Source of the DNA: Boletus sp. NGJ
Taxonomy: Eukaryota; Basidiomycota; Agaricomycetes; Boletales; Boletaceae
NCBI GenBank assembly: GCA_019096195.1
Contig: JAGTXK010000257.1
Coordinates: 116,135 to 180,134 of the forward strand
Reading direction: 5' to 3'
Length of the DNA stretch: 64,000 nucleotides
Shown here: positions 1 through 64,000 of the stretch, one piece after another
Layout of the letters: every line of letters starts with the position of its first letter
Numbering within the stretch: the stretch's first letter is position 1
Translations under genes and position numbers: made by a program
The notes under the pieces: model-generated
Told to the model about the DNA's origin: nothing
The model's input: the letters and a program-made list of their open reading frames with translations, nothing else
Database searches by the model: none

Positions 1-50
1 TCCCCCGCCCAATCGCCGCTGGTGACCTTATCACCCTCCAAATCTATAAC

Positions 51-413
51 ATGCTGCTCGCGGATGGCCGCGTGATTCGTCGAGTGGTGGTTCAAAATCG
101 TTCAGCGCATGGCCCGTGGGCGGCCTCGGCATATATCACTGGCACTGATGTTCCAGCTTGCTTCACTAGTGTTGTGGGGATGGTCTATGCCAGGCGCACT
201 GGCGTGGGTTGGTGGACTCTCACGAAATTTGGAACAGTGACCTTCACTGATTTTCGTGTCATTCACCGGGGAGCCGAACACACGCCCATCAGCCCGCCGG
301 GGATTGATATTTACTGGGACATGCACCGAGCACGCACTCTCGCATACGCCCAGCCGGGCCAGGGGGTCCAGGGCATCACCAGTGTCGTTTACGTATTGCC
401 AGCATCTACTTGA
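51..413 (+). CDS. Unrecognised ORF near the left edge
   Basis: An open frame of 120 codons starts with ATG and ends in TGA. Its composition is protein-like, rich in G, T, V and aromatic residues in the middle. I recognise no domain, signal peptide or motif. It may be the last exon of a gene that begins left of the window, because the frame upstream of the ATG is short here. Another possibility is that it is a chance ORF in a region that otherwise holds decayed genes. Confidence 0.25.
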   Translation: MLLADGRVIRRVVVQNRSAHGPWAASAYITGTDVPACFTSVVGMVYARRTGVGWWTLTKFGTVTFTDFRVIHRGAEHTPISPPGIDIYWDMHRARTLAYAQPGQGVQGITSVVYVLPAST

Positions 414-593
414 ACATGAAGTAGTAGTCACTGCGAGTTTTTGTAATCTTTGCAGGCTATTTTATGACATCTCAGTTTGTGATATTCCAACACTCTTCTT
501 CAACACCTGCTAGAATATTGATTGCCTCCCGTGCGCAGTCAAAGTACGCGAAATAGATCATGGCGACCCCGTACAACTTCCGTCAAGCAGAGC

Positions 594-3500
594 CCCTCTG
601 ATTAGTATCCTATCCCCCCCAACGGATCTCTGTTTGTGTCAGAGACGGTCGAGTTCAACGCGAAGCACAACCCGACTCACCCTTTCTATCCCTTCCACGA
701 CGAGCATACCAAATGTTCCCATTTAGAATTCTACCACGCCTGCCGGCACGTCGCTCATGCCGTGCGTCCCAACAGTCAATTTGAAGGCGCTGACAATACC
801 ATCATCGATATCATCGCCAGCTGTGACGCTAACCTCTATTAGGCATTAACGATGGGCGACGCTTACCCCGAATTCGGGAAGGAGACGAAACGCACTCCCT
901 TCGTACCCTAACCAGAGGCTGAAGAACGACCTCTCAATGGTGATATCATGTACTACCACCGGAGCATAGGATTCCACAAACCCATTGCGATGACAAACCA
1001 CACCGCAGTTCCTTGGTGCACCGTGTGTTTCGTTTGGTTTACAACGTCCATCTGATCTTACTCGGGGAGGAGCACGTGGATTTCTCACAATTGATGCCAG
1101 TTCTCTCCTTTCATTCCCCCACGTCCTATCGCGAATCAACCGTAGTAGCCCCATCATACTGGACCCACAGGATACGATTGAGGTAGTTCGGTCAACCAAA
1201 TCGAGCTCGCTCTTCATCGTGCCTACATTCTTGGAAGAATTGGTTGCTTCCGCACAAGCCGTCGATGTCCTCAGATCGCTGAAACATGTAGTATGACACT
1301 CTCGTCGCTTTTCTCGCGTCGTTTTGTGGAATTTGACATGCTTCCTCTTAGGCTTTCGGGGTCGGCCCTCTCACGAGAAAGATGGGCTGGTAGCTTCCAG
1401 CGTCAACCTCGTGTCTGTATATGGCGGGACGTAGTTTGGCCCCAACGTATGCACTCCGTAATCCTGCCGAGTAGCACATTTGGGAGTGGATACAGTTTGG
1501 AGCATACGATGGGTGTGGCAGGGTGATGACACATACGAGTGTCAAGTATGGGTGCGTTTTCGTTTGGGAACCCGCGGTCTCAAGATGATACACCAACTTT
1601 TTTTTTTTTTTTTTTTATATAATTCCCGATCGTGTTTGTTTTAGTCACTCGACAATCTTCAAGACATAGATCAATTATGCGCGCTGGCAAGGGACGGTGA
1701 TCGAGAAGGCGACGATGGCGTTGTACGAATCGGAGACCGATACAGTGTAAGCGTCAGTGCTCCACCACTGTCCGTCCTTATGGTCATGCAAACCTACGTA
1801 GGTATGTGTCAACTGCCAAGGCTGGGATCGACGTCCCCGTGCCTTTGATTTGGTCTCAGAGTGAAATTGAGAGCTGGTTGATGGCACATGCGACGGCTGT
1901 CAATGCAGATTACTTAACCCATCGAGCTCGACATGGATGTGTTTGAACAAGGGATTTGACAGGTCTGCTTTATTTACCCATCTCCATCGAGCGACGTTTC
2001 ACTCGTTTATATACGTAGCTTGCCCTCGACCTTGCTCAGGAACCGCATCATTCGCCGGGTCCTCGCACGGTGAGATTCAAGCAACAGTGTCTCAGATCAA
2101 CCAGAACATCATCTTCCCCACACGTCAGTTCCTTGCCAGGCATTTGATTCAACTTTTAGTTAGCACTGATACTCCTGCCGCAGATCGTAAAGCAGAGTTC
2201 GAGGGCATGATTATCAAGTACTCGATCGGCTTGGGAGAAAGGTTGGCAATGTCGTACATACTAGGTTCGGAATTTTCTACCACGGCCATGTCGTTCTACT
2301 GGGTTCGACGGGCGGGCGTGGCTCGTGTCTGCTTGCTTCCCTGCTGAGCCGTAAGGACGTGGCATTGTATATGCATTTAACCGGCCTTCCAGGACGGCCT
2401 CAATCGAACGGAGACAGCGCGCTGTTGTCGAGGACCGTGGGCTCGACACTGCCATTCTCGATTCGGCGAAGCTGATGCACATCGAGGTCGACTTGGGCCA
2501 ACCGAACCTGTCGCTCGACGATTGCACGTACCGCGAGTTCTGCTATTCGGTGACGGTGATCATCCACAGTGCGTGGCGGCTCGATTTAAACCTCGTGCTG
2601 TCGTCGTTTGAGCCGAACGTGAAGCGGACGCGACATATGGCCAAAGCGGGCGGACAAGCCGAGATTCTTGTTCACGTCGTCTGTGGCGTCGACACACGGG
2701 TGGGATAAGAATGGGGGGCGTTCCTGGAAGAGGTGCAGCTCAATGCGGGGGCTGCTGTGCGAGCTGGTTACGGTGCGAGCAAGCCCGTGTCTGAGTCGGT
2801 GCTTACTTGCTTGGTCGTCGGCCTCGTGTCGAGCGGTTTACCTGCAACGTCATTTAGAATTGGGCAGATCACGGGCGGTGCACCGTGAGGTGTGTGGTTG
2901 ACCATGGATTGGGTTCCCATCATCGTCAAGTCGCGCGTAAGCTTTTGGGCGCTTCCTTAAGCCCACGGGGTAAGTCGATAAACTGGCTCCGATTTTTTTT
3001 GGGTGTGGGGCAGATGTTATAAAAGATCGCGTCATGGCTTCCTCCGTATGTTGTATCCGATGCGATACTGGACACTGCGTTCGCAGATGAGGCACCCCCT
3101 CTTCCCGTGGACTTGGTGCATCCCCCCGAACCGACCGCATGGAAGTCTGCGAGACAGCCCATCAGCGAGGTTATCTATCAAAAGCAACTGACGCCATCCC
3201 GTCTCCCATGGATCTCATTCGCTCGATGGGTGGAAGGAGAGACTGGAAAACACGCGGTTGATACGAGCGAGGAGGATGTCCGACGTGTGGTGAGCCGCAT
3301 GCGCGAGCTCTCTCGATGATATTGTGTGCTGACACGCCCTTTTTTTGGTCATTTTTCACAACGACTATCGGGGTTGAAATTAGCCAGCCATCAAACATGT
3401 CGCGTTCATGCACACCCTGGCTCAAGGCGATGCAGCAATATGTCGGCAGTCGAGTCGGTCGGGTACATCAGCAGATGCCTCCAAATCGGAGCGCGCGAGA

Positions 3501-3600
3501 GCGAGACCATGCGTCATCTCGCTACAGCTGTCGACCGTGGACGCAGTACTCTGGTTGGATTATTGGGAAGCGGCGGGGATGTTTACGCAAGGCGTGTTGA
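594..3600 (+). pseudogene. Decayed NRPS-like adenylate-forming reductase
   Basis: Conceptual translation in shifting frames recovers, in order, the parts of a basidiomycete NRPS-like (A-T-R) reductase. The N-terminus of the adenylation domain is near 640-840 (HNPTHPFYPF). A wrecked adenylation core follows at 846-1000, where the usual SGSTGxPK loop reads like SIGFHKPIAMT, and a late adenylation segment lies at 1680-1750 (RAGKGTV). The carrier-domain remnant at 1930-1990 reads GFDRS where GxDSL is expected, so the phosphopantetheine serine context is lost. The NAD-binding reductase is at 2360-3590 (VIIHSAWRLDLNLVLSSFEP; SSVASTHGWDKNGG; closing YWEAAGMF). Many frameshifts and stops interrupt it, and a T-run lies at about 1592-1616. 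Intact relatives activate and reduce carboxylic acids to aldehydes or alcohols. The identification rests on recognised family patterns; the inactive state is directly visible. Confidence 0.8.
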
Positions 3601-3748
3601 TATTGTGTGTAAATTGTGTGCGTGGAAGAATCCCCGACTCCCACAATAGTGGGGGAGGGTTTTGTCTGCAGCAAACATCAGACAGCCGGCAAATGAGCAT
3701 TGTCGATTGGGAAAGTGTCACCCACTACTATTTGCACCCCGACGATCA

Positions 3749-3845
3749 TGCAAGCTGCAATAGTGACTGGCAGTGCTCGAGGAATTGGGAGAGCAGTTGC
3801 TTTACAACTGGCAAGGGATGGTTACAATATGACTCTGAATGACAG
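3749..3845 (+). pseudogene. N-terminal stub of a short-chain dehydrogenase/reductase
   Basis: From an ATG at 3749 the frame reads a Rossmann start: beta strand, glycine-rich TGSARGIG loop, then RAVALQLARDGYN. After about 32 codons the similarity ends and the frame runs into low-complexity sequence with no NNAG, YxxxK or other SDR motif. This is therefore a first-exon fragment, possibly a cofactor-binding start left behind by a deletion. It lies 150 bp downstream of the decayed NRPS-like reductase and may once have belonged to the same cluster. Confidence 0.6.
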
Positions 3846-3859
3846 TGTGTTAGTTACAT

Positions 3860-6800
3860 CTAAATCGTGTAAAGAAACTTGTAAATTGAATCTGCTGCAG
3901 TTTACGTCAGGGAAAGAAGGAAGATCGAAAGAGCCTGATCGATCGACTGTGGACGTCCAGATTGACGATCAGCACACCTCGAACGACGACGTACCCGCAG
4001 CAGAACCTCCTCCACCAAACTTCAACTCATACGAGCGACGCTGCGACATTAAATCGTCGAGCACGGGAGTCAAGCACACAGACGCGCGCAGTGGGGTAGA
4101 CGGTTCAGGGGTTGAAACGAACGTACCAGAAGAACCCAACGAGCAGCGATAGGCGAGACGATCGCGTCGAATCAAGACAGCGGGCAAGGAGGCACGCATA
4201 GAATCTATCAAACAACATCAAGGACGGAGGGGAGGCCAGAGCGACTACGATGGAAAGACTCCGCAGAGATGGCGCAAGAACAACGTCGGCCGTAATTCAC
4301 GACAAATAGCACCGAAGCTGCTAGCTGGACAAGATGAAAAATCTCGGAGCGATTCCCCGTGGGCCTGTATGGCAGTTGCATGGATTACCAGTTTTTGTCC
4401 CTCACGTGACGAGTTGAAGCATATCAACCAGTCTGACAAGCTTTTTTTTAAAAAATCTTTAAAGCTGTGGGCTCGCGGTTAGGATTTCATGCGGTAAGCT
4501 GTGACCATACGCTTCCAGTGGAGCGTTATCGTGGAGTATAGAGAGAGAATACGAAGCCCTTCTGCTTACGGATGTGTTGAGGCATGAATTGGGCCACACT
4601 TCACTCCATCCGTGCCTTACGTTCACCCTGCGAAAGGCATTCCCTCCGAGCGAGGCATTGCTATCTGTAGAAAGTAAGTGGGCGGTGGTTCTTCCCTTCT
4701 CCATAAACACTTTCAAAAGCATCATATCGCGCTAGTGATCATTTCAATGCTCGTCTGGTCTGCTGTGTACTATAAAACATGTACAACTGATTACTATGTA
4801 TAATGCAAGAAAAGTTTTGGGTGATTCCTACATTAGAGTGGTCGGAAAAGGCATATTTTATTCAAACTTCGAGAGTCAATAAACAGGATAGGAGTTTAAG
4901 TTATACTCGACGCTACTCTCAGCATTATGAGATAGTGTACTGTATAACTAAAATTGTCTGGAACCTCTATCGTTGATGTGTCTTTTCTCATACTCGACGA
5001 TATTGCATTCCGTCGCCTCCTGTTTTGCATTGTACCGGTCCACAGCGCAGTGACCCTGAGCAAGAGAACTCGCCCACAATGTCCTCCTGGTTTGGTATCC
5101 GCCGACTTGGGGCACAGCTGAGGATCGGCGAGCCGTGCGCCCTTATCGTGGGGTGAAAGAAGCTTTTTTGAGCTGACTTTATAGTTTGAATTGCCCGCTA
5201 CAACAAAGATCGTACACAGTGCCCCTCCGAGTACAATGTATATCTGGGGAGTAATGTAAAAGAGTGGCATCTCCGCTGAGAGACGCGATGATCACGACCC
5301 AGATCGGAGTCGCTCGCGCCATTCTGGTTCAAAGCTCAAATTGCGGGAGATTATGTGCACCTCTACGACTGGATGTTGAACGTCCCTGTGACACGGAGAT
5401 TTGGATCCATTTCCTACTAATCCACTCTCGCGATCAGAGATGACCGTAATCTACGTAAACTCCACCTCTACTTATTTCCGATCTCTCCTCTCCGCTCGCC
5501 GCTTGACCATTTTGTCGTGAGCAATGGGAAAGAGGCATAATGCGCTCCCACCTGAATCTGCGGAGTAGTAGTTACATCTTGGCAGGGCCCTTCTACGGAC
5601 GCCCGGCATCCGATACGACTTCTGATTGGCCAAAATCTGTTACACAACCCCTCGTGAGTTAAATTATGCATCAGGGTCCCACCCCCTCTATTACCCAGCT
5701 TCGCCTCCAGAAACATCCTTGACGATATGTTTCATAAATCGATGAAACATGCGATCCCAAGAGCTGTCAGGAGTTATTTGTACGTGTACGCATAGTGGTA
5801 TTTCTGGGGTCGAATCGGAATGTGTGCGACTCGAAGTTTTCGTTTGCCCGTTCACGAATGGGGGAACTGGTCATATTACGCCGGGAGAGCGTCACATCGT
5901 TCTCGTTCTCGTGCCACATTACTGATGGCTCCGCCTTCTCACCATGTTGGTCACAACACGTGTGCAGACGGGAATGAAACGTGTATTCGAATACACGACG
6001 GGGCAGACTTTCAGTTCGGACGTTAGACGCGGCGAGCGAATGAAGGTGTACACACATTTTTATTCGGAGGGTAATTGTAGTTCGAGGGTGAGACCGAGAC
6101 AGGTGAGGATACGATGATCGGCTGCTGGACTTGATTTCCCGAAAGAAGTGTTTTTGCTCTTCGCGTCCATTCGTGGATCTAAGACCCGCTTTGTAACGAC
6201 TGATCGGATGTGCCATGTTTGGCAGATCGTTGGTCGCGGAGAAGATAGGTCGTGGGTTTCGAACCGGTAATGAAGGCACTGGTAATACTCACTCCACAGT
6301 GTTTCTATGCTTCTCTGGTGGTGTTTCCATCCAATTTACAACACAAACGGCGCATGATACCTAAATCAAGGGATCTCACAAAGTCAGCATCGAACGATGT
6401 TCACCACAGTACTGGAACATGGTGAGACCGAATGAGAACATTATACCTTCACCTGATTGAAAGCTTGCACTACAAATTGTGCCGATTCGGGTTCCATTTA
6501 TTAGCTGCTCCACAGGGTGCCGTCTCCAGGAACGATACATAATCGTAAGTTGATGCCTTGGGGTCAGATACCTTTTTCTGGAACAACCATATCGCAATCC
6601 CCCCATTGGCCCACATTTCGGACGCGGCGTCAAAGCCCCTGTTGACCGGGTGTCGTGGTTATGACCCTTGGAATGGATGATACAACCTTTTCGTGTCCAG
6701 TGAGTGATACACGTGGGACAATAAAAGACGTACATACTCGGCTGCCTCGTTTACACCCTCGAGGCTATGTTCAACTCTGCAGGAAGTTGTGGGGCAACAA

Positions 6801-8380
6801 CCCGAACTTCTCGTCGACCTCCTGTTTCACCACGCGGCATCCCAAGCATAGCGCCAGCGTGGCATCGCGCATGACGGCGTTCCATACCCCTGGGCTCCCA
6901 ACGGCATCGGGTTGCCTGCAGGCATTCGTCCTCTCATTTGTCATTCCTATCAAGCCACCGTCTGAGCAGTTGACCACGCCACTGCGCATGCGAAGCCTCA
7001 TTTTTGGGCGGTATCCAACCCTCCGGCTCCTGCCCCAGGTGATTATATTCAGAGTCTGCCAGAATCACCCCAGTTTTGATCGTGGGCATGCCGTCACCGT
7101 TCAGAGACATGTAATAATGGCTTGCCAGCGAGCCATCTTGGCAGACAAGATCGACACGTCACGTTGGGTGGATATGTGCGGACATAGGCGTTGATTGTGG
7201 AACGGAAAAGGAGCGTGTTAGGAACACGAGGCGACGAACGCTCGCCACTGGCTGACATACTTGGGAGACAGTCGCCAGTAAAGGCTACAGTAGAGCTTCT
7301 GGGTGGGTTTTCTTTCAGAATGGACGTCAAGCCATCATGGGACCGTTTCGAAGCTTCGCACCTATATTTAAACACACGTCAAAACCACATGTATCACTGG
7401 TAAGCTGTGCTGCTGCGCGGCTGTGCATGTTTTGCGTGTATGTCCTGGATTTCCTAGTCACAAATTACCATTGCGGTCAGGTTTTCTAGCTGGTTGGTGC
7501 ACCAACGAAGGAGGAGGGGTTCGGGCCGTTCGGAGAGAGACCGCGGTGTAATTGCGTGCTTGCGGTCGGAACCTGGCGGCAAGTCCCAGCGCTTCCTGAT
7601 TCAGCCGAACTCGCGCGGTCATTTCGCGTCGAAGGCTGGGGATGAGGAAGCCTCGAGGTCGTCAGTGAGAGGTCCCGTGATCACGGCCCGCATCCTAATT
7701 GATGAATTCTTTGGTTGAGCAGGAACGGGTCAGGGTAAAGGGGATCGGCTAATTTGCAGGGCAATGTGGTTACGAGAGTGATGGAATCGGTGGGTGCCAG
7801 TGAGAAGATATGGGGGGCGATGACAGGGGTTACGAATATTCTTTTACTCTTTCGAACGAGAGAGAAGCAGGGGATGGTTGCTACTAGAAACGTACAAGAG
7901 GCAGGGTAAGGTGGGTAATTGGAGGAGGCAGTGAGCACGAGGGCACGTGTTAGTGTGCGCGTGCGGAACGTGGCATAGGTTGGAGCTGCCGTGTATACCC
8001 GGATGCCAGACCTCCACTGGCACGCGATTGGGTGTTGTCCAGGCCACCCAGCGTTCTGGGCAGAAGTGGCAAAAAAAGGATGAGTCCATCAGGTTCTGGC
8101 GAGACCGGGACGAGCGTACGAGATGGACTGCCGTCCTGGACTGTCCCATACGAATATAATTTGTTTTTATGTGCGTGTATTGCAAAAATCCCAAACGGAG
8201 CTGCTAGGAATAGTCGGGGTTTCATTCTGTCAAATTTCTGCAACGTGCGCTCTGAATAAGAGTCAGTTTTTGGATCTCATTTTCGTTGCCGGTATCTCTT
8301 ATACTTCGTCCTGCGTATCACAGCACCCCTCAAGCTCTCGATCGCTTCAACATCCTGAACGAACCCGTTTCTTGCTCTCT
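3860..8380. other. Gene-poor stretch
   Basis: About 4.5 kb without a gene I can support. Several open frames of 70-180 codons exist (for example 5767-6279 minus and 6655-7194 plus), but none shows a domain, credible splicing or a protein-like composition over its length. Some minus-strand segments between 6400 and 7350 look faintly coding and could be an old relic I cannot name. The last 200 bp before 8392 probably hold the promoter and 5' leader of the GATA factor gene. Confidence 0.4.
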
Positions 8381-8391
8381 TCTCTTTGTTC

Positions 8392-11129
8392 ATGCCCTCC
8401 ATTGTCAACTTAAAGTTCAAGGTATTCCCATATATCTTTCCCACACCTCCGACTTGACTCACCCTCATCCCAGGGTAACAAATCCTTCGTCGCATTCTCC
8501 AATCTAGGCGACTCGGAGTCGCTCACAAAGACATGGAAAGTGCGTTTTTTGATCCCATCCGCTCGATCACCCCTTTTTCATCCCCTGTAGGTCTGCACGA
8601 AAGTGGCCAGTTACCTCGAGCAGGGCCAGCGTCTCGAGAACTTGAGTTGGCGCCTCTGGCATTTGCAGAACCTCATTGTCGATTCTGACAATGCCAAGTC
8701 GAAGCGTGAGTTCAAAAAGCTCTCCAAGAACATGGGCGACAAGCTCGACAAAGAAAAGGGCCGGTCCGTCTCTTCTCATTGTCTTCTTAGCCGCCCTGTA
8801 CCCTGACTCTTCCTCCATAGGAGCATCGAGGAGCTTGAGGCTCCCGACTTTAAACGCAATGCGTCCACTGATCTCATTCGCCAGCGTGCTGTTGAAAGAG
8901 AGCGCAGCCGTGAGGCCAGTCAGAATGCGAAGCCCGGGATCATTAAGCGCATGCAATTCACCTTCTCAGTCGATCAACCCACCCCTGCCACTCCGAATGC
9001 CGCCGTCCCGAAGCCCGACCTTAGACCTTCTGCGGAATTCAAGGAAACTTCCACCCGACGTGGCCGTCAGGCCACTCGTGCCCATGTCGCTGGCGACGAA
9101 TCCATTCATACAGACACGGACGCTTCCGCCGGCTCCCGGAAGCGCAAGTATCCGACCGATGACCAGCCCCTGCTTCGGTTCCCTTCTCTCTTTTCAAACG
9201 ATTTTGGCCCATCCGCCCTCCTCTCTGTGCAACCCACCTTTTCCAGTGCTATGAATTACGGAGAAGACGTTACCAATACTTCCTCCCGCGGTTTTAGCAT
9301 CCTTCGTCCTACCATCGAACTTCCGCTAGATGAGATCCTCAGCAACGTTGATCCTACGGATGACCATCCGTCTTCCTGGCTCATGGCGCAAAATGAGCCC
9401 ACCCTTGCTACTGACGCCGACATCATGATGCAGGAGTCCTCCGGGTCTGGTTCGTCTCGCTCGGAGTCCCAATCCTCTCGCAATGACAACGAATTAAACG
9501 CCACCACATTTTCACTTTCCCAACCTGCCAAGGAAACCCCTCCCCAGACTATCTCCCCAGCCAAGCTTGGTCCTAGCGCTGGAACTCGGAGCAATGTCCC
9601 CAGCACTCGCCCCAACCTCACAGTGAAGACCCAGAATGCTCCCGCTACGCGTTCGTCTGGCCCTGGTGCCACCGCCACTAGCGTCAACCCTGCAGTTCTT
9701 CGAGGAACTGGCAACTCCGCCCCTGGCGGGGTAAAGGCCGAGTGCTCAAACTGTGGCGCCACCCATACTCCTCTCTGGCGCCGTGGGCTCAACGACGAGT
9801 TGAACTGCAACGCATGCGGCTTGTACTGCAAGCTGGTTCGTGACTTTTCGATGACACATGTGACGAGAAAACTCATGGTCTCCGCAGCACAAGCGTCCAC
9901 GCCCAAAGAGTATGCGCGCCAGTCATGGCGAGGGCCGCACTCAAGTGGCTCCTCGCCAGGAAGTGGTTGACGTCATTGGTGGGTTTCCTCGGTACATGCG
10001 ACACACCACTCAGCTCAGTGGAGCCGCCGGCACAGCTCAATGCTACAACTGCCACACCACCGCGACGCCGCTCTGGAGGAAGGACGATGAGGGTAAGACA
10101 GTTTGCAATGCGTAAGTTTCACACCTGTGGTTCCTTTGAGCGATGACTCATGTTACAGGGGCCTTCACATTAGATGCGGCTTATAGTGAGTAATGTGCTT
10201 TGTTATCGGTCATGCAGTCGCTAAACATGCTTTATTCCAGTTATAAATTACATGGGTCAGCAAGACCGATTTCCATGAAATCGGACGTTATTCGCAAACG
10301 TTCACGCCATGACGCTCGGCGCGTCGGTCCGGACTCCTCCGAAACTCCATCTGCGAGCCCAGGCGCGAGTCGCCGGACTTCACCGACTGTGGAATCTTCT
10401 CCAACTCTGGCCCCGGACTCAACCACTCAACCGACGTACGAATACAACGATGAAACAACGACGCAGAGCACAGCGTCCGAGCTCCTGGGAGCGCTCGGGC
10501 CCGACGTGCAGAGTGCTAGTTACAACAACCAGACGAACTATGCGAACATCTTTAATCCCTTCCCCGGTCCTTATCATCCCGACTATCTGAGTCAGAATTT
10601 CCAGACACCACCTGATGCGCTTCCGTTCTCGGGTGTTGAGACTTTGGAGACAGAGGTCACCACCAACAATGAGCAGAGGATGAAGAAACGCCGTCGCATG
10701 AGCACGGATTCGGCATCCGAACCCCCGTCTTCTGCTGTATCTTTTTCCTCCTATGCAGACTCATATTCGGGCCACTCCTCCACCGCATCGCACTCACGCC
10801 GTTCTTCGATGGACTTTCCCTTCTTCTCTTCGTACAGTGTTTTCCGCGGCTCCGGGAACGCATTCTGGCACCCCCCGACTGTCGGCGCTGACCGGTCCCC
10901 TCAACTCGTTCACCCCCCTATGCTCCCGGCCGAAGATTCGCCGATGGACTTCTTCCACCCCCCGATGCTCCCACAGGATGAAGATAACTTTTTTGCCACC
11001 TACCTCCACCCTCCCATGTTGCTTCCTGCGGATGACTCGAACGTTCAGCACCAAAACCACCATCACCAGCAGAATTATAATTCTGCTGCGCAAGCCGAGT
11101 TTTATGATTCTGCCATGCAAACCTTTTAA
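8392..11129 (+). CDS. GATA-type transcription factor with areA-like N-terminal domain and two zinc fingers
   Basis: Seven exons: 8392-8421, 8474-8539, 8591-8763, 8821-9835, 9888-10111, 10174-10185 and 10241-11129. All introns are GT-AG and the protein is about 802 residues. Residues 30-60 contain RLENLSWRLW, the hallmark of the areA-type N-terminal domain of fungal nitrogen regulators. Finger 1 (about residues 397-421) is C-x2-C-x17-C-x2-C, followed by the basic tail HKRPRPKSMR. Finger 2 (about 480-504) has the same spacing and ends in KLHGSARPISMK. Ser/Thr/Pro-rich linkers surround the fingers. The C-terminal region carries repeated HPPML motifs near residues 716-770. The start ATG is chosen because it splices in frame to the conserved domain. 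It is likely a nuclear regulator binding GATA sites, with nitrogen or related metabolic control the natural guess. No lesion was seen. Confidence 0.88.
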
Positions 11130-11796
11130 TGGACACCACTTCCGTGCGCCTTTTGCATCCTCCGGTTTCTACTCAGGTTTTTCCATCCTCTTCATTTTCT
11201 ACACATATCTTCCGCTGCCCGATATGTAGATCACACAAAAACGCCGTCTAAACAAGCTGTATCATTGCAGATCACGTTGCATTCTATTTCTCGTCATGAC
11301 GCAGCCTACCCCCTTTGATTTCACCTCTCTCGTGTCTCCACTATAGTCTCTTTCTTCTCTCTCACCTACCATATATATTTTTGGTTGCATAGCTACCTCC
11401 CCAAGACGGGGTTGCTATCCCCAGTACGACACAGTTGTATCTGTTGTGTTGCCACTCGCGAAGGGCTTCGCGGTTCAAGCTCCAAAATGGTATCTATTTC
11501 ACGTACATCGTATCTCCCGTTATTCTTCATTGAGTGGCTTTTCTTATTGTTCGAAACGATCAACGTTATTCTAAGATCGCGTAGCAACTCCCCCTTTACT
11601 TCGCGTCGGCACTGCATATAGACAGTATCGTCAAATCATGACAAGTCACTGGCTGTTTCCGCGGATTGCTCGGCTTTTCTTGTTTCGGTGCGACGTCTGT
11701 AGCCAGGCGTACATTCCTAAAATTTTGCGTTGGTGTATTGTTATACATGCTTTATCTCCGTAATATGGGTCGTCTCTCGGGACGCAAGCATCGAGA

Positions 11797-11844
11797 GCGA
11801 ATGCGACTCACCACACGTCGGATATCCTCCTCGCTCGTATCAAC
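11797..11844 (-). pseudogene. Dispersed fragment of the NRPS-like reductase
   Basis: On the minus strand, 48 bp match 3257-3304 of the NRPS-like relic with only a few substitutions (VDTSEEDxRRVVSR in both). The copy lies in the opposite orientation, 8.5 kb away, just downstream of the GATA gene. No other part of an NRPS-like gene is visible around it. It is best read as a scrap of a second, almost erased family member or of a duplicated segment. Confidence 0.6.
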
Positions 11845-12305
11845 TGCTTTATCCATCGAGCGTTTGCACGTGACTGACATTGACAACCTGCTGACGCGCC
11901 GAAACGAGAAGGTGAGCTTAAGGTGAACGACGACGACATACTCGCCTCTCACTGTTTACAATCCATTAGCCAACAGCTGTATCTCGAGTCCTCTGGCCCT
12001 GGCTTTTCCGGGTCATCTCCCCAGTGCTGGCAGCTCTGCCGCAGGAAGCCGGGCAGGGCCAGATACTATGCACGCACAGTACTTGCTATTTATCGGGTCA
12101 TGCAAACCACATATGCGTTTCATTTCACAAAATATTGTACACAACTGATGGCACACACAACACTTTAGGCAGCATGATTCCTTACAAAGTACTGGCTCCA
12201 CTTCTGCGAGTGACTCAGAGAATGATATTGAACCGCTGCGTATCCTCTATGACAAGATCACCGGCCATTGCAAGCAGGTTCACCTGCTCGTCACGAAGGA
12301 TGTAG

Positions 12306-12768
12306 TTAGCCGGCGTTCAGCCACAAACTAAAAGGATTATGGCCCACCACACCGCCATCGATGCCCCATCTAAAGTTGTTGTTAGCTGCCGGCCGGATTC
12401 TATCCAGTACATCAGCGATTCATTCGTGGAACCACAGTGGAAATACCTACGAGAAGCCATCCTCACTGGCAACGAGTGCCCAGTTCATCTCGGCATCGCC
12501 ACCGGTGACCGGCACATCGGCTGCAAGAGCAGACTGCGCAAAGGCATTTTGGCCGACGTTCTGAATGGTGTAAACGTTCCCCCCGATGGCTTGGAAGTCC
12601 CACTAAGGGACCGTGAGTCGTGGAAAATAACTAAGGAGAGGCACTTACGACCTGGTTGTCGTTGACGGCCACATCCACAAGGGTAATGGTGTCGCCCGGG
12701 CCGGCCAATGACAAGAACTGCCCGCCATCGGTTTGGATATTGTGGTTACCGGGTGCAGGGAGGGCCAT
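12306..12768 (-). CDS. Small beta-trefoil (ricin-B/protease-inhibitor-like) protein
   Basis: Three exons on the minus strand: 12768-12649, 12602-12451 and 12369-12306. The introns are GT-AG and the product is 111 residues. It starts MALPAPGNHNIQTDGG, has a QxW-like element (NQVWDF) at the end of exon 1, then NVYTIQNVGQNAF, and ends GHNPFSLWLNAG. Repeated short beta strands with an N-x-Y-x-I-x-N pattern suit a beta-trefoil, the fold of fungal ricin-B lectins and of the I66-type serine protease inhibitors common in Rhizoctonia-like fungi. There is no signal peptide, so it is probably cytosolic, as is usual for such defence proteins. It is shorter than the 130-150 residues typical of these families, so exon 3 may be mis-modelled or the gene truncated. 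Confidence 0.6.
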
Positions 12769-12789
12769 GTTGAATATTGAAGAGATGTG

Positions 12790-14270
12790 TTCTCGTAAGT
12801 ATAGACTGAATAACTGAAGAGATAGGAAGAACAGAGGGGCCTTATATGCCTTCTCGAACGAAGCTCAGCTCTGAATTCGAAAGCCGATGGACACTATGAC
12901 TGATTTTAGATGTCCCTAACGATGGTAGTATTAGCCATTGACTCACTCATCTGGTCATACTAGAGTGGTGTGTGACACATCGCGTTCACTGATTTGGACG
13001 TTAGGTTTAGCTGCTGGCATGAAGTCATTCAATCAGGCAAGGTTTAGCTCTCACGCTGGTAATACTAGTAATCTCTATCATAAGGGAGTTTTCGTCTTAC
13101 GGGTTCATTCAATTATATCACGGTGTCGCCGATATTTTTCTAATTGTTTTTGTTGATCTGTGCCTCGGGGAGTCCGAGTGCGCTGCCTGAAAATCACGGG
13201 ATTCCGTGTCTTCTCGCTGCTTCTTTTCCCCGTGGGCCTGCTGAGTGGAAGTCACACGGCTGGCACGACTGTGAACCTAATTAACCGCCTTTTGTTTGTG
13301 CCACTACTTACAAGTGCGATCGTGGCGTAGAGAGTCATGGTTCAAACGTCCACCAGCGGTGTACCAATCAGGTCCTTCAACCTCAGTCGTTCGCCTATCC
13401 CAAATCGCGTTCTTTTTTCTTTTTTCTTTCTGTTTTGTGGCTTGTGTTTCATGTTATTCATTTTTTGCCGACATCGACGTATCGGCCGAAGGCTGCAAGG
13501 CGGTTACGCAGGGAAAGCATAGTATGACTGTGCGAGGTTGAAATACCCAGGTACGTCGCCTTGTTCTGCATGTACTTCGCTTCGGGAATCAACGCCACTT
13601 GTGACTAAAGCAGAACGGCGAAGGCCCCGGCGGAAGTGACGTTTTGCAACACTTCCACCCCCCGCTCTTTCCCCTCCGACCTCGAATAAAAAGGGGGACC
13701 AAGGTAACTTAGATATCTGGTGGCAGCATGCTCAATTCCGATATTCATTTCGCCAAGCGGCGTCTTAAAATTGACATGGTGGCCCGGAGATAGCAAGTCC
13801 CTGATTGAACGGGATGCCCTTTGAAGTTGACTCCGTTGGTCAACTTGACAAGGGCAAGTGCGGTTCGTAACTGGGCAACCTTAACTAGTGTGCGTTGTAC
13901 GCGGGTTCCAACCGCGCTGATGAGTCATGAAATCAAACGGCACTGACAGGAGAGCTCTTATCATGCAGGATGATGTTAGTGCGCATACAACGAAGACGGT
14001 CACCCTTATGTAGCTAGACTCGGTGAGTACATACTCAGTATTCAGTACTCAGTGTGGTCGGTTTTCTCTCATGCAGTTTTACTGTCCGCATTCCCATGTA
14101 CTATAGTCTGCCGGCGTTTGTCACGGTCTCCGTCGTATCCTACTGCCAAAGGTCGGCCCACGCCATTCACGACGTTTCTTCGGGGTAAAGGAAAGATCGT
14201 CTCTGGTTTTCGACGCGTGCGAGGTATGTTTTCAATGTCTGATAAGTAGTTAATCACATAAATTGACGCC
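12790..14270. other. Intergenic region without a recognisable gene
   Basis: No coding sequence could be supported. The region contains pyrimidine-rich runs near 13400-13460 and a cluster of short GTACTCAGT-like repeats at about 14020-14055. The part next to 12768 is presumably the promoter of the beta-trefoil gene. Confidence 0.4.
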
Positions 14271-14272
14271 CA

Positions 14273-15229
14273 TCACCTCAACCCTATCCGCCTTTCGAAT
14301 TCTTCCTCCGCCATCCTCCATGTCTTCATCTTTGCCCGTTCGCATGTTTCCTTGTATTCACTCGTCTCCCTATAGCCTCTCCAAGCGGTCTTATCCAGCA
14401 TGTCCCACCACTCCTCTGCGTACGGATGCCCTCGCGCACCAACATATCCCCACGGTTTGGTGCTGGGTGGGTTATATTCGGGGACACTTAGCACGTACAA
14501 CGCTGGCGGATGAGCTGCTCCGATGAAATGGACGATCGCCGGATCCTTTGCCTCTTCCGAGAAGCGCCTCGCTATCTCTTCATCAGATAATATGCTCCCG
14601 TATCCAATCGCGTTCCACTTGTCGCTCAACGGCATGCTATGACCTCTGAAGTGAACATTGAGTGGGTCTTGGTCACGAAATGGGGTCGTTCCCTTCATCC
14701 TGCAACAGAGCTTTTCGAGTGCTGGGATTGTGGGGCGAACTTCGACGAGGTCGATGAGTAGGACGCCTGAATTGAAGTACTGTCCCCGGGGGACTCGGAC
14801 ACCATCGTGTCCTGCTGGCATCCATGGATCGGGTACGACACCGAGAGCGTGACCCCTGAGATCTGTGTGCCACAACTCTCTCAAGTCCTTGCGCACCAGA
14901 ACGTCCGCATCCAAATAAAGAACACGATTAAAAGGCAAGGTCTTCATCATATCTACCCTCGCCCAAGCTGCGCCCAGCTTGATCCCCAGGCCATCCGGAG
15001 GTAATGTCATGAAGTGAAGATCAAAATCAGGGCGTTCAGGCATGGATCCTTCGATCTTCTTCTTTTCTTCTTCGAGGAGACCGCAGTCGTATACGTGGAT
15101 CGTGACAGGACCTTGGACGTTTTCCGCAATACTGCGTAGAGTCACTGCAGCTGGCATCGCATATGTCGAATCCAAGGTGAGTGCGATCTGTATCGTGTCG
15201 CTGATGGCATCATCGGGCTGAGTGCTCAT
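14273..15229 (-). CDS. Glycosyltransferase family 8 protein
   Basis: A single uninterrupted exon of 318 codons. The order of motifs is that of GT8 retaining transferases (glycogenin/galactinol-synthase-like). The start IALTLDSTYAMPAAVTLRSI is the nucleotide-sugar-binding strand. YLDADVLV carries the DxD metal site at about residues 106-108, and YFNSGVLLIDL and DQDPLN follow. A late HFIG supplies the usual second metal-ligand histidine. There is no signal peptide or membrane segment, so a cytosolic enzyme is likely. The C-terminus is a charged helix (EYKETCERAKMKTW). All expected catalytic residues are present. The acceptor cannot be told from sequence. It lies between the beta-trefoil gene and the first P450 and need not belong to the metabolite cluster. 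Confidence 0.88.
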   Translation of the reverse strand: MSTQPDDAISDTIQIALTLDSTYAMPAAVTLRSIAENVQGPVTIHVYDCGLLEEEKKKIEGSMPERPDFDLHFMTLPPDGLGIKLGAAWARVDMMKTLPFNRVLYLDADVLVRKDLRELWHTDLRGHALGVVPDPWMPAGHDGVRVPRGQYFNSGVLLIDLVEVRPTIPALEKLCCRMKGTTPFRDQDPLNVHFRGHSMPLSDKWNAIGYGSILSDEEIARRFSEEAKDPAIVHFIGAAHPPALYVLSVPEYNPPSTKPWGYVGARGHPYAEEWWDMLDKTAWRGYRETSEYKETCERAKMKTWRMAEEEFERRIGLR

Positions 15230-15973
15230 CGTTGCTGCCGAAGATGATTACGATCGTCAACCAAGGATAGTCAACGTGGAGGCTTTACCTGGGTACGGGG
15301 AGGTAGGAGGGAGCTCTTGCCAGGAAAGGTGCGTTTCGATTACAGATCGCGGACACTTCGCAAAATCTACTATTGTTTGCCGAAACGGTAGGTTAGAATG
15401 GCAGGACAACCCCAGATAATTCTGGGGCACCGTTTTGGTCTCTTAGCCTATCGACAACAGTTGACTGTTGACCCTTCTTGATTCGGGGTTGTCCGGTCTC
15501 TGTAGCTCCGCTTGTGATCGTTTGCTTGGACTCACGCAAAATGCGAACCGCTGGGGAAAAACGTGTACACTTTCGTAGCTCAATGAGCTCCACTGTAATT
15601 CAGCCCATTTCAGATAGTTGTAGCGGGTACTCCAGAATTTGGACTTTGAGTTGTTGCCATCTCCGGCCCCAATTTGGTATATGTATATGCTATCTGTATG
15701 ACTGACAGTTGATAAAGTGGCAGATGAACGCAGCCATTGCTCGTATCCTTGGGCTGCTCAAGCTTCTTGAATCGTGTGATAACGATAACTTAGTCGCGCA
15801 ATACAAAGTACATATGTCAAGTGACTGTCCGACTCCTTCAACGCGCTTGAGAAGCAGACTTGACCACATTGACGATCTCACTTGAACGTGGATAGATGGC
15901 TATTTGGACATCCTTTGGAACGCTGCAAGAAAAAATTGGCAACATTCACGATGGACGCACGTGTTAGAGCTTA

Positions 15974-18134
15974 CTAGATACTGTTCGGGTCCAAAAAATC
16001 CATTATCTTCTTGTACTGATCCACGTCAGACGTATTGTCGACTCGGATCGCTGGTCGGACATTCAACGTCGCGAGGATGCACGCAAACTTGATGAATAAC
16101 GAGGACATTGCAAATTCTCGCCCGGGGCTATGGGGACGGTTAACCGGGACAGCCTGAAGGATGGGTGTGCAAGGGCTGACCAAAGTCTTCTCCCGTATCC
16201 AAAGACCAGCTGTCGAGGATCGATGACGTCCTTGTTGATTTGTCCATCTGCTGTGAGGAACCGTTCTGGCCGAAACACGTGCGGTTCGGGAAAAACTTCG
16301 GGATCGTGGAGGATCGCACTGAAGACATCACCAAAGTCAAATACTGCGAGAGAACCTCGAGACACTACCCTACCGGAGGTTAGTGAGAACGGCGGAGCCG
16401 GCAGGGATGTGGTAGCCCTTGTACTCGTCGTCGACTTCAACGACGTGATCACTTCCTGTTCGCATTGCCAGTTAGAAAATTTTCCATCGATGCTGATTAC
16501 TCACCATATGATGTGGTTGGTCGCCACCTCATCATTTCCAGTACCATGGCTTGGACATAGGTAAGACTAGTGAAGTCGCCGAAAGTGGCTGCAACGACGG
16601 GGCCCAGTCTTCTTTAACGAGGTTAGATGATAGCGACGAGTAAACTGACGTATATTTCCGTAGCCGACGATCCGGTCAATCTCTCGTTGACCTTTCCCCT
16701 GAACCTCGGGAAACTGGATAATGGGATCAGATCAACAGAGAGTCGTAGCAATGTTTATCACGGACCCAATACAAAGCGATGACGAACGCTTGTAGCGTCA
16801 GAGAACTGGAATGAATCCCTCCTATTTTTCATGTCAGCGCGCTACTAAACGCACTGGTAACGCCACTAACCGACGTAGAGGCCAGCTGCAACATCCCTCA
16901 CGAAGATATCATGGGATGGATCGATACCACCTTCCGTATTCGCGTTCAATGCATCCACGACGTATGAAGTATGAGCGGATCCTTCGAGCTAGAAGAAACC
17001 ATCAGCGGAAGAATCGATCTGTTGGGTGGCTAATTACGATTTTTCGTTTAGATTCGCTGTATGGAACGTTCACCAAATCGCGCACTTGTTCACTGTATAC
17101 ACGAATGGTTCGTTTGAAGGTTACCAACCATTCAGGAAGGTTGAGAACTAAACTCTGCCAGTTGAGCACGGACAAAATGTCATATTATAGCACTCACAAT
17201 CTAACTTGAGAAATAGACACATCAAATCCCATTCCATCGACGTTTGCCAAACCATAATGCGATGGACGGCGGAGAGCGCTTGGAAATGTGAGGCGGTCGG
17301 TGGAAGATGCGGAACGCCGTATGCAATGCTCATCATAAGGTCTCCAGAAGCCCTATCACGAGCTTTAGCAGTTTAGCATGAATAATTCCGGTAGACGTGT
17401 CTGCACTCGAAAAAATGGATAAACGTCTCTTCTGGTTTCTCGATAATCTTTGCGAGCATTTCCATCGTATTATGCATCATTTCCGATTCCAACCGAGACA
17501 TGCTTGAGGGCGGAAGTGCATCGTGGAATGCCTGTCTGCGTATCCTCCAGGGCTCTGATGATTTCGTGAAGCGACGAAGAGATAGATTGGACGTCTCGGT
17601 ACGCACCATCGTTGGGCATGTGAGCAAACGACCATTCCCATCCACTTGACGTATAAGGATCATTGAAAACGTACAGTATCCGAATAGGGAGCGTACCCGA
17701 ATCGTCGCAGATTATCGAAATATGGAGGCCTAAAACTCGACCTTAGCTTCCAGGTGTATGATTAATCTTCCCATTCACCTTCCAGAATAAATCTTGGATT
17801 TTTCTCCAAGCAAGTCGTGGACAGCAGTATTTGAACTCAAAATGATGGTATCACGGCCAAATTCTCGGACGTGAATTATGTCGGATCCTATTTTCTTGCC
17901 TAGAACTGCGTACTTCAACGCAGATGTGCGTACTGGACGACGGCCATACTAAAACGTGCAAGTTGATTTGTGAAGAAAGGAGTTAAGAACGACACCTACA
18001 AGTGAACCCCATATGGCAATACGAGGAGGGCCTGGAGGGAGCGGCAAGCGATAACCTTTCCTAATATACAGCGCGGTCACCGTGGCCACACAGAGGATGC
18101 CGACCAGGACATCCAAGACGACGATGGTAACCAT
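15974..18134 (-). pseudogene. Cytochrome P450 (locus 1), probably inactivated
   Basis: A multi-exon P450 reads on the minus strand from ATG 18134. It opens with an N-terminal membrane anchor and the proline-rich hinge LPLPPGPP. DIIHVREFGRD and an ExxR region (VLEMMRWRP) follow. FRPERF and the heme loop FGYGRR-LCPG come next, the Cys codon being split by an intron (TG/C), and the tail ends DFLDPNSI. Problems: near 17500-17640 the homologous frame switches within an exon, a segment after the first exon is missing, and the I-helix, which should read AGxDT, reads GGIHSS, losing the acid-alcohol pair that handles oxygen. It belongs to the O-methylsterigmatocystin-oxidoreductase-like P450s abundant in Agaricomycetes. 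The role in the neighbouring cluster is inferred. Reading it as a pseudogene is likely but rests on hand splicing. Confidence 0.72.
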
Positions 18135-18548
18135 TGTGAGGAGATAAGAATATAGAAGGGAGCTCTCGTGAGGCGCTGCTTATCTATTCTCCGATGAATC
18201 AGAAGAAGGAACCCTAGTCATGGATGGTATTAGAAGACGACAGCCTGAGATTTGCCGTATGAGATCGGTGGATCGAGGGTTTGAGGCTTAGATCTCCGTT
18301 AAGTTTATCCGAAGTTTCCTAACGAATCAGGGGCATTCGAACATGTGTAGGAAAAGGTATATGTATATGTTACAGGAAAGACTGACGCCGTGTCCACATG
18401 GATACTTGCTTGGTCAGTGAAAGCCTGTGCTGCTTAAGGTGGTAACTCGCTCGTGGGATTCCGTTCACTTTAGCCTAGATTTATTAGTCCGCTGAATCTG
18501 GACCTTCTGAGACCGGCCGTGGCACCCTCAGGCTACAGAAGTTCAGTA

Positions 18549-20007
18549 ATGGCGATGTGCGCTGCCACTTCGTCGAGACTGAGTCAACACTGCATACTCG
18601 CACCCAACGCAGGACTCCGTGTCTCACCTCTTCAACTAGGTAGTGCGAGCGTCGAGGACAATGGGAACGGCGGAATGGATAGTACGATCGCCAGAGATAC
18701 TGCGTTTGCGCTGCTGGACGCCTTTTTTGAAGCGGGCGGGAACTTCATTGACACTTCTAACTGGTTGCGTTATACGGGGATGCTGTTCTTGAACAAGAAT
18801 TAATCGCTGATTGTATTCAACAGTCAAGGCGGATTATCCGAGGAATGGGTTGGCGAATGGGCGGAGCAGAGACATGTTCGCGATAAGCTCGTCATCGCCA
18901 CAAAGGTACGAGGGTCGTGGAGAAATTATTTGGCGACGGCGTGTAACTTGAATGTGGCTGGCTCCCCTCCTCAGTACGGCGCAATTTACGACAAACAGAA
19001 CACACAGTTCAGTGGAAACAATGTCAAGGCTATGGTCCTAAGGTCAACTTTCTTTGCACGCGATCATAGTCAATATTAGTAAACCCCCCGTATACTAGTG
19101 TCGAAGAAAGTTTGAAGAAGCTGCGAACATCCTACATCGATCTCCTCTATGTTGATTTCTGGGAATGGAGTACCCCCGTCGAAGAGGTCGTGCTCGATAA
19201 CTACTCCCTGTCAGGCTCTCTGCTGACGTCTCATCCTTTGTCGTAGGTGATGAACAGCTTGCACAATCTTGTAGTTGCTAGAAAAGTCTTCTATCTTGTA
19301 CTGATTCACCTTTATAATGCTCTTCCAGTCCTTACATGTTGAAAGGGCCTAAGCAACTCCCCTGCCTGGATTTGTTCCAAGGCAAACATGTATGCTCGCG
19401 CCTTTGGCAAGACTCCCTTCGTGATCTATCGAGGAAGCTGGAACGTGATGGATCACACTTTTGAACGTGACATAGTGCCAGTGGCGCGAGCTGAAGGTTT
19501 GTAGTGGCTTGTCTTCTATCCTATGGGTGAAACTCAGATTTTGTCTCGGCAAGGTATGGCACTTGCTGTTAGAAATATTATCTCAGTAGATGGACTTGGG
19601 AACATGGAAGACGAACCCCGCTGCGACTCTGGGGATCGGTACGTATGGGATAAACATAAGACAAAGGAACAAATTTTTCGATCACTGGAAAAGGTCGCCA
19701 AGGAAGTTGGCACTGGGAATATTTCAGCGGGTATGCCTACCCGTGCACTCTAGCTCTCGTATTGACGCATTGTGACTTAGTTGTTATCGCGTATATATCG
19801 CACAAGACCCCTTACGTGTTCCCTGTAATCGGCGGACCGAAGGTCAAGCAGCTGTTCGCAAGCATCAAGGGGCTGGAGATCTGCCTCTCCCCGGAACAAA
19901 TTTCTTACCTCGAATCTGCAGTCGTATACGAGCCGGCTCGCCTACCTGACGTAATTATGAGATGTTTCTGGTTCATATTTATATACTGATATGGTGGTAT
20001 AGGGAAA
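18549..20007 (+). pseudogene. Aldo/keto reductase (aryl-alcohol-dehydrogenase type), decayed
   Basis: Spliced segments follow an AKR of the aryl-alcohol-dehydrogenase/norsolorinic-reductase type: RVSPLQLG, GGNFIDTSN, SEEWVGEWAEQR, LVIATK, SYIDLLYV, NSPAWI..KANMYARAFGKTPFV, FERDIVPVAR, KTPYVFPVIGG. The catalytic Asp and Lys remain. The active-site Tyr, which should follow the FIDT-N segment, is Cys after splicing. The usual His of YVHWW is Asp (YVDFW). A stop interrupts the exon starting near 19330. With two of four catalytic residues changed plus a stop, it is almost certainly inactive. The last exon-like segment (19998 onward) reads in frame, without a stop, into the FMO gene just downstream. 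Confidence 0.75.
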
Positions 20008-20053
20008 TATGTTTGCCAGTCGCTCACCTTTCAATGTCACCGGACAGATAGGC

Positions 20054-22269
20054 ATGACCGCTGCATCACAGTTGATCACGGACGTACCCGTCGACGCGAG
20101 GGCTATTGCACATGCTTGGCTGAAGGATTTCATCGAAATCACCGCTTCGGGGAATGCCCATCACTTCGCCACCAAGTTATTCAAGCCTGATGGTTGGTTT
20201 AGAGACGTACTCGTCTTTACTTGGGACACTCGTACTCTTCATGGACACGGGAAAATCTCTGACTATCTGGAGAAGAAACTGGCATCTGCAAATATTACCA
20301 ACGTAGTCTTGGATGAAACGCCAGAGTTGCGCCCATCTCCCTTCACTTTGCCGTTTGGCCAGGGAATAGAGTTCTCGTTCCGATTTGAGACACCTATCGC
20401 GTTCGCTCGAGGACTAGCCCGGCTCCTACCAATGACCCTTTCTGGGATGAAGGCGCTCTCCGTATTTGTTATGATGGAAGATCTCAAAGGACACAAGGAA
20501 TCCGTAGCAGAAACCGGACTCTACGGAGGACATACGATCACCTGGAATGAGTACGTTTGTTGTCGAATGAATAGTATACGTGTTTTCTGAACCTCGTATT
20601 TTCGAACAGGGTACTCGAAGAGAGGCGACTTAAAGTGGAGAATGACCCACAAGTCGTGATAAGTCAGTGTATTGATTGAATAATCTCAGTTTCTTGCTAA
20701 ACCCACCATTTAGTTGGAGGCGGGCAATCTGGTTTACACGCTGCGGCACGGTTTAAGCAGATGGGTATCGCAGCATTGATTGTGGAGAAAAATCAAAGGA
20801 TTGGTAGGCTTCTCCCCGATATGAATCCGTGGGTACCTCAATTTCGCTCAGGCGACAACTGGAGAAAACGCTATCCATCGTTGACTTTACACACTCCAAA
20901 ATTGTATAGTACTAGTAAGTGTTCCAGCTTGTTCTCTCTCTGTGTTGCGAGCGCTGGTTTGCTATGTTTCAGCTCTCTATCAACCATTTCCACACAATTT
21001 TCCTTTGTTCATCCCTCGGGACAAGATCGCAGACTGGCTCGAACATTATGCCAAAGTTCAAGACTTGGTTGTGTGGACTAATAGCCAAATTCTTCCAAAG
21101 GCGTCGTACGATGCACAGAAGAGACGATGGACGATTCAAGTCGATCGGGATGGTACAAAGGTTATGGTGCGTCCGAAGCACGTCGTGGTTGCCGCCGGTG
21201 TGCACGGCTTCCCACATATCCCGGTCATTCCGCACTCCGAGAACTTCCGCGGAGAAGTACTTCACACAAGCCAATTCCCCGGTGGCCAGCGATTCGCCAG
21301 GTTACGGGTTGTAGTGATAGGTGCAGGGAATTCATCAGCTGACATTTGTCAGGATCTCTCATTCCGCGGAGCGGCATCAGTTACAATGGTGCAGAGATCA
21401 AAGACTTGTGTTATTTCCAGCAGAGAAATTACCAAGAACTTCATTCAAGCCTATCCCGATGATCGTCCGGTTGAAATATCGGATTTCAAAAGAGCTTCAA
21501 TGCCACTTGGGATGGTGAGGGTGATGGCTCAAGCAACCGCGGACCAAGCGCAAGCCGTGGATAAGGAAATGTTGGATGGACTGCGAAAGTCTGGCTTCCA
21601 GCACTACTATGGGGAAGATAACTCTGGTGTGGGTATCTTATATATCTCACGGGGCGGTGGGTATTGTAAGTGCCGCTTCTCAGATTTCAGCTTGAAACCT
21701 TTTCAATGTGGTGTTGACCTGTTAGGGCTTGATGTTGGCTGTGCCGAGCTTATTGCGTCGGGGAAGGTCGCCATCCGACAGGGCGTGGAACCGGTATCAT
21801 TCACAGAAACAGGTTTAGTGTTCAACGATGGAACCGAGTTGCAGGCAGATGCTGTGATATTTGCGTAAGTATAATGATCCAAATACTCAAATACGGGCAG
21901 TGATTCCTCGCTCGCAGAACCGGATACACAAGCTGGAGGGATCGGATGAAAGATGTCTTTGGCCCGGAAGTGATGGAGTCTACCAAAGAGATATGGGGCC
22001 TTGACGAGGAGGACGAGATGTGCGGAGCGTATCGCCCCACCGGTTATCCCGCGGTAATTTCACCCTCGCAAATTTGACAACTCTTCTCAGTTCTCATACT
22101 AAATTAACAGTTTTGGTACGCCGCTGGTGATTTCGCTGATTCGAGAATCTATTCCAAGCAACTGGTTAGTACTACTTTTGTCAGATTGTGCAATCTTTCC
22201 GTAACGGCCATTGAAATGTTTCAGGCTCTTCATATCAAAGCTGAGGAACTGAATCTGAAGGGTAGTTAA
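20054..22269 (+). CDS. Flavin-containing monooxygenase (FMO 1)
   Basis: Nine exons: (20009/20054)-20550, 20610-20662, 20714-20803, 20852-20914, 20973-21665, 21726-21864, 21918-22053, 22111-22164 and 22225-22269. All introns are GT-AG and no stop falls inside. The ATG at 20054 gives 589 residues; an in-frame ATG at 20009 would give 604, but that stretch looks like the tail of the upstream AKR. A 190-residue SnoaL/NTF2-like front is followed by the FAD-binding IIGGGQSGL, the GDNWR(K/R)RY element, the FMO-type [11 protein letters not shown], the NADPH-binding VVIGAGNSS and FATGYTSW near the end. Such fungal enzymes insert oxygen at carbon or heteroatoms (hydroxylation or Baeyer-Villiger). It appears intact and active. 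A second family member lies 3 kb away on the other strand. Confidence 0.88.
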
Positions 22270-22752
22270 GTTACCACAAGTGTGGCGCATGAGGCGGAGC
22301 TCAGCATCATGTGTGTACAGTCTAGTAGTGCGAGCTTGCGAGTAAGAATAGAATATTGTCTTTGCGCGAGTGGCTGTGACTCGGCACTTTCTTTCTTTCG
22401 TTCTTTCGTCAGTCAGCCTACCAGCCGCGCCCCGACCCCGTTCTTCATTTTCGCCCACCCACCGCACACTGTGATTCTGCCGGGATTTTCAGAATCCCTT
22501 CCAGAATCGCCTCGCCGGACCCTCGCTGTCGCGCTCTCCGAGACCGCTCTTCCCAGCCCGCCCACGCAGCTGAGACTCGGGCGGGCCAGGTTTTCTCAAA
22601 TCGCGGCCGGGAAGCGCTTCGCGCCTCCGCCCACACCGTTAGTCTGCTCATCATCCTTTTCTTTCTTTCCTCTGCAACCCGAGTCATACAACGATGATCA
22701 AAGACTCTACATATGTACTGTAGTACTGTACTCAGTAGTACCGGATATGAAT

Positions 22753-22926
22753 GTGAAGATGTTTGCCCTGCTTGAAAATTGCTTGTTCGGTTGAACTCTC
22801 GGACGCAATGGGTCATAGCATGCGCTAGTTACCTATGAACTTACTGAATTCGCATGCAGTGAAGATGTTGGCGTACGCACTTGAAAATTGCTTGTTCGGT
22901 TCAACTAACTCGGATGCAACGCGTCA
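22753..22926 (+). repeat. Pair of imperfect direct repeats
   Basis: A roughly 65-bp sequence at 22753-22816 recurs at 22859-22926, separated by about 42 bp. Both contain GAAAATTGCTTGTTCGGTT. They differ by scattered substitutions and small indels. They lie between FMO 1 and the MFS relic, in the region where a promoter for either would be expected. Confidence 0.7.
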
Positions 22927-23104
22927 ACTTATCACGACTTCATTTTGACAGATTTCCAGACTTTACGTTACTTAAATAATCATTCCGCCAATTGTTTCAA
23001 CACGCGTGCCAGTGGGGCCCAGTTCAGAGACGTCTAAATATGTGGATCAAAACCCGTAAGGTCCTCCTGAAGGAAGTCAAGGGTCAAGGTCTGCAACCTC
23101 TGCT

Positions 23105-24861
23105 ATGGCCGACACCGACATTGACCGATCTCCTGACTTTCCGGACGAAGAGACACCTCTTTGGAGGTCAAAAAACAATGTGAAGGATTCACCAAGCCCT
23201 CTTCCAAAATTGCAATTATCCATCCTCCTGATGATGCTATTAGCTGAACCCGTCTCGTTCAGTTCAATGAGCCCTTATATTTCTCGAGTGAGTCTTTTTC
23301 TTTTTTTCTATTGTGACACCTGATGGCAATGATGCTCGATTCCGTAACAAGCTCATCTCTGGAATGGAGGTCACGCACGGTGACGAAAGCCAGGTGGGCT
23401 ACTACATCGGTCTCATGGTGTGTAGTATTCATTGTGTGACAGGAAGATGCGCTCTAATTCGAGTCCTTTAGACTACCGGTTTCTTTATAGGCTACCACGA
23501 TTTTTCAATGAGAATTTCTATCAACGGAGGGGATCTTATCGGAATTCTCATCCTCACCCACAGGTGATCTCGAATGAATGACTGAATGGGAAGAAAGCCT
23601 GTGTTGCTGTAAGTCTCCCGTATTAGGTGTGATGGTGATTCTCACTATGTTACTAGATTTGGTTCAACTGGCCTATGCATCGCAATGCCATTCTTAGGAT
23701 TGTCGCGCACGTTTTCCCAACTAGTGTTGAGTCGACTTTTACTAGCTGGAATGCTCAATGGCAATGCTGGCTTGATCAGAACAATGTAATTACCTTTACA
23801 CTCATTCAAGTTTATTGTTGATCGCGAGCTTGTAGGTTCACTGAAATTACCGACGTTGAATCCAATTGAGCACCAGTATATGGCCTTATCCCTGTCACAT
23901 TCGCTGTCGGCGTTGCTATTGGACCACTGATCGGTGGTCAATCTTCACTCGAATTCATAAGCACGTTTTTCTGAAGCTAAATGTTCACCCCGTAGGATGG
24001 CTTGAACACCCCCAGTCAAGACTCCCTGATGTATTCTCGCAACCGTTCTGGAGAGAGTACCCCTCCATGTGCCTGCACGGCTGGTTTCATTCGCGGACGA
24101 CATAGACAAACCACTCCCATTGCGCGCACTACTTCACGCCTGCAGTGGTCATATTGAATCAAGGTTGGATTTCATTCATCGGTATCGGTAGGCTATTCTC
24201 CGTCCATCGGATGATTGTCTCTGTTGATGCAGCTATGCAGTGGCTGATGTCACGCTTCCGATGTTTTATGTAACATCCTTTAAAAAACGGGGGCCTTTAT
24301 CTCGCACCTCAAAAGATAGGATCAGTCCTAGGAACATAGGGACTTTTGAATGACATTTTCCAGGTGAGGCCTCGTCGATTGTATTCAAACCGTTAACCCA
24401 ATGATCTGTTAGCAACTCTTCTTTGCTCGCATTAGCAAGTCCCTTGGGGAACGAGGCTTGTTCATGGTGAGCCTCGCATGTTGGGTTCCTTTCTTTGCGC
24501 TGTGCCCAGTCGCAAATTTAATGGCATTGCAAACAGGATATGGTAGGGTGTATTCTGTTGTTTCGTCTTTCGCTGTGAGTCTGACGAGTGATATGTGACA
24601 GGTGCCATATTTTTATTTAATGTGGCGTCTGCGCCAAACAAACAATGTCTAGGAGCGGTCAACGGCCTCGCACAGAATGTATCATCGATTGTGTGCGCAC
24701 TGAGTCCGATAATGACAGTGCTTTTATCTCTCAGTATCAAGTACCATGTGATGGGCGGATATGCCTTTTACTTTATCATGATGACCTTGAGCATCGTAGG
24801 TTTCCCTATTGCACGATGGCTACCTAGGCGCCCATGGAAAACCAATGGGACTGCTAAGTAA
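23105..24861 (+). pseudogene. Major facilitator superfamily transporter, decayed
   Basis: The ATG at 23105 opens a soluble N-terminus with an acidic ETPLW motif typical of fungal MFS drug/peptide-type carriers. TM1 follows (LQLSILLMMLLAEPVSF). Further membrane segments can be read in shifting frames: FGSTGLCIAMPFLGLS near 23660, GLIPVTFAVGVAIGPLIGG near 23880, and the last helices at 24600-24840 (FLFNVASAPN..GAVNGLAQ, then FYFIMMTLSIVGFPIARWLP). The segments between 23330-23650 and 24000-24480 need several frameshifts and contain stops. In intact form it would export a metabolite through the plasma membrane. Its position between two FMOs suggests it was the cluster's efflux pump. I judge it non-functional. 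Confidence 0.75.
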
Positions 24862-25044
24862 TATACAAATTGGTCTAGTTGCTTGTGTAGCAAGGACCAT
24901 AAATACCCGCTTTCATAGCTTTGATTTCTTTATCTCAAGGTCAGCATCCAATCGTTTGATAGCTGGACATGGGCTTACGAAGTGCAACGTGCTTGGAATG
25001 AAACCTACATTGGCCCAAACCACCTTCAAGATTTAAATCTCAAC

Positions 25045-27349
25045 TCAGCAAATACTTTTATCTGAGAAGTGTGAATGCTGCATACCAGAGACATACCAAA
25101 GGCGCGGCACGCCGAATTCCTTCCAACAGCCATTCAATTCCCCTTCCTCGTCGAGGCCCCATATAGACGTGCATCTTGATGCGACGGTATCTCCGCAGAT
25201 CTCACGCACAGTATCTCGAGCATTTCCCAAACTAAGAAAAGAATCGATAAGAGATGAGCCATGAGTAAGATGAAGAAGGATTTACCCGGTGGCGAAGACG
25301 ATCACGTCGGCCGTAGTTTCAGTGCCATCCTCAAAGGAGATACCAGTTTCGGTGATCCTGGAAATCCCGGTACCGTTCTTGATTTTGATACGTCCCTCGG
25401 CGATGAGCTTACTGGCTCCGGAATCTGGCATGACGGCCATGAGCAAGTAACATACACAACATTTACGGCAACGTGCCAATGTAATATCCACCGGCGCTAT
25501 TTACACACAGGTCAGCCTAACCACAACTCGGATAATCGGGTATCCGTACCGCTGCCAGGCCAGGAGAATAAGTCCGGTATCGTTGATTCCCATGCTCCGT
25601 TGGAATCCAGCACCGTCGAGTCCGTCGAGCGTATCCCTGAATAGTGTGACTGTGAACTCAGGCACTCCAAAAACTGATCGACATACTGGTCCATTTGTGC
25701 CAGTGTGGCAGTTAATCTCTGCCCGAATTCGCCCGCCATGATTAGGTTGGGATACGACGCGTTTAGGCAATCTGCAAGTTCCAATGGAGACCCATTTTCG
25801 CAATAGACTCCGGCTGACATCGCGTGTTTCGCAGCACTAGTCATGACATAGATGGGGCTGCGCTGGAAGATTGTCACATCTGAAGGTATTGCCATTGTCA
25901 TCTTGACAGAATTCATATCGACAGAATCCGAACGGGATAGACTGACCTATTCCTGCGGCGCAATGGTCAACCGCGATATCATGCGCCGACGTACCACTGC
26001 CAATGATAAAAACCCGTTTGGACTTGTGTTCAAGAGCATTTCTGTACTGCATGGAGTGCATTATCTTCCCAGAGAATGTATCCTAGTTTCGAGCTGTGAG
26101 CAGGGAATCAAGTAGCAACGGGGTCCTTCGAAGACTTACCATGCCAGGGATTTTGGGGTAATTCCATTTGCCACCGCCCAGTCCAGTGGCCAGGACTAGA
26201 TATTGAACGTTATTAAACTCGCGTAAGGTGCCTCCAGGGCATCGTATCACAACATTCCAACCATTCTCGTCGCTTGAAAGACGAGCCGAGACGATAGTGC
26301 TCGAAGTCCATACATTAAGGTCGAGGTTCTGGGCATAGGACTCCAGCCAGGCAGCCAGCTTTGAGGCTGGGGTGAAAACAGGCCAAGTAGGGGGGAAGCT
26401 GAGGCATCCCGTCAGTGCCATCTGATGTGATTCAAAGGCGACGTACGGGAGATAGGGCAGGTGGTCCATCCCTACATAGAAGCGAGATCAGTATTTTTGT
26501 TCTAGCAGAGCAGACAGCAATGTCCGCACAGACGGAATCATGTAGGCAAAGTGAGTCATAGCGATTCCTCCAATTATCTCCAATCCTTTCGTTCGTCTCC
26601 ACAACAAGAGCATTTATACCGAGAAACTTGAGGCGTGCTGCGGCAGACAATCCGCTGGTCGACGTGAACATTGAATACCATTCGAATTCAACACCGTAAA
26701 TCACCTATGTCCCGCCCCGACGACTATCACTTCGGGAGTGGTATCGTCAAATGAGAGCTCCTTTGCTCGCTGCCTGGCCCAATAACCGTGGGCAGGGTGA
26801 GGATCGCGATTGATACCAGTCATCTCTGGGTGCTGTTTAAGGTCCTGGAGCGACGTGAGGAACTGAGAAACGGCGAACGGTGTTATGCTGCATACATACT
26901 TGCATATTTGTGAACACCGTGTGAGCCTTCCATGAATTATCTGGCATAGGCACGAGCCGGACGACGGCCATACAATGTGCCAGGTCAATTGAGAAGGTGA
27001 AGACAGCTTGAATCCACGCGACATCAGGCCATGGTTGTTGCAATTGGGCGTGTTCCAACGGCTTGCAGTCGCAGATCTGGCGCAACACCGATGCTTGATC
27101 CCGAAGGAACTCTGAGATAGTTTCACCACCGGCAAACGTGCGGAAGTTCCATGTTAAAGCGAGGATGTCGCGCCAGAACGGGGGATGATCCGGATGGTCT
27201 GGCAAGAAAAGGTCGACTACTCGACAAGGATTGGACTGGCACAATCCTTGAAAGCTCTTGATCCAACGCGTCGCTATGGCGGAAGCTTTTTCTTGCGTAA
27301 AATCAGCAGGAACCTGGGAGCTGAGCCTCTGCAAAGTGGGCAGAGACAT
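25045..27349 (-). CDS. Flavin-containing monooxygenase (FMO 2)
   Basis: A multi-exon gene on the minus strand from ATG 27349. The NTF2-like front is followed by VIVVGAG-HSGLSAAARL (FAD), GDNWRNRYDSLCLHD, FPPTWPVFTP, LVLATGLGGG, the FMO-type FSGKIMHSMQY, VFIIGSGTSAHDIA (NADPH), FQRSPIYVM, DTLDGLDGAGFQRSMG and VIVFATG. Most junctions are GT-AG and in frame. One, in the YYI/DSGASKL segment near 25455-25495, requires a GC donor. The C-terminus is uncertain. The first stop after LWYVSGM is at 25045, but a family-like tail (FHSKHVAL) is readable further on and would end near 24941. It is a paralogue of FMO 1, probably active unless the 3' end is damaged. A role in oxidising the cluster product is inferred. 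Confidence 0.8.
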
Positions 27350-27762
27350 CTACAACGGAGTCGAAGGGAGAAACTTTACTGTAGGACGCAGGAGATGAAG
27401 ACCAGGAAAGAATCATTGCCATTTTATTGTTTAAGTCGTGACGGTACTGGTGTGAGCGCGCATGACATCCCTTTCGCGAGCTTATCGTAGAACGGGTTCG
27501 TGTAAGTACAAGTTGAACTGTACAACAACCGACGGGCTCGCCCGAGATGTGTTGGCGATCCGATCGATCTGCCAGAAAAGCGGATGAGTTCAAGCTTAGC
27601 TTTCGCACAAGTGAGTCTAAGTATGGAGTGTATTACCGCAAGTGCCGATACCGTGTAGTAACTAGTAAGGACGTCGAATTGAGGGTGACAAGATCCGATT
27701 TGGTGTGTCACTCCTTTCATTAATGTTGTGCTGACTTGAACCCTGCTCCACAAGTCTGCTCC

Positions 27763-29503
27763 ATGGAGTCCGGGTATTTTGTGGCCTGCTGGTTCTTGCT
27801 TTCCCTTCCGTTCTGCTTTGCATCTCGTCAGCTTCCATTCAAGATAGATGAACAGGCTGACCGTGACACGTCTCCATTCATATTCAACTCACTGTTTGGT
27901 CTCTTGAAACAATGGCCAAACACACTCCATCCAACAGGGCATTCGGTCGTTCCAGTTTCAATTGCCCCTCAAACGTTACTCTATCACGCTCGACTTGATG
28001 CTCAACTACCATCATCCCCGGACTGGTTCGGGTTGTCTCCCGAAGTAGGGTTCAGCCTTCCGCAGATGTCGCCATCTGGAAGACCGACCTATATGCTTAC
28101 ATATCGAGCTATTCGTCCACTGCAGGTGCTTGTGTTTGATGGCCTGTCGGCATATCCCACCAAGTTAGACGTCGGATGGCTAGATAACGTCGCAACATTC
28201 ATTTACGGTGCAGGGCAGCGTGACACTGGCATCGATCGACCTGCATGGGGGGGTCTGGTCGAGGAGTTTGAACGAGCCAGAATGCTTTGTCAATGGGCAA
28301 AGACCAAGGACGTCGACGGCTTCGTCAGGATGAACACTGGCTTGTAAGTCCACATTTGTCTACCCTCTCACATATTGAATGTTCTTTGCTCAGCGAAGTG
28401 ATCTGGTGTGATTTTAATTCAAGTGCAATTCAACTCGTCAACCACTTGAATGTCACACCCCCTCATCACTCAGTTCTCAACACTTTGCGCTTGGATCCGG
28501 GCACTCCGGATGCCCCACGTGCATTGCCATTTCCCTTCTTCTCACTGTCAGCCTTTCACGAATGGGCCAGGATCTACACTGCTTACAACATGGCAGCACT
28601 GCCTTTCCTGACTTTACATCCTGCTGGAATGGTCACGTACTACAATCCCCGACTTGCGAGTCTTTCTGAATCTCGATTGGGGTTGAGGATGGCCCAACAT
28701 CGTATTTGGCCCACCGTATCAAAGGAGGATGCATTGTCTGTGCGACGTGAGGTGGAAGACGTTGTCCGGCGTGGCTACGGAGTAGGCTCTGGTACCGATT
28801 GGATTTCACTTGCTCGTCTCATTGTTGAGAATTGGGCCCACCGGATAGTGCATCTTCGTCACGCCCTCTCTGATCTCATATCATTACCCAACTCTGCCAT
28901 CGACATAACACGCGCATTGGAACAGATACAACTTTTGACATATTCACCACTGATGCCATACATGGATACTACCTCCACAAATGCAACCGGACAGGACCTT
29001 TTCTTCTCTGCTACCCCGTTACACCCTCATGGATCAGGACTGGATCGCTGCGGGTCTCAATACACGAAGGGCTTACCTTTAGGCACGATGACAATTCAGG
29101 AAACGCTGCTTAAAGAAAGCATGGAGACCGTCCAAGGCAGGATATGTCTCGACTTTGGGACAATTTTTGCGCAGAGTCACGACTTCTCCCATTCAAATGC
29201 GATGCCTATTGGGGCGTGGCTTGAGCGGATCACAAACCTTTCCAGATATCTGGATTGGCCGACGGACATTGGTTGCGAGGAAGTCTGCGGCTCAGACGTA
29301 AGTCTTAATTGGTTACTCTTGACGTTCTGTTTCTAAATGACTCATACCAGAGTGTTTGCGCACTTCCCCTCTGGCCGTGGGAGCCGTTATGGCCTGAACT
29401 TCATGTCGATCTTATTCCAGCCTGTCAAAAAATTGATGTATTTGGGGGACCCGAAACTTGGCGAAAGCTGTGGACGGAGAAGCGAACTCAGGATGCCTGC
29501 TGA
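27763..29503 (+). CDS. Conserved secreted basidiomycete protein, unknown function
   Basis: Three exons (27763-28343, 28394-29297, 29351-29503), GT-AG introns, 545 residues, no lesion. The N-terminus is a good signal peptide (SGYFVACWFLLSLPFCFAS), and no other strong membrane segment is seen. Recognisable blocks are GLSPEVGFSLP, LVFDGLSAY, RARMLCQWAK, DGFVRMNTG, VIWCDF and LPLWPWEPLWP, which I recall as a family repeated in Agaricomycete genomes without an assigned domain. Position between FMO 2 and the SDR suggests, but does not show, a link to the metabolite cluster. It could equally be an unrelated extracellular protein. I assign no function. Confidence 0.75.
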
Positions 29504-29868
29504 AGTCACACTACCGTTCGTGATACAGTATAGGCACCAGTACACGCTGTCAGCTTCAACATATATCCCACTAGGTTATGTTGCTCTCTGGGACGTAATC
29601 ACCGTGTCATTTCGAGATCCATCTTGTGAAACACCGTCAAGCCTGCACTCTGACATTGGCATGAGAAAAGGGTCACCCGTTCGTCTTTCTGACGGCGGTG
29701 GACGGAAGCGGTCTCTTGTAATACCAGCCAACTTATCCCCATATAGCTTTCCGTTTCGGAATGGAACGATGATAACGACCGGATTTCTTTTTTTCACGAG
29801 TCTTGTGTACGTCCTTCAAACTCCTCGCTCAAGCATCCAGGGTCTGACATCATCTGAATGCTCCAGCT

Positions 29869-30777
29869 ATGTCTGCAAAAGCTCGACGGGTCGTCGTAGT
29901 CACTGGAGCATCTAGAGGGCTCGGAGTGGGCAAAGTCTGTTTAATGATTTATCTCGCATCTAAAAAGATCTACACAGCTGGAGTGGGTTCGCCAGTATCG
30001 AGACACACCAAACACATTTGTCATAGCCGTGGTTCGTTTATTGAAGACGGCATCCAGACTCCTCGAAATAGTTGATGAAGAGACGGTCGCGGTTGTAGAG
30101 GCTGACATGGGCAAGGCAGAAACGTTTGGCGTAAGTTGTTTTTACCCACATTGTCCGATGATTTGACATCCAGAGGTGTTTAGGACGTTGCAAAGTCTAT
30201 CGAACGGCTGAGTGGTGGACGCGTTGACATTCTAATCAACAATGCAGCCGTGATGATCGGGACTGGCCGAAGCTTCGTTGATGGCCCATCCAAATCAACC
30301 CTTGCAGAATGGGACGAAACGTTCCGCGTGAATCTCTTTGGGCCGGTGTTCTTCACCAATGCCCTTATTCCACAACTGCTCTCCGGAGAAGAGAAAAAGG
30401 TCGTTAACTTGTCCTCTCTCGGGGCCGATCGAGCGAAACACGAGGAGTTGGTGATGCAGCTGGCGAGTTACTCTGCGAGCAAGGCAGCACTGGCAACTGC
30501 GACCCTCAACTTTCAGCTGGAGTAAGTCATGGGTCGCATCGTCTTTTTTGTCCGCTTATCCAACTCGGCTAGATTCAAGGATCGAGGACTCATATTTGTT
30601 TCACTTTCTCCCGGAGGTGCGAAAACCGACATGGACGATTTTGGTATCGCTCCAATGACAGCATCTGAATCCGTTGGGCATTGTATATCGTTCGTGAGTC
30701 GCATGACGATTGAAGATGGCGGTCAGTTGCGCAACTATGATGGCTCCAAGTCCATTGTTGCGGATAAACCACGGTGA
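29869..30777 (+). CDS. Short-chain dehydrogenase/reductase
   Basis: Four exons (29869-29925, 29978-30130, 30184-30521, 30573-30777), all GT-AG, 250 residues. Motifs in order: VVVTGASRGLG (cofactor loop), EADMGKAE, DILINNAAV, VVNLSSLG (catalytic Ser), YSASKAAL (catalytic Tyr and Lys), then SLSPGGAKTDM and a C-terminal YDGSK. Length and motifs are those of a classical NAD(P)-dependent SDR, usually interconverting alcohol and ketone. No lesion was seen. It sits head to tail after the secreted protein and 200 bp from the convergent P450, within the cluster, so oxidation of a hydroxylated terpenoid is a reasonable but unproven role. Confidence 0.87.
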
Positions 30778-30979
30778 TTAAATGGTTTGTTCTTTGAGTT
30801 GGTCGTGGTCCGACTCCACACACGATGAGAATCAAAGGGCTTTTACACAGCGGATTGGGAGATGGTCGAGAAATCGTATGGAATAGTATATATTGTACAT
30901 TGAGGACACTTATATGAATGTCCGACTGGAAATGCCCTGGCTTCGAATTGCCATTCCCAGATATTCGGACTTACACCCT

Positions 30980-33177
30980 TCATTCGAAAGAGATCTCTTG
31001 CCCTTCTCGCAGTGAGTGAAGTTCCTCTATTTCTTCTTGTCTCAGGCCATCCTCGAAGAGTTTTAAGGTGTTCGTCGCATCAGCAAAAGATCTTCTGATA
31101 ACACGAGCACGGTGAGGTGATCGAGGAACGATTTGGCAACGGAATGGGCGGGGAGCAAGGGTGATAGTCTGACAAGATCAAAGGTCTTCATTGGACGCGC
31201 TGCTCAAATAACAAGGACTCGGTCTTACGCTAGTGTAGTCCTCAATATCAAGCTCAATGGGTTGTGCCGTTACTTGGTCTCTCACGGGGTGAAAGTCAAA
31301 GGCCCAAAGCAGTCGCAACGTTGTCAATTCCTGCATGAGCATTAAACACAACGACATATACAAGAGTATAAGACGGACCATCGTATGCTCAGCGATGTGC
31401 ATCCCAGGACAGATCCGCTGGTCCATTCCATGATAAGCTTACTGCAATTGCCGCATGTGATAATTATGCATACCCTGCCTGCCCCGAATACGAGGGTATC
31501 CCGCAAATCTTTACCATGTTCCTCCGTTTTGGTTCCAAATTTGTTCTTCATGTATCGTTCAGGTTCAAATACCTCAGGCTTCTCGAAGAGCTCTGGGTCG
31601 TGAAAGATCGCCCCTGAGTAATGTTGTCGAGAAAACGGCAGGTTGGATGACATGCAAGCGCACATATATTCAGCACGATTGTCGCATCACGAGGGATAAA
31701 ATATCCTCCGTACTGTAGGGAATTCAGACATCTAGATATTATGCATTTATTGTTCACATGACTCACAGAATCACTATCGACCATCGCATGGGGCAGTCCC
31801 ATTGGTAGCATTGGTCTGTACCTGACTACCTAATGTATACATGTCAGTCATGTGGAATGTGGAACAGTGCAATGAACAACCTCCTTGACAAGGGCCGTAA
31901 CGTATGGCAGCTCTTTCATGTCCTCCAAGATGGGAAGTCTTGCATCTCCGACAACAGAATCCAAAGCGCTTTGTGCAACTTTCGCAACATGTGGAAATGC
32001 ACACAGAAGTAGGATCAAAGATTGAATATATGTCGCGGAGGTATCCGTTCCTGCTTCCAGCATAACGACTCCTAGGTGTCTGGAACAAGCGCTTCAGCCG
32101 TTAGTTATGGATCGAATAATTGATGTGCGCACGCCACAGTCGCCCTGTCCATGGCGAGTTCTTCCTCCTTCATAATCATGTCCTCGACCATGGAACGAGG
32201 GTCTTCTCCTTTTTTCACTCGGGCTTCACATTCCTTGTAGAACCGCCAAAGTAACCTGTCTCTTCGTTGACGCACATCTTCACACTCTCGAATCCATGGC
32301 GCCCATCTCCTTGGAACATACTTCAGGAAAGTTAAGATATCAATCGGAGGATGCGTTCCGGGGCTGACGGTGTGCTCAAGAGCATGAAGGGTTTCGAAAA
32401 ATGTCGATGCATCGTGTGAGGTGTAGTGAGGTATCCGAACTCCATACACAATAGCTTTGGCAACTGAATGGGTGAAGCGGCGCGTGGCATAGTAAAAGGC
32501 CTGTGGTATACGCTTAATTGTTTGAAAGGTTAGAGAAGGAAACCAATTTACGTCAGGATGTTCGAGGATATCGTAGAGGAGTTGCGAACATTCTGCCTCT
32601 TGGACTGGTATGTACTTTGCTATTGTTCGAGGCGACAAAGCCTGGTTCAACCATTTCCTGAGGGTACGCAGTCGAGGGCCTACAACATGTCAGAAAATTT
32701 CTATCGTAAAGGTACACAAACAGCTAACCATCTTTCATGAAGCCCATATGGTTTCCATCGGTGATTTGATCAACAAGAAACATCGAGGGGCGGTTACTTG
32801 CATTCCATCCGCTTTTGTCGAGCAGTTCTTTCGCCACAGTTGCGCTTGAGATGACGATCATAGTTCCCGATGCAATTTTGAGCTTTGAATCAGAGTTGGA
32901 TGAAAGGAGCAATGTTTCAAACACGACCCACCCACCGTGAAGATATCACCCCATTCTCGGGCCCATCTTTGGAACCTACAATTTTCAATGTGAGTCTATG
33001 GGTCTCTCTGAGTGCCACTCACTGTATATGTAACTCTGAGCGGGGAAATATATGCAAGTTACCCAAGATAGGGACAGTCGGTGGTCCGGGTGGCAATCCA
33101 TGTTCACGCCTGGCGATAGTCGTAACAAGATATGCCAAACCAACCCCGACGAGTGTCACAATGCCGGCCTGCTGCAT
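30980..33177 (-). CDS. Cytochrome P450 (locus 2), apparently intact
   Basis: A multi-exon P450 on the minus strand from ATG 33177; an in-frame codon further upstream is less likely as the start. It shows a membrane anchor (GIVTLVGVGLAYLVTTIA), hinge LPPGPPTVPILGNL, I-helix EAGTDTSATY with the acid-alcohol pair, ExxR formed by splicing (KEV-VRYRP), FEPERY, heme loop FGAGR-RICPGMHIAE with the intron between the two Arg codons, and a long C-tail (SFADATNTLKLFEDGLRQEE). Every exon junction I checked is in frame. It is of the O-methylsterigmatocystin-oxidoreductase-like type, anchored in the ER and needing the common P450 reductase. It is the best candidate for a working oxidase in the cluster. 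Confidence 0.85.
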
Positions 33178-33604
33178 TGCTCTCAGGATGAAGAGTCTTT
33201 GGTGAGCTACTGTTAGTGGATATGCAGAAATCAAAATCCAAAGATCTCACATGTGTTTAATCGTGGGTGCACTGATTTCAATGGGTACGATCGGAATCCA
33301 CGTAATTAGTGATAGGCATTAGGGGGAGTCGGATGTAGTTGGAACGGTCGGAGATGTCAATCTGGCTCGGAGCGATTCGGAGGCAAAACGTCCGCAAGCA
33401 ATACCCCAATAATTTTGTTTTGATCACAGTTTCAGATCCTATCGGGTGAATTGGAATCTGTCAAGATAAGGAAGCCAGTAACAAAAGTACGATAGCACGC
33501 GCGCAACCTATCTGTAAAAGGTACAAAACGAGACGGTCACTCCGACTTATGCGTCCGCTCGATAAGAATTCTCGATGCGAAATGTAGCATGATCCATGGA
33601 GAAA

Positions 33605-35573
33605 TTACAAGATAACCACGGGGTTCGTCCTGTATTTCAGAAGAGCTTCTTGCACGGGACATACCTACGGGGTGTGTGAGACCAAGTGTGTAGGTGTAAG
33701 GATCCACGTACCACAGTCAGGGTGTCGTAGTTGGGCTCAGGGATGTTAATCAACGGAGCACCTTTACGATCGACTAGCTCGAATTCATAGCCTGCCAGAA
33801 AGTATGCCACAATGATCCTAAGCTCCAGCTTTGCAATCTGGTACACATGTGTCTGTGTGCGTTGGCAGAATCACGATGAAGAAACATACCCGCGATCCTG
33901 GGCAAGGGTGCCTGCCTGAGCCCCATGCAAGATAAGCATGTGGTGTCCTCTTCTCCTCGGCTCTTGAAGGAGAGAAGCGGTCAGGATCGAATTTCAGAGG
34001 TTCCGTGTATATCTGGAATTATATTTTCTAAGTTCAAGTCTTCCAGATTGTCAATAAAATAATACTTTGGGGTCCAGATGAGCATCCGCAAATGAATATG
34101 CGAGAAAGGCTAAATGGTTAATCGCAGCGTGAGCCCGTGATATGAGAACAAGAATAAATATTCTTTACAATTTCGTGGAATCATAACATCGCCCAAGAAA
34201 ATATCTCGCTGTTCAATCTTTCGAAGCCCAGTCATATGCGCCATGATGAGACGCAGCGTCTCCCGAATGACCTGGTCCAATGAAGGCATATCGTTTTCCC
34301 ACGCGTTAACAGGAATGGAGGCAAGTCGATGGTGAAGTGGCGATGATTCAGGGAGCAGGGTGTGTTTTGAGATCACTTGCAAAATTTCTGAGGTGACCTT
34401 GCTCTTCCAAGCGGCGTCCGTCGCAAGGAACAACAGTAGCCAACATGCTAGAACGAGGCTTCAAATCCACAAATCAGAAGATCAAATATACTGAGTACCA
34501 TTCATGCCAGTGTTGATCGTGCCAGCGAAAATCAGGCGCATAACAAACTGTGAGGATAAATGATCCACCTATCTCATTTCTGCGGGTGCAAGGACTCACG
34601 TTTACTACACCAGTGACATCCATGCCATCGCGAAGGAGAATATCTATCGTGTCTTCTCCAAATGCTTCAGGTCGGGTTCGTTCGACGACAAATTGGCGAA
34701 CGATTTCAGACATCTGCTGAACAACCGTGGTTCGTCTGGAGGCGCCCAAAACGGGAAGCCATGGTGCGATAATACCCAGAGGAGTGCAGGTAGTGTTAAG
34801 TACTTCATATAAACTGCCCAGACGGCTCAGATGATGATTATTCTCGGCAAGCGATCGACATGATGCCATGCGGACAGTCATTCGAAACACGGTCTGCAGG
34901 AACAGTACAGAACTAAACCTTTGACTCAGACTTGAAAGAACCAGTCTTACTTTGTAAATCTCGTTGAATGGGTTGAATTTCCCTTCGTGCCCGAAATGAG
35001 TAGTCTGTGAGTGAATGTCGTCAAGCAGTGCTGGTAATACTATTTTGCAATGAATCTTTTGAAAGTAACAGATCATTGAGAGAGCGTACTGGCCGCGATA
35101 CGAGTGTTACTCAATAGCAACTGGAGACGCCTGGCGAATAACCCTGGATCTTGATCCTGGCCGGAGCTATTACCTTCCACCTCACCCCCGTTGTCAATGT
35201 GGACCTCTGGGGCAGGGAAGTTTAACTCAATATAGCCCTGCTCGAAGTTGAGATCCTGTAGCCTGTTCAGCGGAAGGTAAAGCTGCAAAGATGTATGAAC
35301 CTTTTGGGTAAAGAAAATCTTCCTCCAAGAATCGCCAGACACTCCGATGACGCGTTTACCGGCGAACCAGAACTGAAAAAGTGGAGCCGATTTGAGAGCA
35401 GATCGCATGAACCAATACCGAGTGGTCACAAAATTACACGCATGATAGAGCGATATACCCCGGAGTGAGGTAATGCGCGGCCCAGGATCCTTGGCGGTGA
35501 GGAATACCATGCGGCACACAAAAGCCAAGCTGATTAATACTGCAAGGCTGTTCAAGCTAAGAGAAAATGCCAT
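33605..35573 (-). CDS. Cytochrome P450 (locus 3), apparently intact
   Basis: From ATG 35573, a long first exon (membrane anchor SLAVLISLAFVCRMVFL, no classical PPGP hinge) is followed by short exons that splice in frame. They include the I-helix MRLIFAGTINTGMN, ExxR (VIRETLRLI), FDPDRFSP, the heme loop WGSGRHPCPG and KLELRIIVAYFLAGYEFELV, ending PVQEALLKYRTNPVVIL. The AGTINTG I-helix and Trp before the heme loop set it apart from loci 1, 2 and 6; it resembles the sterol-demethylase-like or CYP6001-type fungal P450s. All key residues are present. Only 430 bp separate it from locus 2, with the same orientation. A fragment copied from its middle exon is found at 42.4 kb. Confidence 0.8.
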
Positions 35574-36262
35574 GAAGAAACAGGAAGATATCTCGGAGGT
35601 TCAGTGGATATTGCTGACGGCGAGCGTCCTATTTATGTTTTTTTTTATAACGCTTGTGAGTGATCACAAAAAAGGTCAGCCTCGCTTTTGCATGTAGGCC
35701 AACTTGTACGACTTACTCGATCAGGATACTGGGCGGTGTGAGCTATGGACAGAGGAGGGTCAGGGCTAAGGGCAGAGCCGGAGGAACTGAGGAGCGGAGG
35801 TGGTGCTCCCTATCCTGGCCTCTCCAATACCACTGCAGATCGACTCCGGCATTCTCCGGTAGCACTATCTTGAGATGTGAAAAAAAAGCCGTGTTTGACC
35901 CCATGTAGTCGCCAGGTATTTGTTGCGGCACCATCAAAGATATAGATTCTGCCCTTCGTACTGGTTCCAGCTGTGAAAGCAGTGGTTTTCATTAATACAC
36001 ATCATCCACAGCCGTTTTCAGTGACATTGATGCGGAATCGCATGTCAATATTCTCAAGGGTTGGATATTGACAGGCCGGAAATATCCGAAATAGGACCCT
36101 GGACCCCCGTACTGAGTTTGCGTACTGTCGGAAATAGTGACAGTAGTACGAACAAGTGGCGACTCCGAGTCATATATCTCACGCCTCTCTTTTACTTAAA
36201 GAGTGGGTACAGGGCTTTAGTGAACTGTGCTTTTGGGTTGGCAACGCCCATTTTATCTCAAT

Positions 36263-38606
36263 ATGGTGTCTTTGTTCGTATCTAACTCCTGGCTGCTTGT
36301 TTCCGCTGTTGCTGGTGCTGTGACGTGGTGGGTTGCAAAGAGATTCTTCGTGTCGCATCCTCTGGACAAGATTCGGGGCCCAAGATCCGAGCGATGGATC
36401 CAAGGCATTCAATTTCCGATGCCTTTGGATCGATGTGGATTTACTTACTGCCTTTGTCAGGGAACCGGCCGCAAATGTGGCATCCAACCGAAGGTATTAA
36501 ATTTATGGAAGACATTACAAAAGAATATGGCGGCGTGGTGAGACTCAATGGTGTTTTCGGGGTATGAACTGTTTGTGGTGTTGGTCGTTGACAAGCTATC
36601 CTAACTTGATGCGGAGGCGCGAGAGTTATTCGTGTCAGATCCTCTGGCATTGCAGTCGATCTCCGCCAACAACGTATCCGTATGGCAATTGCCCTCCGAG
36701 GTCGTTGCGTGAGTTGTCTGAATGTGCAGAAGTTCACTGCAGTCTTACTTTATACAGCACGAATTCAGTCCTTTTTGGACAGGGTCTTCCGGGCACCACA
36801 GGTACAGCGGCTAACGACTCTTTCGCCCTGCTAACAATGGCACGAACAGGAGAGGTTCATCGCAAGCACCGTAAAGAGCTCACCCCGGTGTTTACCAAGT
36901 CACATATACAAGAGCTTGTTCCTGTGTTTGATTCAGTTGCACGGAAGGTATGTATACTGGTTTCCTTTGGCTTCCCGGTTAACTCTTTTTCAGCTTCGTG
37001 ATGCACTCCATCTTTTAGTCCAGGCAAATCCTAGAGAGGTTGATATGCTACCTTGGGCTACTCGAGTTGCATTGGAGCTTGTTGGAAAAGCTGGTCTTGG
37101 TATGTTTACAACTCAATTCACCCACCCACACCTTGATTCATCAATAGATAGGATACAGTTTCGACAAATTCACTGACGATAAGCCTGATGAATATGCGTT
37201 AGCTGTGAAGAATTTGCCGTACGTCCAGTTCAGTCTCTCCGGTTCGTTTCTAATATCAACCCAATTCAGTACTCAGCTATTCCAGAATACAGTGGCCAGG
37301 ACGTTGGCCCCGTTATTTCCTCTGGCGGTTCGTCGTTTTTTGGCGCGTACTATCCCATCCAGGTCTCTACGAGAATTGGTCTACCTTGTCCGCGTGATGG
37401 ACGAAAGCTCGAAGAAACTACTTTCATCGAGAAAAACCACATTACTTCACCAACCTACAGAACAGATGAGGCTCGAGAAAGATCTCATGACTGTATTGCG
37501 TTCGTGCATCGGTCTTTTTTTGCATGTCTTCCGATCACTTAGCTTAATTTACGTAGTACGCAATAACATGCGCGGAAAGCCGGAGAACGTTTTGCCAGAT
37601 TCCCACTTGCTTGGGCACATTAACGCCTTAATTTTTGGAGCCGTCGACACCACCTCTTCTGCCCTCTCCCGATTGCTCCATGTGCTAGCACAGAATCCAG
37701 CCATGCAGGATCGGATCCGCGAGGAACACCGCCTTTCTCGTGAACAAAACACAACGGAAGAATTAGAATTCAAAACATTGACCAATTTTACTTACACTGA
37801 TGCCTTTATCCGCGAGGTGCTACGCTTGTGAGTCGTATCGATTTTCTCAAGCAGGAGTTTGCTCAAGCACGATCAGGCACGCCCCAGTGCCTGCGCTATT
37901 GAGATGGTAAGGCCCCCGCGTTTGACTTCATGGATGGTTGACCCTTATCTCCATTCAGTGCCATCAAAGACACCGTTCTGCCCTTGGAAAATGCAATTAT
38001 AGGACGAGACGGCCATAAGACCTACCAGGTGCATGTACCAGCTGGGACAACCGTGTTTGCTAGTATATTGATGCCCAACACGTCCGCTCAAATCTGGGGT
38101 GAGGATGTACTGGAATTCGAACCGGAGCGCTGGCTATCTCCGTTGCCTGACACGGTGGTGAACTCGAGCTTGCCTGGCATTTATTCCCACATGTAGGCGT
38201 TTCGGATTCTATCCTACGCGAGTCATCTAACGTCATGCCCTGTTTCGTGAAGGATGACTTTTTGGGGTGGGAGCTCTGCATGTCTGTATGTATGACTTTA
38301 TTTGCTCTCCGTTTTGCCATGCTAATCTCTCATGATAGGGGGTATGTATTGCAAATCCGCAGCTCATCTCTGATCAACTGGTTTAGGTTCCAATTTGGTT
38401 TGCTGGAACTTAGTGTGTTCCTTTCATCTTGTGCTGCGCTAGCGTCATGACACTTCTGTTCAGAGGTGGTGATCTTACTTCTCCTGAGTGCCTTCAAATT
38501 CACGTTGGCAGATGGGGAGATAGTATGGCGTTCGTCTGGTCTCCAGTTTCCGAGCGTCGCAGAGACGGGGTCACTCGCCTTGCCTCTGAAGGTTGAGGCG
38601 CTGTGA
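36263..38606 (+). pseudogene. Cytochrome P450 (locus 4), probably inactive
   Basis: From ATG 36263 a membrane anchor (LLVSAVAGAVTWWVAKRFF) is followed by spliced blocks EYGGVVRLNGVFG, EVHRKHRKELTPVF, IFGAVDTTSSALSRLLHVLA (I-helix), FIREVLRL (ExxR) and FEPERWL. The C-terminal LLELKVVILLLLSAFKFTL follows and ends at the TGA at 38606. The heme loop, expected as FxGGGRxCxG in this family, reads MTFWGGSSACL. The heme-contacting Arg is Ser, and the splice donor just after the Cys seems to have lost a G. The first intron needs a GC donor. The family is the CYP63/CYP5150-like type with a GGGRAC heme loop. The gene is nearly complete but, on this reading, cannot make a normal heme protein. Confidence 0.7.
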
Positions 38607-38899
38607 ACCGACGATACAAACTTTTGTGGAGAAACGTATTTGTGGAGCATCAGTCGAGAAGTTCCTGTTTGATTCATATGTGCATACATGATGTAGCTTG
38701 ATTGAGAATGTACAAATGTTTCGTTTTTATGTTTATACGCGAGCGAGCAGCCAAAAAATCGTAGAATTTCTAGTTGCTCTCAGAACTGGAAAGGCTGGAA
38801 AGGATTACAATAATTGGAAGAGAAGGATGATCGAGTAGCCAGATGTAACAAGAGCAGCGGAGATTGCATTCATAACATCAGGAACACGAAAGTCAGCCC

Positions 38900-41129
38900 C
38901 TAATGGATGGCTTCACGGAGGAGTGCTTCTCTACTACGAGAACGAACCGTGATGTTGTGCTGGAATACTTTCGGGCGTCTGTACAACAGTGTCGATGTCA
39001 GTACTCTATCCACGCCCAGACACAACTTCGCTTACGCCGTGAAACTGCCTTCGTATCTCGGGTTGGATGCATTGTTCTCCTTTACTTGCTCAGATCCCTT
39101 GCCAGAGATTGTCAGCGTAGCAACGATTTGTACGACGCAAGCCTACAGCATGTTATCTGCGTACACTCGTCCTGGGCAAACGCTGAAAAGAGAGGTGTTT
39201 TGCAGATGTCAGTGAAATGCATATTTTATACTGGTTACTACTCGCCGTCTTCCGAAGCCAAAGTTTCCATGCAGAAAACCACTACTGATGCGAGATTCTG
39301 GAGATACCTCTCCGTCTGGGAGTAGATGTCTCTCTGGCTCGAATGATTCTGGATCTTTGCGTGCGCGGGATACCGCCCTAGGGGTGCATTCATATAAAGG
39401 GATCAATGTGACGATGGAGCCCAAACGTACCACGTATTGAATCTGACGAGTGATCCTACAACCGGGAACATTAGCAGAGTTGATATGTGGCATCGCACGT
39501 AGGTCGACCTTTTGGGATGTAGTAGTCTTCGAATATGTCATCCTCGGTCGTATAGTGTGCGACACCTCTCCAGCGTTCAATCCTGGTTGAATCCAGAAGA
39601 GTGGCCATCGACTCACCTGCGGGTGAGGTTGGGTGCCATCGGAAGCATTCGCTGATAATGGCCTCGGTATACGGGAGTGACGGTCGGTCTTCGAATGCCG
39701 GGAGCCTGTCCGGACCCACCACACGGTCAAGCTCTTCTTGAGCCCTTTTCTGCTTTTCGGGGAACATGAACATTGTCAACAAAAACGTCTATAGTGTAGC
39801 GGCGATCTAACACGACAATTCATTAGTAGAACGGTATGCACAGTGGCGTTTAGTCACATTATAAATCGCAGCTGGCGGTACCACAGTCAGCCCACAAACG
39901 TATTGCACTGCAGGAACCTACAGATGTAAATGGTCGCAGCAACGTTCTTCGATGTAAGCTCTGATGCGCGTGTCTTGGATTCTTCCTGACTCCTCAGCAC
40001 AGTGTCCATAGCAGAATGTTTTTCAGATGCGGATCCCTTAATGCTCGGATGAATTTGAAACACCATCGCGATGGGGTCAAAAGCGCACCAGATTCTGCTT
40101 CAAGGTCTCGTATGGTATATCTTTCACCATCGAGACCAATTTCTGGCCGGATGACATGCCAAGCATAAACCCTGGAATGTAGTCGACTGCAAGATACGCA
40201 GAAAGGGATCGATAGTCTAACATCCACCACACTAGAGACAGAGAACCTACAAATCGGAAATTTGTGGATCAAGGAAGCCATCTCCGGTGACATTCGCCCA
40301 ACGAGCGAGGACGACGCATGTTCCAGAGTAGCGTTGATGACGACGTCATCATGCTGAGCCTAGTAGCCGTATGTGAATTCCAGGGCTATAGCCGCGGCAA
40401 ACCTGTGTATCCGGTGAGTACGTTCTGGAAGTAAGTAAACGAATCTCACTGTTTCAACGATTCTCCTAAATTCTCTGGGATAATCTTATCAAGGAGAACC
40501 AATGACTTTGCTTTGTCCATGAAAAGTTCTTTATGATCCTCGATTACCTCAGGGTGCATCGCTTGATGAAGGAGGACTCTGTATCCCAATCAAAACTCGA
40601 TGATGCACTAATGGTGATTCTGATGACCTGTGTTGGCGCCATTCGGAGCCGTATGGGATCATTGCCGTATGGAAGTCGACCCCGAACCTACAACGTGCTA
40701 AATTTCGCGTGCTGTCCGAAGAATGGAAAGATTGCACCGCTTGAATAAATGAAAATGAAGTCGGGAGGCGTAAACGGCTGAACGGGATCCCTCCGTTAGA
40801 CCCTTCAATTTTGTCTCATTGCTGAGGACGACGACATGATCGCCGAGGATACGTGTGTGAACAATATCGCCTATGCAGATGTGAACAAGAAACGAACGAT
40901 AATCACCAGGGATCTACTCACCATACGTCTTTGCCCATTTTGTGTAGGCCAGATAAGGTGATGCAAAGTCAAAGCTGATTGCGCTCCCAATAAATGGTAT
41001 GGTTCGAGTCCACAAGCCCGGAGGATAAGGCTTGTGGTGTGCTTTGCGCTTGTATAACCATATAGAAAATACAGCAGCAAGTGCTACAGCACCAAAATTT
41101 TGAAAACCCAGGTTCACGAGTCGTATCAT
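38900..41129 (-). pseudogene. Cytochrome P450 (locus 5) with a nonsense codon
   Basis: From ATG 41129 the minus strand reads a membrane anchor, PYPPGLW hinge, ILGDHVVVLSNETK, MIPYGSEWRQH (C-helix), EELDRVVGPDRLP, IISECFRWHP (ExxR), SFEPERHL and FGFGRR-VCPGR. The heme intron appears to use a GC donor. The gene ends FQHNITVRSRSREALLREAIH at 38900. Just after the heme Cys, where the family has Trp (NMLW), the codon is TAG. The middle part (40000-40300) also reads poorly. One base change at the TAG would explain a recent loss. The rest of the 3' end is well preserved, so inactivation may be young. Confidence 0.72.
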
Positions 41130-41269
41130 GGTGGCTCTCCGAGTCCGCGTTCACTGCAAATGTGTTACTACTGGCCAACCGTCAACGTACTGGATAGGCT
41201 GTAAAACGAGAGCCCATACTAATTCGGCTCCACGAATGCTGGCTCAGAAATCATGATCAATCTCAGTAT

Positions 41270-42287
41270 GTGCAGTCTATTGAAGCTGCGGCGCTTGAAA
41301 TGGCTTGCAGACAATCGGAGCCAATTAATGTTGATTTTGTACGTGTGACTGCGTTGGTTTTGCAAGCAACAGGCAGTACTGCCAGGCTCGTGTTTCAAGT
41401 ATTGGAGTACTTCCTGGAATCAGAATATCTAGTTCGACTCTACTTACCAACGCACCGACCTTGTCAAGGGTGACCGCAACAAATACAGCGGTGTTCAATA
41501 TAAACTGTGTCCGACCAAAGGTATCTGCCGTTTGACATCGAGATTTCGATTTTCTGAAAGGGAGGGAAAGGCGATGCACATATTCTTATGGTGAGCTGCT
41601 TCCGCTCTCTGGGCTTGTAAACTTCAGGGCTCTGAATCACATCACTATGTGTTTATCTACCGTCCACATTCTGACATTCACTTCCCAAAATATCAACGAC
41701 AACGTCAAGGATCTGAGGATTGTTCTCGACCAAGACACCCTGGGCATTTGGATGGGTGAATGTCTTGAAGACCCTGGACTCACCCTGGTCGTCATTGGTA
41801 GGCCGAGCGCAGACGTGACGTTGACATGACTGACTCAACCTCCGAGTCTTAGCTGGATCTCCGGATGGATTGGACTCCCAGTCATTCTTTGGATTCACTC
41901 CGAAGCAGCATCGGCGCACTGAAGTGTCTGTCTCTTCTTTGCTCAAATGCCTGAATGCGCCAGTAACCGAGGTCGCGTCCATGTTCCTCAAAGCTGATTG
42001 TGATGACATTCAAGCTGCTTCCCTCATTGGTGCAGCGATGCAGACTGTACTGGACGCGGATGACTATACTGCCACTGTGTGGAAGACGATTGCGAAGGAA
42101 ACAACATTTCTCGTGGGATGGAACTTTCTATAGAAGTAAGACCCCGTTTGTCTTTTGGAGTATTTTGCCAACATTAATATTCCAATTCGACCCGTCAGGC
42201 ACACGAGAAATACCATCAAGCAGCTGCCGAACATTGTCGATACCGGTGTGGTCTTGCATGTCGCGTTTAGACCGATTCGGAGCGTGA
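41270..42287 (+). other. Unassigned coding-like segments
   Basis: Several open frames on the plus strand look more protein-like than their surroundings: 41270-41473, 41647-41829, 41855-42133 (with KADCDDIQAASLIGAAMQ) and part of 42180-42290. They could be exons of one gene with short introns, but I could not join them convincingly and recognise no domain. They separate P450 locus 5 from a mosaic of P450 scraps. Confidence 0.3.
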
Positions 42288-42413
42288 TGAACAAGAAGCC
42301 ATAACGTACAACAGGGACCACACTGCGATTAATACAAGTCTACGAAGTTTGAACACATTCTGACTATAAGCGAGCGCCTCGTCGGCATATTTCCAGACAT
42401 CTGCTGAACGATC

Positions 42414-43140
42414 ATGGTTTGTCTGGAGATGGTCCAAACGGGAAGCCACGGTGCGATAATACCCAGAGGAGTGGAGGTGGTGTTACTGTAAGTACTTCAT
42501 ATAAACTGCCCAGATGGCCCAGATGATGATTATTCTCGGCAAGCGATCGACATGATGCTATGCGAACAGTTATTCGAAACACAGTCCGCAGAAACAGTAC
42601 TACAGAACTAGTACTCCAGAGCTACTCTCGGAGTTCCCAATAGATACAACGTCTATGAAAGAAGTGTAGACGGGACGAAGCTACAGCTGATTTTAGATAT
42701 GTATGAACTAAATATTAGGACTAATGGACGCCTCCGCGAAGTAGCGCTTCTGTGCTAGGAGAACGGATTGTAATATCGTGCTGGAATAGTTTAGGGTGTC
42801 TGCGCGGCACCGTCAATGTCAGTTGCTAGTCACAATATGAACGCAGATTTCCCTTACGCGGTGAGGCTTCCTTCGTACTCAGCCGACCATCTCCGGAGAC
42901 AAACTAGCGATGGTTGACGTAGCCAGCTCTTTGGTAGCTTTCACGATCGGATCATCCTGCTGTACCTCATAACCATACGTGAATTTCAAAGCGGTGGATG
43001 AAGCAAGCTGTTGCGCAGGCTTGGGTACATTGGGACGCAACAAGGAAATGGTTTCAATAACTACGTTTCGAAACGGAGCAGCAGAGGAGTCTGCACTGCG
43101 GCTGCTTCCGCTTGTGAAGTAAACAAATCTAGGGACGTTG
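42414..43140 (-). pseudogene. Mosaic of P450 gene fragments
   Basis: Two different P450 genes are represented. 42414-42606 matches 34727-34917, the middle exon of locus 3, at roughly nine bases in ten. 42735-42893 matches 38912-39070, the 3' end of locus 5. 42880-43140 resembles a region of locus 5 near 40300-40450. All are in the same orientation as their sources. None forms an open gene. The order differs from either source, so this is a rearranged graveyard rather than one decayed copy. Confidence 0.7.
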
Positions 43141-43502
43141 TCAGATGCGCCCGACGATCAAGGTAACGCAGTAGGTGCTTGATGAGTCCAGGTTTACTTA
43201 GACTATGGCCATATCGCCTTCAAACACCTCCAAGTTGTTGTCCGAGTCCGAGTCGCCTTTTGCTTCATCTTCGTCATCTCTGGTGAGTGTGGATTATAAA
43301 ATCGCCTCGCATGTACTGCGCATGTGTACATCTTATTACATTATGTGACAAACAGGCGTTGAAATGGAATTGACTATGGATCGACACTTTGAAGCTTAAA
43401 GCTTGAATAATTCAACTGCAACCGACTATTAGTTAAGTAACCAAATTCGATGCTTGTGACCATACAAGTACAGTATGATCAGGGGGTGCATTGCACGAGC
43501 TT

Positions 43503-45797
43503 TCATACGTTGGGGGGCGACTGTACGGCTGACCTGATCGCACTGGCAGTTTGTTCAGACCGTGCCTTCACTGAGATGCCATCATGAGGAAATTTCCTGC
43601 GGTAGTAGCATTGTCAAGGACTCATCAGGAACAAAGGAAGACGGAATGTGTTATACCAAGGTATGTCTGTCGCTAAGAATGAAGCGATGGCCGCAGAACG
43701 TTGATCATTATCATGATGAGAAATGATATCAAAGCAAGCAAGTGTCGATGCCACAGCTATTACGAGCGAGGTAAAGGCGATGCCTCGTCCGGGGCTGAAA
43801 CATATGACAACCTGAATCAGTAGGCAAGTTCACCCATACAGCCACACTTACCACGTCCTCCTCCCAAACCCAAATACAACCTGGCGGGGATCAAACACGG
43901 TAGTGTCGAACTCACCGTCGGGTTTGAGGAATCTTTCTGGGTGAAAGTTCTGCGGGTCCTTGAATCGTTTCGGATCATGAAGAATTGTCCTAAAGCATCA
44001 TGTTGTCAAATATCGAAGGAAGATGTATGTTGGTACTGACTTTAGATTTGCGACCAACGCCGATCTTGCTGGGATACCATGTCCATTATACTCCTCGTCA
44101 ACCTCACTCGAATGGTCGAGTCCTGCTGTGTCCTGAGATCATGGTGTAACCGTCTGTGTGAACACTCACCCATCCATACTGGCGGACGCCACCGCATCAT
44201 TTCCATTACCACGGCATACGTGTATGGAATATTTGACGGGTTACAAGTCGAAGTCGTTGCTATATACTTGATCAGTCAGTTGGGGGAAATAATAAAAACC
44301 TGACTCAGGGACTCGCGTAGATTTCCATGACCGAGGAGTGTGTCAAGTTCCTGTTGAGCCTTAGTCTGAGCCTCTGGAAACCTGCAAAATGGCTTGAGGG
44401 TGATCACGCGAGATTATCAAACAAAGATCTTACCATGCCATCGCCACCATGAATGTGAAAAGCAAGCTCCCGGTAGCAATGACAGCACCTAAGGTACTAG
44501 TCAACCTGCATGCAACACATACATGTGAATCCGAACATACCTGAATAGAGAGAACCAGCTGCGTCGCGAATAATAATATCGAGCTCAGCGTCAACATCGC
44601 CATTCCTGAGCATGTCGGTCACAAACGAGCTTGTGACATTGTCCTCGATCTCAAATATTGAGTTTAGGTAGGATAGTTCCTTGTTAATGGGATCAAGAAA
44701 CCCACCAGTTGGCGTTTAGTCTCCTCGTAAGGAATGAATGTCTGACTTTCGACATCCTCTCTATTGACTCTACTCTTTTTCTGGACTTGGAATAACCATT
44801 CGGGTAGTGGTATCCATCCTGAATGAGGCATAAAGCGTCAGTGCTGATGAAACCTGGCGGTTTCGAGGCATACTACTGAGGTCATTGAGGAAGCATGCAA
44901 TATGGAATTCCCGTGTAAACGTAAACAATATCCCCCCAAGTGCGCGTTCAGCCAGTGCAAGGTGTGATTCGCCTTCAGGTAGTTTGGTAATTCCATATAC
45001 CAGGGTCAGGATTACCTGTCCAATCATTCTGGAAGGACGTCAGTGCTGCGTCGACAGACTACTGTGTGAAGCTTACTCGTGGAAAAGAAGCACAGAGTTT
45101 TGTGGTTCTTCAAGCACCGACAAAAGCATATTCTGCGCTATCTTGAGCTGAACTGGCGCGTAATCAGGCAACTTTGACGTGGAAGCTAGGTGGCCGAATG
45201 TCTGTCGGCGAGCTTTCCATCCTTCTGCGAAAATATAAGCTTTACTGCGAGAACGGCAAAGGATTCATACCTCCATATTCAAGGTGCGGGATACTCATGT
45301 GTAACCCTCCCCTTCCATACGTCAATTGATAATAAACAAAATCATCAACAGTGGCCTCACCAATCACGAAATTTTTTCCAAGTGGGGGGTCTGAACGGCC
45401 CTCCGAATGTAAACTCTGTGCTCTTCAGAAAACCATTCACACACACCTCCCAGCAGAACGATTCGAGTTGCGGATCAAAATGCTGTTGACCGCCTCGAAC
45501 GAGTTAAGCACTATGGTGCAGTTTCCCCATTCTCTGATGCCGATGATATCTGACTGAAATTGTTCACCAAACCGAGCGAAGTTGTCCGCTTGGTGCACTT
45601 GCGTCCTGCGGAACTGATCATGAAGACAAGATAAGCACCATGAATCTAGCGTCCTCTAAGCTTACCACCGAGCCATACAGAGGGAAGTGTCGAGGACCCG
45701 GGGGGAAAGGCAGACGCCTACCCTGCCACCGCATCGTCACGAACCATACACTGGCAAGAATTAAAACCAAGACGACCCAAGCAGTTTCATTGAACAT
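43503..45797 (-). pseudogene. Cytochrome P450 (locus 6), probably inactive
   Basis: From ATG 45797 comes a membrane anchor (WVVLVLILASVWFV), hinge LPFPPGPRHFPLYG, then DIIGIRE..TIVLNSFEAV, ILTLVYGI, LPEWLFQVQKK, DAAGSLYSG, EMMRWRPPVW (ExxR), FHPERFL and FGFGRR-TCPGRG, the heme Cys codon split TG/C by an intron exactly as in locus 1. The tail ARSEQTASAIRSAVQ ends at 43503. The I-helix after the YSG junction reads AVIATG where the family has AADTT, so the acid-alcohol pair is missing. The segment near 45330-45420 reads poorly and contains stops. It is a close paralogue of locus 1. Loss of function is likely but depends on hand splicing. Confidence 0.68.
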
Positions 45798-47081
45798 TGT
45801 GGGTGTGAAGTAAAGTCAGTCGATATCATGGTCAGTTACAGTATTAATTGGGGTGTTTGTCTTGGCAACAAGCGAGGTTCGCCGGAAGCTAAATGATCTC
45901 GTGGGAAACAGGGTCATCAGTAAGTCTCAAGTAAATTACAAGAAACAATACCCTGGCAAAAATAAAATCAGTTTAAGTAGACAACTAGTACCCCTACTAA
46001 GCTTGGTTATCGATCTTGCAGGTGCTCTCTTACTCCGTCTCAGATCGGCAGGGTTCAAGGTTTTCTCGGGAGGGCACTCCAGGAGGAGACTCTCAAGGTA
46101 TTGTGTAGACTCTATCCTTGAGTCGGCATATGGATCTGGCTGTCAGTAGCAGTCCCAGTTATATGGTGGGTTTCCAAGGGTCGAGTTCCACGGGCGTTTG
46201 ACTATGTCCGGGGTGACTCCAGGGACCTAACAAGTGTCTTCTCGCAGCTTTAGATTTAGCCAGCTGGGGCTTAGTGAGCGCGTTTGCCCTGTATCTGCAG
46301 AAGTCGCGCTGTCCATTCTACTACTACCCTCGTTCACGTTCTCGCCGTCTGACTCGGACAAGCGCGGCAGTTAGGAGTCCTTAGGACTCCAGTTTCCAAG
46401 TGTAGTAGAGGGGGCTACGACAATCGGGATGCCGTTGATAGTGGAAGCGCTCGATCGTAAACGATGCTAGTGACTAATTCAGAAGATATCCTGGTAGACT
46501 CGGATGAGGCCTTGAGGATCTGCCACTGTGAAAATGCTAACTTAAAACAAGTACTTATCCTTGTTATAGTACCGTTGCGTTTGCCGTCTCATCAAAGCCC
46601 AACTCGAATCGCCTGCCAGAAAGATCTAAGTGTGCGATCTGTGAGCTCTAGCATGCCAATCGCCGGACCTCAACGCCTCAACGTTCGAATATTCAACAGC
46701 TGTAAACTTGAAGCTGCGTTGCCAAGGCGAGATGGGATCTTACGATGCGGTACTGAGCGGAAGTTCAAACGTTCAAATTGCGGCGGTGGCGAGGTGCGTG
46801 TGACTGTCGACTTTCTTGAACATGACCTAGCTATAGTATACATACACCATAGCAGCACCTGTTATCGCTTGTTTGCTACCCGTACACAGCTAAATCCGCC
46901 ACCTATCATGTCGGTATTTTTCGGACCTCAAATTACCACCACCTGCCGATCAAAGAATGGTTCCGAGTGTTTCGAGTGCGTCTGATGGTAAAAAGGGGTG
47001 ACATGCTGGCCGCTGGGGGTTGGATGTTGCTTCGAACTGCTTTTCCAGCTGCTACCAGTGTACGAACAACAGTTACTTGTC
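45798..47081. other. Intergenic region
   Basis: No gene is supported. An open frame of 173 codons at 46464-46985 has no recognisable motif and unusual composition. The part next to 45797 would be the promoter of P450 locus 6, and the part before 47082 that of the acyltransferase relic. Confidence 0.35.
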
Positions 47082-49505
47082 ATGAATGTCGAAGTCCGTT
47101 GGGTCAAGCCTGCGGATCCGTCAATGCAGAAGGCAGACATTATCCTGCAGACCACGGATCTTATGCCATACTGGGTGAGATACATCATTGTCGGCGCTTA
47201 TGCATGGTGAAAATACCGTTGTGCCAGATGGACTTTGTTTGGGTGCTGCCTGGGAGACTGGATCAAGAGCAGCTGTGCAATGCGTTAGCTCAAAACATAC
47301 AGGATTATTACTATGGTAACAACAACGAATTGTGATTATCTGCATCTCTGAGCAATCAGCTTACAGTGGTTGGGCGCCCCGGCTTCAACGAAGTGTCCGG
47401 TCAGTGGAGCCTTGTATTCAGTGACAATGCCGGCGTTCCCGTCACCTTTGGGACCACGATCCGTCCGAGCATCATGTCAAACGGGTTTGACCATGAGGTT
47501 GGGGGACATGCTGTAGAGTCAACTCTTCATAACAACACGTACACAGGGACATCCAGATTACGTTGATGAACATCCATTCGGCCTCGCCCGTGACCCAGAT
47601 GCTTCCGCAGAACAATCTTTGCTCACCCTCAAGGTTGTGGAAGGCAATGGAGAAACAACGTTAACCTTGGATGCGCAAGCTTCCATAGTTTCGATCATTT
47701 GCATGAGGTACAAGTCTGACGTTCATCATCGAGCCACTGCTTGTTGTCCTAGACACTCGGCGCTGGTTCATCCGGCTGAAAAAGCATGACTAAGGTTGGT
47801 TAACCGCAGTTAACCGCGGTGTCAAATTCCTGATGCACTAGGTTGGAACCACATTTTGGGTCCGTCATCAATTCTCACCATACATTCATTCCGCTGAAGT
47901 CACGATGGTGCTTGATGTAATATAGGTTTGGCTATCTCAGTGCCTTCCCAGCCGTTTGTCAAAAGTTTAATTTGCTTGTTTTTCAACAGGTGATTGCACA
48001 TCCATGACCCACTGGGCAAATCCCCTGTCGCTTTACTATTAGGGAATCCAGCCAAGCTTCATGCCCACATTTGAAAAGTACGATGAACCAGACCCGACGG
48101 TGGAAGAAGATATTATCCCAGCAGTGTTGCCGCTCTTGTACCATCACGAATATGCCGTACAGGTTTCGAGCCTTCCTGCTTTAAGTAGCAACATGTTCGC
48201 TGCGACCTCGCGCGGATTTCTGCGCTCGAAGTACGCGCCATTCATGCATGGGTGTCCAGCAATACCAAAGGTACAGCCATTGCGATATTTCGACCTCACG
48301 GATAGTTACCCTTCTAGCAGTTTCGCGCGTATCTGAAGCGGACGCAGTGGTTGGTCTTTTGAGCGCCTGTATCGCGTCAGTTTCTCCAGTCAGTGTGGAG
48401 AAAGTCGCGCACATTTTGGGAGTATGGTTTCATCGCATTCTGATACTAGGTGGATGACACCTTATTCCATTCAGACTCGAGGGATTTGCCCTGCACTGCA
48501 TCACGACGACCACCCTAGCGTTATATCTGCTTTTGTGACAATGTGAATGTTTGCCATGTCACGCGACAATGGGGGCCTGGGCAAGGCTATTATCAGCGCT
48601 TATAAGACCTTCTTAAGTACAATAACCAAATAACAATGGTCGGATAACATGAAAAACGCTAGGTCTATATGACAAGGCATTATCAGGCATTATAAGAAAT
48701 CCTGGAGCCTCGTGATGTGCCCAAGGTGAGGAATTGGTTTATCCGAATTTTTCAAATTCGTCACCAGTTTTCTTAGACAACGATGGGTAACTGCATGCAA
48801 ACAATCGCGACCGAAAAGGTGCGAGGAAATGCTGACCCCTGGTTCGTGGGACCCAATGATTGACGTGACGCGTGTTTGAACTCACCGCAATCGAAGGGAC
48901 TTCGCTGATGTATTGCGCAACTCAATGAATTATGCACGCACTCCGGAGAACATGCGTCATATCCTTGGCTTACATTCCTGGATGCTACGGCGCCCGGGCC
49001 TTGCTCTTGACTACCTCAATATACATTTTCCAGATACGATGGTCTACGTAAACGCGTTGCATAAGTACGTCATACCTGAGATGAGAAGCGACATCCTTGT
49101 CTGATGCCGCTTGCATAGGATTCCAGTGCTCAACGTGGACTTTGGCTTCACTAACCGTAAGTGACCCTGAACGTGCACAACATGCTCGCCTGTAATTGTC
49201 TCCGACTGCAGGGGCTCGGTTCTATCTCTACGGTTCCAAGGTCATTTTCCTTGTCAAAGTGATGAGCTGACCTATTATCAGGTTCGAGCGAGCATTTTCT
49301 TTCTATGCTCTCAGCAAACCCGACGTTGGAGGTAGACGACACATGGACTACAACCATCGGTGGAATCGATGTCGTTTTCCGGTTGAAGCATGATCATGTC
49401 AGTGGATTTTGGAAGAAATTCCGAGAGTTGATGCAAGGGGCGCAAATGACGAGGGCAGAAAACGGTGCGTTTAGACTTTCCGTTCCATTGGCTGTGGGTG
49501 CTTAG
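47082..49505 (+). pseudogene. PF02458-type acyltransferase (BAHD/trichothecene acetyltransferase-like), decayed
   Basis: The start MNVEVRWVKPADPS at 47082 is typical of fungal transferase-family proteins. Next come DFVWVLPGRLDQEQLCNALAQ, VVGRPGFNEVSGQWSLVFS..GVPVTFG, EHPFGLARDPDAS, and PTFEKYDEPDP near 48060. YAPFMHGCPAIPKVQPLR, SEADAVVGLLSACI, a stretch with RNSMNYARTPENM, VLNVDFGFTN, and the C-terminal SANPTLEVDDTWTTTIGG..VVFRL at 49310-49420 follow. Frame changes and stops separate these blocks, and I could not find an intact HxxxD. Intact relatives transfer acyl groups from CoA to hydroxyls on terpenoids or phenolics. Next to a terpene synthase it probably once acylated the cluster's product. 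Confidence 0.75.
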
Positions 49506-51010
49506 CCGCGTTTTGCGGACTCTGACTCCAAATATGGCTTGGGTCTGGAAGGTGGATTGATCCGTTTTTCCGAAACATGCGAAGCGAGTGATATGTTTAT
49601 TGTATTGTTTGAGAAAGCACAATCAAATATTGTACACATACAGGAGAGAATGGATTTGGTTCAGAGTTCCTCTACCTTGGACGCTATCGCAGTGTCGATC
49701 AGTGCTCCAAGTGGGAACACTGTCTCTAATTCGTTTCGTGTTTCAAACGGGTGAGTCCGCCAGAGCTGAAAATGACGGGATCAAACAGTAGCGACAAGTC
49801 GGGGGAGAGGAAGTGCAACTTGTGGCAGTTTCCTTGATAAGACGCATGGTGTGTAAATCGTAACTCGTACCTCCGTTCTCGTCGATCATAGAACAAGAAT
49901 AGGATTTGGGAGATGCCGCTTTTCTCTACTGCATTGATTGAGAAATAAACTCCACAAGGGGTAGTGAATACGCATGTATTTTTGTAACATTTCATTTGAA
50001 CCGTTGCCCCTGGCATGCATGAAGAGACATATTTAATAACTAGAAAATTGAAGGGTTCTGATGATTTCTTTGTGAGACATACGGGTGGGAAGCAAATCGA
50101 CCCCATATTATAATCGTTTAATCACGTCTGATTCAAGTCGTGTCTGACACATTATGAACCCCGCACCAAACGTAATCTCGACGACGCGGCCGCTTCCACC
50201 CGTGCCTCATAATCGTCAGCCGGAGCGGGAAAGCAGAAAAAAAGGTTATCAGTTACACGACGGAGGGTGCCGGTATATTATATACTCTGATCATTCCATC
50301 GCCGAGTCTCACCTGCCACTGCAAGGATGTCGAGATTTGACGTGCATTCCCCCAAAAAATATTGGGGTTTAGGGCCCTACGGTGGACATTTCGCTTGACT
50401 CCGGTTCTGTCGTCTGTCATGGGCACCGTGACAGTGATGGAACAAGGGGGCGTCGCTGACGTCAATCACCTTGCTTGTGGATTTTGACTCCTCCAACTCT
50501 GTCCTCTTGTTGACTTCCGACATATATGCTAAAGGCCGGTTTATTCGCTGCGATACCATACAGGACAAAAAGAGGGTGCTTTGCACTATCATCAGCTTAA
50601 TCTTTATTATTTTACTGTCTATCTGGTTGTGTGGACGTTTGGCACAGGAAGCCAACACGGGGTGACCTTGTCAGGCAAGGTGATGAGCGGGAATAACCGC
50701 GTAGTGGATGTTAAACGTTAAACCAGCGCGGGAGATACGATCTGTGCGAAAGTACTGACGTAAATGGTAGTGTAGACTCGTATAACCCTAGGGTCTTAGC
50801 CTTGACCCTCATACTTTCCTGCATAATAGGCAATGGGGACAGCGACAGCGAGAAGATAAGTTCCATACATGTGCGATTCGGTTTACATACTTAGCCAAGT
50901 GGAATTCGGAAATTTCGGGTAATTGAAGGACCAATATAAAAAAAAAAGAGGGACTAGTTGATAACCTGAACGACCTCCAAGGTTGTCTGACGTGCTGGGG
51001 ATCGAGAATA
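49506..51010. other. Intergenic region
   Basis: About 1.5 kb without a gene I can support. Open frames of 60-126 codons are present on both strands but show no motif. An A-run lies at about 50938-50947. Confidence 0.35.
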
Positions 51011-52163
51011 CTACGTCGAACAAATAATCGGCTCCCCCAGGTCTAAATCATCCAACTTATAGCGCTTGTGCGCCAAAGCATGAAATGCAACGTATCCCTG
51101 CAGAAAATGATCATTGTATATTCTCAAAGCCCCACCATCTGCCGACAGTATTGATTGGCAGCGACGACTAAGGGGTCATCAGAATTGCAGACTCCGTCAG
51201 GTATTGATAGAGAAAACATACCTCCCATCGACAGAATAAGCAGCAAGGTCTTTCATGCATTGCAGCTTAGACTTCCCGGAGATGTGTGCGAGCAACGATA
51301 TGTGATTGGTGTTCTCATGAATGCTTTCCTCTTTGTAGAACGAAAAGAGATCGCTGCAATATATTAAAAATGCATGGTGAAAAAAATGCGTCTAGATAAC
51401 TTACTTGACGTCGTCGATGTAGTTAACCATGTTCGGGAGAATTTGTACGTACGAAGCTAGCGGAATAGCGGGTGGGAATGTAAAAATAACAAAGGCTGTA
51501 GAGACGCCCATCATAGTGCGCACCCAGCGCGGGTAGCTGACCGCGTCCTTGTTCACCTAAAAAACAACATACGAATGGAGTAAATGGCAAGACAATAAAT
51601 ATATATACCTGCATATCCTGGAGATCATGGTCAATAATAAGACCATTGATAAAATCAAGGGAACTCGAAACAACGAGATTGGCACAAGTCGGCAGGAAGT
51701 GATCGTATGAACTTCTCAGGAGACCGGCAAAGAGATCGAGCAAAGGGTGTATTTGGGGCCTACCACAGGCGAAAAGGGAATGAAATTCTCGAACCGTGGA
51801 AGCGTCCGTTCGAGTCAGGTCATCGAAAAAGATGAGACTAGAGAGGATACAATTAGCCCCAGGAAATCCAAACAGGACCAGTACTCACCAGGTCGTATAA
51901 AGGCAAATAAATTGGCGAGTGGACGCATTTTCAAGGTGCGCATAGGTTGTTGTAGCAATAGAAGCAGCCCCGTGTAATGCGAGCTGAAATTCGCTCGACT
52001 GTGTAATGCCCAGTGGACAACCGCGCTCTACAGCAGTCTTAGAACAGCCCTGTGCAAACTCCTCGTCATATGTGACACTTGGGTACGTGATATTGATATT
52101 CCGCATGAAATCCTGGAGGATGCTACGAATGGCACTGCGGTACTTGGAATTCAGTTTTCCATT
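51011..52163 (-). CDS. Trichodiene-synthase-type sesquiterpene synthase
   Basis: Minus-strand exons 52163-51889, 51837-51609, 51556-51405, 51353-51232, 51191-about 51127 and a last exon ending at 51011. All splice in frame. The Asp-rich metal site is FFDDLTRTD and the second metal motif, split by an intron, is VN/DLFSFYKEE, a clean NDxxSxxxE. ASIATTTYAHL, SSSLDFINGLIIDHD and the C-terminal GYVAFHALAHKRYKLDDLDL match the Tri5-like basidiomycete terpene cyclases. Such enzymes cyclise farnesyl diphosphate in the cytosol. The first exon is unresolved: the frame is open to 52163, behind a plausible acceptor, and an internal ATG lies at 52106. The intron at 51192-51231 is only 40 nt. The gene otherwise looks intact and is the likely scaffold-forming enzyme of the cluster. 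Confidence 0.8.
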
Positions 52164-52826
52164 CTACCCCAGTGATACATAAGCAGAACACCAGGGAATA
52201 TAGGTTCTAGTAGCGCACCGAGTCGGTAGAAGGGAAGCCATTCGCTTCGTTAGATGGGATGCCCGTCGACACACTTGCGTTTTTCTACGATGCACGATGA
52301 GTGAATCATACTAGATAGTAGGGCCATGCGAACTACCTCGTCGATCGTCCATCCGAACAACCAATAAACAAATTGTTTGAGCAACATGGAAAAAGGCGCT
52401 CGCTTGTAGTCAGGACTTGAAGCTGGACTGATAATATTCCTACAAGCAAGCATTTTCATTTTGTACGTGGATTGATCTTGATCCACAACTCCGCTTTGGA
52501 TCCAACCACATGTCATGAGTGGAAATCGGGGAGATGACCGTTGACCAGTGACCGTAGAGATCGAGATTGGAATCTAAAAAGACCGGGTGAGAAGGGTCAA
52601 GCGAAAGTCGTGTGATCCCGCCACAATTTCAGACCCGATGGACTGATATACATCTCTTCCTATTTCACTCCTGACGCAAGCTAACTTGCGTACCTCTCTA
52701 TATCGAGGCTGCGGGCGATCCTAGTCGATCTGACCAAGGGTGACGCTTCGCCAGATCATTTGCCAGCCTTTTATGAGACAACGCTGCTCAGACTCAGCAG
52801 ACTACCGGTGGATACGGCGCACCTCG

Positions 52827-54112
52827 ATGCTTTCCACATATCCTACTTCAAGCTTAGCTCCGGGCGTCGCAGTGATACCCACAGAAAAACTCGACCTGCG
52901 TGCAGAGTCGGAGATTGTCAATACCCTCTTGGGATACCGCCCAGTCACCTCAGAGAAGAACGTATGGGCTTTCTGGGATGGCGGCTGGGGTAACATGCGA
53001 CCATGGACTCAGCGGAATATTATTGCATGGATGCGGCGGTTTGGGCCATCGGGTTGGACTGTACGTTGGGACCCGTGATCGAGTCGTTCGTATCCTGAAT
53101 CAGAAACCATCACTAGGTCCGCGTCCTTGATATGGTCCCGCAATCAGCGAACCACGTCTCTTCCTTCCTCAAGACGGACGAATTCCCTGAGGCATTTAGA
53201 AGGGATTCCCAGAAAATGCCACAGCCAATCTCCGACCTCGTCAGACTTTCACTGCTGTACGAATTCGGAGGGGTCTGGCTCGACGTCAGCTGTATGGTGT
53301 TTTGTGACTTGGATGACATATGGGACGTTATCCAAGACCCCGAGACCCCATATACTATGGGTGGTTATATCACCAACCTTCGTCCAAAGGAGTACCATAT
53401 TCTCAACACTTCCGCCCTCTTCTCACAGAAAGGCGACGCACTGGTGAAACGCTGGAGAGATGCATTTTCGACTCTTTGGCAGGGTAGAATCGGCCCAAAA
53501 GACATCCATGAAGACCTGCTCGTGAGCTGGTTAGGACTGTACGGAGCAGAGATACTAGAGCATTACGGCAAAGATGAGGCCAGCTTGAAGGCCTTCACCG
53601 ACTATCTTGCGGTACATCTCGTCTTCGAGCGTCTCGTTTTAATCCAAGACCCGTCCGACGGGTTCGATGGTCGCGCATACTGGTCAAACAAGGCTTTCAA
53701 GCTTGACATGGCCAGCGACCAAGCGTATGCTCAGGAGGTGACGAATTACGACGGCCAAAGGCTGTTTGACTTGTTCGCGAGTCAACGGGAGGGCCTCGAG
53801 CCCGAAGAGCGAAACCAAGAGGCGGAATCGCTGGCAAACTACCTTTGCGCGAACACGACGATCGTGAAGCTATTTTCTGGCATCGGAATTAACCAGATGT
53901 GGTTGCCTGCGTTGTGGAACCGGCCAGAAAATGCCAACGCAGATATCAAGGAAGGGAGCTTCGTTGCATGGTTGCGGTATGCCCAGGTTCATCTTCGGCC
54001 CACGCGAAAGATGGTGCCCGTCGCGACTGAGGCGATACCCGATGACTATGTTGTCCGAATGGGGGTGTGCGAGAGGGGAAAGGTCCAATTGGCACGGAGG
54101 CAGTTGAAATAG
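52827..54112 (+). CDS. GT32/capsular-polysaccharide-type glycosyltransferase
   Basis: Two exons (52827-53060 and 53117-54112) with a GT-AG intron give 409 residues from ATG 52827. NVWAFWDGGWGNMRPWTQRN, WTVRVLDMVP, SDLVRLSLLYEFGGVWLDVS (the DxD-like site of GT32/Caps_synth enzymes), YTMGGYITNLRP and HEDLLVSWLGLYG place it in a large Agaricomycete family of putative sugar transferases. The 120 bp before the chosen start also encode family-like sequence (DHLPAFYETTLLRLSRLP) but in another frame, so a single indel near 52850 may have shortened the protein. The catalytic part is complete. There is no membrane anchor in this model. Confidence 0.82.
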
Positions 54113-54548
54113 TCTTACTAACACAGCCACATATGTTGTACAACTGGCAGCACCCAACTACCGACGTTGATGTATTTCTTCTCAGGACTCAAAAGTCCAC
54201 CTCAGGCAACACTTCTCGGCAGCAATAGGGATCATACTGACCCATTTCCTTTGTGGGGAGTATGTAGTCCCTGAGACCCGGCCACCAGGGGGCCTCGGGC
54301 CTCCAAACCCTTCCGGGGCACCCTTGGACCTCGCGCGAGCCTCACTGGTACATTTTTTGGTTCGCTCCTTCACTGCTCGGCCCCCATCACGCCCCCATTG
54401 CGCCCTGTCCGTGCCTCCTTCGTGCCTCTCGGTGCACCTGTCTCTTGATTGAGTCGTGACCGTCTCATGGCAAACTAACGCCGCATTGCGTTCGTCCTCG
54501 TTTTTTTTATACCCTCTCTTCCTCTTAGCGTTGTCCGACTCGTCCTAC

Positions 54549-55103
54549 ATGCCAAAACTGCCCACACGCGCTGCTCAGCCTGTGACGAAGGGTCTTGGGC
54601 TACACTTTCGGGGTCCAACGCGTCCCCGAGACAAGCGCAAAACTCAAGTCTTCGCTCAAGTCGCCGGCCAGGCTGCGAAGCGCCGTCGCCTCACTGAAAG
54701 GCTCGAAAAACTCATTGCAAAAACATCTCAGCCACCTCAGGACGTCCAGTCAGACTTCGCAGACGAACCCGATGCCCTGGCTTTCGCGCCACATGATGAC
54801 GACACCGATTTCGCAGAACTCGATAGCAGTTTCGTTCCTAACGACACACCACCCGACGATGGAAGTGACGTCGAGGCTGAGCAGTCCGATATCCATTCCA
54901 AGCGTCGCATTCTTCCTGATCAAGCCGCTCACCGTTTGTATCGCAGTTGGAAATCGCTCATTCCAACGATGATCAAGCCATATCTGAACTACGTCTCCAG
55001 AACGCTAGGAAAGACTCTTTTACCATGGCCACGATCGATTTCCTTTTGCCATAACGACGAATGCACTCCAAAGTGCTCTGGCATCATAAGCCTCTTTTTC
55101 GAT
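54549..55103 (+). pseudogene. KDZ-family transposase, N-terminal fragment
   Basis: From ATG 54549 (MPKLPTRAAQ) the frame runs through a basic, then an acidic low-complexity front. It reaches RSWKSLIPTMIKPYLNYV and the Cys-containing CHNDECTPKCSGIISLFFD, the cysteine-cluster region that precedes the catalytic core of Kyakuja-Dileera-Zisupton transposases in mushrooms. A splice donor (GTAAGG) follows LFFD at 55104. No further exon is found, because the inverted-repeat element starts about 50 bp later. The DDE core is absent. This is a transposon relic interrupted by a second element. Confidence 0.7.
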
Positions 55104-55150
55104 TGTAAGGTCCCCTCTTTTTCCCCGCCAGTTGTGCATCAACACAACCC

Positions 55151-55790
55151 CATTTTAAGGGATCTAATCTAATTGGGTAAGGGCTACCATAGGGTACAGG
55201 TAACATCAACATAGCAAACCACGCACATGCGCCAATGGCGCATGTGCGCGTCCACAACAACATCGCAATAAAACATGAACAATCGAGTGTTGATAACGAC
55301 GACTGCGGCATAAACGATGAACAGATGAAAACGAGGAATATGTTGAGTGTAGTTATACAGCGCGCACATGCGCGCATGGCGCATGTGCGTGTGAAATAAG
55401 CAACAACAACAAGACACATGTTTCACATTTATACGACAAACACGCCGATGCGCCATGAGAGCATCTGCTCAGTTGATAGGTGTGTCGTACTGAGGTCTTG
55501 TCTGTTGCTTGTTTCACCTGCGCACATGTGCGCATGTGCGCATGGGAAACAAGCAGCAACTAGTCCTCTAGTACGACACACCTATCAACTGAGCAGATGC
55601 TCTCATGGCGCATCGGCGTGTTTGTCGTATAAATGTGAAACATGTGTCTTGTTGTTGTTGCTTATTTCACACGCACATGCGCCATGCGCGCATGTGCGCG
55701 CTGTATAACTACACTCAACATATTCCTCGTTTTCATCTGTTCATCGTTTATGCCGCAGTCGTCGTTATCAACACTCGACAATGGCGTCGT
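55151..55790. repeat. Inverted-repeat element, copy 1
   Basis: The element begins with TTTTAAGGGATCTAATC. After about 130 bp it enters a 209-bp arm (55283-55491) whose reverse complement recurs without a difference at 55570-55778, leaving a 78-bp centre that is itself palindromic. Each arm contains nested GCGCACATGCGC-type palindromes. The whole could extrude as a hairpin of about 500 nt. It interrupts the KDZ relic. I see no open frame that suggests a protein; both arms naturally give the same ORF on opposite strands. Confidence 0.85.
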
Positions 55791-57300
55791 TGTCATCTGC
55801 GCCTGGAATGCATTGCATTCCTCTTTTCACATACATGTCCTGTGTACATTATTTTAGTACCTTATATTTACACTCTGAAGGGTTCAAATCACCTCTACGC
55901 TCACGTATCATTCCTCCCGATTTTCACTGAGAACAGTGCTCGTGTGTACTTCTCCCAATACCATTCCGGTACAACTACATATTCAGTGTATTCATTCATT
56001 CTAAATACATCAGTGGCTCTCATTGGAAAACACTACAACTTCACCTCGTCATGCTATTTCATTCAGCCCGCTCAAATTGTCACAAAAGGTTGCTTTTCCC
56101 TTAGTATTCACTTCGATTTTACTAGTCTCGTCGCCTTCCTAACATAACTTGGTAGGTTTTCTTCCATGCATACACTCCACACAACAACTCCACCACTCCT
56201 TTCCTTTCACTTCCTGTCTTTCCATTTCCTTATCGTGCTTCCTATTTCATAACAGTTATTGCTTCCTCAGCTCCACTCTCTTGTCCACCTTCTCTTTATT
56301 CATTTCTACCATTCAGTACCAAAGTATGCCATTTCATTGAATTATTGGTCTGTTGGAAAAATCTACACATGATATTTTCTTAATGGCGGTGCACCACAGA
56401 TTCTGTGTGCAGTGTGGGTGTTGGATGTCCTAGTTCAACTGTCAGCGGTACCAGAGGAATTCAGAGGGGGGAAGAGCCAGAAACAGACAGTAAGTTTACA
56501 CAAGAACCTTTTTAAAGCTCAGCAAATTTACCTGTCCTTGGGACGGCATTATTGGTCATGCTAGTATTTACCCAACATGGTAATGATAATATACAATTAA
56601 CATGGCTGCAGAAGGGTTGGCAGTGGGTGGTGGTATCAACATCTTCATTCACTGCAGAATGTAAGTTGGGTGGGGCCCAGGACCAACAATTCACACAGAC
56701 TAATACAGTCAACATGCAGTTTCCACTCAAGGTAGTACTAAATAATTACATATCTCTTGTTCTGAATCCATCTGGTTGATCTTCTTAGACTGAAAGTGGA
56801 ACATGCCTTGTGTGACAATTGACTCATACCAGGACTTGTTGGAGTAGCAGTGTCGTCACAAATAACCTTTCAGGCAACAAGCATGATTTAGAACGCAGAG
56901 ATGAATTGGTGGTAACTCAGTGATTTTTCAGCAGTTTGAAATCAAGCCTTGAGGCACTGTAAGAGAGTGAGGGTGGCAAAAGTGACTGAGGAGTGAAATT
57001 TCATCCTATGCAGGATGTATGCTCAGGCTCCTTCCCATCCGCAGCTGGAGAGGTCAAGTCAGTCTATTAGGGCACAGTGGACTTAGTGAGCATAGTCATG
57101 TGCAAATTCAAATACCAAATAACCTTATTTCTCACCCTCTCCAGAAGTGGCTGGAAGATAACACTTGTAAACTTCATCAGCCACAGTGGTAAATCTGCAG
57201 CATGAATGGCAGAGTTCAGACATACAAGAAAATAAAATATTATTTGTGCATCATAGAGATTATCTCAATGTCAAAAAAAATTGGATAGCTTTGCAGTCAC
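55791..57300. other. AT-rich stretch between the two inverted-repeat copies
   Basis: No gene is recognised. 56150-56330 is pyrimidine-rich on the plus strand. 56550-56780 holds an open frame of 75 codons without a motif. The base composition is more AT-rich than the flanks, as in old repeats. Confidence 0.4.
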
Positions 57301-57568
57301 ATGCCAGTGTCTGCTCAATCTTCAGAAACCCCTAGCCTCTCTACCATATGTGATAGGGCTCAAGAAATCTTCTCCAAAAGACCATGTCTCTGGCACTTAA
57401 AAATTGCTGAAGCATTCCTAAAGGGGGACCAAGATATAGTATACATTGCCCAGCAAGACACTTACCTTTTGGTGACCTCTGCTGTTTCACCCAAGAGGCA
57501 TCCAAATAGTAGTGACCCCCCTTAATCAACTCAGTCAGCAAAATATGGACTCCCTACAGAAGGCTGGC
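57301..57568 (+). pseudogene. RecQ-like (telomere-linked-helicase type) helicase fragment
   Basis: The frame from 57301 reads FSKRPCLWHLKIAEAFLKGDQDIVYIA and then, one frame over, IQIVVTPLNQLSQQNMDSL. This is the Q-motif region and the motif Ia neighbourhood of the RecQ-like helicases found in numbers in basidiomycete subtelomeres. The Walker A loop, which should follow VYIA as GTGxGKT, is replaced by QQDT, so the fragment cannot bind ATP. It stops exactly where the second inverted-repeat copy begins. Telomere-linked helicases are a known subtelomeric gene class in fungi. Confidence 0.65.
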
Positions 57569-58030
57569 ATTTTAAGGGATCTAATCTAATTGGGTAAGGG
57601 CTACCATAGGGTACAGGTAACATCAACATAGCAAACCACGCACATGCGCCAATGGCGCATGTGCGCGTCCACAACAACATCGCAATAAAACATGAACAAT
57701 CGAGTGTTGATAACGACGACTGCGGCATAAACGATGAACAGATGAAAACGAGGGATATGTTGAGTGTAGTTATACAGCGCGCACATGCGCGCACGGCGCA
57801 TGTGCGTGTGAAATAAGCAACAACAACAAGACACATGTTTCACATTTATACGACAAACACGCCGATGCGCCATGAGAGCATCTGCTCAGTTGGTAGGTGT
57901 GTCGTACTATAGACAGCGCGCACATGCGCCATGTGCGCATGTGCGCGGGAAACAAACAACAAACAAGACCTCAGTACGACACACCTATCAACTGAGCAGA
58001 TGCTCTCATGGCGCATCGGCGTGTTTGTCG
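57569..58030. repeat. Inverted-repeat element, copy 2, truncated at telomeric repeats
   Basis: It is the same element as at 55151, beginning with the same TTTTAAGGGATC. The left arm is 57703-57911 with few differences, followed by a shorter centre (57912-57973). The right arm starts at 57974 but ends after 57 bp, at GTTTGTCG. The next base starts TTAGGGTTAGGTTAGGG. In copy 1 the arm continues past this point. The cut is therefore inside the element and is capped by telomeric sequence. Confidence 0.85.
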
Positions 58031-58047
58031 TTAGGGTTAGGTTAGGG
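58031..58047 (+). repeat. Telomeric repeat tract 1
   Basis: TTAGGG TTAGG TTAGGG, G-rich strand reading rightwards, directly joined to the broken inverted-repeat element. The chromosome end that was capped here lay to the right. Confidence 0.85.
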
Positions 58048-58455
58048 AGCCGAGCCGAGCCGCGAAGCGGCGAGGCGAGGCGTTACCGGCGGTAAGGCGA
58101 TAACGCTGTTGCCTCGGCAAGGGATTACCTTATGGGTCGCACTAGAGATATTGTCTACCGGTCGAGTACCAATTCGCCGGCGGTGTCTAGCCTTAGCTAG
58201 CACCCTAGTGTTTATCTACACTAAAGGCCCGTCATGGGTTTCGACCTTTTGGTCTCATCAGTAGGGGCGCACACCCCTAAACCCACACCACCTTAGGACA
58301 TACTAACCGGCTTATGTACACCTCACCATGATTTTGTATTGTCCTGGGCAGACTGGCTCATGAAATTTCCTTTTCGGGACTTATGACCGCCATACTAAGG
58401 AATTTCTCCCACGCAGTCGCTTTCAGACCCCGCAATCACGTGTCATTGGTGTGCC
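58048..58455 (-). mobile_element. Telomere-attached unit, family A (carries a type III hammerhead)
   Basis: A 408-bp unit is bounded on the left by telomeric tract 1 and on the right by TTTAGG-type repeats at 58456-58473. Its left 92 bp (58048-58139), GC-rich with an AGCCG/GCGAAGCGGCG fold, recur with minor changes at 59417-59508. If the sense strand is minus, as the ribozyme indicates, the shared 92 bp are the 3' end and the second copy is 5'-truncated. There is no open frame of note, so it would be non-autonomous. Confidence 0.65.
58231..58288 (-). ncRNA. Hammerhead ribozyme, type III
   Basis: On the minus strand all core elements are present. Stem III is UGUGGGU with ACCCAUG; the cleavage triplet is GUU. 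Stem I is UAGGGG/CCCCUA closed by a UGUGCG loop. The core CUGAUGA follows, then stem II GACC/GGUC with an AAAA loop, then GAA. Every catalytic-core nucleotide fits the consensus. Stem III is the open stem, hence type III. Self-cleavage would occur after the base complementary to position 58280. Confidence 0.85.
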
Positions 58456-58473
58456 GGTTTAGGTTTAGGGGGG
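58456..58473 (+). repeat. Degenerate telomeric tract 2
   Basis: GGTTTAGGTTTAGG followed by a G run; variant telomere-like repeats at the junction of two units. Confidence 0.6.
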
Positions 58474-58910
58474 AGCGAGCACTCGAGCGAAGCGAGAGTG
58501 CGAGCGGGGATAGTGTGGGATGGTGCCAGATAGGTAATAGGCTGAGGGCGACCAGCTCTCAACCACCTATTTCGTCCGGGGACTCATCAGACCTCTGGCG
58601 GAATAGTGAAAAGAATTTCTTGATACTCACCTGTATTTATAGGGAAGAGTACGCGCACGGACCATTAGTGATAACGTGGGAGAGCGGAGATAGACGCAGC
58701 GGAAATTAAAGCCGGATCTTGCCGGTTGCACTCGGATCTTTCCGGTTGCGCTTCTGCGTGAGAATTCTCTCACGGCTGCGGTAATTAAATTGCCGAGCCG
58801 GGTGTCGCAGTAGACCGAGTCGGGCCGCTCGGGTCATCGGTCCGATGCCTTTCGGTTATCTGGGCGCAACCCCTAAATCTCACCCCTTGGGCCACCGTTA
58901 GTCCTAGACC
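58474..58910 (-). mobile_element. Telomere-attached unit, family B, copy 1
   Basis: A unit of about 440 bp lies between telomeric tracts. Read on the minus strand, 5' to 3', it has a conserved front (CACCCC..CCACCGTTAG on plus), a long conserved body with GGATCTTGCCGG repeats, a TATAAATA box (58634-58641), the hammerhead at 58525-58599 and a terminal hairpin (GCACTC/GAGTGC) next to the telomeric repeats. No protein is encoded. Confidence 0.7.
58525..58599 (-). ncRNA. Hammerhead ribozyme, type I, copy 1
   Basis: Minus strand. Stem I is GCCAGA-GGU pairing with ACC-UA-UCUGGC (a two-base bulge), followed by CUGAUGA. Stem II is GUCC/GGAC in a tight hairpin, then GAA. Stem III AUAGG/CCUAU is extended by UGAG/CUCA. 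The cleavage triplet is AUU. Stem I is open, hence type I. The three other copies (58985, 59570, 59841) keep the core unchanged while the distal stem III varies. Confidence 0.88.
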
Positions 58911-58930
58911 GGTTAGGGTTAGGTTAGGGG
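58911..58930 (+). repeat. Telomeric repeat tract 3
   Basis: GGTTAGGGTTAGGTTAGGGG at the junction of family B copies 1 and 2, same orientation as tract 1. Confidence 0.8.
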
Positions 58931-59408
58931 GGGCCGAGCACAGCGAGCGAAGCGAGCTGTGCGAGGGGGATAGGAGTGGGATGGTGCCAGATAGGTAATA
59001 GGCGATGGGGCGACCGCTTCCATTGCCACCTATTTCGTCCGGGGACTCATCAGACCTCTGGCGAATAGAGAAAAGTATTTCATAACTCTTACCTGTATTT
59101 ATACAAGAAAGAGTCGCGCACGGACCATTAATATAACGTGGGAGAGCGGAGATAGACGCAGCGGAAATTAAAGCCGGATCTTGCCGGTAACACTCGGATC
59201 TTTCCGGTTGCGCTTCTGCGTGAGAATTCTCTCACGGCTGACGGTAATTAAATTGCCGAGCCGGGTGTCGCAGTAACCGAGTCGGGCCGTTCGGGTCTTC
59301 GGTCCGATGCTTCTTTCGGCTATCTCCGGGATCAGTCTAGACCACTTACGTAATATTATCTCACCCCTTGCCGGGGGTGTGCCACCGTTAGGTTCTCTAA
59401 GTTTAACC
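58931..59408 (-). mobile_element. Telomere-attached unit, family B, copy 2
   Basis: About 478 bp, full length, with the same order of parts as copy 1. The terminal hairpin is GCACAGC/GCTGTGC, the TATA-like box lies at 59096-59103 and the ribozyme at 58985-59062. The right (5') boundary CTAAGTTTAACC is followed by GGTTAGGG and then by the truncated family A copy. Confidence 0.7.
58985..59062 (-). ncRNA. Hammerhead ribozyme, type I, copy 2
   Basis: Core and stems I and II are identical to copy 1. The distal part of stem III is AUGG/CCAU instead of UGAG/CUCA, so pairing is kept although three of four pairs differ. The AUU cleavage triplet is kept. Confidence 0.88.
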
Positions 59409-59508
59409 GGTTAGGGAGCCGAGCCGAGCCGCGAAGCGGCGAGGCGAGGCGTTACCGGCGGTAATTCGATAACGCTGTTGCCTCGGCAAGGGATTACCTT
59501 ATGGGTCG
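59409..59508 (-). mobile_element. Single telomeric repeat plus 5'-truncated family A copy
   Basis: GGTTAGGG (59409-59416) is followed by 92 bp matching 58048-58139. The rest of family A, including its ribozyme, is missing, and family B copy 3 follows directly. In the minus-strand sense this is a copy truncated at its 5' end. Confidence 0.65.
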
Positions 59509-59728
59509 GGAGCGGGCCGAGCTGCGAGCGGAGCGAGCAGTGCGAGCGGGGATATGTGTGGGATGGGGGGCCAGATAGGTAATAGGCGTGGGGCGACCGC
59601 TTCCAACCCACCTATTTCGTCCGGGGACTCATCAGACCTCTGGCGAACTAGTGAAAAGAATTTCTTGTTCCTTACCTGTATTTATACGGGAAAGAATCGC
59701 GCACGGGCCATTAATAAGAACGTGAGAA
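59509..59728 (-). mobile_element. Telomere-attached unit, family B, copy 3 (5'-truncated)
   Basis: It has the terminal hairpin (CTGC/GCAG variant), the ribozyme at 59570-59644 and the TATA-like box at 59679-59686. It then stops near AACGTGAGAA, about 40 bp beyond the TATA box, where telomeric repeats begin. The conserved body of copies 1, 2 and 4 is absent. Confidence 0.7.
59570..59644 (-). ncRNA. Hammerhead ribozyme, type I, copy 3
   Basis: Core, stem I, stem II and AUU triplet as in copy 1. The distal stem III is weaker here (a few G-C pairs from GUGGG/CCCAC). The 3' flank is C-rich instead of ACC. Confidence 0.85.
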
Positions 59729-59790
59729 GGTTAGGGTTAGCCGTTTAGCCGTTAGCTGCGATAGGGTTAGGGGGGCGAGGGGTTAGGGGG
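59729..59790 (+). repeat. Telomeric and degenerate telomeric tract 4
   Basis: GGTTAGGGTTAG, then TTTAG/GTTAG variants and two further TTAGGGGGG runs, between family B copies 3 and 4. Confidence 0.75.
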
Positions 59791-60261
59791 GCGAGCACTC
59801 GAGCGAAGCGAGAGTGCGAGCGGGGTAGTGTGGGATGGTAGCCAGATAGGTAATAGGCTGAGGGCGACCAGCACTCAACCACCTATTTCGTCCGGGGACT
59901 CATCAGACCTCTGGCGGAATAGTGAAAAGAATTTCTTGATTACGTACCCTGTATTTATAGGGAACGAATCGCGCACGGACCATCAGTGAAACGTGGGAAT
60001 AGCGGAGATTACGCAGCGGAAATTAAACCGGATCTTGCCGGTTGTCACTCGGATCTTTCCGGTTGCGCTTCTGCGTGAGAATTCTCTCACGGCTCGCGGT
60101 AATTAAATAGCCGAGCCGGGTGGCGCAGATAGCCGAGTCGGGCCGTTAGGTCTCTCGGTCCGATGCTTCTTCGGCAATCTCCGGGATCGGTCTAGACCAC
60201 TTACGTAATTTATTCTCACCCCTTGCCGGGGGTGTGCCACCGTTAGGTTCCTAAGTTAACC
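59791..60261 (-). mobile_element. Telomere-attached unit, family B, copy 4
   Basis: About 470 bp, full length. The hairpin GCACTC/GAGTGC, the ribozyme at 59841-59915, the TATA-like box at 59952-59959, the conserved body and the 5' boundary CTAAGTTAACC are all present. It is followed by the longest TTAGGG tract of the window. Confidence 0.7.
59841..59915 (-). ncRNA. Hammerhead ribozyme, type I, copy 4
   Basis: Same core, stems and AUU triplet as copy 1, including the UGAG/CUCA distal stem III; one base of the distal loop differs. Confidence 0.88.
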
Positions 60262-60319
60262 GGTTAGGGTTAGGGTTAGGGTTAGCACGTTAGGGTTAGC
60301 GGTTAATAAGTTAGGTTAA
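60262..60319 (+). repeat. Telomeric repeat tract 5
   Basis: Three perfect TTAGGG repeats, a further one after GCAC, then degenerate GGTTAA/GTTAGG units. It lies at the 3' side of the Penelope-like element. Confidence 0.85.
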
Positions 60320-61279
60320 CGCTAAAGACCCAATGAGTTACGCGTATGGGCTAGGCTATAGCACCGATCCTCACGTTAGGGTAAGGTTATTCAGGCGTTC
60401 TGGCATGTATTGAGCCAGTCTTCAGCCCGTATCTAGAACATGTCGGGCTAAGATCACGCACTGCCTGCGTTCGCACTTTCGATTCGAGGGAGTGCTTCCC
60501 ACCTTACCATACTGGTGGTACGATTAACGTCACTAAAACGAATAAAACACTGCAAAGCGTTTCGAGTATACTCAGGTCTAAAGCTATCGTAAGCTTGCAC
60601 ATACGTTACACGCCGTCTGTGGCCGGACTCTTCGTCCGTCATCCCCCCGAGGGTGGACGTTGGATTCCTACTGAGTATTGCACTGTTCGGACCCCCCGGT
60701 TGCCCGGGATTCCAGCCAGGCGCTGTATGGAGAGGCTTCGTTGAGGCTCTCAGACAACCCTTTCATTCTCTACTTCGCCGACCATGCCGGACTAGAGTGT
60801 CTCTCCGGTTTTCCTATTCACCAAGAGTACGCGATCGCGTCGGTGATAGTGAGGCTCAACCTCGGGCGGTAGTTTCTTACCGCTGTACGGAGCCGGTTCT
60901 CCCGCACAAACTTAGCCCGCCGCCGGAGCGGACGGGTACCCTTCCCCATTACAGGTCGGGCTCGCCGAGGTGGCCGAGGCGCCCCAGCTGTGAGTTGAGG
61001 CTCCTGCGGTAGAGGGACTCCATCGGTATCATCGCCCCTTCTCGGGTGATACGACCGTGCACTCATGGCTTTGAGACTCGTAAGAGTGTCTCTGCCATCT
61101 AGGTCAGCAGTGTCCCCCAGCAAACACCGGGGAAGCAGATCTCCGCTGTACATTGATGACGTCGTCACTTTCTAGATCAATCACTTTTCCTGATTGCAGA
61201 GCGACGCCACTTTGCTGGTAGAGCGGGGTCAGGCGGGCCGGCATGACCTGGTTGGTCATCTGGATGGATGGAATCCAGT

Positions 61280-63843
61280 TCACCGGTACCCTTTATCTGC
61301 TAGACGTTCCAACACGATCTTTTTCCAAAGATTTGTGAGGTCGAATAGTTGCGTAGTGCGTTTCCGCGATACGATTATTCGACGGTCTAGGATATCCGTA
61401 CGCCGGAGGTCAGGGACCTCAGTCGGTGTACCATCAGCACGCACAGACTCTATACAGAGCCGGGGCTTCCGGTCCACGTCATCCGTGTAGCCAACTGGCT
61501 CCGGGGGGAATTCTATGTTGAATTCCTTACGCTCGGCTTTATACAGCCAAGATCGCATATATCCTAGGATCGTGTCTCCTAGTTTAGTGACGGAGAATAG
61601 CTCCCATGCCGTGTTGTACTCGGTTTTGAGCACCAGGGCCGCGCTTGCCGCTGCGACATCGGATTTGGTCGTTAAGCGATTGTTCCATCGCTCCTGGAGT
61701 TTATTGCGTCTCCAAGTACAACAGCAGCGCCTCGTCATATCCACGCATCACATAGATGGAAACCAACCAATCTAGCGCATCGAGGTAGTTTTCGAACGTA
61801 CTACTCAGCGTGGCGAGACGACTCATTTCACCGTAGAATGTACCTCGTTTGACATCTATCGGGTGACCTGAGACATAGGGGATTCTCTGGTGGAGCGACT
61901 TGGCCTTCTGGTATGGTCTATGCTGCAATTTCCCTCTATCATCCTTATAGAGCAGCATATCCAGGAAAGGCTGGGCATTGCCGACGTCCCACGTTATGAC
62001 GCAATGATCGATTTTTACATTCTCGGTGCATAATGGCTAGCGCTTCCTGAGGGCTGCTTGCGTACACTATGCCGAGACAATCGTCGATATACCTACCGTA
62101 GTAGGCTATCCGTGGGTGATTGAGAATTCCATCACGTTTTTCGCAGAACCACCCATACAAATTAGCGAGGTCCGGCGAGTCTGCGACGCCCATTGCTAGG
62201 CCGTTTAGTTGTTGGAATATCTCCCCATCGAATTGCGTCAGCAGCTCCGTGTTACCAACCCGTAAACAGTCGTTAAAGAACATAACAAAGTTATGCACCG
62301 ACAACCCGTTCCAATGCTCATTCTCGTCCCCTTCATTCTGGTAGACCCATTCGACAAACATGCCGAAGACTCTATCCAAGCACAATTCCAAAGGAATGTT
62401 GGGGTAATAAGCAACTACATCGCCGGTGACGATGTAGAATTTGGCACCCGGGATCAGGTGGAGCTGGCTCAATTTTATCGCCAAATCTTTGCTGCCATGG
62501 ATGACAGTTAGCGCCTCGTCAACTAGAGGTTTGAGCATTTTACTACAGAATTTGGCGGCCGGATTCTGGATCGCGCTATGACAGGGTAGGATGGGCCTGA
62601 ATTTGACTGGTTGTTTATGGATCTTTGGGATTCCATAAAAGCGCGGTATATGGTGATCTGCCGTAGGGGCGGTAACAAGATGCTTTAAGTATTCATCTAT
62701 GGAACCATATTTCCAGCAATATATGTCCGACCGCTGAGAGAGTAAGATCATCTCGTTACATTTTTTATCGAGGATCTGTTTCGCAGCAGCGTTGTCGAGG
62801 CGTTTGTATTCGCGCTCGTTTGACAAACATGCGAGGGTATTTTCTATAATCCAGGTCCGCTCTGACACCGCTAAGCCGAGGTTCTTGTCGGTAGGAGTGA
62901 TCACATAGTCGTGATCCAACATGAACTTGCGTAACTCGTTTACCTTGGGACCGAGCGGTTTGAATGTGCCGTCGACAAGGCCATCAAGCGGGGCATTGGC
63001 AGTGACGTTGTGGACGTATGCACGCCCTCGCTTGAGAGCGAGTTCGCAATAAAACGGTAATACGGGTGGGTCCGCCTTACTGGGCGGAGACACATCGTAA
63101 TCGGGATCATAGGTAGTATTAGTTTCTCCCTCTAATATAAATTTGACCTTCCATCTAAAGCGTCTTACGAAGTCTAGATACGCGTCAGTGATCAATTGCG
63201 TCTGACGCGGTTGGTGAAACATATGTTTCATACCGATACCAAGGTCGAGTTCTAACTCCCGCGGTATAGAAACTCCTGGGCCTGTATGTATACGTGATTT
63301 GAATCGGCCAGCCTCTACAAACTTAAGAGGGATATGTCGAATCACGCAACTTATGGCCTGCAAAGGTGAGGCGAAGTCTATAATCTCATCCGGTAATGTC
63401 CAGTACTTGGGGTACTCATAGTCACTCATTAAAGAGTCCAAACACGAATCACAGATCGCATTGAGTGTAGGAATGTCCATAAAGTCATCTACACTATTTT
63501 CTACGGAGTCCTTTCCTAAGCTCCTTCTTTTGCTCCCGGATGAGCGCTCTACCCTCTGCGAGCAGCCTTTCCCTTGGCCCCATGTGCTTGGCCTTTCGGT
63601 GGGGGGCCGGAGGGGGTGCGGGCCTGCGCCTGAGATCGAGGCGCTCCTCCGCGGTTGCTCTTCCCTCCTCTTCCCGTTGCTTGAGGACGACGCGGGATAC
63701 GACCTCCGGTTGAAATACGCGCTGACTTGTGCGCGCTCTTGCGGGGGGGATGCTGTTGATGACCCTGGGGACCAGGGCCGGAGGGACGAAGTGGCTTCAA
63801 CAGCAGTTAGTCGTCTGTTTACCGGTACAGAAACGACAGACAC
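61280..63843 (-). pseudogene. Penelope-like reverse transcriptase with two frameshifts
   Basis: The 632-codon frame (63843-61945) has, in order, TPTDKNLGL (about residue 316), FYGIPKIHK..FRPI, motif A TGDVVAYYPNIP (about 474), motif B GLAMGVADSPDLANLY (about 546) and motif C YYGRYIDDCLGI (about 586). The family-typical continuation, VITWDVGNAQPFLDML..IPYVSGHPIDVKRG, is in a second frame from about 62027. A third frame from about 61720 gives KLQERWNNRL and runs to a stop at 61280. Both shifts look like single-base changes, so this copy is probably dead, or the assembly has indels. The upstream frame begins with GTG. A GTAAGT donor near its start suggests the true N-terminus is spliced from the ORF to the right; retained introns are known in this family. 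Confidence 0.82.
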
Positions 63844-64000
63844 TTACACCACCGACTTTCGGCGTAAGCCGCTTGACCGCCGCGTTGACTGCACGGTCCA
63901 CTGCCGATTGAATGGACGGTCCGGCTGGACCGGTCGCATCCTGCATATCAACGTCAGCGGCCTCCTGAGTACGCTTCTTCGCGGCTCGTTTCACTTCCGC
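63797..64000 (-). CDS. Basic N-terminal ORF of the Penelope-like element, partial
   Basis: The minus-strand frame is open from the right edge to a stop at 63797: Lys/Arg-rich (RAAKKRTQ), then AVDRAVNAAVKRL and a Cys cluster CRFCTGKQTTNCC. It overlaps the start of the RT frame. A strong splice donor (GTAAGT) lies inside it at about 63843. Probably it is the N-terminal part of the RT protein, joined by splicing. Confidence 0.4.
   Translation of the reverse strand, partial: AEVKRAAKKRTQEAADVDMQDATGPAGPSIQSAVDRAVNAAVKRLTPKVGGVSVCRFCTGKQTTNCC

Follow-up and report, generated by a model that had tools for sequence, protein, structure and literature searches.

Endonuclease-deficient Penelope-like elements (PLEs) of fungi are grouped under the name Coprina. 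Priming at exposed chromosome ends has been proposed for such elements (PMC3846280), and in Agaricus bisporus PLEs are described at two chromosome ends that lack telomeres (PMC7473861). The combination of a hammerhead ribozyme with telomere-complementary RNA 3' ends is already known from the Terminons of bdelloid rotifers, whose Athena PLEs, as portrayed in the available text, have a telomerase-related reverse transcriptase (RT), place telomere-complementary repeats after a hammerhead close to the RNA 3' end, are 5'-truncated by telomeric repeats and stand in head-to-tail arrays (PMC6431247). Retrozymes are type III and LTR-bearing in plants, and type I, tandem and non-LTR in animals; PLEs have been proposed as mobilisers of the latter, and the accessible parts of the two papers treat both this mobilisation and what hammerheads do in PLEs as open questions (PMC7229834, PMC7761336). 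In the rice-blast fungus Magnaporthe oryzae, MoTeR1 and MoTeR2 form heterogeneous head-to-tail telomere arrays of autonomous and non-autonomous units with (TTAGGG)n spacers; MoTeR1 has a putative REL-endonuclease and both its terminal sequences in common with MoTeR2, and the available part of the study mentions no ribozyme (PMC7367193).

The window analysed here, a 64,000-nucleotide stretch of the bolete Boletus sp. NGJ, holds an array of two kinds of unit, A and B, next to a PLE. A host protein is 99% identical to one of Butyriboletus roseoflavus over 57% of the query, whereas five other proteins that align along almost all of it are 78-85% identical, which makes a host within the Boletaceae likely. 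Like the Terminons, this PLE has an RT akin to telomerase RT and a hammerhead upstream of a telomere-complementary RNA 3' end. The PLE scheme itself is known from rotifers, but where Terminons are giants of up to 40 kb that hold accessory frames, the fungal element is compact (about 5 kb, with a period of about 4.98 kb) and has one long frame. Its host has TTAGGG telomeres, terminal repeats flank it on either side, and it comes with a built-in (TTAGGG)3 and a non-coding type III partner, A. It resembles the endonuclease-deficient fungal PLEs in its host group and its location at chromosome ends; no GIY-YIG domain was detected in it, though a divergent one could escape the searches. Whereas those of protists and fungi are described without canonical terminal-repeat organisation (PMC3846280), the window PLE has such repeats, and these carry hammerheads. 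Element A shares with retrozymes its non-coding nature, its hammerhead, its 0.93 kb length and its head-to-tail genomic multimers, and differs in the type III ribozyme, the fixed telomere-matching 3' edge, the telomere placement and the fungal host. Serial non-autonomous units at a fungal telomere, which the original prediction had taken for undescribed, are what the MoTeR2 arrays already represent, as far as the available text goes (PMC7367193). Unlike MoTeR1 and MoTeR2, A and the PLE have just a like hairpin in common instead of both terminal sequences. A protein-less, telomere-directed partner with a type III hammerhead, differing from the PLE's own ribozyme type, does look new, and no printed description of such an arrangement was found among open-licence papers.

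The six-unit array

The array occupies 58042-60265 and consists of six minus-strand units in the order A, B, B, A, B, B (two A, four B), neighbouring units being mostly linked via TTAGGG-type tracts (plus-strand sequence pattern at 58031-58047, 58459-58470, 58913-58929 and 60264-60281). Directly before it lies a third telomere-ward repeat, D (57571..58034, minus strand), a truncated, palindromic sequence with TTTT at one edge that was recognised from its 84 matches in the own genome and probably stands outside the ribozyme system. Unit A1 (58042..58456), with its RNA 3' end at the left, is joined to the telomeric tract TTAGGGTTAGGTTAGGG (58031..58047, plus strand). Alignment to the A family makes it a 5'-truncated copy covering only 415 of 931-933 bp, and its earlier description as a full copy is thereby corrected. 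Its RNA is predicted to end in a hairpin (58049..58081) with a UUC cap and UC/UC internal loops, followed by CCCUAA, and it carries a type III hammerhead (58233..58287) with predicted cleavage between 58280 and 58279. Alignment to the B family identified unit B1 (58465..58916) as a solo full-length copy with a variant distal part and the terminus CCGG/TTAGGG; its type I-like hammerhead (58525..58599) would be cleaved between 58536 and 58535. A plus-strand telomeric tract (58913..58929) spaces it from B2 (58923..59412), also solo and full-length, with a hammerhead at 58986..59062. One TTAGGG links B2 to A2 (59411..59508), a 98-bp stub of A, and the A2/B3 junction (59508-59514) is without TTAGGG. 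B3 (59514..59727; hammerhead at 59570..59644) is truncated and lacks its first 8 bases. Immediately before B4, a tandem-repeat search found the initial bases of B in duplicate (59764..59779, minus strand; 16-bp unit, 2.0 copies), possibly an abortive start. B4 itself (59782..60265; hammerhead at 59841..59915) is full-length and joined to the PLE as its RNA 3'-terminal repeat. The alignment of PLE copies places the built-in telomere-like tract (TTAGGG)3TTAGCACGTTAGGG at 60264..60295, and protein and DNA searches assign 60264..64000 to the PLE body, which is interrupted by the contig end at window base 64000. The RT frame, read from ORF translation, spans 61945-63843 and is broken downstream in this copy. 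These PLE features are on the minus strand as well, and the ribozyme units indeed share the sense strand of the PLE.

A complete CUGAUGA...GAAA core is present on the minus strand in five of the six units, the sixth being the 98-bp stub, which agrees with the expectation of a hammerhead in every unit that is not severely truncated. At Rfam gathering cut-offs, no window match reaches the gathering score. Under relaxed limits, the A hammerhead matches type III (RF00008) at 43.0 bits (E 4.6e-7; cut-off 48.5), and the four B units, called from Rfam and the core pattern together, score 17.6-21.2 bits (E 0.69-7). Put to covariance models, the two predicted folds thus fared differently: type III does not reject A, which is well supported though below the curated cut-off, and B is weakly supported by Rfam. 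Genome-wide, the core pattern has 68 matches against 3 for a reversed control, and 58 of the 68 sit in A or B units, including two where the sequence is degenerate or mixed. A genome-wide Rfam type III search gave sub-cut-off matches also in 3 of 14 control genomes. The B hammerhead fold is predicted to be 4.4-9.4 kcal/mol less stable than an alternative fold, which counts against the explanation we prefer. Among viral contigs, no relative of the PLE RT or of either ribozyme pattern was found. Judged from their sequences, A and B may both be active ribozymes.

Element B and the PLE

The original prediction regarded B as a separate non-autonomous family, a candidate that we reject: B is the terminal repeat of the neighbouring PLE, and B4 is this PLE's own. 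All 12 PLE copies in view, not all of them independent, have B at the RNA 3' side, with the same built-in tract at the junction, (TTAGGG)3TTAGCACGTTAGGG, changed by at most one base. Furthermore, the three PLE 5' ends in view all run directly into B. The coding part is thus flanked on both sides by a repeat with a minimal type I hammerhead, as in the pseudo-LTRs of PLEs. The genome holds 49 matches to B, some of which are pieces of one unit. In a tree, solo and PLE-linked copies interleave and have identical sequences in common. Against our reading, the two labels group together more than they do after shuffling (values as low were reached in 6 and 16 of 500 shuffles).

We lean slightly towards reading solo full-length B units as PLE copies interrupted, by arrest or breakage, at the built-in (TTAGGG)3 tract, a ready-made telomere seed. 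Eleven of 13 hand-picked solo junctions end CCGG/TTAGGG, the border of all 12 PLE copies (one CTGG), and the sequences common to solo and linked B point the same way. However, at two junctions on contig C20 (123910 and 137129) B ends without TTAGGG, and B monomers could equally well leave B-TTAGGG-B arrays as circles of about 490 nt, acting as retrozymes in their own right.

A GIY-YIG domain was found neither in the intact PLE frame, nor in the 313 residues at its end with E values of up to 10 allowed, nor in a motif scan, nor in 26 relatives. The RT domain of this PLE protein likewise escaped Pfam, so that its silence on the endonuclease is weak and a divergent domain could escape. For relatives, PF28514 and PF26215 are listed as precomputed matches; profile searches of the intact frame and the 26 relatives returned neither. 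Solved-structure sequence searches and fold matches gave no PLE structure among the matches listed.

In the B RNA, the type I-like hammerhead is followed by about 74 nt including a hairpin, and then by CCCUAA / CCCCCCUAA. Because of these intervening nucleotides, the B hammerhead is not immediately adjacent to the telomere-complementary end. The A and PLE RNAs both terminate in a predicted UUC-capped hairpin with UC/UC internal loops, then CCCUAA, a likeness that appears on inspection of the pairs. The A hairpin is modestly better than shuffles (z -1.8); among eight B tail variants, the inner UC/UC loop is closed by pairing in one, and two have lost pairs.

Telomeric placement and the origin of the joins

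The proposal that ribozyme units were added serially to telomeric ends is supported. Near contig ends, units are mostly outward-facing, with a fixed RNA 3' edge and the telomere side cut short. As for the prospect that the units lie mainly at internal loci, the placement is mixed: in the stretches examined, 10 of 19 unit clusters lie within 5 kb of a contig end, 8 of these 10 wholly outward, but 9 of 19 lie further inside. Exact (TTAGGG)3 matches fall in or beside arrays in 40 of 42 cases, 12 of them in one tract; since the reversed control pattern has 65 matches in the genome, their location and not their number is informative. The right flank is telomere-like in 23 of 39 pieces of A and in 33 of 46 of B, in line with a chromosome-end element that has telomeric repeats on its truncated 5' side. 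Among the pieces that start at the edge, a simple pattern recognised a telomere-like left flank in no more than 16 of 34 for A and 27 of 41 for B, which counts against the explanation we prefer. Distal truncation would also be expected from end erosion followed by telomere healing.

Linear ribozyme-cut monomers were considered as the main template and rejected, as most edge-starting pieces run past the ribozyme cut (39 of 41 for B, 21 of 34 for A). Ends do not pile up at the cut (of 46 B ends, none falls within 3 bases of position 74, the nearest being at 69; of 39 A ends, none falls within 10 bases of 247), an absence that is weak by itself because few ends are expected there. Two kinds of join, A to A and PLE 5' end to B, do require either a template that is multimeric or circular or a subsequent amplification of the DNA.

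We consider it fairly probable that the locus reflects a terminon-like fungal PLE primed by telomeric 3' ends, together with a retrozyme-like A whose RNA, as circles or multimers, would be copied in trans. Two kinds of RNA would then be copied in series onto a basidiomycete chromosome end, or former end. Telomeric PLE and A units would be transcribed, and the hammerheads would cut the multimeric RNA, the pieces being re-joined as circles, or uncut multimers would be used. The CCCUAA stretch would pair with a free TTAGGG 3' end, which the telomerase-like RT of the PLE, in which no endonuclease was detected, would extend along the RNA, and around it if it is a circle. Copying would halt early or the end would later break; telomeric repeats would cap the stop, and the next RNA could land. 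Circles, priming by CCCUAA pairing and trans-copying of A we infer from sequence; action of the PLE RT in trans, as originally suggested, is plausible.

Alternatively, attachment of the PLE could be the only retrotransposition, most of the array structure coming from DNA events: erosion or breakage preferring internal TTAGGG, telomerase healing, and the spread and multiplication of blocks by break-induced replication or by D-loop or rolling-circle DNA copying, as in MoTeR arrays. For these arrays, the accessible text indeed describes ends that are truncated and then healed, break-induced replication, and units amplified in tandem whose spacers are identical (PMC7367193). The ends of full-length solo B at the PLE's own border (the 11 of 13 junctions above) would fit, as would the A2/B3 block of the window, which is seen again at the end of contig C30, and the four tandem A copies on contig C107, 99-100% alike, which could be DNA amplification. 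Yet a nearly identical A/A join recurs on C20, where the A copy matches that of C107 at 97%, and the PLE-5'/B join is present in divergent PLE copies, so that the joins seem to stem from the template itself. Moreover, abortive copying would fit the B and A beginnings of only about 14-32 bases that another unit follows. We regard an origin through DNA events as rather unlikely.

Element A and its possible partnership with the PLE

Element A is 931-933 bp long and, as originally noted, encodes no protein, its longest frame being 79 aa. It has 42 matches in the own genome, some of them pieces of one unit. There is no significant sequence in common between A and the PLE, and homology of A with the PLE or B is limited to telomeric words. 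It is possible, though somewhat less likely than not, that A is a telomere-directed retrozyme: a protein-less circular RNA with a type III hammerhead that would borrow the endonuclease-lacking PLE RT by mimicry of its 3' hairpin-plus-CCCUAA tail, both RNAs being rolling-circle reverse-transcribed onto chromosome ends, the PLE also with its built-in telomere seed.

It is improbable that A, rather than being a partner of the B-type PLE, represents the terminal repeat or a remnant of another PLE family that has been lost from the assembly or is absent from it. Its own ribozyme type and lack of homology to the B-type PLE would suit such an origin, and the assembly consists of 141 contigs, with many arrays stopping at contig breaks. 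However, the longest A does not exceed 931-933 bp, and beyond the distal end another A follows in five of five cases. Furthermore, the 19 RT matches listed belong to the B-type PLE, bar one short weak match (C108), in a search that too-divergent RTs would escape. That the motifs are chance or the array an assembly collapse is very improbable: two sister arrays have interleaved A/B sequence resembling a mixed consensus and palindromic joins are present, but against this stand 49 B and 42 A matches, pieces on 18 contigs, recurrent junction types and the 68 versus 3 hammerhead-pattern matches. The window units align to their families at 86-100%, while the interleaved A/B of some sister arrays looks like assembly error. 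Palindromic head-to-head joins on C8, C20 and C50 may be assembly artefacts.

Within a single compact genome, a PLE and a non-coding ribozyme element of unrelated sequence use the same landing site and have similar tails, so that the proposed link between PLEs and retrozymes becomes testable by simple RNA and RT assays. The bolete arrays are a fungal parallel of the rotifer terminons. If A is indeed a telomere-directed retrozyme, they would represent a fungal chromosome-end system in which telomeres are lengthened by self-cleaving circular RNAs.

Composition of the array and identity of its units

At window 58042-60265, six units follow one another in the order A B B A B B, where A is a non-coding element with a type III-like hammerhead and B a repeat with a type I-like hammerhead. 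The RNA sense of all six is the minus strand, and beyond them stands a Penelope-like element (PLE) that is interrupted by the contig end, the window being the last part of contig C1 (116135-180134 of 180134) in a genome of 32.8 Mb in 141 contigs. Among the matches listed for its reverse transcriptase (RT), the named relatives (4 of 120) come from Armillaria, Bondarzewia and Trametes. Taken with the match of one host protein to a Butyriboletus roseoflavus protein, at 99% identity across 57% of the query, they indicate an agaricomycete host, probably a bolete. The block of A2, a stub, and the truncated B3, together with its TTAGCCGTTTAGCC-type spacer (window 59411-59780), recurs at a second contig end (C30:58151-58536), which suggests that chromosome ends have exchanged sequence. 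A third repeat, D, lies at window 57571-58034 and 55154-55778; in its complete form of about 610 bp, one edge is TTTT, the second half folds back, and palindromes of the GCGCATGTGCGC type occur several times. D has 84 genome matches, and several of its copies abut truncated A or B ends directly, without TTAGGG.

The PLE has B as its terminal repeat. Of the PLE copies in the fetched stretches, all 12 with a visible RNA 3' side carry a full-length B, connected in each case by TTAGGGTTAGGGTTAGGGTTAGCA(C/T)GTTAGGG, some of these copies being arms of palindromes and hence not independent. Since the length of this tract is constant across PLE copies that are about 80% alike, it belongs to the element and is not telomere added later. 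At the other side, the start of B follows AAGTATGG at each of the three visible PLE 5' ends, two of them on C107 and the third on C46; the two C107 copies both measure about 4.98 kb from where B starts to the PLE 5' end. When 30 B copies were placed in a tree, PLE-linked copies (12) and others (18, one of them at a PLE 5' side) were intermixed, with three identical sets including both labels and at least six forced label changes; the labels are still more clustered than when shuffled, since shuffled labels need 9.0 changes on average and 6 and 16 of 500 shuffles gave values that low.

A is an element separate from both B and the PLE, with no significant similarity to either in sequence comparison. 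No frame longer than 79 aa was found on either of its strands. While the window copy A1 spans 415 bp, a form of 931-933 bp is present in five copies, of which four are arrayed in tandem on C107 and the fifth lies on C20, and all five are directly followed by another A; the A after the last full C107 copy soon changes to a mixed A/B stretch. Fine-scale interleaving of A and B, seen at C107:490353-490760 and C118:226460-226995, most likely represents consensus errors of the assembly within arrays.

Hammerhead motifs and RNA tails

Without non-standard pairs, the A hammerhead scores 43.0 bits against the Rfam type III model (cut-off 48.5). This score is equalled at 10 genome places in a candidate-limited search, which also gave below-cut-off matches in 3 of 14 control genomes. 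The B core is complete and its Rfam score is weak. On our own reading it may fold as type I, with a capped stem III, a stem I with a UA bulge and a short stem II, and cleavage is predicted after UU; RNAfold favours an alternative B fold over the hammerhead by 4.4-9.4 kcal/mol. Of the 20-base blocks of B, the one that contains CUGAUGA and stem I varies least (mean column identity 0.996, other blocks 0.69-0.99; 28 distinct rows), and variants of the stem III tip carry compensating changes (AUGG/CCAU, UUGAG/CUCAG, GUUGGA/UCCAAC). This low variability and the matched stem III changes would speak in favour of ribozyme function in B. A passage of PMC7761336 terms PLE hammerheads minimal variants and gives their role as unknown, and mentions a study that reported their cleavage as dimers.

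Past the predicted cut, about 74 nt follow in B and about 247 nt in A, and both RNAs terminate in a hairpin plus CCCUAA. The B tail reads CC-UC-GCACAGC-UC-GC-UUC-GC-UC-GCUGUGC-UC-GG-CCCCCCUAA, and that of A GCC-UC-GCC-UC-GCCGC-UUC-GCGGC-UC-GGC-UC-GGC-UCCCUAA. A script comparison of eight B tail variants showed stems that vary with compensating changes on both arms, an inner mismatch that is kept in seven and paired through in one, and disrupted pairs in two. Folding of the B tail has a z-score of -4.2, and that of the A tail one of -1.8. We infer that these similar-looking tails likely act as a handle for the RT.

Placement relative to contig ends

The fetched stretches contain 19 clusters, ten of them no more than 5 kb from the end of a contig and nine 5 to 402 kb inside. 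Because repeats too cause contig breaks, position alone is a weak argument for chromosome-end placement, and the orientation of the units is a better one: every unit points outward in eight of the ten end-proximal clusters, the other two being palindromic (C50) and of opposite direction (C84). Palindromic joins in which two A copies or two PLE copies meet head to head occur on C8, C20 and C50; they are either fusions of chromosome ends or artefacts of a fold-back in the assembly. At C107:495953-496111, an array is capped by about 160 bp of telomeric repeats, after which the contig continues with 23 kb of other sequence; this is either an end fusion or a misjoin. Copies of A or B also occur deep in contigs (C114:402 kb, C122, C81:1701 kb and C81:270 kb), those on C122 and C81 being diverged (77-90%); the C122 and C81:1701-kb pairs have equal identities and flanks, as would relics or a duplicated block.

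Exact (TTAGGG)3 matches are found in or beside arrays in 40 of 42 cases genome-wide, with 12 of the 40 in one C107 tract and the two others at C75:178585 and C84:3. The reversed control (GGGATT)3 has 65 genome matches, which means that another G-rich simple repeat exists, and that for (TTAGGG)3 only location counts. The 85 pieces analysed come from the fetched loci, a set that excludes the matches at C44:682 kb, C109, C112, C114:548 kb and C10:281-282 kb. A start at most 9 bases from the RNA 3' edge is seen in 34 of the 39 pieces of A and 41 of the 46 of B, and the distal ends are variable. By a simple pattern, the left flank is telomere-like in 16/34 edge-starting A and 27/41 edge-starting B pieces, so that not every start is telomeric.

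Proposed copying mechanism and template, and known terminal elements

A linear, ribozyme-cut RNA could serve as template for at most the stretch from the priming edge to the cut. As 39 of the 41 edge-starting B pieces and 21 of the 34 A pieces extend beyond the predicted cut, their templates were uncut or re-joined, and the A/A and PLE/B joins imply a template in which the 5' end of the element led straight on into a 3' tail of the same element. For A and the PLE, this template would be either a circle or a multimer. Uncut multimers are favoured by what Frangieh et al. describe in part of PMC11167929 for an animal PLE in vitro, namely internal initiation with no need for ribozyme cleavage, and circles by passages of the retrozyme work (PMC7229834). 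The unit starts were likely made by telomere-primed copying, and the array was likely reshaped in addition at the DNA level; for MoTeR arrays, a section of PMC7367193 describes shaping also by healing, break-induced replication and D-loop amplification.

According to passages in PMC3846280, PLEs without endonuclease that prime at chromosome ends are known from rotifers and fungi, and their truncated 5' ends receive telomeric repeats. Terminons, as described in parts of PMC6431247 and PMC12477314, add to these features a hammerhead, along with a 3' end complementary to telomeric repeats. We did not find the arrangement of A and PLE described in the open-licence literature. Relative to that literature, a fungal PLE having hammerhead-bearing terminal repeats appears new, as does a telomere tract built into the PLE, and the foremost apparent novelty is A, a non-coding type III partner with a similar-looking tail.

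Follow-up and report, generated by a model that had tools for sequence, protein, structure and literature searches.

A telomeric array in Boletus sp. NGJ: fragments of two elements, likely copied from RNA, and their predicted hammerheads

At the end of contig JAGTXK010000257.1 (C1) of Boletus sp. NGJ, short units carrying predicted hammerhead ribozymes stand in a row among telomere repeats, which raises the question of how they were lined up there and by which enzyme they were copied. The window, i.e. the whole stretch of DNA analysed (64,000 nucleotides, positions 116,135 to 180,134), ends where the contig does (180134), and the chromosome terminus itself lies outside the sequence. The original prediction described non-autonomous, ribozyme-carrying RNAs of two families, A and B, copied one after another onto an exposed telomere. 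The reading favoured here (probability roughly 0.7) is that of a relay in which pieces of two elements were joined, most likely one by one, to the exposed telomere by a single predicted telomerase-like reverse transcriptase (RT). The B units come from the 3' end of a telomeric element that is likely Penelope-like, and A is a separate non-coding family that the enzyme would copy in trans.

Layout of the array and its predicted hammerheads

Sequence comparison within the window identifies six stretches of the two families at 58048-60262 (Table 1), as predicted, none of which encodes a protein. They likely form a head-to-tail row, in one orientation, of pieces of two RNA-copied elements, with telomere repeats at the contig end. 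TTAGGG-type tracts are in excess of chance (7 matches with at most one mismatch, versus a mean of 0.12 in shuffles). The units are mostly separated by TTAGGG as claimed, except that A unit 2 (to 59508) joins B unit 3 (from 59511) without it and the tract at 59729-59776 is scrambled. The first A unit, taken at first for a full copy, is 5'-truncated.

Table 1. Features of the array and of the adjoining element, in window coordinates
Feature	Position	Strand	Basis or remark
Telomere tract TTAGGGTTAGGTTAGGG, innermost junction	58031-58047	+	sequence
A unit 1, 3'-terminal ~411 nt of ~933-nt non-coding element	58048-58456	- (sense)	100-98% to other A copies
A unit 1, 3'-terminal hairpin	58048-58081	-	design common to A and B
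A unit 1, predicted type III hammerhead, predicted cut 58279/58280	58233-58287	-	RF00008 43.0 bits
Telomere-like tract TTTAGGTTTAGGGGG	58458-58472	+	sequence
B unit 1, solo, variant 5' end, ends CCGG/TTAGGG	58470-58912	-	nearest element-B is C20/C46 lineage, 6.0% distance
B unit 1, predicted type I hammerhead, predicted cut 58535/58536	58525-58599	-	
B unit 1, TATAAATA, predicted promoter box	58634-58641	-	
Telomere tract separating B unit 1 from B unit 2	58913-58931	+	
B unit 2, solo, ends CCGG/TTAGGG	58922-59411	-	1.2% distance from C118 element-B
B unit 2, predicted type I hammerhead, predicted cut 58996/58997	58986-59062	-	
B unit 2, TATAAATA	59096-59103	-	
A unit 2, 5'-truncated to ~92 nt, without hammerhead	59417-59508	-	
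B unit 3, solo copy cut short at ~223 of 486	59511-59728	-	
B unit 3, predicted hammerhead	59570-59644	-	
B unit 3, TATAAATA	59679-59686	-	
Scrambled telomere-like scrap	59729-59776		
B unit 4, RT element's own 3'-terminal region	59777-60262	-	12/12 visible element 3' ends
B unit 4, predicted hammerhead, predicted cut 59851/59852	59841-59915	-	
B unit 4, TATAAATA	59952-59959	-	
Constant internal telomere tract, (TTAGGG)3 on +, (CCCTAA)3 in sense RNA	60264-60281	-	12/12
Degenerate telomere-like sequence after internal tract	to ~60321		
Likely Penelope-like element body, cut by contig end	60282-64000	-	
RT frame, last part differs in frame from relatives	61945-63843	-	

Five predicted hammerhead cores (starts 58261, 58590, 59053, 59635 and 59906) lie on the minus strand, which is also the strand of the neighbouring RT frame, against a mean of 0.01 matches to the core pattern in 100 shuffles; one is of type III (A) and four are of type I (B), and both the strand and the two kinds agree with the original prediction. 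The genome contains 66 core matches versus 2 for a reversed control, 58 of the 66 being inside A or B units, and the core is intact in 36 of the 40 B units and 19 of the 22 A units that span it. At the loci examined, a three-stem fold suits 58 of 62 cores (type I in 37, type III in 21), with type following family. Stem III of B, misaligned by MAFFT, was judged from single folds: nine of ten variants form the main helix, and one (2 of 36 units) folds differently.

The covariance-model search proposed as a check went against the prediction, in that no family reached its own cut-off in the Rfam scan of the window: the A hammerhead scored 43.0 bits against RF00008 (E 4.8e-7; curators' cut-off 48.5), and the four B cores matched weakly (17.6-21.2 bits, E 0.72-7.4). 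Matches to mir-942, mir-941 and mir-5366, also under their family cut-offs, fall inside a subtelomeric fold-back repeat and were set aside. A U at position 17 at both predicted cleavage sites and a free fold of B 1.8-5.6 kcal/mol below its hammerhead fold are warnings on the predicted self-cleavage; both of these, and the lack of a hammerhead at the Rfam cut-off, are also observations against the relay. Hammerhead-cut linear RNA was rejected as the usual template, none of 49 B and 44 A unit ends being within 5 nt of a predicted cut, a weak negative as few would be expected there by chance; the templates were probably uncut RNA. Neither core has a match in viral contigs, nor that of B in prokaryote genome contigs.

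B units, the neighbouring reverse-transcriptase element and genomic junctions

The Penelope-like RT that was predicted next to the array is present there (61945-63843), and a copy at C107 has an uninterrupted frame of 1223 aa. The enzyme is predicted to be a telomerase-like RT of the telomerase/Penelope kind: its structural model matches telomerases best (VIA-align rows 1-15). PDB sequence searches found nothing, Pfam RVT_1 has no match in the scanned element proteins of this genome, a point against the relay, and the RT relative P0002 has none in viral contigs. No GIY-YIG endonuclease domain was matched at E 1 or better in the 1223-aa frame, or at E 0.01 or better in 14 aligned proteins, 8 of which match RVT_1; remote domains could escape such searches. 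Together with B, the RT element is likely an endonuclease-deficient telomeric Penelope-like element.

By sequence comparison, B is not an independent, non-autonomous short family as originally proposed, but the sequence with which the RT element terminates on its 3' side; the last "full" B of the array is this element's own tail. At the loci examined, all 12 element copies with a visible 3' end terminate in a B unit, each joined to the element body by the same 18-nt (TTAGGG)3 tract; B and the RT element diverge together (Mantel r 0.934, 0 of 20000 permutations as high); and solo B units are scattered among element-B lineages, two at distance 0.000, in a tree of 27 rows (12 element-B and 15 solo B of at least 400 nt, chimeras excluded). 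The other B units, judged likewise, are truncated copies from several element lineages. Because units recur on 20 contigs and the B units of the window belong to different lineages, the array evidently arose by serial addition and not by one tandem duplication, and the predicted head-to-tail addition in one orientation is supported.

Across those contigs, 93 unit stretches were counted (after dropping matches overlapped by more than half by a better one), with mostly regular junctions; some of the copies duplicate others (C1/C30, C50 and A in tandem) and so do not count as independent. Units attach by the 3' end to telomere repeats with the 5' end outward: 72 of the 84 that keep a 3' end follow TTAGGG, 41 of these after further telomere repeats, the other 12 3' ends being without TTAGGG, and GG precedes 26 of 31 single-TTAGGG junctions. 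Telomerase healing could yield the same junctions; this, the dependence among copies and the 12 ends without TTAGGG tell against the relay. Mainly internal units would have contradicted the original prediction, and here the genome is divided: ten of the 20 contigs have a unit at most 5 kb from the contig end, with all units pointing outward in eight of these ten, and the other ten have none within 5 kb.

Eleven of 37 solo B units stop exactly at the internal telomere tract (CCGG/TTAGGG), or nine if the C1/C30 and C50 duplicates are counted once; the eleven include C1:174596, with its end read by eye beyond the alignment, and the 37 retain a chimera (C118:226462), a unit with the element's tract (C10:282001), one cut by a contig end (C74:175770) and two pieces of one broken unit (C107:495742). 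Such ends might come from recombination between the internal (TTAGGG)3 and an outer TTAGGG, with the element body deleted as in solo LTR formation; the deleted part would have TTAGGG at both ends, and MoTeR arrays are described as recombining this way (PMC7367193). This origin is nevertheless unlikely, as most other A and B copies are truncated at scattered points, for which incomplete copying or terminal loss is needed anyway. Still less probable is a spread mainly by break-induced copying of whole blocks between chromosome ends, with elements long dead: one block of A and B units, truncated at nearly the same points, is indeed common to C1 and C30, and another to C81 and C122, but unit orders differ between most contigs, the frame at C107 is uninterrupted, and some identical copies are on different contigs, though block copying could also give these. 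It is very doubtful that each of the two families is an independent non-autonomous element copied in trans, with the RT element merely sitting on a B unit; the common solo B with the same 5' end (the 11 of 37) could be a full-length small element, but B as such an element was rejected on the constant joint, the co-divergence and the polyphyly of solo B. An assembly artefact, by collapse or chimerism of repeats, is highly improbable, since arrays are present on many contigs, their junctions mostly regular, and the hairpin and stem III variants re-pair. In its favour, a few units look artefactual, two of them (C118:226462 and C107:490363) resembling a mixed A/B consensus, and C50 is a 98.9% palindrome at a contig end.

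The A family and a proposed relay

A is a separate non-coding family of ~933 nt, present as a full unit at C107 (four copies) and C20 (one), with a longest M-to-stop frame of 78 aa. Its longest exact stretch in common with the element is 12 nt, and copying in trans, for which we infer only A to be a candidate, therefore rests on the hairpin and the junctions: the 3' ends of A and B have the same hairpin design, with covarying arms, beside the telomere complement, which in B follows the core and ~75 nt containing the hairpin, as in the Terminon type of 3' end. Three internal A copies are flanked by repeats of 18-31 nt that end in a telomere-like GGTTGG, GGTTAGG or GTTAG.

According to the proposed relay, the RNA tail CCCUAACC would pair with GG or TTAGGG at the chromosome end (in some cases at a break or nick in the interior), where copying would begin and often end early. 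A stop inside the internal CCCUAA tract would leave TTAGGG, at which the next unit or telomerase could start. In each B a predicted TATA box (TATAAATA, kept in 36 of 39 units) lies ~50 nt upstream of the hammerhead core. Transcription of an inner unit would therefore start in the copy outside it, and the read-through RNA would be trimmed or separated by the hammerhead. A more specific proposal, which is tentative and rather unlikely as a whole, is that A is a telomeric retrozyme: a 933-nt RNA self-cut by its type III hammerhead, with a circle joint that spells the telomere complement, would be copied in trans onto chromosome ends by the Penelope-like cousin of telomerase, while the telomere tract built into the helper RNA would turn an aborted copy into a landing pad. 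If true, A and its helper would be a two-ribozyme, self-seeding system of end extension beside telomerase.

Comparison with known systems

The closest kinds are telomeric Penelope-like elements, Terminons, retrozymes and MoTeR arrays. Terminons are described as having an RT protein that lacks an endonuclease, a hammerhead at the 3' end beside telomere repeats in reverse complement, 5' ends truncated by telomere repeats, and head-to-tail arrays (PMC6431247), and the RT element with B resembles them in the lack of a detected endonuclease, the predicted 3' hammerhead by the telomere complement, the 5' truncation and the head-to-tail order. As in Athena (PMC10088271), telomere repeats lie inside the element, and Penelope-like elements are reported at Agaricus chromosome ends (PMC7473861). 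The present element differs from these, as far as review descriptions go, in its predicted type I hammerhead, which looks canonical and has a long stem III, in a 3' hairpin separate from it, in having a non-coding partner with a predicted type III hammerhead, and in a TATA box beside the predicted ribozyme.

Like plant retrozymes (600-1000 nt, type III hammerhead; PMC6155905), A is non-coding, 933 nt long and predicted to carry a type III hammerhead. Unlike plant LTR retrozymes, which have two LTRs, each with a hammerhead, and 4-bp target duplications, A joins telomere repeats and has its own 3' hairpin and telomere complement; no LTR pairs were found among its truncated and tandem copies, and the repeats flanking three of them measure 18-31 nt. 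Penelope-like elements have been named as likely helpers of animal retrozymes, which are of the non-LTR type (PMC7229834, PMC7761336), a role that is only suspected, and a review calls the role of the hammerhead in Penelope-like elements unknown (PMC7761336).

MoTeR1 and MoTeR2 of Magnaporthe, an autonomous and a defective element, form mixed telomeric arrays with TTAGGG tracts between them (PMC7367193). The Boletus array is similar to those of MoTeRs and Fusarium FoTeRs in being telomeric and head-to-tail, with 5' ends outward, 5' truncation and short TTAGGG tracts (PMC7367193, PMC12857005; a word search of the latter found no ribozyme mentioned), but these are described as non-LTR retrotransposons. 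MoTeR2 has both of its ends in common with MoTeR1, whereas between A and the element only the design of the hairpin is shared. The predicted next-copy promoter of B is paralleled in Drosophila HeT-A/TART/TAHRE, in which one copy carries, in its 3' region, a promoter used by the next copy of the array (PMC5537684), although Drosophila telomeres lack telomerase repeats, while in Boletus TTAGGG repeats persist and the fold of the RT is predicted to be telomerase-like.

With the MoTeR arrays and the Terminon 3' ends on record, the claim that the arrangement was undescribed proves too wide. What appears new, judged from sequence, is that a likely Penelope-like telomeric element has a candidate partner, telomeric and retrozyme-like, with a predicted type III hammerhead; a literature search, with most subscription journals outside it, found no type III hammerhead element at fungal telomeres. 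One compact fungal genome brings together a helper whose frame is uninterrupted, a candidate client that is non-coding, a 3' hairpin common to both and dozens of junctions, which makes the helper-client link, the role of the ribozyme and priming at the chromosome end directly testable, and the telomere repeats inside the element hint at a way for even a failed copy to leave a usable telomere.

Two families of repeat units and their genomic distribution

The window forms the final 64 kb of contig C1 in a genome of 32.8 Mb and 141 contigs (C10, C20 and so on below), and its TTAGGG tracts, lying on the plus strand, suggest that the chromosome end is to the right. As originally predicted, its array has two kinds of unit, A and B, with minus-strand hammerheads: five cores, all on that strand, against 0.01 expected by chance. 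Among 120 matches listed for the adjoining Penelope-like reverse transcriptase (RT) element, the relatives that carry an organism name belong to Armillaria, Psilocybe and Mycena, which makes an agaricomycete host probable.

A first genome search returned at least 49 matches to B and at least 41 to A, and re-chaining with a longer A gave 49 stretches of B and 44 of A, spread over 20 contigs. A unit lies within 5 kb of the contig end on 10 of these (pointing wholly outward on eight, with a head-to-head palindrome on C50 and an inward orientation on C84); on the remaining 10 the units are deeper inside, some old and degenerate. The families are thus often, though not exclusively, subterminal. The hammerhead core pattern has 66 genomic matches versus 2 for the reversed control, and 58 of the 66 fall within A or B units when positions are compared with the unit list.

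The fold-back repeat starting TTTTAAGGGATCTAATC is found next to truncated units of both families on C44, C46, C107 and C114 as well, where it comes after the unit, and it produced a false mir-942 match in the window. The repeat starting TGAGACATCCTAGGGCATGCTAGGG, also present at the end of C118, is another element, breaking B units.

Positions of the array and of associated or irregular loci
Sequence	Position	Strand	Feature	Reading
Window	57569-58030		Palindrome-rich fold-back repeat starting TTTTAAGGGATCTAATC, directly inside first telomere tract	
Window	58048-60262		Array: six stretches, two families; then RT element (minus strand)	
Window	58048-58081, and each full B start	plus (cDNA)	Hairpin: tandem GA/GA internal loops, GAA triloop	
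C20	123911; 137130		Solo B units (no element body), identical end point against TGAGACATCCTAGGGCATGCTAGGG repeat	
C107	495953-496111		Longer, more regular TTAGGG tract (>120 nt), 23 kb inside contig, then other sequence	Internal telomere or misjoin
C50	375122-386843		RT elements head-to-head at contig end; arms 98.9% alike (5017 columns)	Possible fold-back artefact
C20	140256-154301		RT elements head-to-head, contig interior, two lineages; arms 93.0% alike (4256 columns)	Could be telomere fusion
C118; C107	226462-226992; 490363-490746		A and B letters alternate, as if reads averaged	Likely assembly artefacts
C81; C122	1700939-1701767; 312160-312988		One old B+A block, identical ends and flanks	Segmental duplication

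Relationship of B and A to the RT element

B forms the 3' terminus of the RT element. All 12 element copies whose 3' end falls within the examined loci (some near-identical, hence not 12 independent cases) end in a B unit, through a joint of CCGG (CTGG on C10), a constant (TTAGGG)3 and TTAGCA(C/T)G, followed by degenerate telomere-like sequence. Distances between element bodies correlate with those between their B units (r 0.934; 0 of 20000 permutations), also when C50b and C20b are removed (r 0.943; 0 of 20000). A tree built from 27 B units (12 element-joined, 15 solo) places the solo units not in one clade but among several element lineages, two of them at zero distance from an element-joined B. 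The constant joints, this co-divergence and the polyphyly of solo B argue against B as an independent non-autonomous element, as first proposed. Among the window's units, B unit 1 has its closest relative in the element-joined B of C20/C46 (6.0%), unit 2 differs by 1.2% from that of C118, and the final B is part of the RT element that lies in the window itself. Because these units match different lineages, the array most likely grew via separate additions, in line with the proposed copying of units one after another.

A is, judged by its sequence, a second element, separate from the RT element: its longest M-to-stop frame is 78 aa, and the longest exact sequence common to both is 12 nt at most. 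Full units of about 933 nt occur four times in tandem on C107 and once on C20, each followed by another A via GGGTTAGGG; the copy in the window is truncated at about 411. With 1.4% divergence between the third unit of the C107 tandem and the others, this tandem does not represent repeated copying of a single template.

Predicted ribozymes, 3' hairpin and end points of copies

Among 62 cores found in the examined loci, the 58 that could be assigned a type all follow family, type III in A (21) and type I in B (37). Of the units that span the core, 36 of 40 in B and 19 of 22 in A have kept it intact, and nine of the 10 stem III variants among 36 B units form the main helix. Counting against the predicted ribozymes are the covariance-model check, in which every predicted hammerhead stays below the Rfam cut-offs; U at position 17 of both predicted cut sites, where C is more usual; and unconstrained folds lower than the hammerhead fold by 1.8-5.6 kcal/mol in B and 0.7 kcal/mol in A. 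None of the 49 B and 44 A units has an end 5 nt or less from the predicted cut, and unit ends thus give no sign of cut linear RNA as template; an anole Penelope-like element inserts in vitro without need for cleavage (PMC11167929).

Of 39 B units, 36 contain a predicted TATA box, TATAAATA. In the 35 units with both box and core, the box precedes the core by 50-54 nt on its upstream side, so transcription would begin just before the ribozyme and run inward into the next copy, resembling the transcription from one HeT-A copy into the next (PMC5537684).

At the 3' end A and B share a hairpin that contains two 2x2 internal loops as well as a triloop, its pairing kept across several different B arm sequences by compensatory change (a C50 B variant lacks the inner loop), and beyond it both carry a telomere complement. 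In nearly all of the listed variants, RNA parameters give the hairpin a more stable fold on the plus strand than on the sense strand. Of 84 units with a 3' end, duplicates included, 41 follow telomere repeats, 31 a single TTAGGG (preceded by GG in 26) and 12 no TTAGGG. At 13 further loci checked, direct repeats flank three A copies, on C109 (19 nt, ending GGTTAGG), C111 (18 nt with 2 mismatches, ending GGTTGG) and C114 (31 nt, ending GTTAG), the lengths being uncertain because repeat ends overlap the element's own tail; the other 10 have none. These endings suggest that short telomere-like sites in chromosome interiors can serve as further pairing partners for the RNA tail.

Solo B units end exactly at the CCGG/TTAGGG boundary in 11 of 37 cases (nine with C1/C30 and C50 duplicates counted once). 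Other B ends, and A ends apart from those of the five 933-nt units, are mostly scattered, with a few stop points common to several copies (B 140, 288 and 482; A 311). The boundary stops are best explained by copying that ends in the internal tract: termination within the internal CCCUAA would leave TTAGGG at the new DNA end. The main rival is recombination between telomere tracts, which would likewise produce solo B stops at the internal tract.

Comparison with known systems

A 2014 paper reportedly found hammerheads carried by fungal Penelope-like elements. The original claim of an undescribed arrangement was too broad: single features are described for Terminons (head-to-tail arrays of truncated copies, no endonuclease, and a hammerhead with telomere complement at the 3' end; PMC6431247), Athena (embedded telomere repeats; PMC10088271) and MoTeRs (mixed arrays at telomeres; PMC7367193), and Penelope-like elements are suspected helpers of retrozymes (PMC7229834, PMC7761336). 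The listings of a literature search contained no non-coding telomeric element with a type III hammerhead next to a Penelope-like RT, and it is this combination, its hammerhead being a predicted one, that appears new here.
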